Positions 1-20,497 of a DNA stretch of 20,497 nt are shown here, in pieces. Origin of the DNA: a virus; the IMG/VR virus record IMGVR_UViG_3300037178_000042, positions 1-20,497 of that record; one strand, given 5' to 3'. The stretch's first letter is position 1. Every line of letters begins with the position of its first letter. The notes under the pieces are model-generated. The model did no database searches and was not told where the DNA came from. It saw only the letters and a program-made list of their open reading frames with translations. The translations under genes were made by a program, and so were the position numbers.

Positions 1-2
1 TC

Positions 3-314
3 CTAGATACGAACGGGGAAGTGGACGTGAACGGCACGACGGATAGTGGCAACAACCTTCACGTTTCCGGCACCGGCGACTTCACGAGCAACCTCGCCGT
101 TGGCACGACGACAACAAGCACGGCGACGCTGAACGTGGTCTCGGCAACGACAAGCGTGGCGACCTTCGTCGCTACGGGTACTACGACCTCAACGGTTATC
201 ACCGGCTCGGCTTCGTCCACCGCTTGCCATGTGATGTACGCCTCCGGCGCGGCAAGTTCCTTCGATGTCGTCGCGGGCATCTCATACTACTTTAATACCA
301 ATAATTGTTCATGA
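3..314 (+). CDS. Ser/Thr-rich fibre-like or surface protein, 5' truncated
   Basis: The frame is open from the left edge of the window to a TGA at 312-314, so this is the C-terminal 103 residues of a longer protein; a GTG at 21 is an internal valine codon, not a convincing start. The sequence is low complexity and rich in Thr, Ser, Ala and Val (GTTTTSTATLN, ATTSVATFVATGTTTST), a style common in Parcubacteria secreted proteins and in beta-rich fibre repeats. The last 35 residues form a module bounded by two cysteines (TACHVMY ... NTNNCS). A similar module ends the next gene, so the two are probably paralogues or share a C-terminal cap. Its stop overlaps the next start as ATGA, so the genes are translationally coupled. 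The role is unknown; fibre, decoration or host-surface protein are all possible. Confidence 0.75.
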   Translation, partial: LDTNGEVDVNGTTDSGNNLHVSGTGDFTSNLAVGTTTTSTATLNVVSATTSVATFVATGTTTSTVITGSASSTACHVMYASGAASSFDVVAGISYYFNTNNCS

Positions 315-1435
315 AAATAAAACATCTCGTCATCTCCGCAGTCGCTTTTGTAACATTCGCTTTCGCGGGCATCGCATCGGCTTCACTTGTTTCACAGACC
401 GTTCCGACGCCAGGAGCGAATGGAACAGTCCCTATCGCAAGTTCCACGGCAACGGGTGGCATCCAGTGGGTTGCGACATCAACGCTCGGCATTTCGGGAG
501 GAGGGGGGAGCGGAACGGTCACGACCTCATCGGCGGTCACTACGAGCACTTTTCCATTCTGGAGTACGGCGAGCGCATTGTCGGGGACTTCCACTCTCTC
601 GGTATCGGGTACGACGCTGACACAGGCGAACAATCTGAATGTCGGAGGAACTCTGAACGTCACTTCCAGCGTGACACTCCAAGCCACCACGACCGAAAAC
701 GGGAACATGGTGATAAACAATTACGATTCCCTCCTTGTAAATCCCGACGTGAGCTTGGGCGAGGGAGTGGGTACTGATACCGCTGTTTTCGGAGCACGTG
801 CGAATCTCGGCATCGCGGTTCCCTTCGCCACGGCATATCAAGCATCAACCCCTGCAGCGTTCGACGTATTTCCGAAAGGACCTACGATTGCAAATGGGTT
901 TGGATCAACGATCTATGGAGCGGCGTGGGAAGACATCTGTTCTTCAGACCTCGACAATTTTGCGACGACGACATATGAGTGCCTACACTTCGGGAAGTCC
1001 GTCAATTCGGGAGCAGGTACGGGGTACGCGAACATCAGCACGGAGGCGGGGGGAAATGGAACTGTGCAGAATCTCGAATTGCAGGCGAACGGTGGAAATG
1101 TGGGGGTCGCTACCTCAACACCTACGCAAACGCTTACGGTAGCGGGAACACTCGGAGTGACCGCGACATCGTCTCTTGCAACCACGACGATAAGTTCATC
1201 TCTCGCGGTAGGGACGACGACGGCCGCGCCTTCGGGTGTCCAACTGTACGCGTGGAATCCCGTGAATCAGACAAGCACTGTATTTGTAGGAGCGACTTCT
1301 ACCGCAACATCTTCCTATCGGACGGGGTGTTTGGAAATGACCCCCAGCCAAGCGTCAGGTACGACTGTCGTGTACGCCGATTTCCAAGTATCAAGCACGA
1401 TAGCGTGGCAACTTTCAACTTCGACATGTCTATAA
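311..1435 (+). CDS. Secreted Ser/Thr-rich protein with fibre-like repeats
   Basis: This 374-residue protein starts at ATG 311, which overlaps the preceding TGA. The start is supported by a clear Sec signal peptide directly after it: basic MKIKH, a hydrophobic core to about residue 20, and an ASA|S cleavage site near residue 24. The mature part has a Gly/Ser linker (SGGGGSGTV), many TTS/ATS strings and a stretch GVATSTPTQTLTVAGTLGV, which resembles the VGIGT.SP...L.V.G repeats of phage tail fibres and Parcubacteria surface proteins. A central region (about residues 145-245) is less repetitive and contains three cysteines. The C-terminus repeats the Cys-bounded module seen in the previous gene (TGCLEM ... 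STSTCL). A signal peptide is unusual for a virion protein, so this may be exported to the host surface. No Shine-Dalgarno site is visible. Confidence 0.8.
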   Translation: MKIKHLVISAVAFVTFAFAGIASASLVSQTVPTPGANGTVPIASSTATGGIQWVATSTLGISGGGGSGTVTTSSAVTTSTFPFWSTASALSGTSTLSVSGTTLTQANNLNVGGTLNVTSSVTLQATTTENGNMVINNYDSLLVNPDVSLGEGVGTDTAVFGARANLGIAVPFATAYQASTPAAFDVFPKGPTIANGFGSTIYGAAWEDICSSDLDNFATTTYECLHFGKSVNSGAGTGYANISTEAGGNGTVQNLELQANGGNVGVATSTPTQTLTVAGTLGVTATSSLATTTISSSLAVGTTTAAPSGVQLYAWNPVNQTSTVFVGATSTATSSYRTGCLEMTPSQASGTTVVYADFQVSSTIAWQLSTSTCL

Positions 1436-2184
1436 AGAAATATCTCTTATTTTTATTGCTCGGTTTTCTCTTTGTCGCTCCGGTCGCTCATGCGGCCATC
1501 GCCTTTGATAACGAAAAGACCTCCGTGTATGCGGCAAGCGGAGTTTCAACCACGACTTACACGATGGGGTCGGGTGCCAATGGGGTTCTGCTCGTATGGA
1601 ACGAAGACGGGGGAGGTGGCGACCCGCAGACCGTGACGGCGAGCGGCACCGCGCTCACAAAGATAATCGCCGGGTCTGGTGGTGCGGCGTTTGGCATTTC
1701 CCTCTGGTGTCTTGCCTCTCCTCCTACGGGGAGCATCATTGTGAAAGTGAGTTCCACCGCGCAGATTTACTATTCGGAAATCTCCTACACGGGTGTTCAA
1801 AGCTGCACGCTCGATGGTTCCGCGAGTTCGACGGGAAGCGCGACGGCTGGAACGAACAGCATCACGCCAAGCCACACGAACACATGGATGACCTCCTACG
1901 CGGAAAACGAAAGCACCGCGAGTTGGACGGCAACGAGCACTCCTACTGGTTCTGTCCTGCGCGGCAATTCGGGGGAGTTCGGAGATATGTCTATGGTGGA
2001 TTCAAGCGGTACGATTGCGAACGGATCTGCGTACAAGCAGGGATTCACTTTCTCGGCCTCCACGGCTTACGGCATCGTATCCGCGACGCTTATCCCATAT
2101 GCCGCCGCTCCCGCTGGACCACCGAATCTCGATTATCAATTCGCGGCAAATCTGAAACTAACTGGCAACGCTATTTTTCGATGA
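1426..2184 (+). CDS. Secreted beta-rich protein of unknown function
   Basis: This 252-residue protein starts at ATG 1426, ten bases before the end of the upstream gene. The start is chosen because it opens a textbook signal peptide (MSIKKYLLFLLLGFLF, cleavage after AHA near residue 23). The mature region begins AIAFDNEKTS and runs through alternating hydrophobic, Gly and Thr/Ser segments (GANGVLLVWNEDGGGG, GTALTKIIAGSG). This resembles a beta-sandwich of the 'FDN...GSGANRVLLV' type seen in Patescibacteria and some phage proteins; the resemblance is by eye only. Two cysteines (residues about 98 and 126) could form a disulphide. It is the third consecutive gene of this secreted group. No ribosome binding site is visible, and translation is probably coupled to the upstream gene. 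Confidence 0.75.
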   Translation: MSIKKYLLFLLLGFLFVAPVAHAAIAFDNEKTSVYAASGVSTTTYTMGSGANGVLLVWNEDGGGGDPQTVTASGTALTKIIAGSGGAAFGISLWCLASPPTGSIIVKVSSTAQIYYSEISYTGVQSCTLDGSASSTGSATAGTNSITPSHTNTWMTSYAENESTASWTATSTPTGSVLRGNSGEFGDMSMVDSSGTIANGSAYKQGFTFSASTAYGIVSATLIPYAAAPAGPPNLDYQFAANLKLTGNAIFR

Positions 2185-2291
2185 AATCCTTCCTCATCCT
2201 CTTCGGAATCTCGCCCTGCCATTTCGCACCCATTGTGAGTTGGGACCCTCGCCATCACTACTGCTCGGAGTGCGATAAACGAATCCGCTAA
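2181..2291 (+). CDS. Small His/Cys-rich peptide, 36 aa
   Basis: This short open frame starts at an ATG that overlaps the previous TGA (ATGA at 2181-2184) and ends at TAA 2289-2291, four bases before the next gene. The peptide has a hydrophobic start (MKSFLILFGIS) followed by a cluster of possible metal ligands: CHF, then HHYCSEC. Tight coupling on both sides supports it being translated. The CxxC pair and the nearby histidines suggest a small zinc site or a membrane-associated peptide. I do not recognise a family. Confidence 0.5.
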   Translation: MKSFLILFGISPCHFAPIVSWDPRHHYCSECDKRIR

Positions 2292-2294
2292 CGA

Positions 2295-2483
2295 ATGTAC
2301 GGCTTCTCCGGCTACGGCACCAACGCATATGGATCAGAACGGCAGAGCCTCCTCGGCCCGATCGTTCGGCTTGGGATGCGCATCGTGCAGAACGGCTATA
2401 ACGCCGTACTCACGCTCATGCTCCGGTTCCGCAATCTCACCCTCTCGAATCCCGCGACAAACGACAACACCCTCGAACTATGA
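2295..2483 (+). CDS. Small conserved-looking phage protein, 62 aa
   Basis: The product begins with a Tyr/Gly-rich segment (MYGFSGYGTNAYG) and continues as a probably amphipathic helical region (IVRLGMRIVQNGYNAVLTLMLRF). It sits between a 36-residue peptide and the BppU-like gene and overlaps the latter by ATGA (2480-2483), so the three form a tightly packed run. Tyr/Gly-rich openings of this kind occur in small structural proteins, but no family can be named. No Shine-Dalgarno site precedes the ATG. Confidence 0.55.
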   Translation: MYGFSGYGTNAYGSERQSLLGPIVRLGMRIVQNGYNAVLTLMLRFRNLTLSNPATNDNTLEL

Positions 2484-2821
2484 TCCTCCAGCCCCAGATC
2501 GTCGGGCAGAACGACTACGGATACGAGCTTCCCTTCACACTTGAGGACGGGAACGGCAATGCGGTGGATATTACGGATGCGTCCCTCACGATAACCGTGC
2601 AGGACAGCCAAGACCCGACTGGCGCCGCGCTCTTTACGGGGAACATGACTGTGGACAGTGGCCCGGCCGGCACCTGCCATTACACCGTCGCATCAGGCAA
2701 TTTCCCCAATCCCGGAACGTTCCTCGCGCAGGTGACGGCCACGTGGTCATCGACCGAGGTGCTCACGTGGTCCGGCATCACGATCATCGTCGAGCCGAAG
2801 CTGCCTAAATCGAACAACTGA
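2480..2821 (+). CDS. BppU N-terminal-like beta domain protein
   Basis: This is a single beta domain of 113 residues. Its pattern fits the N-terminal domain of lactococcal-phage baseplate protein BppU and its many small stand-alone relatives: a start strand, 'FTLEDGNGNAVDITDASLTITVQD', a middle GPAGTCHYTV, then 'NPGTFLAQVTATWS..EVLTWSGITIIVEP'. In known phages such domains sit in baseplate, head-fibre or accessory structural proteins. Here it lies just before the head genes rather than in the tail module, so a head-decoration or adaptor role is as likely as a baseplate role. The start overlaps the previous stop (ATGA). The leader is A/C-rich (acgacaacaccctcgaact) with no Shine-Dalgarno site. 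Confidence 0.7.
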   Translation: MILQPQIVGQNDYGYELPFTLEDGNGNAVDITDASLTITVQDSQDPTGAALFTGNMTVDSGPAGTCHYTVASGNFPNPGTFLAQVTATWSSTEVLTWSGITIIVEPKLPKSNN

Positions 2822-2822
2822 T

Positions 2823-2993
2823 ATGCCCGTCACCGGCACGCGATCGACGAACTACGAAAAGATGGAGTGCAGCAAGTGTCCGGCCATCATCCTGCGCCGG
2901 AGGGGAGTCAACAATCCTGTCTGCCAATCCTGTCGCGCGCGCCGCGAGCGTGAGCGGCATCGGAAAGTTGTACACATATCCAAAAGGGCTTGA
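2823..2993 (+). CDS. Small zinc-ribbon-like protein, 56 aa
   Basis: The product carries two CxxC pairs (CSKC at residues 16-19 and CQSC at 34-37), spaced as in a zinc ribbon, followed by a strongly basic tail (RARRERERHRK). That combination usually binds a zinc ion and nucleic acid, or serves as a small adaptor. The gene begins one base after the BppU-like stop, and no other frame in this 171-base stretch looks coding. It is similar in design to the small HNH-type and ribbon proteins frequent in phages, but it lacks the histidines of an HNH nuclease. The specific role is unknown. Confidence 0.6.
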   Translation: MPVTGTRSTNYEKMECSKCPAIILRRRGVNNPVCQSCRARRERERHRKVVHISKRA

Positions 2994-3011
2994 CGTTCCT
3001 ACGATTAGGGT

Positions 3012-3566
3012 ATGAACAACAAATCCTTAATTGCGGGGCTCGCGGTCCTTGCGATCGTGGGCGGGCTTGTCGGGGGGTATGCAGCAGATAAATTAACTCC
3101 GGTGCTTGGCGGTGACTTCGCAGGAGGGATCGCTCCGTCGAACCTCGTCACCGCGACCACATCCGGAGGGCTGACCGGCAACGGGTATGTCTATCCGGTC
3201 GGAGCGTTCTCATCCGACGCGGCGAGCGGCCTCTCGGTAGGCGGTTCGGACCAGTACCATGGCCTCACGGCGTATGTGACCGCGAGCGGAACACCGGCCG
3301 TAGTGGCCACGCTCGGACCCCTCGGCGCGACGACCTCGACGGCAACGACGACTGTCACTGTCCCGGAATCGGCCGGCCTCGCAGTCGGCGCGATCTGCAG
3401 CGGCAGCTCCGCGACGACCACGGTCTACGTTTCGGGCTGCATACTCGCTTCGACGAACGGCGCGACGGGTACGGCGACGGTGTACTACAGCAATGGCACG
3501 GGCGCATCGCTCGCAGTACCGACCAGCACGGTGTTCCGCCTTTCGTTCGACGAGCTTCCTTACTAA
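3012..3566 (+). CDS. Membrane-anchored Ser/Thr-rich protein before the head genes
   Basis: This 184-residue protein opens with a hydrophobic segment (residues about 5-24, LIAGLAVLAIVGGLVGGY) preceded by a Lys. It has no clear cleavage site, so it may be an N-terminal anchor rather than a cleaved signal. The rest is Gly/Ser/Thr/Ala-rich with ATTSGG, GATTSTATTTVTV and a pair of cysteines (ICSGSS ... VSGCI). It shares the composition of the three genes at the left end, which suggests it belongs with them as an exported or surface protein. It stands directly before the protease gene, where a portal or minor head protein is normally found. The function is unknown. Confidence 0.7.
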   Translation: MNNKSLIAGLAVLAIVGGLVGGYAADKLTPVLGGDFAGGIAPSNLVTATTSGGLTGNGYVYPVGAFSSDAASGLSVGGSDQYHGLTAYVTASGTPAVVATLGPLGATTSTATTTVTVPESAGLAVGAICSGSSATTTVYVSGCILASTNGATGTATVYYSNGTGASLAVPTSTVFRLSFDELPY

Positions 3567-3584
3567 ACACTAATCACCTATACG

Positions 3585-5384
3585 GTGAATGAATCCCTAA
3601 AGAAATTCTCGCAGGACCTCGCACTTCAACTGAAGGCATCCTTTGCGGCCGAGTCCGTCGGGGATTTTGTGAAGCAGACCAAGGCCTCCGGCGACGACCG
3701 CACCTTCGAGGTTGTGATGAGCACGTCCGACGAAGACCGTCAGGGCGATGAGCTCGACCAGTCCAAATGGGACCTCAAATACTTCACGCTGAACCCGGTC
3801 GTCCTCTGGGCGCACAACTACGGGGGTTTCCCGATCGGGATTGTCACTGACATCGAGATACAAGGCAACAAGGCGGTCGCCACGGGCAAGTTCGCGCCGG
3901 CAGGCATCAATCCCGAAGCCGACCTCGCATGTTCGCTGTATCAGCAGAAGATCCTCCGCGCCGTCTCTCCCGGATACATCCAGAACGACGACGGCACCCG
4001 CGAACTCCTTGAGATGAGCTTCTGCCCCGTCCCTGCGGGAAAGTTCGCCCTATCGTTACGGCAGGTGAGCGCGCTCGGTATGTCCACACGTGATCTCGTG
4101 ACGAAGGGCTTTTTCTATGAGACGAAGGGAGCGGTTCCCTACAAGGACCACGGCACAGCCGACCCGGACACCGCATGGGACGGCCCGGCAGAGGTGAAAG
4201 AGTGCGGCGACGACATGGACAAGCTCAAGTCCATCTGTGCGTGGTTCGATTCCGAAGACCCCGACGTGAAGTCCTCGTACAAGCTCCCCCATCACCGCAC
4301 CTCCGATTTGAAAGCTGTTTGGAACGGAGTGAAAGCAGCGGCGGCTGCCTTACAAGGCGGCAGAGGGGGAGTTGACATTCCCTCCGGCGACGTTGCCGCC
4401 GTGAAAGCTCACATCGCCTCGCATTACAAGGAATTCGGCAAAACGCCGCCTTGGGAAGAGAAGTCCGAAAAGTCGCCTCAGATCGGCGACCGCTGCGAGC
4501 TCGACGACGGGACGCCCGGAATACTCGCAGACGATCCCAACAACCCCGGCAGCCTCGTATGTGTCCCCGCGAAATCCACCAAATCCGAACCAATGAACCA
4601 AGAACTCACAAACAAATTCAAAGCAGAGCACGAACGGCACGGAAAGGCCTTTGCGAAGGCTATCGACGAGTTCAAATCGATCGACGAGTTCACGAAGGCT
4701 ATCGACGGAGAGCAGGACGAGCACCTCCAAAACACGATGAAGGCCATCGACGATGGCTATGCGCTCGAAGACCAGCAGCCGAAGAAATCCATCGACGAAT
4801 TCAAGTCGGAGGTCAAAGCGGAGCATCTGAAGCACGTCAAAGCCGTCGATAAGGCCATCGATGAGTTCAAGTCCGCCCATGAGTCCGCTACTGGAGACGA
4901 CGACAAGCAGAAGGCTATCGACGAGTTCACGAAAGCGGTGGGCGACGAGCTCGACCGCCATGAGAAAGCCCACAAGGCCATGTGCGACGCGGAGTTCGGT
5001 CAAGGCGAGGACAACGAAGAGAAATCCGTGCAGGAGCTCATCACGAAGATCGGCCGGCAGATCTCCGCGAAGAATAAGGAGAAATTGAAAGCCATCTTGG
5101 AAAAGATGGAATCCCACCACAACGATGTCACCGCGGCCCTCAAGGAGCTTATCGGCTCCGATGACGGCGGCGGAAGGGAGGAACCTTCCCCGAAGCCCGA
5201 GGCCGAAAAGCCCGACGGCGACGAGAAGGCCCTGAAACCAAGGTCGAGCACCTCAGGAGCAGACGCGGATTTGGAGACTTACCTCTTCACCCAGCGGCTC
5301 GTGAGGCAGGTCAAAACTGCTTCCGAAGGTGCTCTCCGCCAGCTTAACGACAAGATCAGGGCGGCGCGCGCTTCGGGCAGATAG
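3585..5384 (+). CDS. HK97-type prohead protease fused to a scaffold-like C-terminal region
   Basis: The protein has 599 residues; HK97-family prohead proteases are usually about 200-250. Residues 35-160 are the protease: FEVVMSTSDEDRQGD, then VVLWAHNYGGFPIG with the likely catalytic His77, and ILRAVSPGY with the likely catalytic Ser128. Residues about 183-293 form a second domain (VPYKDHG, SYKLPHH, LQGGRGGVDIP, HYKEFGKTPPW) that I have seen attached to phage proteases but cannot name. From about residue 337 the protein becomes a Lys/Glu/Asp/Ala-rich helical region with repeated IDEF motifs, ending in a basic tail, as expected for a scaffold. It should cleave the scaffold and the capsid N-terminus during prohead maturation. 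The start is GTG; no ATG lies in frame nearby, and the leader is A/C-rich without a Shine-Dalgarno site. Confidence 0.88.
   Translation: MNESLKKFSQDLALQLKASFAAESVGDFVKQTKASGDDRTFEVVMSTSDEDRQGDELDQSKWDLKYFTLNPVVLWAHNYGGFPIGIVTDIEIQGNKAVATGKFAPAGINPEADLACSLYQQKILRAVSPGYIQNDDGTRELLEMSFCPVPAGKFALSLRQVSALGMSTRDLVTKGFFYETKGAVPYKDHGTADPDTAWDGPAEVKECGDDMDKLKSICAWFDSEDPDVKSSYKLPHHRTSDLKAVWNGVKAAAAALQGGRGGVDIPSGDVAAVKAHIASHYKEFGKTPPWEEKSEKSPQIGDRCELDDGTPGILADDPNNPGSLVCVPAKSTKSEPMNQELTNKFKAEHERHGKAFAKAIDEFKSIDEFTKAIDGEQDEHLQNTMKAIDDGYALEDQQPKKSIDEFKSEVKAEHLKHVKAVDKAIDEFKSAHESATGDDDKQKAIDEFTKAVGDELDRHEKAHKAMCDAEFGQGEDNEEKSVQELITKIGRQISAKNKEKLKAILEKMESHHNDVTAALKELIGSDDGGGREEPSPKPEAEKPDGDEKALKPRSSTSGADADLETYLFTQRLVRQVKTASEGALRQLNDKIRAARASGR
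4593..5384 (+). CDS. Possible separate scaffold protein from an internal start
   Basis: An in-frame ATG at 4593 (codon 337 of the protease gene) marks exactly where the sequence changes from folded domains to a charged coiled-coil region. It is preceded by an A/C-rich stretch (ccaccaaatccgaacca) that closely matches the leaders of the independent late genes in this window. Translation from here would give a 263-residue, Lys/Glu-rich protein with a basic C-terminus, a normal size and composition for a phage scaffold. Lambda makes scaffold Nu3 from inside its protease gene C in this way. That precedent is established; its use here is inference. Confidence 0.4.
   Translation: MNQELTNKFKAEHERHGKAFAKAIDEFKSIDEFTKAIDGEQDEHLQNTMKAIDDGYALEDQQPKKSIDEFKSEVKAEHLKHVKAVDKAIDEFKSAHESATGDDDKQKAIDEFTKAVGDELDRHEKAHKAMCDAEFGQGEDNEEKSVQELITKIGRQISAKNKEKLKAILEKMESHHNDVTAALKELIGSDDGGGREEPSPKPEAEKPDGDEKALKPRSSTSGADADLETYLFTQRLVRQVKTASEGALRQLNDKIRAARASGR
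4650..4960 (+). repeat. Degenerate IDEF repeats within the scaffold-like region
   Basis: The coding sequence repeats a short unit encoding (A/S)IDEF(K/T)(S/K). Copies are near 4663, 4680, 4789, 4855 and 4915, at DNA level variants of atcgacgagttca. Between copies lie Glu/His/Lys-rich helical spacers (EQDEHLQ, KAEHLKHVKAVDKA, ELDRHEKAHKAM). The spacing is irregular, so this is a diverged internal amplification of a helical module rather than a clean tandem array. Confidence 0.65.
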
Positions 5385-5406
5385 ACCTATCCCAAACACC
5401 AAATAA

Positions 5407-6642
5407 GTGGAAAAACAAGAAATCTTGGATGCGGTCTCTAAGACCGTTTCCGATGGATTCAACGACTTCATGGAGAAGTCCCTCGTTCCGACGATGGAAG
5501 AGATCTCCGTGAAGACCGCACGACAGGTCGTCGAGCGGGCCATGGTGGAGCGCGCCGTCAAAGGCCGCGACATCTCCGGCATGACGACCGACCAGAAGGT
5601 TTCGTTCGCCAAGCAGGTGCAGGCAGTCTTCCGCGGCAACCGCGAGGGCGCGCTTGTCATGAAGGCAAACGAAGCGCTCATCGAAGAGCAGGACAATCGT
5701 GGCGGCTACTTGGTTGAACCGGAAGTTGCGGCAGCGATCCTTCGTATCGCCGCTTCGGTCGGAACGATCATGAAGCAGTGCCAGAACTGGCCGATGAAGA
5801 CCGATGAGTTGGGCATCCCCAACTACACCGGTTCATTCCTCACCGGCTCCTATGTCGGCGTGGATCTTCCGGGAACCACGACGGGCCTCACGTTCGGTCA
5901 GGCCGTCCTCATCGCCCGCAAGTGGCAGCTCGCCTTCACCGTTGGCAACGACCTTTTGGCCGATGCCTCAGTGCAGCTCGCGGACTGGCTCATGGCAATG
6001 GCAGGTGAGGCGCTCGCGAACATGATCGACCAGCAGGGCTTTGTCGGCGGCGGCAGCGTCGCAGGCACGGCTTACACCGGTCCCTTCGTCGGCATCTTCA
6101 ACACCGCGAACGTGAACACGTACACGATGAAAGCTGGCAACAGCCAGACAACGTTTGCGTCGTTCAATCCGGTCACGGATGCAGCGAACGTCATCGCTAC
6201 ACTGGAGGAATCCATCTTGGACGGCGCCGCGTGGTACTTCCACCGCACCGTCTGGGCGGCGATCCGCTCCGCGCTCGCTTCGAGCTCCGGCCTTCCGTTC
6301 CTGTTCCTTTCGGGAGCAGGCAACGAGCTCAAGGACGATGTAGGCGGCGGTCCGATCCGGCCGGCTGGTTATATGGCGGGCTATCCCGTCTATACGAACC
6401 GCTGGCTCCCGGCGACCACCGTCGCTTCGCAGACCAGCCAGCCGTTCGCCATCTTCGGCAACCTCAAGGCGTGCGCGTTCGGCGACAAGGGCGACCTTCG
6501 TGTCGCGCAGTTCGAGTCAGGCTCGTTCGGCGGCAAGGAGATCGCGCTCGCAGACCAGCGCGGCATCGTCTACAAGCACCGCCACGCATTCGTGGTTGTG
6601 CTCCCCAAGGCATTCACGGTCATTTCTACGGCAGCGTCGTAA
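5407..6642 (+). CDS. Major capsid protein, HK97 fold
   Basis: This 411-residue protein directly follows the protease and has the HK97 capsid layout. A charged helical N-terminal region (residues 1 to about 95) is likely removed as the delta domain. Then come DNRGGYLVEPEVAAAILRIAASVGTIMKQ (N-arm and start of the fold), IPNYTGSF, the FGQAVLIARKWQLAFTVGNDLLADA segment, GEALANMIDQQGFVGGG, and a C-terminal part with FGNLKACAFGDKGDLRVAQFESGS. It forms the icosahedral shell. The start is GTG at 5407 after an A/C-rich leader (ccaaacaccaaataa). No in-frame ATG occurs before Met21, and the GTG start retains the helical N-terminus. Confidence 0.93.
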   Translation: MEKQEILDAVSKTVSDGFNDFMEKSLVPTMEEISVKTARQVVERAMVERAVKGRDISGMTTDQKVSFAKQVQAVFRGNREGALVMKANEALIEEQDNRGGYLVEPEVAAAILRIAASVGTIMKQCQNWPMKTDELGIPNYTGSFLTGSYVGVDLPGTTTGLTFGQAVLIARKWQLAFTVGNDLLADASVQLADWLMAMAGEALANMIDQQGFVGGGSVAGTAYTGPFVGIFNTANVNTYTMKAGNSQTTFASFNPVTDAANVIATLEESILDGAAWYFHRTVWAAIRSALASSSGLPFLFLSGAGNELKDDVGGGPIRPAGYMAGYPVYTNRWLPATTVASQTSQPFAIFGNLKACAFGDKGDLRVAQFESGSFGGKEIALADQRGIVYKHRHAFVVVLPKAFTVISTAAS

Positions 6643-6785
6643 TCTCGTGAACTCCTCTCCGGTTCGCGCCGTTTCCTCGGCGCGGATCGGCGGGGATTGG
6701 GAATAAACCGCCCGTCGGAGCGCGCCCGCGCTCCGTCCCTTCCGATTAAAGTCGAAGGAAGGCAGGGGCCAATCAATCAAAACCA
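6643..6785 (+). promoter_or_regulatory. Intergenic hairpins after the capsid gene
   Basis: This 143-base gap holds two clear GC-rich inverted repeats. One has arms at 6665-6671 and 6678-6684 (CGCGCCG/CGGCGCG, 6-base loop). The other has nine-base arms at 6716-6724 and 6727-6735 (CGGAGCGCG/CGCGCTCCG). A third, weaker pair joins CCTTCC near 6737 with GGAAGG near 6757. None is followed by a run of T, so a classic intrinsic terminator is unlikely. mRNA-end protection, processing or partial termination that sets the capsid-to-tail transcript ratio fits better. The end of the gap is an A/C-rich leader (caatcaatcaaaacca) for the next gene. Confidence 0.5.
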
Positions 6786-7241
6786 ATGAGATTTAACGTT
6801 TATGACAATACGCTGCTCATCGGCGGTGTATCACTCGTCCCGCAGAGCTTCACCGGCTCTACCGCGGTTGACGGCTCGTCCGTCAACACGTCCGGCTATG
6901 ACAACGCTGCAATCCACGTCTATGGCGCGGAGGCATCGGGTTCCCCGTCTGCCGCAACGCTCGTCATCACGCTCCAAGAGAGCTCGACCGGCACCGGCAA
7001 CTGGGCGAACGCGCTCGATAACACCGGCACCGTCATCGGATTCACCCTCAACTGCGAATCCGCCGCGGCGGAGAACGTCGCCCGCATCGAAGGCCTCAAC
7101 CTTAACCGGAAGCAGTACCTTCGGGCGGTCGTCACGCCGGCCTTCACCGGCGGTTCGTCCCCCGCGATCCTCGGTTTCGCCGAGATCGTCTTGGGCAACG
7201 CCGAGCAGAAACCCGTAGATTCGACCGTTTCGAACACTTAG
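6786..7241 (+). CDS. Putative capsid decoration or head-fibre protein
   Basis: The 151-residue product lies immediately after the capsid gene, where tailed phages often place decoration proteins. It is almost all beta: MRFNVYDNTLLIGGV, then GYDNAAIHVYGAEASG, TLVITLQESSTGTGNWANAL, VARIEGLNLNRKQYLRAVVTPAF and AILGFAEIVLGNAEQKP. The 'LQES.TGTGNW' strand-turn and the 'YLRAVVTP' strand recur in small structural proteins beside HK97-fold capsid genes. One cysteine is present, and there is no signal peptide. It may stabilise the shell; a role as a minor head protein cannot be excluded. Confidence 0.65.
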   Translation: MRFNVYDNTLLIGGVSLVPQSFTGSTAVDGSSVNTSGYDNAAIHVYGAEASGSPSAATLVITLQESSTGTGNWANALDNTGTVIGFTLNCESAAAENVARIEGLNLNRKQYLRAVVTPAFTGGSSPAILGFAEIVLGNAEQKPVDSTVSNT

Positions 7242-7266
7242 TCAATAGGTTTTCGAACCTTCGTCC

Positions 7267-7316
7267 CGTGGCACTTCCGGTGAGGTAAGTGCCACGAAGC
7301 GAGGGTATTTCCCTCG
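7267..7316 (+). promoter_or_regulatory. Two hairpins between decoration and connector genes
   Basis: A perfect ten-base inverted repeat has arms at 7267-7276 and 7287-7296 (CGTGGCACTT/AAGTGCCACG) around a 10-base loop. It is followed at once by a second with arms at 7300-7305 and 7311-7316 (CGAGGG/CCCTCG, loop TATTT). The second hairpin ends seven bases before ATG 7324 and leaves no room for a Shine-Dalgarno site. T-runs are absent, so mRNA processing or translational control is more likely than termination. Confidence 0.55.
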
Positions 7317-7323
7317 ACATTTC

Positions 7324-8190
7324 ATGGCTGAACAAGTCTCTAAATACGCGCTCACGACGCTTTCTCGTGTAAAAGACCGCCTCGACATCATCATCCCGGA
7401 CAACGACGCCGTTTTGACGCGCATTATCAATGGCGCCACCGACTACATCGAGCGCGAATGCGGCGAGACCGGCCTTGAAGCATATCCAAACGACGGCCAT
7501 TTCGTGCAAAAGACCTACACGAACGAGGTTTATACCGCACAGGGCAGGAAGCAAGAACGGCTTGTCCTCCGCAATTCGCCCGTCACCTATCTCCTCGTCA
7601 CCGCAAATCTCACACAGGGATCGTCGAGCGTTACCGTCGCGCCCTACACTGGCATCGTCGCCGGGATGCAACTTTACAACATTCAGGGTCTATTCCCGCA
7701 GGGCACCACAGTTTTGACGGTTGGCAGCAGTGGCGCGCTCACCATGAGCCAGCCCGCGAGTGTCACGCAGACGGGGGCTGTGTTCGAGATAAGCGGCCTT
7801 CTATCCTTCCAGTGGCGCGCGGGAACGCCGAGCAATCCGAACTGGACCGATTTTATTCAGGACCAGTACGAGCTCGACCAACAGGGGCACGCTGGAATCA
7901 TCCGCGTATACGGCTCGATTCCCGGCCTCTACAACAACATGATCCGCGCGAGCTACGTCGCAGGGTATCCCGTGGATTGGCAGAACGCCGGCAACGGCTC
8001 CACGCATCAGCTTCCCTCGGACCTTACAAGCCTCTGCGAAAACATCGTCGTCCGGATCTACAAGCGCCGCCAGCTCGACGGGAAGGCGAGCGAGGCAATA
8101 CAGGGCGCGACCACCGCGTGGAGGGACCAGCTCGACGCCCTTGACCGGAATGTCATCAATAATTACCGCCGCGTCGGCAACATTTTCTGA
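7324..8190 (+). CDS. Head-tail connector (gp6-like) with inserted beta domain
   Basis: The N-terminus (residues 8-70, YALTTLSRVKDRLDIIIPDNDAVLTRIINGATDYIERECG) matches the helical start of HK97 gp6-like connectors, which form the ring beneath the portal. Typical family members have about 100-200 residues; this one has 288. The extra length includes a beta insertion at about residues 98-160 (SSSVTVAPYTGIVAGMQLYN ... GTTVLTVGSSGALTMSQPASV), of the 'G-x-x-x-V-T-V-x-x-x-x-G-L-x-x-G-M' kind found in many phage structural proteins. The C-terminal part (LPSDLTSLCENIVVRIYKRR) returns to the connector pattern. It precedes the gp10-like gene, as in HK97-type phages. Confidence 0.78.
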   Translation: MAEQVSKYALTTLSRVKDRLDIIIPDNDAVLTRIINGATDYIERECGETGLEAYPNDGHFVQKTYTNEVYTAQGRKQERLVLRNSPVTYLLVTANLTQGSSSVTVAPYTGIVAGMQLYNIQGLFPQGTTVLTVGSSGALTMSQPASVTQTGAVFEISGLLSFQWRAGTPSNPNWTDFIQDQYELDQQGHAGIIRVYGSIPGLYNNMIRASYVAGYPVDWQNAGNGSTHQLPSDLTSLCENIVVRIYKRRQLDGKASEAIQGATTAWRDQLDALDRNVINNYRRVGNIF

Positions 8191-8195
8191 CTTCA

Positions 8196-8666
8196 ATGAA
8201 CGGAGCCTCATTCTCAGTTTCAATACCCAACCTCCCTGCCCTACAGGACGCGCTCGCGCAATATCCTGCGATCTCGCAGCCGATCATCCAAAGGGCGATC
8301 GTTGCCGCGCAGGCGATCCTCGCAAAATTCACTACCGCAGCCACAGTCCCGGTAAAGACCGGCTACCTCGTGCAGAACTGGGCGTTCGAAGTCGGCAACC
8401 TCGTGGCACGCTGGTATCCTCGCGCGAGCTACGCCCCCTATGTGGAATTCGGCACCGGGCCGCATGAGATCAAGGCGGTGAACAAGAAGGTCCTCGCTAA
8501 TACCGCTACCGGCCAGATATTCGGCCCCATCGTCCATCACCCCGGCACGAAGGCGAATCCGTTCATGGAACGAATCGTCGCCGGCGCGCAGCCCGACATT
8601 GAGACGCTCTTTGTTCAAGCGCTCAATCAGGTAAACGAAGCGCTAGCATCACAAGCCAATGGCTAA
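8196..8666 (+). CDS. HK97 gp10-like neck protein
   Basis: The 156-residue product shows the HK97 gp10 family pattern. A helical start (LPALQDALAQYPAISQPIIQRAIVAAQAILAKFTTA) is followed by VPVKTGYLVQNWAF, then ASYAPYVEFGTGPHEI and the C-terminal ANPFMERIVAGAQPDIETLF. The VKTGYL..NW and YA.YVEFGTG motifs are the family's hallmarks. The protein completes the head-tail interface between connector and tail terminator. Its end overlaps the next gene by eight bases. No Shine-Dalgarno site precedes ATG 8196. Confidence 0.85.
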   Translation: MNGASFSVSIPNLPALQDALAQYPAISQPIIQRAIVAAQAILAKFTTAATVPVKTGYLVQNWAFEVGNLVARWYPRASYAPYVEFGTGPHEIKAVNKKVLANTATGQIFGPIVHHPGTKANPFMERIVAGAQPDIETLFVQALNQVNEALASQANG

Positions 8667-9129
8667 TACTCCTTCACAAAATATCAAGCAGGCGATGGTG
8701 AACGACCTCCAGTCGCTCGTCTCGTCAGGGACGCTCGGGTCAGTGGTGGCCGATGATTTCACGAAGCTCAATCCGCTTGACCGGACGTGGGGCAAGTTCC
8801 CTGCGGCGCTCGTCATTCCGCCCACCGTCGGCCAGTCGCAATATGAAGACGTCGCAACCAACCTTCGCGAATACACGTGGTACGTCATGGTGGTCACGAC
8901 CCCAGAAAACCTCCCGAAGAACGATCCGACGTACCTTGAAGGGCTGATGGACGCCGTGCTGCAGGTCTTTGACAACGACGTCACTCTTCAGGGAATGGCC
9001 GTAGGAGGCGTAAATCCGGCCATCCTTGACCCGCCCGGACCTGTGAGTAGCGGCAGCGTGACATTCGTAACGATGTACATCACAATTAAGGCAAAGGCCC
9101 TCGTACCGGCCGCAGTGCAACAAACCTAA
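8659..9129 (+). CDS. Putative tail terminator protein
   Basis: Position and size (156 residues, after the gp10-like gene and before the tail tube) match the tail terminator slot of siphoviruses, which caps the tube and joins it to the head. The sequence has a helical start (SQNIKQAMVNDLQSLVSSGTL), a central strand region (KFPAALVIPPTVGQSQYED ... YTWYVMVVTTPEN), a helix (LEGLMDAVLQVFDND) and final strands (GSVTFVTMYITIKAKAL). That alpha/beta order fits the gpU/DUF3168-like fold. Direct homology cannot be judged by eye. The leader (agcatcacaagcca) is A/C-rich. Confidence 0.68.
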   Translation: MANTPSQNIKQAMVNDLQSLVSSGTLGSVVADDFTKLNPLDRTWGKFPAALVIPPTVGQSQYEDVATNLREYTWYVMVVTTPENLPKNDPTYLEGLMDAVLQVFDNDVTLQGMAVGGVNPAILDPPGPVSSGSVTFVTMYITIKAKALVPAAVQQT

Positions 9130-9140
9130 TCACCACATTC

Positions 9141-9389
9141 GTGGACATTCAAGACAAGACGAACAAAATGATGAGCAGTCAAGACGCCGAAAACAAGGAC
9201 GTCCAGCCGACCTATTCGCGCGCGGCGTCTGTCCTTGAGAACGATTATTTCTATCCCGAAGCCAACGGCTATCAGGCTATGACGGTCCGCGCGGCGACCC
9301 GCGAGGACGCGCACGCGATCTATCTCGCCAAACGGAAGCCGGTGAATCCGGAGGAAAAGGTCGGTGAATCAGAAACCATTATCGAATAA
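9141..9389 (+). CDS. Small protein between tail terminator and tail tube
   Basis: This 82-residue charged protein has a central YFYPEANGYQAMTVRAATREDAHAIYLAKRKPV segment that looks like a compact beta-beta-alpha fold. The N-terminus is polar and the C-terminus acidic. The start is taken as GTG 9141, preceded by cctaatcaccacattc, which resembles the leader of the GTG-started protease gene (ctaatcacctatacg). An alternative ATG lies at 9168. It may be a small tail accessory protein. No family is recognised. Confidence 0.6.
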   Translation: MDIQDKTNKMMSSQDAENKDVQPTYSRAASVLENDYFYPEANGYQAMTVRAATREDAHAIYLAKRKPVNPEEKVGESETIIE

Positions 9390-9391
9390 CC

Positions 9392-10396
9392 ATGTCACAA
9401 AAAGGAATAGGTCGGCGGTTTAGCATCGGCATCGCAAAAGAAGTGACTCGCGGAACCGCCATATCGTCGGCCAACCACTGGCTCCCGTTCAGCGACGCAT
9501 CTCTCGACGAGAAGTATGAGAATGTCTCACAGGATGAGGCATACGGAATCATCGAAGATTCGGTAGGCCAGTTTCGCACGAAGAACTGGGCCGAAGGCAC
9601 GCTCAAGGTCCCTCTCACGGACCTCAGCCTGCCGCTCATTCTCTATGCGATGTTCGGCGCGAGCGCGGACAGCACGCATTCCGGCGAAACCGTCGTTTAC
9701 GATCACAAGGCGACCGTGGGGGAGACCGCGCAACACCAGTCGCTCACCCTTTTCATCCACGATCCGCTTTCCGGTGTGGATTACTCGCACGCGCTGGGCG
9801 TTATCCACAAGATGGATCTGGACGTGGAGCTGAAGAAATTCGCGGAGCTTTCTCTTTCCGTGAAGGCCCTCAAGGGCGTGGCGCAGTCCTCCTTCAGCCC
9901 TTCCATCGCGGCAGAGAACCGCTTCCTCCCTCAGTACATGACGTTCAAGTACGCGACCTCGGTCTCCGGCATTTCCGGAGCAACCGCGATCGCCTTGAAG
10001 TCATTCAAGCTTTCGGTGGATGCGAACATCGAGGACGATGACGTGCTCGGCAGCATCGCGCCAATCGACTACCTCAACAAGGAGTTCAAGGTCTCGGGCT
10101 CGCTGGAGGCGATCTGGCAGAACGAGTCGGACTTCAAAACAGTCGCACTCGCGACGCCGAACGTTCCTCAGGCGCTTTCTGTCGTTTTACAGAACACCGA
10201 TGTCAGCATCGGCACCGTTCCGTCGCATCCGACGGTCAATATCACGCTCGATCAGGTCTACTTCACGGCAATATCGCGCCCGATCAAGATCAAGGACCTC
10301 GTCTACCAAACCATAAAGTTCACGGCTACGTATTCAACAGCAAATTCGGAAATGTTGAACATCGTGACCACGAACACCGCAGCCACGAGCGCATAG
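9392..10396 (+). CDS. Major tail tube protein
   Basis: The 334-residue product has the tail tube pattern of siphoviruses. It opens FSIGIAKEVTRGTAISSANHWLPFSDASLDEKYENV, in which a 'G.GREVTRGTA' type opening describes the tube monomer. Beta strands with conserved 'EGTLKVPLTDLSLPLILYAMFG' follow, then 'IALKSFKLSVDANIEDDD' and 'VSGSLEAIWQNESDF'. The last part (VYFTAISRPIKIKDLVYQTIKFTATYS) is the terminal strand pair. It lies directly before the tail assembly chaperone pair and tape measure, the standard order. At 334 residues it is longer than minimal tube proteins and may include an exposed extra domain. Confidence 0.85.
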   Translation: MSQKGIGRRFSIGIAKEVTRGTAISSANHWLPFSDASLDEKYENVSQDEAYGIIEDSVGQFRTKNWAEGTLKVPLTDLSLPLILYAMFGASADSTHSGETVVYDHKATVGETAQHQSLTLFIHDPLSGVDYSHALGVIHKMDLDVELKKFAELSLSVKALKGVAQSSFSPSIAAENRFLPQYMTFKYATSVSGISGATAIALKSFKLSVDANIEDDDVLGSIAPIDYLNKEFKVSGSLEAIWQNESDFKTVALATPNVPQALSVVLQNTDVSIGTVPSHPTVNITLDQVYFTAISRPIKIKDLVYQTIKFTATYSTANSEMLNIVTTNTAATSA

Positions 10397-10424
10397 CCAA
10401 ATTAACGACAAAACCCTCACCACA

Positions 10425-10724
10425 ATGCCAGAACGCAAGACAAATACAGTGACCACGCCTTCCAACCACACCGTTGAACTCAAGGAATACATCTCCGCAG
10501 GGGAGTTTCTCGACATCAACGACGCGAAGCAGGGCGAGGAGCTTTCTAAGAACGAGCTCGCAAAACGCCTCGTCGGCGTCGCCATCGTTTCGATTGACGG
10601 CAAGACCGATGACATCCCCAATGCTCTCCGTGCGCTTCCCCTCGCGGATTATCTCTTCCTCAGCAAGGAAGTGACCAAGATCGTGAACGGGGATTTTACG
10701 GAGGCGAAGACTCAGCCGAATTAA
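10425..10724 (+). CDS. Tail assembly chaperone, short product (gpG-like)
   Basis: The 99-residue protein sits between tube and tape measure, the fixed place of the tail assembly chaperone. Its sequence (VELKEYISAGEFLDINDAK, LAKRLVGVAIVSIDGKTDDIPNALRALPLADYLFLSKEVTKIVNG) fits the G-type chaperone of many siphoviruses. It ends at TAA 10722-10724. An overlapping -1 frame continues for another 185 bases, so most likely a fraction of ribosomes shift to make the longer GT-type product. The leader is A/C-rich (gacaaaaccctcaccaca). Confidence 0.82.
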   Translation: MPERKTNTVTTPSNHTVELKEYISAGEFLDINDAKQGEELSKNELAKRLVGVAIVSIDGKTDDIPNALRALPLADYLFLSKEVTKIVNGDFTEAKTQPN

Positions 10725-10909
10725 TTTGGCATGAGTTCTTCGCCATCGGCCGCGCCTATCTCTCTCCCGAACTGAAGGGCGTTCTTCTCTGTCGGGAGAT
10801 GAAATGGTCGTGGGAGACCTACCGCTCGCAGCCCCAATGGCTCATAGCGAATCTGCTTCTCATACTCCAAAGCGAGGCGGAGGAAGCTGAACGCAAGTCG
10901 AAGCACTGA
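10697..10909 (+). CDS. Frameshift extension of the tail assembly chaperone (gpT-like)
   Basis: The -1 frame has no start codon of its own near its beginning but reads well: ELIWHEFFAIGRAYLSPELKGVLLCREMKW and then a helical, Glu/Lys-rich end, stopping at TGA 10907-10909. The 'WHEFFAIGR.YLSPEL' to 'SQPQWLIANLLLILQSEAEE' pattern is typical of T extensions. A classic XXXYYYZ slippery heptamer is absent in the overlap. The best candidate is the T4 run at 10694-10697, where a tRNA on TTT can slip back one base onto TTT; slipping there gives a 161-residue fusion (91 plus 70). Programmed frameshifting at this locus is well established in tailed phages; the exact site is inference. Confidence 0.7.
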   Translation, partial: YGGEDSAELIWHEFFAIGRAYLSPELKGVLLCREMKWSWETYRSQPQWLIANLLLILQSEAEEAERKSKH

Positions 10910-10934
10910 CCTTGCAAAGGCAACGTCAATATGT

Positions 10935-10973
10935 CTTAGTTAAGGAGGTCGAAATCAAACAAACATAACTAAG
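10935..10973 (+). promoter_or_regulatory. Hairpin holding an orphan Shine-Dalgarno sequence
   Basis: Perfect eight-base arms CTTAGTTA (10935-10942) and TAACTAAG (10966-10973) enclose a 23-base loop that begins AGGAGGTC. Together with the arm this makes TAAGGAGGT (10941-10949), a full complement of the usual 16S anti-Shine-Dalgarno sequence. No start codon lies 5-12 bases downstream; the next ATG is 31 bases away at 10981. It may be a standby or regulatory site for the small membrane gene or the tape measure. Confidence 0.45.
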
Positions 10974-10980
10974 CAAACAG

Positions 10981-11127
10981 ATGCAAGAAGCACTTGCTGT
11001 CCTTCTAACCATTGCCGTGCTCGTCGTCATTGCGAGTCCGTTCGCCCTCATCATTTTCGGGGCGATTTATCGGGCAAAGCAACATAAGAAGGTATGGGAC
11101 GCGGCAGACAAATACATCCACTCATAG
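10981..11127 (+). CDS. Small single-pass membrane protein before the tape measure
   Basis: The 48-residue product is nearly all one hydrophobic helix (ALAVLLTIAVLVVIASPFALIIFGAIY, about residues 5-30), followed by a basic then mixed tail (RAKQHKKVWDAADKYIHS). It ends at TAG 11125-11127, and the tape measure ATG follows after a single CGC codon in the same frame. It could be a holin-like or regulatory peptide. Alternatively, read through at the TAG, it would become an N-terminal membrane segment of the tape measure. The leader is A/C-rich (cataactaagcaaacag). Confidence 0.6.
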   Translation: MQEALAVLLTIAVLVVIASPFALIIFGAIYRAKQHKKVWDAADKYIHS

Positions 11128-11130
11128 CGC

Positions 11131-12939
11131 ATGGAGTCCGAGCTTGAGATCCTCATATCCGCTGTCGATGAAGCTTCGGGAACGATAGCCGAAGTTGGCG
11201 ACTCAGTTGCGGGGATGGCCGATCAGGTCACCACATCTACCGGCGCGGCCGCCGACAGCTTCGCCGAGTTCGGACTGCAGGTGGATGAAACCACTGGCGA
11301 AATAACGAATGCACTGCTCACACAGGAGCAGTCTTTTGCGCTCTGCGCCGACATGGTAAATGCGTCGACGGCAGAAATGGAAGACCTCATGGTGGAGGAG
11401 GGAATCTCCGCGACGGAAGCCGCGGCCGTCATTACAGAGGCGAACGCGACCATCGCATCGTCGAGCGAAGCGGCAAGCACGGCGTCGGCCGGCGCGTATG
11501 CAGGACTTGCGGCGATCGCCGGAATAGGCTTCTTGGCGATCGCGAATGTAATAAAAGACGCCGTTTCGTCGGCCCAGCAATGGGACGAGACCTCCGCCCA
11601 GATCGCGCAAATTCTCAAAGACACCGGATCGTCCATCCCGCTTTCGCAGATTCAGGCGTATGCCCAGCAGGTGCAGGCCACGACGCTTTTCACGCAGCAG
11701 GATGTTCTTTCGTCCGAGGCGCTCATCGTGAGCCACACCCAGCTACAAGGTTCTTACCAAGAGACGACCGTCTTGGCGGCCGACCTCGCGACCAAAATGG
11801 GCAGCGATCTTCCGAACGCGACCCGTATGCTCACGAATGCCCTCACCGATCCTGTCGCGGGACTGAACCAGCTCATCCGTCAGGGCAATATCGACTTCCC
11901 GGCCGCCACCGTCACCATGATCGAGAACATGGCGAAGGCGGGCGACACCGCGGGCGCGGATGCCGTGATTCTCCAGACGCTCCAGAATTCCATCGGCGGC
12001 GTGGCTCAGGCGGCTGCAGGTGCGCCCGGCGCGGCGCTCACGCAGCTCAGCAACCGGCTCACTGCCCTAAGGACCGTGATCGGAAATGACCTCCTGCCGC
12101 TCCTCGACGCGGTTGCAAGGGACCTTGAACCCGTCATTCAGGACGTCAGCAATTGGGCTGAGGCACACCCGAAGCTCACCGATGCCATCGTGCTCGGCAC
12201 TGCGGCGCTCACCGGACTGCTCCTTGTCGTCGGCCTCATCGGTGTCGCAATCATCACCGTGACGCCGGTCGTTGAGGCAATAGGCGTCGTCATCGCGGCG
12301 CTGAGCGGCCCCGTTGGCATCGCGATCCTCATAATCGCCGCCCTCACTGCGCTCATCATCTCGAACTGGACGCTTATTCAAAGCGTCACCGAGACCATCT
12401 GGAACGGCATTTACACATATTTCGTCGGGGGATGGGAGCTGGAGAAAAACCTCTTCGCCTCGGCGCTCGACGACATATCTCACATCTGGGAATCCGCATG
12501 GACCGACATGAGCGCCTTTTTGGGGAACATCTGGAGCACCATCCAGAACACCGTCAAGACGGGCGTCGATTATGTCATTTCAGCCATCAACGGCTTCATC
12601 AACGCGCTCGACGCGATCCGCATTTCAATACCTTCAATTTCCATTCCCGGCACGAAGCTCGCCACGCCCGCCATCAACCTCGGCTTCTCGATCCCCGACA
12701 TTCCGATGCTTGCCGCGGGAGGTTTCGTCACGCAGCCCACGCTCGCGATCATCGGCGAAGCCGGTCCGGAGGCGGTTGTGCCCCTCTCACAGATGGGCGC
12801 GGCCGGCGCCGGCGGTCAGCAGATCGTCATAAACGTGAACGGCGGCCTCTTCTTAAACCCACAAACCGTGAAGCAACTTGCGGACTATATCGCGAAAAGC
12901 ATCAACACGCAGGTCCGAGTCACGAACTATCGCACCTGA
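11131..12939 (+). CDS. Tape measure protein
   Basis: At 602 residues it is the longest protein entirely within the window and lies directly after the tail chaperone pair. It starts with a helical region (ELEILISAVDEASGTIAEVGDSVAGMADQ), which is usual for tape measures. A hydrophobic segment lies near residues 120-145 (AGLAAIAGIGFLAIANVI) and a long hydrophobic block at about 353-414 (LTGLLLVVGLIGVAIITV ... AILIIAALTALII). The C-terminus has the family's characteristic AAGGFVTQPTLAIIGEAGPEAVVPL region (about residues 530-552). It fixes tail length and helps DNA cross the cell envelope. At about 0.15 nm per residue, 602 residues would predict a tail near 90 nm; that rule is approximate. Confidence 0.93.
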   Translation: MESELEILISAVDEASGTIAEVGDSVAGMADQVTTSTGAAADSFAEFGLQVDETTGEITNALLTQEQSFALCADMVNASTAEMEDLMVEEGISATEAAAVITEANATIASSSEAASTASAGAYAGLAAIAGIGFLAIANVIKDAVSSAQQWDETSAQIAQILKDTGSSIPLSQIQAYAQQVQATTLFTQQDVLSSEALIVSHTQLQGSYQETTVLAADLATKMGSDLPNATRMLTNALTDPVAGLNQLIRQGNIDFPAATVTMIENMAKAGDTAGADAVILQTLQNSIGGVAQAAAGAPGAALTQLSNRLTALRTVIGNDLLPLLDAVARDLEPVIQDVSNWAEAHPKLTDAIVLGTAALTGLLLVVGLIGVAIITVTPVVEAIGVVIAALSGPVGIAILIIAALTALIISNWTLIQSVTETIWNGIYTYFVGGWELEKNLFASALDDISHIWESAWTDMSAFLGNIWSTIQNTVKTGVDYVISAINGFINALDAIRISIPSISIPGTKLATPAINLGFSIPDIPMLAAGGFVTQPTLAIIGEAGPEAVVPLSQMGAAGAGGQQIVINVNGGLFLNPQTVKQLADYIAKSINTQVRVTNYRT

Positions 12940-12942
12940 TCC

Positions 12943-14454
12943 ATGGCCAACCCCGTCAAGATCCTCGACAACGGGACCGACATCTCCAAATCCGTCGATT
13001 GGAAGAGTATCGACGCTGTTTCGGTATTGACGAAGGAGACCGGCACTTTCAAATTCAATATCCGACAGGGCGTCGGTCAGACCTATCCCGCGAAGACCAT
13101 TCCCGTCATAGGCGACACGATCTAGCTCTACGACTCTACCGGCATCATCTGGGGCGGCACATGCACCGAGGTAGAGCCGATCATCTCGGGACTCCTAATC
13201 ACGTGGCAAGTCACAGCAACCGACTGGAGATTTTTGCTCGACGGAACTTTGGTCAAAAAGAACTACTCCGGTATGGATCCCGCCGACATCGTGGCGGACA
13301 TCATTAATACGTTTTGCTCGGGCAAGGGCTTCAATCTCGACGGCGTCCAGCGCGGGAATTTCCTCGTCGAGACGATCAAGTTCAATTACCAGCAGCCGTC
13401 GAAAGCCCTCCAGTCCCTCGCGAAGCTCATCGGGTGGGACTGGTTCATCGGCCCCGATAAGACCGTTTATTTCTTTCTCGGCGACGTGGACGACGGCGAT
13501 GGAGGCGGCGCGGTCGGGGACGGTGGCGTGGCCCCGATCACCGTTGACGCGACCTCCGGCGAAGTGGAGTGGAACTCGCTCGACATAGACCTCCAGATCA
13601 CGAACATGCAGAACTCGGTGTACGTGATCGGCGGCACGCTGCCGGTCATGTTCACCGCCTCCAACACGAACGATGTATATCCGACGAACGGCACTGCCAA
13701 TACCTTCCCTGTCGCTTATGCATATAGCTCGGATACGATTGTCGTGCTCTTGAACGGCGTGCCGCAGAGCGTCGGCGTCCTGAATCAGGTGACCGACCCT
13801 TCGACTGTGGACGTGCTCTACAGCGACTCCGGGCGATTCATTCAGTTCACTGCGGGCGCGCCTTCGAGTGGACAGGTAGTGAAGATCTTTGGCACTGCGC
13901 AGGTCCCGATCGTGGCACACGCCCAGAACTCAGAGAGTATCGCCCTCTACGGCGAGCGGCAGGGGGTGGTGACCGATTCCACGATCACGTCCGTTCCCGA
14001 AGCTCAACTACGCGCGCAGGCGCAGATCCTCCAGTTCGGCCATCCCGTGTACGACGTGAAGTTCAATACCCTCATTCCCGGCTGCCAGATCGGCCAGACG
14101 ATCAAGGTGAACGTCCCTGCGATGGGGATCACCAATTACAACCTTGTCATCAAGCGCATCGAGGCTGTCGGTTACGCGCCCGGCGACGACAATTTGAATA
14201 TCGACGGGATGCTCGAATACCAGATCGAATGCATCGGCTCAGACACGGTGACCTTCACCGACCTTATGACGACGATTTTGCAGCAGGAACAGACTCAAAC
14301 CGATGTGTCCGACGACACGATCACCGAGAACCTCGAAGAGGCCGATGAGGCACTCGACCTTACCGACACCGTGACTGTCACTGCCGGATCTCGGCCGTAT
14401 GAGTACGGCCCGACTTCTCCACAAGCCCGCTATGGTTTCGCAGTCTATTTGTAA
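12943..14454 (+). CDS. Tail hub/baseplate-type protein interrupted by an in-frame amber codon
   Basis: One frame runs from ATG 12943 to TAA 14452-14454 and is open except for a single TAG at 13123-13125 (codon 61). Read across it gives 503 residues: MANPVKILDNGTDISKSVDW, then PVIGDTI(*)LYDSTGIIWGGT, later LAKLIGWDWFIGPDKTVYFF, a Gly/Asp-rich linker (about codons 183-205) and a long beta region (LRAQAQILQFGHPVYDVKF). The 'IGD.I.LYD..G.I.WGG' strand pattern is continuous across the stop, and Gln (CAG to TAG) fits the site well. No Shine-Dalgarno site or ATG follows within 100 bases; the nearest usable restart is a TTG at 13234. It probably forms the hub or a distal tail piece. Whether the TAG is a mutation, a sequencing or assembly error, or suppressed is unresolved. 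Confidence 0.75.
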
Positions 14455-14477
14455 CTATACTGATTACATACTATCTA

Positions 14478-15032
14478 ATGAAAGAAGGACTAAAGGTTTC
14501 AGGAAAGATCACCATCCGCTCACACCCCGCAGGGACGCTTCATCTCTATCAGAGCCTCGTAGACTTGGGAAAAGTGGCGCTCGCGCGTGAGCTTCTCGCC
14601 GACGGAGAAGTGGAAGTAGAACAAGAGAATCTGATCGTCGATTCCTCCAACTACGGCATCGACATCCTCGTGCAATACCTTATCAGCGCTTTCATAGGCT
14701 CGTTCAACTTCCCGCTGGGCATCGCGTGGGGCGAGATTGGCACCGGCAGCACGACCCCGAGTGCCGGCGACACCGGCCTCACATCCCCCACGAACCGCGC
14801 GGCGGTCTCCTATGCCGCCGATTTTGGCCTGAACACCGCGCAGCTCCAGTTCTTCTTTCCGGACGCTGTCCTTGCGAATGAAACGTATTACGAATGCGGC
14901 TCGTTCATCGGTGGCGACGCCACAATCGGCACCGGCAATATGTTCAACCACGCGCTCTTCGCCACGCCATATTCAAAGTCCTCGGGTTCAGACACGACTT
15001 TGGAAATAGACATAAGCTTTGCAAATTCATGA
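14478..15032 (+). CDS. Phage tail/baseplate structural protein
   Basis: The 184-residue protein has a helical N-terminal part (TLHLYQSLVDLGKVALARELL) and a beta-rich region with the recurrent phage motif GEIGTGSTTPSAGDTGLTSPT, followed by AVLANETYYECGSFIG, MFNHALFATPYSKSSGSDT and LEIDISF. The 'GTGTT.P...DT.L' to 'E.G.f' to 'mfNha.F...Ks..dtL.i...i.F' order is found in many tail fibre or baseplate proteins. It lies between the hub and the receptor-binding candidate. The preceding bases (aactatactgattacatactatcta) are AT-rich and might hold a weak promoter, but the spacing is poor. Its stop overlaps the next ATG (ATGA). Confidence 0.68.
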   Translation: MKEGLKVSGKITIRSHPAGTLHLYQSLVDLGKVALARELLADGEVEVEQENLIVDSSNYGIDILVQYLISAFIGSFNFPLGIAWGEIGTGSTTPSAGDTGLTSPTNRAAVSYAADFGLNTAQLQFFFPDAVLANETYYECGSFIGGDATIGTGNMFNHALFATPYSKSSGSDTTLEIDISFANS

Positions 15033-16171
15033 AATCCCGCCCCATCGGAACAGACCAAAACATCTTGGCATCGCATCAGAACGACAGGCACGATGATGCG
15101 CGCGGTGGCAGCTTTCTTTTGGCGCATCAGCAACTCGGGGCGCTCTCGCTCGGTACCAATCCTACGAACGGCCAGACCGTCACCTTCGATGTAAACGGAA
15201 CGAACATCGTCGCAACGTACGTGACGGCCATCGGCTCGGCCGCGAACAATATTCTTATCGGAGTGACGGCAGCAGCGAGCGTACAGAACCTCCTGAATTG
15301 GCTACGCCGTCCAGACCTCACGAACTCGAACCAAATCGCCGCATCACTCGGAAATCAGGCGCTCCTCTCGTATGTCGGCTGGGCATGGCCCGGATCATCC
15401 ACGACGATCGTGCCGTTCTCTCTGAACAAGAATGTGAACGGCATCACGGGCGGTCTGACGAGCTTCAATATCACGACCACGGTGACGAGCGGCACATGGA
15501 CTGCCCAAACCATGCAGCTTTACGTGGAAGACGGCACATACTATATCGGCGGGGTCCAAGTGAAGTTCTTAGGAGGGTCAACGCCGACCGTCACGGCTCC
15601 GGTTTCCCATCCCCGGATCGACGTGCTCACGATCGACACGAGCGGCACACTCGCATGGACAACGGGCACCGAGAGCTCTTCCCCGGCCGTCCCCACGTAT
15701 CCGTCCGGGAAAGTACCGATCTGCGAACTCTACAACGTTGTGAGCGAAACCGCGCTTTATGACACAGAAAATGAACAGAGCGGCGAAGGCTACGTTCAGG
15801 CGGACGTGCGGCCATTTACATCGCTCCAAGCAGGAGGCTATTCACCTGTTGCGAACGGCACCGGGTCTGTTTCTTCATCCACCACGCAGACCATAGCCCA
15901 TGGCCTCGGCAGGATGCCAGTTTCGCTCGATCTGATTGCCACCGTCATCACTTCTACCAGCATATTCGCGAACTCCATCGGAAATTACAACGGCACGCAG
16001 AGCGTATGCGTTAGTTTTACTGCGACCGCATCATCAAGCCTGATCGCGGACGTCTCTAACTCCTCACACCAAGCAACCGCGACCGTTACGTGGGACGCCA
16101 CAAATTTCTACCTTGTGTGGACGTTCAGCGGAACACCGGGAACCGTCGATTATTCGTGGAAGTGTATGTAA
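15029..16171 (+). CDS. Tail fibre / receptor-binding candidate
   Basis: The 380-residue product starts at ATG 15029, overlapping the previous stop. It is beta-rich with Thr/Ser/Gly-rich strands (TNPTNGQTVTFDVNGTNIVATYVT, NGITGGLTSFNITTTVTSGTW). A middle stretch, DGTYYIGGVQVKFLGGSTPTVTAPVSHPRIDVLTIDTSGTLAW, has the 'P.nPRiDlivvd..G.l....G' form common in baseplate and collar proteins. A C-terminal domain (QTIAHGLGRMPVSLDLIA ... VDYSWKCM) resembles the 'H.LG..P..v.v.' domain that ends many phage receptor-binding proteins. It is the last tail gene before lysis, the usual site for the host-recognition protein. Host specificity cannot be deduced. Confidence 0.72.
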   Translation: MKSRPIGTDQNILASHQNDRHDDARGGSFLLAHQQLGALSLGTNPTNGQTVTFDVNGTNIVATYVTAIGSAANNILIGVTAAASVQNLLNWLRRPDLTNSNQIAASLGNQALLSYVGWAWPGSSTTIVPFSLNKNVNGITGGLTSFNITTTVTSGTWTAQTMQLYVEDGTYYIGGVQVKFLGGSTPTVTAPVSHPRIDVLTIDTSGTLAWTTGTESSSPAVPTYPSGKVPICELYNVVSETALYDTENEQSGEGYVQADVRPFTSLQAGGYSPVANGTGSVSSSTTQTIAHGLGRMPVSLDLIATVITSTSIFANSIGNYNGTQSVCVSFTATASSSLIADVSNSSHQATATVTWDATNFYLVWTFSGTPGTVDYSWKCM

Positions 16172-16175
16172 TCCC

Positions 16176-16466
16176 ATGGACGACGAAGTAAAACTCCCCA
16201 CCCAGCCGGGCAGTCCGACCTCTGAACACGGCCAGATCATGTTTGCGATGGGTAAGATGTTCGGGCGGCTTGATGCCATTGACCAGAAACAGGCGTATGC
16301 GAACGGCCGCACCGGGAAACTTGAGGACGCAGTAGCCGACATCAATAAATGGCGGGAGAAACAGAGCGGCGAAAGCGTTGGCAAGAAAGCCGTCTGGGAT
16401 GTTCTCAAGGTGCTCGCTGGCCTGATCATCGGGGCGCTCACGGCTTACTTTACTTTCCATCACTAG
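16176..16466 (+). CDS. Coiled-coil protein with C-terminal membrane helix, holin/haemolysin-XhlA-like
   Basis: The 96-residue product starts at ATG 16176, four bases after the previous stop. A polar N-terminus is followed by a helical, charged middle (HGQIMFAMGKMFGRLDAIDQKQAYANGRTGKLEDAVADINKW) and one membrane helix near residues 76-93 (VLKVLAGLIIGALTAYF), ending FHH. Coiled coil plus a C-terminal TM is the architecture of XhlA-type lysis proteins. It stands directly before the cysteine peptidase, suggesting a lysis cassette. A virion-associated membrane protein is an alternative. It ends at TAG. Confidence 0.68.
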   Translation: MDDEVKLPTQPGSPTSEHGQIMFAMGKMFGRLDAIDQKQAYANGRTGKLEDAVADINKWREKQSGESVGKKAVWDVLKVLAGLIIGALTAYFTFHH

Positions 16467-16519
16467 CTACGAGTTATGCACTATGGACAACTGCTAATAA
16501 ACCATCACAATTAAATCAA

Positions 16520-17395
16520 ATGCCACACAACCTCGGCGCGAGAGAAAGAGTAAAGCTTTCGGATGAGCGAAAGCTCGGAACTGCGGTCGCACTTCCCGCC
16601 ACACACACGCCGATCGATCTTTCATGGCTTCAGGTCAATCAGCAGGGCGAAACCCCGTTCTGCGGCGAGCATGCTGCTTCGCATTTGCAGGCGATCTTGG
16701 AGCACGCCGCGAGCGGCACGATAAATCGTTTCTCCCCGCGCTACGCCGCGATCAAGCTGAAGACACCTTCCTCGCCTGTCTATGACGGATTTTCCGTCGA
16801 GGACGGGACCGATATGACGGCAATCTTCAAATTCCTTCAGACTGTCGGAGCCGACCTCTACGAACCGCTAGAGAACGACGTGACGCTGCCTTTGACAACG
16901 TATCTTGACCCCACTGCGGTCACCGAGAACGACGACCTTGAAGCGACGAACCATAAGGATGTGGATTTTGCATACGACGACACGGTGAATATTCAAACGA
17001 TTGCTTCGGCGATCTATCAATGGAAAGCGGTCATCCTGCTCCTAAAGTGCGACGACGGATTCTGGGGGACTGCAAATCCTACATTTACGCAACCGCTCTA
17101 CGGCCACTTCGTGACCGCGTATGACTGGGATGACACCGGCGTCTGGGTAGTGGATTCAGCCGAACCTAATCTTGCCTACTCGCTAAAGCACATCGACCAG
17201 AAGTACTTGACGTCTGAGTTCTTCTTTGAGCTGGGAACGGCAGTGGACGCATTGCCGGTGGAACAGCAGACCGTGTCTGACGCCTCAGAAGCGGTTCAGG
17301 ACGTGACAGAGGATACCCAAGCTCCGGCCGCCGAGAAGGAAACCCTGCTGCAAGAGATCGAGCAAGTGGTGGAAGAGATTGAAACCGTAATCTGA
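16520..17395 (+). CDS. Papain-like (C1-type) cysteine peptidase, candidate lysis enzyme
   Basis: The 291-residue protein carries the papain-family arrangement. NQQGETPFCGEHAASH gives Gln42 (oxyanion hole) six residues before Cys48, as in papain. GTDMTAIFKFLQTVGADLYEP fits the region after the first domain. YGHFVTAYDWDDTGVWVVDSAEP supplies His196 and Asp212, the latter in place of the usual Asn. No signal peptide or propeptide is evident. The last 35 residues are acidic and helical (EKETLLQEIEQVVEEIETV). It lies between two small membrane proteins, the usual place of an endolysin. It may cleave host-wall peptide bonds or surface proteins, or act on a virion protein. Family assignment is strong; substrate is inference. 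The leader is A/C-rich (aaaccatcacaattaaatcaa). Confidence 0.78.
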   Translation: MPHNLGARERVKLSDERKLGTAVALPATHTPIDLSWLQVNQQGETPFCGEHAASHLQAILEHAASGTINRFSPRYAAIKLKTPSSPVYDGFSVEDGTDMTAIFKFLQTVGADLYEPLENDVTLPLTTYLDPTAVTENDDLEATNHKDVDFAYDDTVNIQTIASAIYQWKAVILLLKCDDGFWGTANPTFTQPLYGHFVTAYDWDDTGVWVVDSAEPNLAYSLKHIDQKYLTSEFFFELGTAVDALPVEQQTVSDASEAVQDVTEDTQAPAAEKETLLQEIEQVVEEIETVI

Positions 17396-17397
17396 CG

Positions 17398-17414
17398 GAC
17401 CTAAAAGGTCGAAA
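17398..17414 (+). promoter_or_regulatory. Leader hairpin and AGGTCGAAA motif before the holin-like gene
   Basis: GACCT (17398-17402) and AGGTC (17406-17410) form a small hairpin just after the peptidase stop. The sequence AGGTCGAAA (17406-17414) also occurs at 10946-10954, before the other small membrane protein of the late module. Both copies are followed by an A/C-rich stretch and then the ATG (15 and 26 bases later). A shared regulatory leader is possible; chance is not excluded for nine bases. Confidence 0.35.
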
Positions 17415-17429
17415 CTAACAACAAACAAA

Positions 17430-17678
17430 ATGACAATCTCAGCATTCGAGCAGGCGGCGCTTCATGCGTGCAAGGTTGCGGCATGGGTGATCGCCTGTGC
17501 AGCCATCCCGGCGCTCTTGGCGCTCTACTCCGGCAACGTTTATTGGATGGCTCTAACGCCCTTCATCAACGGCATCGCCGCGGGATTGAAGAAGTGGTCA
17601 GGCATCCAAGCCGCCGTAGCTATTCAAGCTGCGGCCGCCAACGCAGCCGCAGCAGCAAAGCAGCCCTCCGCGCAGTAG
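17430..17678 (+). CDS. Holin-like small membrane protein
   Basis: The 82-residue product has a hydrophobic segment at about residues 14-33 (CKVAAWVIACAAIPALLALY), a short polar turn (SGNVY), and a second weaker segment (WMALTPFINGIAAGL). An Ala-rich helical C-terminus (AAVAIQAAAANAAAAAKQ) follows. Two short membrane segments, small size and position after the peptidase fit a holin. The leader (actaacaacaaacaaa) is A/C-rich with no Shine-Dalgarno site. It is the last late gene before the RNA-like interval and ends at TAG. Confidence 0.68.
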   Translation: MTISAFEQAALHACKVAAWVIACAAIPALLALYSGNVYWMALTPFINGIAAGLKKWSGIQAAVAIQAAAANAAAAAKQPSAQ

Positions 17679-17688
17679 AACTTCCACA

Positions 17689-17923
17689 CCAGTAGCTCTC
17701 ACGGACGGGGAATCCCAGCTAAGCCGCGCGGCTTGCTCCTACAGGATTGCTACTGGCGTGGGCGTTTTCGAACGTCCCGGCTACCTCTTCGCTTCGACCC
17801 GGAGAGGCGGGCGGGGCGCTTGGAAAGGAATCCTCCTCGACAGAGATTCCCCTGCTAACCGGCACCAGCCGCCCTTTCGTACTTTCACAAATCAACGTCC
17901 TCTCAAATGGGTCTCATGACCCC
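17689..17923 (+). ncRNA. Candidate structured RNA upstream of the HNH gene
   Basis: No reading frame here looks coding, but inverted repeats are dense. CCAGTAGC (17689-17696) pairs with GCTACTGG (17749-17756). Inside that, AATCC (17711-17715) pairs with GGATT (17744-17748), and AAGCC/GGCTT (17721-17734) is extended by AGC/GCT. Next are GGGCGTT/AACGTCC closed by TTCG (17760-17777) and an eight-pair stem CCTCTTCG/CCGGAGAGG (17784-17807). GGAATC/GATTCC (17827-17850) and GGGTC/GACCC with loop TCAT (17909-17922) follow. GGGGAATC (17707-17714) could instead pair with GATTCCCC (17845-17852), which would make a pseudoknot with the first stem. I looked for group I intron core motifs and found none convincing. 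Strand is assumed from the neighbours; class is unknown. Confidence 0.45.
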
Positions 17924-17931
17924 AACCTTGC

Positions 17932-17980
17932 ATTAACTGGTGGGTACGCTAGGGTTAGTTATATAACCCCACCAGTTAAT
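17932..17980 (+). promoter_or_regulatory. Perfect 13-base inverted repeat covering the HNH start codon
   Basis: ATTAACTGGTGGG (17932-17944) is the exact reverse complement of CCCACCAGTTAAT (17968-17980). Within the loop, GGGTTA (17952-17957) and TAACCC (17964-17969) can form a nested or competing stem. The right arm ends with the A and T of the ATG at 17979-17981, so the start codon would be sequestered in the folded RNA. No Shine-Dalgarno site is present. It could control translation, terminate upstream transcripts poorly (no T-run), or be a DNA recognition site for the nuclease. Confidence 0.65.
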
Positions 17981-18368
17981 GGCATTTAAGAGCCCCGAAC
18001 GAAAGAAAGAATGGATGCGCCAATGGTTTCTTGCAAATAAGGGCAGGATTTATAAAAACCAAAAAGCTTACCGCCGAACACAAAGGCAACAATTTCATGA
18101 AGAACTAAACCGCGCTCTCGGTTCCAAATGTAAAAGCTGTGGCTTTAGTGACACGCGGGCATTACAGATAGACCACATAAAGGGTGGCGGCCGGAAAGAA
18201 AGGGCGCGTATTGGCAACACGTATGCCTATTTCCTTTATATGGTCAGACTGCTCAAGAGCAATCCAGAAGAGTTTGTTGCGACTTACCAACTCCTCTGTG
18301 CCAACTGCAACTGGATTAAGCGCCTCACTCAGGATTCCCCGGAAGATGTCAGCGAAACCTCTCGTTGA
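17979..18368 (+). CDS. HNH endonuclease with zinc-binding CxxC pairs
   Basis: The 129-residue product has a basic, Tyr/Gln-rich N-terminus (SPERKKEWMRQWF, KNQKAYRRTQRQQF) and a C-terminal HNH domain. CKSC (51-54) is the first zinc pair, QIDHIKGGG supplies the catalytic Asp65-His66, and LLCANCNWIKR supplies CANC (107-110) and Asn111. Free-standing HNH enzymes of this size are common homing nucleases in phages. The N-terminal part resembles the basic extension seen in phage HNH proteins adjoining introns or inserted between genes. The base composition is more AT-rich than the flanking genes, supporting separate acquisition. The start is buried in an inverted repeat and the stop in a second hairpin, so the gene looks like the cargo of a discrete element. 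Confidence 0.85.
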   Translation: MAFKSPERKKEWMRQWFLANKGRIYKNQKAYRRTQRQQFHEELNRALGSKCKSCGFSDTRALQIDHIKGGGRKERARIGNTYAYFLYMVRLLKSNPEEFVATYQLLCANCNWIKRLTQDSPEDVSETSR

Positions 18369-18378
18369 TCTTCCGGGG
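18337..18378 (+). terminator. Long hairpin across the HNH stop codon
   Basis: CCCCGGAAGAT (18337-18347) and ATCTTCCGGGG (18368-18378) form a perfect 11-base inverted repeat. After a 2-base bulge the stem continues with CAGCGA/TCGTTG (six pairs, one G-T) around the loop AACCTC. The TGA stop (18366-18368) lies at the inner end of the right arm. The bases after it (catctttcccc) are only weakly T-rich, so it may be a weak terminator, an mRNA 3' end, or the right end of the HNH element. Confidence 0.55.
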
Positions 18379-18420
18379 CATCTTTCCCCACCCGCACCTT
18401 AAAAACTGAAAAGGAGAATT

Positions 18421-19137
18421 ATGGAACAGCTACTTGCTCACACGGGAGCTTCCAAGCTCTCGCGCGACCAACTCGTAACCATCCTTCCGCCCGAGGCGAC
18501 GGACACCTTTAAGCCCATCGCCCACGCGGACCTCATCGGGAACGTCCTTGAGGCGCTCTCGTACCGGCACATTAACGTAGTCCGCGACGAGTACGCGGTG
18601 ACCGACGACGGGATGAAGCTCTTCGGGGTCCTCGACCTCGAATCGTCCTTCGAAGGCTGCAGATTCTCGCTCGGGATCCGGAACGCGAACGACAAGTCCA
18701 TGCGTCTTGCGCTCACGGTCGGGTACCGGGTCTTCGTCTGCGACAACATGGCGTTCCACGGGGATTTCACCCCCGTGCTCGCCAAGCACTCGAAGCACTT
18801 CAACCTGCAGGATGCGCTCGCCATCGGCATCGATAGGATGCAGCGCAACTTCGAGCCGATGCGGAAGCAGGTGGAAAGCTGGAGGAACTTCCAGCTTTCC
18901 GATGCCGCCGCGAAGCTCGTCATCTACCGCGCGTTCATCGAGGACGGTCTCGAAGCGCCGAAGCACCTCTCTCGAGAGGTCCATCGGCTCTACTTCGACC
19001 CGCAGTTCCCCGAGTTCCAGCCGCGCACGCTCTGGAGCCTGTCGAACGCGTTCACGTCAGCGTTCAAGGATCTCGACCCGGTTCCTCAGTTCAAGGCGAC
19101 CGCCAAACTTGGCGGATTCCTCGCTTCGATGAATTGA
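18421..19137 (+). CDS. DUF932 family protein
   Basis: This 238-residue protein belongs to the DUF932 family found in phages and plasmids. Typical segments are TFKPIAHADLIGNVLEALSY, VVRDEYAVTDDGMKLFGVLDLE, GCRFSLGIRNANDKSMRLALTVGYRVFVCDNMAFHGDF, and a helical second half (IGIDRMQRNFEPMRKQVESWRNF). The biochemical role of the family is not established. The gene begins with AAAAGGAGAATT before ATG 18421, the first normal Shine-Dalgarno start after the late module, and it opens the rightmost operon. Length is in the lower range for the family, and no frame break is seen. Confidence 0.85.
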   Translation: MEQLLAHTGASKLSRDQLVTILPPEATDTFKPIAHADLIGNVLEALSYRHINVVRDEYAVTDDGMKLFGVLDLESSFEGCRFSLGIRNANDKSMRLALTVGYRVFVCDNMAFHGDFTPVLAKHSKHFNLQDALAIGIDRMQRNFEPMRKQVESWRNFQLSDAAAKLVIYRAFIEDGLEAPKHLSREVHRLYFDPQFPEFQPRTLWSLSNAFTSAFKDLDPVPQFKATAKLGGFLASMN

Positions 19138-19145
19138 GGCGCCCC

Positions 19146-19505
19146 ATGATCCCAGACACCGATCTTCACACGCTGAAATCGCTCTCCCGAGCGGTCCGGG
19201 GAGGGACACTCGACGCGCTCCGGCTTGCCGAACGCGCCTATGCGATGGGATCGGAAGCGTGCCATGCGGCACTCTCCCGGTCTTTCGCCCCTCCCGAAAC
19301 CTTCAACCTCGACGAGCTCGAACGGATCGCCTTCGTGAGAGCCTTGGAAGCGAGCGGTGGGAGCATCCTTGCCGCCGCGCGCCTCTTGGGCATCAGCAAG
19401 ACGAACGCGTACCGGAAAGCACGTCGCTACGGAATCCGCACCGGGCTTGTCTGCCCGAACTGCCACACTGCGGTCCCGCGGAGGCCGGCGTGCAATCCCG
19501 CATGA
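19146..19505 (+). CDS. Fis-type HTH DNA-binding protein with C-terminal Cys motif
   Basis: The 119-residue product has a Fis-like helix-turn-helix at about residues 53-93 (LERIAFVRALEASGGSILAAARLLGISKTNAYRKARRYGI), matching the C-terminal DNA-binding domain of NtrC/Fis proteins. It ends with CPNCHTAVPRRPAC, which may bind zinc. An N-terminal helical region (LKSLSRAVRGGTLDALRLAERAYAMG) could dimerise. ATG 19146 is preferred over TTG 19134 because GAGG lies six bases ahead of it. There is no AAA+ or receiver domain, so it is a stand-alone regulator or nucleoid-type protein. Its stop overlaps the next ATG. Confidence 0.75.
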   Translation: MIPDTDLHTLKSLSRAVRGGTLDALRLAERAYAMGSEACHAALSRSFAPPETFNLDELERIAFVRALEASGGSILAAARLLGISKTNAYRKARRYGIRTGLVCPNCHTAVPRRPACNPA

Positions 19506-19747
19506 CGACCCATCACAGGAAACCCCGCTCCATCGGCGGAAAAAGTGAGCCACGCAACATAGTCCGGATTCCCGGAAACAAACATGCGGCGTGGCATCTC
19601 TTGTTCGCAAACTTCACTCCTGAGGACATCGCGCGCCTCATTAACGAAATGTACCTCGACCCGGATTACGAATTCATCGCGATCCGAAAGGAGGAACTAT
19701 GCGAAAGCTTTCGGCTCTTGTCTGGCTCCTCATCGCGCTCGCGCTGA
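19502..19747 (+). CDS. Minimal HNH-like (beta-beta-alpha metal) protein
   Basis: The 81-residue product begins MTTHHRKPRSIGGKSEPRNIVRI and continues NKHAAWHLLFANFTPEDIARLINEMYLDPDYEF. His4/His5, Asn19, His28 and His32 follow the H-N-H order of the beta-beta-alpha-metal fold without the usual zinc cysteines. The 'HHR.PRS.GG' and 'H.AWH.LF' motifs recur in small HNH-like proteins that I associate with Patescibacteria. It may be a nuclease or a catalytically weak relative used as a DNA-binding protein. It is coupled to the HTH gene by ATGA and overlaps the next small gene. GGAGG occurs only 20 bases upstream, so coupling probably drives translation. Confidence 0.7.
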   Translation: MTTHHRKPRSIGGKSEPRNIVRIPGNKHAAWHLLFANFTPEDIARLINEMYLDPDYEFIAIRKEELCESFRLLSGSSSRSR

Positions 19748-19764
19748 TGTGCTTCTGCTTCTGA
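19699..19764 (+). CDS. 21-residue membrane peptide
   Basis: A strong ribosome site (AAAGGAGGAACT) lies directly before ATG 19699 and opens a frame of 21 residues: basic MRK, a hydrophobic helix (LSALVWLLIALALM) and CFCF. The gene overlaps the end of the HNH-like gene in another frame. Its size, single helix and excellent ribosome site suggest a small membrane regulator, toxin-like or lysis-modulating peptide. The same ribosome site is repeated before the next gene. Confidence 0.5.
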   Translation: MRKLSALVWLLIALALMCFCF

Positions 19765-19775
19765 AAGGAGGAACC

Positions 19776-19982
19776 ATGGTCATCGGAAGAATCACCTATT
19801 GCGACTACTGCAACGAAGCGTGCTTCCCTGATGACTTCACAACCATCCAGATCGAAGCATCGGGAACACTCCATACTTTTTCCTTCCACAACCGCAACGA
19901 ATCAGACTGCCTCGCGCAGAAGCTCAAAGAGCTGCGCGCGCAGTTTTCGGAGAATACATTTGCAGACGCCCCCGAAGCGTAA
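19776..19982 (+). CDS. Small Cys/His protein, probable zinc finger
   Basis: The 68-residue product has YCDYCNEACF near the N-terminus, a middle strand region (TTIQIEASGTLHTFSFHNRNESDCLAQKL) and a helical acidic end. CxxC with a later His and Cys is the usual ligand set of a single treble-clef or zinc-finger domain. It has a perfect ribosome site (AAAGGAGGAACC). It is the last gene before the intrinsic terminator. The function is unknown; it may be a small regulator of phage or host gene expression. Confidence 0.65.
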   Translation: MVIGRITYCDYCNEACFPDDFTTIQIEASGTLHTFSFHNRNESDCLAQKLKELRAQFSENTFADAPEA

Positions 19983-20000
19983 AACAAGGAGAAGCAATGG

Positions 20001-20228
20001 TCATCGCCGCGGCCCTAAATTGGCCGCGGCTTTTTCTACCTGTGTGCGCTTTCTTAGTGTCGTCGTGGCGGCGATCGCGGCATGAATCTTTACGAGCTCC
20101 GCCTCTGCTTCTGGACGATTGCCGATGCACGTCTTGTCAGCGAGATACTGAAGATCCTTTTCAAAGCGTCTCAATCGCGCGAGTCTTTCATCAATTTGAT
20201 CGATCGTTTCCATCTGAACGTGGCCCAT
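20001..20228 (-). CDS. Small coiled-coil protein, convergent gene
   Basis: The 75-residue product (METIDQIDERLARLRRFEKDLQYLAD, later AEAELVKIHAAIAATTTLRKR) is helical with heptad-like Leu/Ile spacing. AGGA lies eight bases before the chosen ATG at 20226-20228; a longer frame from a TTG start at 20306 exists but has no ribosome site and a less protein-like, Arg-rich start. The last residues (EKAAANLGPRR) are encoded by the opposite-strand terminator, so the two transcription units overlap tail to tail. The function is unknown. Confidence 0.55.
   Translation of the reverse strand: MGHVQMETIDQIDERLARLRRFEKDLQYLADKTCIGNRPEAEAELVKIHAAIAATTTLRKRTQVEKAAANLGPRR
20006..20035 (+). terminator. Intrinsic terminator ending the rightward operon
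   Basis: Perfect nine-base arms GCCGCGGCC (20006-20014) and GGCCGCGGC (20022-20030) enclose a seven-base loop and are followed at once by TTTTT (20031-20035). This is the strongest rho-independent terminator in the window on the + strand. A ribosome site and start codon (AAGGAG then ATG 19997) lie only seven bases before the stem. The sequence also encodes the C-terminus of the convergent gene. Confidence 0.88.
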
Positions 20229-20369
20229 ACGAAGAATCCTACCCGCGCGGCGGCGCTTGCAATCTCCCACTTGCGTGCCATGCTTAATCTTGTCGCTAAA
20301 CCCCAATTGCCCCGGTTAAATCACGGGGATGCGCGAATCAGCGCGGGCGATAGATGATTACGGGCCAGC
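20229..20369. other. Divergent intergenic region
   Basis: This 141-base gap separates the leftward coiled-coil gene from the rightward partial gene, so it should hold both promoters. It contains a short inverted repeat CCCCG (20310-20314)/CGGGG (20324-20328) and a CGCG/CGCG pair (20332-20335 and 20342-20345), possible operator or hairpin sites. I could not find a promoter with convincing -35 and -10 boxes at proper spacing. Confidence 0.4.
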
Positions 20370-20497
20370 GTGACCATCGAATCGCCACACACTTTGAAAA
20401 CCCTATGCGTCGCCGCGTTTTTAGCCATTTTTACCCTCCCTTCCGCCCGATATAGCGTCATTCCCTCAGCCGAAGCCCAAAGCCCCGCACAGGTCAA
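20370..20497 (+). CDS. Secreted protein, 3' truncated by window end
   Basis: From GTG 20370 (or TTG 20394) a frame stays open to the window edge. It encodes a signal-peptide-like sequence: LKTLCVAAFLAIFTLPSARYSVIPSAEAQSPAQV, with basic start, hydrophobic core and an AEA|Q cleavage site. The TTG start would give the more standard signal peptide (MKTLC...), the GTG start a nine-codon longer N-terminus; neither has a clear ribosome site. Only the export signal is visible, so the function is unknown. It may be a host-type secreted protein and could mark the edge of the phage region. Confidence 0.5.
   Translation, partial: MTIESPHTLKTLCVAAFLAIFTLPSARYSVIPSAEAQSPAQV

Follow-up and report, generated by a model that had tools for sequence, protein, structure and literature searches.

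Structured intercistronic RNAs and attenuators are already known as a kind of regulatory element. The put RNA of the lambdoid phage HK022, an antiterminator of about 70 nt, comprises two stem-loops located 3' of the early promoters and acts without dedicated proteins (PMC9378689). Homing endonuclease genes of phages, such as mobE of phage Aeh1 and segB, have been described with a hairpin over the translation start or the ribosome-binding site (PMC2988022).

In the current analysis we describe a covariation-backed and hitherto undescribed RNA family of phages infecting Acidobacteriota; little is known of the phages of this phylum. It resembles put in being a cis-acting structured RNA of a phage, situated at an operon boundary, with one module (element A) of similar size. 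Element A, however, comes after a stop codon, has no evident promoter or terminator, and forms a single branched stem where put has two stem-loops. With attenuators and the expression platforms of riboswitches the RNA shares three complementary segments before a gene, the first of them beside a translation stop, but it differs in its long, freely varying stems and interchangeable modules, has no U-tract terminator and is not bound to one downstream gene. What is new is that the modules of the chain can be swapped and that their edges pair in alternation.

An HNH gene follows the RNA in the stretch analysed. It is comparable to the free-standing HNH genes of phages (the mob genes of T4, mobE of Aeh1) and to segB in its intergenic location and in the hairpin covering the start of translation. 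T4 segB is located between tRNA genes and thus also has RNA genes as neighbours. The present HNH protein, a putative homing endonuclease, matches the HNH and Endonuclease_7 families of Pfam weakly. An HNH gene adjoining a structured RNA is likewise a feature of HEARO or omega RNA with IscB; here the RuvC part and any Rfam match are absent, and the RNA and the HNH gene are not co-inherited.

The locus and its relatives

The window, which is the entire IMG/VR record IMGVR_UViG_3300037178_000042 (20,497 bases), most likely represents an acidobacterial provirus, since its final 7.1 kb shares 99.9% identity with part of a 232-kb Acidobacterium MAG contig. Structural genes including that of the capsid extend up to a cysteine-peptidase-like gene (16520), which is followed by an 82-aa holin-like ORF. 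Searches of Pfam, PHROGs and NCBIfam give no significant hit for either of them; the label holin is suggested by the size and composition of the ORF, and both genes would presumably act in lysis. The RNA fills the whole gap after the holin-like gene, from 17678 to about 17895, and is flanked by the following genes.

17430..17678, forward strand: small holin-like ORF of 82 aa; its stop codon TAG (17676-17678) abuts the first base of the RNA
18421..19137, forward strand: gene of the DUF932 family (Pfam PF06067), usually the first gene 3' of the RNA

A search with the DUF932 protein has identified about 30 related phage loci (54-95% identity), many of which have the RNA at the same place. About 28 related loci contain the RNA, and with few exceptions they belong to temperate phages or prophages of Acidobacteriota, the hosts being soil Acidobacteria. 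The upstream genes differ, and in 18 of the 28 loci the distance from the start of the upstream stop codon to the first module is 1-7 nt. The final G of this codon is, in the window, also the first base of GAAC. The distance from the end of the RNA to the next ribosome-binding site is about 20-40 nt in most relatives. The gene after the RNA is usually that of DUF932, but encodes a Fis-type HTH protein in L084-L086 and an N6/N4 DNA methylase in L083, and small ORFs take its place in L087, L102 and L163. As the downstream gene differs among the relatives, the RNA, judged by the order of genes, marks the border between late genes and variable cargo and is not tied to one gene. The cargo farther 3' is of the temperate-phage type and includes, for example, an OLD-family nuclease and an integrase. 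The OLD-family nuclease (L092, 9244-10587, reverse strand) and two DNA methylases (L083, 4109-4741 and 6427-7419, forward strand) are likely to be defence or anti-restriction genes.

Modules of the RNA and their pairing

The original prediction of a structured RNA with several stems is borne out. The region 17679-17980 has a folding energy of -113.8 kcal/mol as against -95.0 ± 5.2 kcal/mol in dinucleotide shuffles (z -3.6), none of the 100 shuffles reaching it, and an 8-nt loop, CUUCGACC, is present at 17792-17799. The RNA is a chain of modules whose edge segments are ordered 1-2-1-2-3. Typically the left edge (segment 1) is roughly GAACGTCC, the right edge (segment 2) is GGGCGTT and the final segment 3 is CGCCC-like. 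The elements identified in the window are given below.

17678..17766, forward strand: element A, an 86-nt module (alignment of 12 phages; covariance model R1), with edge segments 1A (GAACTTCC) and 2A (GGGCGTT), a basal stem CCAC-A-CCAGTAGC/GCTACTGG-C-GTGG with a conserved A-C mismatch, and inner hairpins GGGNNNTCC and AAGCCGCGCGGCTT
17770..17822, forward strand: element B, a long hairpin 1B...2B with the loop CTTCGACC at 17792-17799 (covariation)
17827..17850, forward strand: hairpin 1 of element C, GGAATC / GATTCC around CTCCTCGACAGA (in the window, L082, L096 and L097)
17853..17864, forward strand: hairpin 2 of element C, with the loop TAACCG, consensus YAACCR (covariation)
17760..17777, forward strand: alternative hairpin 2A:1B, GGGCGTT-UUCG-AACGTCC, which excludes the module stems (sequence, constrained folding)
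17814..17874, forward strand: alternative stem 2B:3, GGGCG (17814-17818) with CGCCC (17870-17874), which encloses element C (permutation test)

Element A is near-invariant in 12 phages, its unpaired bases and basal A-C mismatch included. Its covariation is weak (two-sided change in 2 of 26 pairs) because the sequence varies too little. Covariance model R1 identifies 13 forward-strand loci, including the window and the host copy, with E-values of 2e-26 to 5e-22, and more than half of the relatives are without this element. Among 398 genomes of the host family it is seen only as the host copy (0 mismatches), besides one chance-level hit with 3 mismatches; phage records gave nothing and plasmids only chance hits. 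Since element A stays almost unchanged in phages whose neighbouring hairpin stems have little sequence in common, it must make contact with something specific, which recommends it for structural and binding studies.

Element B has a loop fixed as [A/C](U)UUCGACC on a stem of free sequence, the median pairwise identity of the hairpins being 53%. In 19 sequences its covariation score is 0.85 as against 0.24 +/- 0.04 in shuffles, with 90% of the cells paired and two-sided changes in 6 of 7 pairs. Hairpin 2 of element C, itself an optional element, also has a variable stem and scores 0.76 as against 0.16 +/- 0.06. The shuffle and permutation controls leave some relatedness among the loci in the covariation figures. 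UUCGACC was also considered as a partner in loop-loop pairing with AAAGGUCGAA, conserved 5' of the holin-like gene; this was rejected, as the leader varies (GGTCGA/T/G/C) while the loop shows no corresponding changes, and L102 breaks the pairing.

In L088, L096 and L097 other modules stand in for elements A, B and C or join them. The set of modules therefore exceeds these three, since the modules in these loci have the same edges and different heads. Those at 4833-4919 of L096, at the equivalent position of L097 and at 4757-4840 of L088 have branched heads of their own between the edges GAACTTCC...GGGCGTTTG.

The strand that folds is indicated by mismatches within the helices. In both arms of all 28 B hairpins, under a pairing-neutral alignment, 42 G-U and 21 A-C mismatches are found (p 0.011); in the inner seven pairs alone the counts are 12 and 8, which is not significant. 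The excess of G-U points to folding of the sense-strand RNA, the effect being modest. Taken together, these comparisons make it very probable that 17678 to about 17895 is a structured RNA of the sense strand, conserved and modular, which occupies the gap separating the last lysis-side gene from the first cargo gene in temperate Acidobacteriota phages.

That the class of the RNA could not be named agrees with the database comparisons. The window has no Rfam match at the gathering threshold (a single chance hit has an E-value of 2.6), and no family with such features is described in Rfam or in the literature searched. ARAGORN finds no tRNA or tmRNA cloverleaf in the window, nor at the RNA site of the 12 relatives scanned. 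The absence of a group I core noted from the sequence also holds at E <= 5 over 17400-18500; a group I intron was rejected, as there is no match to the catalytic core and the RNA sits between complete ORFs and begins at a stop codon. A decayed coding gene, for which an 80-aa ORF (17747-17989) was considered, is set aside as the region evolves by compensatory base-pair change. The pseudoknot originally proposed between 17707-17714 and 17845-17852 has to be given up as a coincidence of the window that is ruled out by the sequences of the relatives. The partner is missing in L085, L086, L091 and L092 despite the same or a covaried A hairpin, L082 disrupts the helix, and L096 and L097 have the partner but no element A.

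Covariation among homologues, the absence of which would have spoken against a functional RNA, is strong in elements B and C and in the pairings 1:2 and 2:3. Over 28 loci, the 1:2 pairing has an energy of -636 kcal/mol as against -364 +/- 20 kcal/mol for permuted partners (about 13 SD, 0 of 20,000), and the 2:3 pairing has -302.9 as against -246.2 +/- 8.1 kcal/mol (about 7 SD, 0 of 20,000). The hairpin boundaries were curated by hand for this test; own and swapped partners have equal freedom of search, since the leader of every locus was scored against each segment 2. Compensating changes in the 2:3 stem include GGGGGTT/AACCCCC (L086), TGAGCA/TGCTCA (L169), CGAGC/GCTCG (L170) and GGACG/CGTCC (L091), and segment 3 is weak in L094. 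The UUCG-type loop of the original prediction stands in part: a candidate UUCG-capped hairpin is present in the window at 17760-17778, but the UUCG loop of 2A:1B is not conserved. Complementarity equivalent to 2A:1B is seen in relatives, as judged by eye from the sequences.

The pairings 1:2 and 2:3 are mutually exclusive at the base of the stems. Given the length of the 1:2 stems, no more than their base can be displaced by 2:3. In the window, a predicted energy of -86.0 kcal/mol compares with -80.9 kcal/mol when 2:3 is forced and -77.2 kcal/mol when 2A:1B and 2:3 are both forced; by these predictions the alternative folds are comparable. The alternating complementarity could partly be a by-product of module duplication, as segments 1, 2 and 3 resemble one another across the modules. 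An intrinsic terminator at 2:3 was rejected by the criterion of a GC-rich hairpin with a U-tract: the eight nucleotides after 2:3 contain 2.5 T on average (26 loci), and no terminator-like sites are seen at 2:3 under the terminator rules assumed for uncultured hosts. No promoter-like sites are seen in a scan for the sigma-70 type.

The HNH gene and its flanks

The interval between the RNA and the DUF932 gene comprises the following features.

17881..17895, forward strand: pre-RBS motif, copy 1, ACNTTNAMAANTSAA; a similar motif precedes the first downstream gene in most relatives
17896..18395, forward strand: inserted HNH cassette, its ends placed by the flanking motif copies
17931..17981, forward strand: hairpin sequestering the HNH start codon, a 14-nt perfect inverted repeat (17931-17944 / 17968-17981), z -4.3 against shuffles
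17979..18368, forward strand: HNH endonuclease ORF of 129 aa (PHROG 2255, E 6e-9)
18333..18382, forward strand: hairpin spanning the HNH stop codon, formed by a 15-nt repeat of 93% complementarity (18333-18347 / 18368-18382), z -7.0 against shuffles
18396..18410, forward strand: pre-RBS motif, copy 2, then AAGGAG

The start and the stop of the HNH gene had been placed inside inverted repeats; both repeats are present and their hairpins are stronger than those of shuffled sequences. Among the relatives of the HNH family, start and stop hairpins are both strong in the window alone. The protein is indeed of 129 residues and has no RuvC or IscB region. An AlphaFold model of the HNH protein alone has a pLDDT of 54 and was not used.

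The motif ACNTTNAMAANTSAA occurs just twice in the window (at most 1 mismatch), a count reached in 1 of 100 shuffles. Since the HNH gene lies between these sole two copies, it most likely entered the pre-RBS segment as an insert of about 500 bp. Comparison with relatives lacking the insert agrees with this reading, as in them the RNA is joined directly to the ribosome-binding site, forming an empty site. A small intergenic phage ORF that encodes an HNH domain, together with such an empty site, is characteristic of free-standing phage HNH genes, and the gene is probably an independent homing-endonuclease cassette of that kind, which would be translationally masked by its own hairpin.

The proposal that the RNA and the nuclease form one mobile unit, the HNH protein using or being carried by the adjacent RNA in the manner of an intron or IscB, is hardly credible. 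In its favour, the two lie side by side not only in the window but also in L185, the near-identical copy in the host, and HNH genes recur near the RNA (L082, L168). The RNA is nevertheless found without this HNH gene in at least 11 other phage loci. Conversely, of the 209 viral HNH relatives passing tblastn, 80 were fetched, and nhmmer finds no RNA near them. The HNH protein of the window is not found among the DUF932-related phage loci. IscB with omega RNA was rejected on the same lines, there being no split RuvC, a 129-aa HNH protein only, no Rfam match and no co-inheritance of RNA and nuclease. L082 and L168, which are the closest relatives, carry another HNH gene, and this one interrupts the RNA at the junction of elements A and B. 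HNH genes thus land repeatedly in the RNA locus without belonging to the RNA. The insert lies at 4363-4880 in L082, where it encodes a 151-aa HNH protein (Pfam HNH, E 9e-12), and begins at 6250 in L168; its left end pairs with the edge of element A as a new hairpin, GTGGG...CCCAC.

Regulatory readings of the module chain

That both pairings are complementary and covary is seen directly in the aligned loci, as are the conservation, modularity, strand bias and position of the RNA. The best overall reading, to which we give a probability of roughly 0.4, is an intercistronic riboregulator with alternative folds, coupled to translation of the upstream gene and accompanied by an independent HNH cassette. 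Ribosomes finishing the upstream gene would cover segment 1 and free segment 2, and the freed segment 2 could then form the 2:3 fold beside the ribosome-binding site of the next gene. When upstream ribosomes are lacking, the 1:2 modules would form. The cargo genes might thereby be tuned to the translation of the late genes. Elements A and B, with their fixed loops and, in B, free stems, may serve as docking sites for a protein or ligand biasing the choice of fold. Fold switching, ribosome coupling, the docking factor and the direction of the effect are what we infer from these arrangements, with rules for ribosome binding and termination that are assumed for uncultured hosts. The design of the modules, in which loops are fixed, stems are free and an edge can pair with the neighbour on either side, makes clear predictions as to how late and cargo genes would be kept on one transcript and yet controlled separately.

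A device acting on transcription, in which a put-like antiterminator or an attenuator gates polymerase from the late operon into the cargo, would suit the position at an operon boundary and the mutually exclusive 1:2 and 2:3 stems, which are attenuator-like; element A, short, highly conserved and folded, also recalls put. We regard such a device as rather unlikely, since 2:3 is not followed by a U-tract, neither terminator-like nor (within the sigma-70 scan) promoter-like sites are found, and element A, branched where put has two stem-loops, is found in fewer than half of the relatives. With no U-tract after segment 3 and no terminator-like sites, a translational effect is more likely than intrinsic termination; a role in antitermination or RNA processing is possible. 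That stacked hairpins merely shield the 3' end of the late mRNA or yield a phage small RNA, with no switching, is an unlikely reading too. It agrees with the start at a stop codon, with the very stable hairpins and with invariant loops that might bind proteins or nucleases, but leaves the compensatory 2:3 pairing and the tight spacing to the next ribosome-binding site unexplained.

The shared edge sequences of the modules, the insertion of HNH genes at a module border (between A and B in L082 and L168) and the variable cargo zone that follows could also be accounted for at the level of DNA, by alternating inverted repeats that serve as sites of recombination or cargo insertion and fold incidentally. 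This is improbable, as the edges covary rather than stay fixed, the loops are fixed in a single orientation and the G-U excess (modest, p 0.011, and absent in the inner seven pairs alone) indicates RNA of one strand. To return to the riboregulator, a more specific form of it is doubtful. Here the RNA would represent a new class of phage riboregulator in which an event at one end of the chain is relayed through alternately pairing modules to the pairing beside the ribosome-binding site, whichever cargo gene follows. The relay would be set off by a factor bound to element A or the UUCGACC loop, or by a ribosome standing at the stop codon of the upstream gene.

Some observations concern the flanking genes. 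The model of the DUF932 protein (m1e301646fd26, pLDDT 80) has a strand-rich N-terminal half and a helical C-terminal half, and no convincing match to it is found in the PDB. Several copies of DUF932 relatives, spaced roughly 10-60 kb apart, occur on single Acidobacteriota contigs, such as PKUV01000120.1 (L204, L233, L239, L249) and JAIQGL010000011.1 (L194, L241, L258). These are possibly repeated integrated elements, and RNA modules are absent beside them at the places inspected. The holin-like gene is preceded by a motif, TAAAAGGTCG(AAACC), at 17402-17413 of the window, which also occurs in L082, L087, L091, L092, L096, L097, L099, L100, L103, L110, L169, L170 and L175 and in some phages precedes other genes as well. 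It may act in these phages as an unusual signal for ribosome binding or for regulation.
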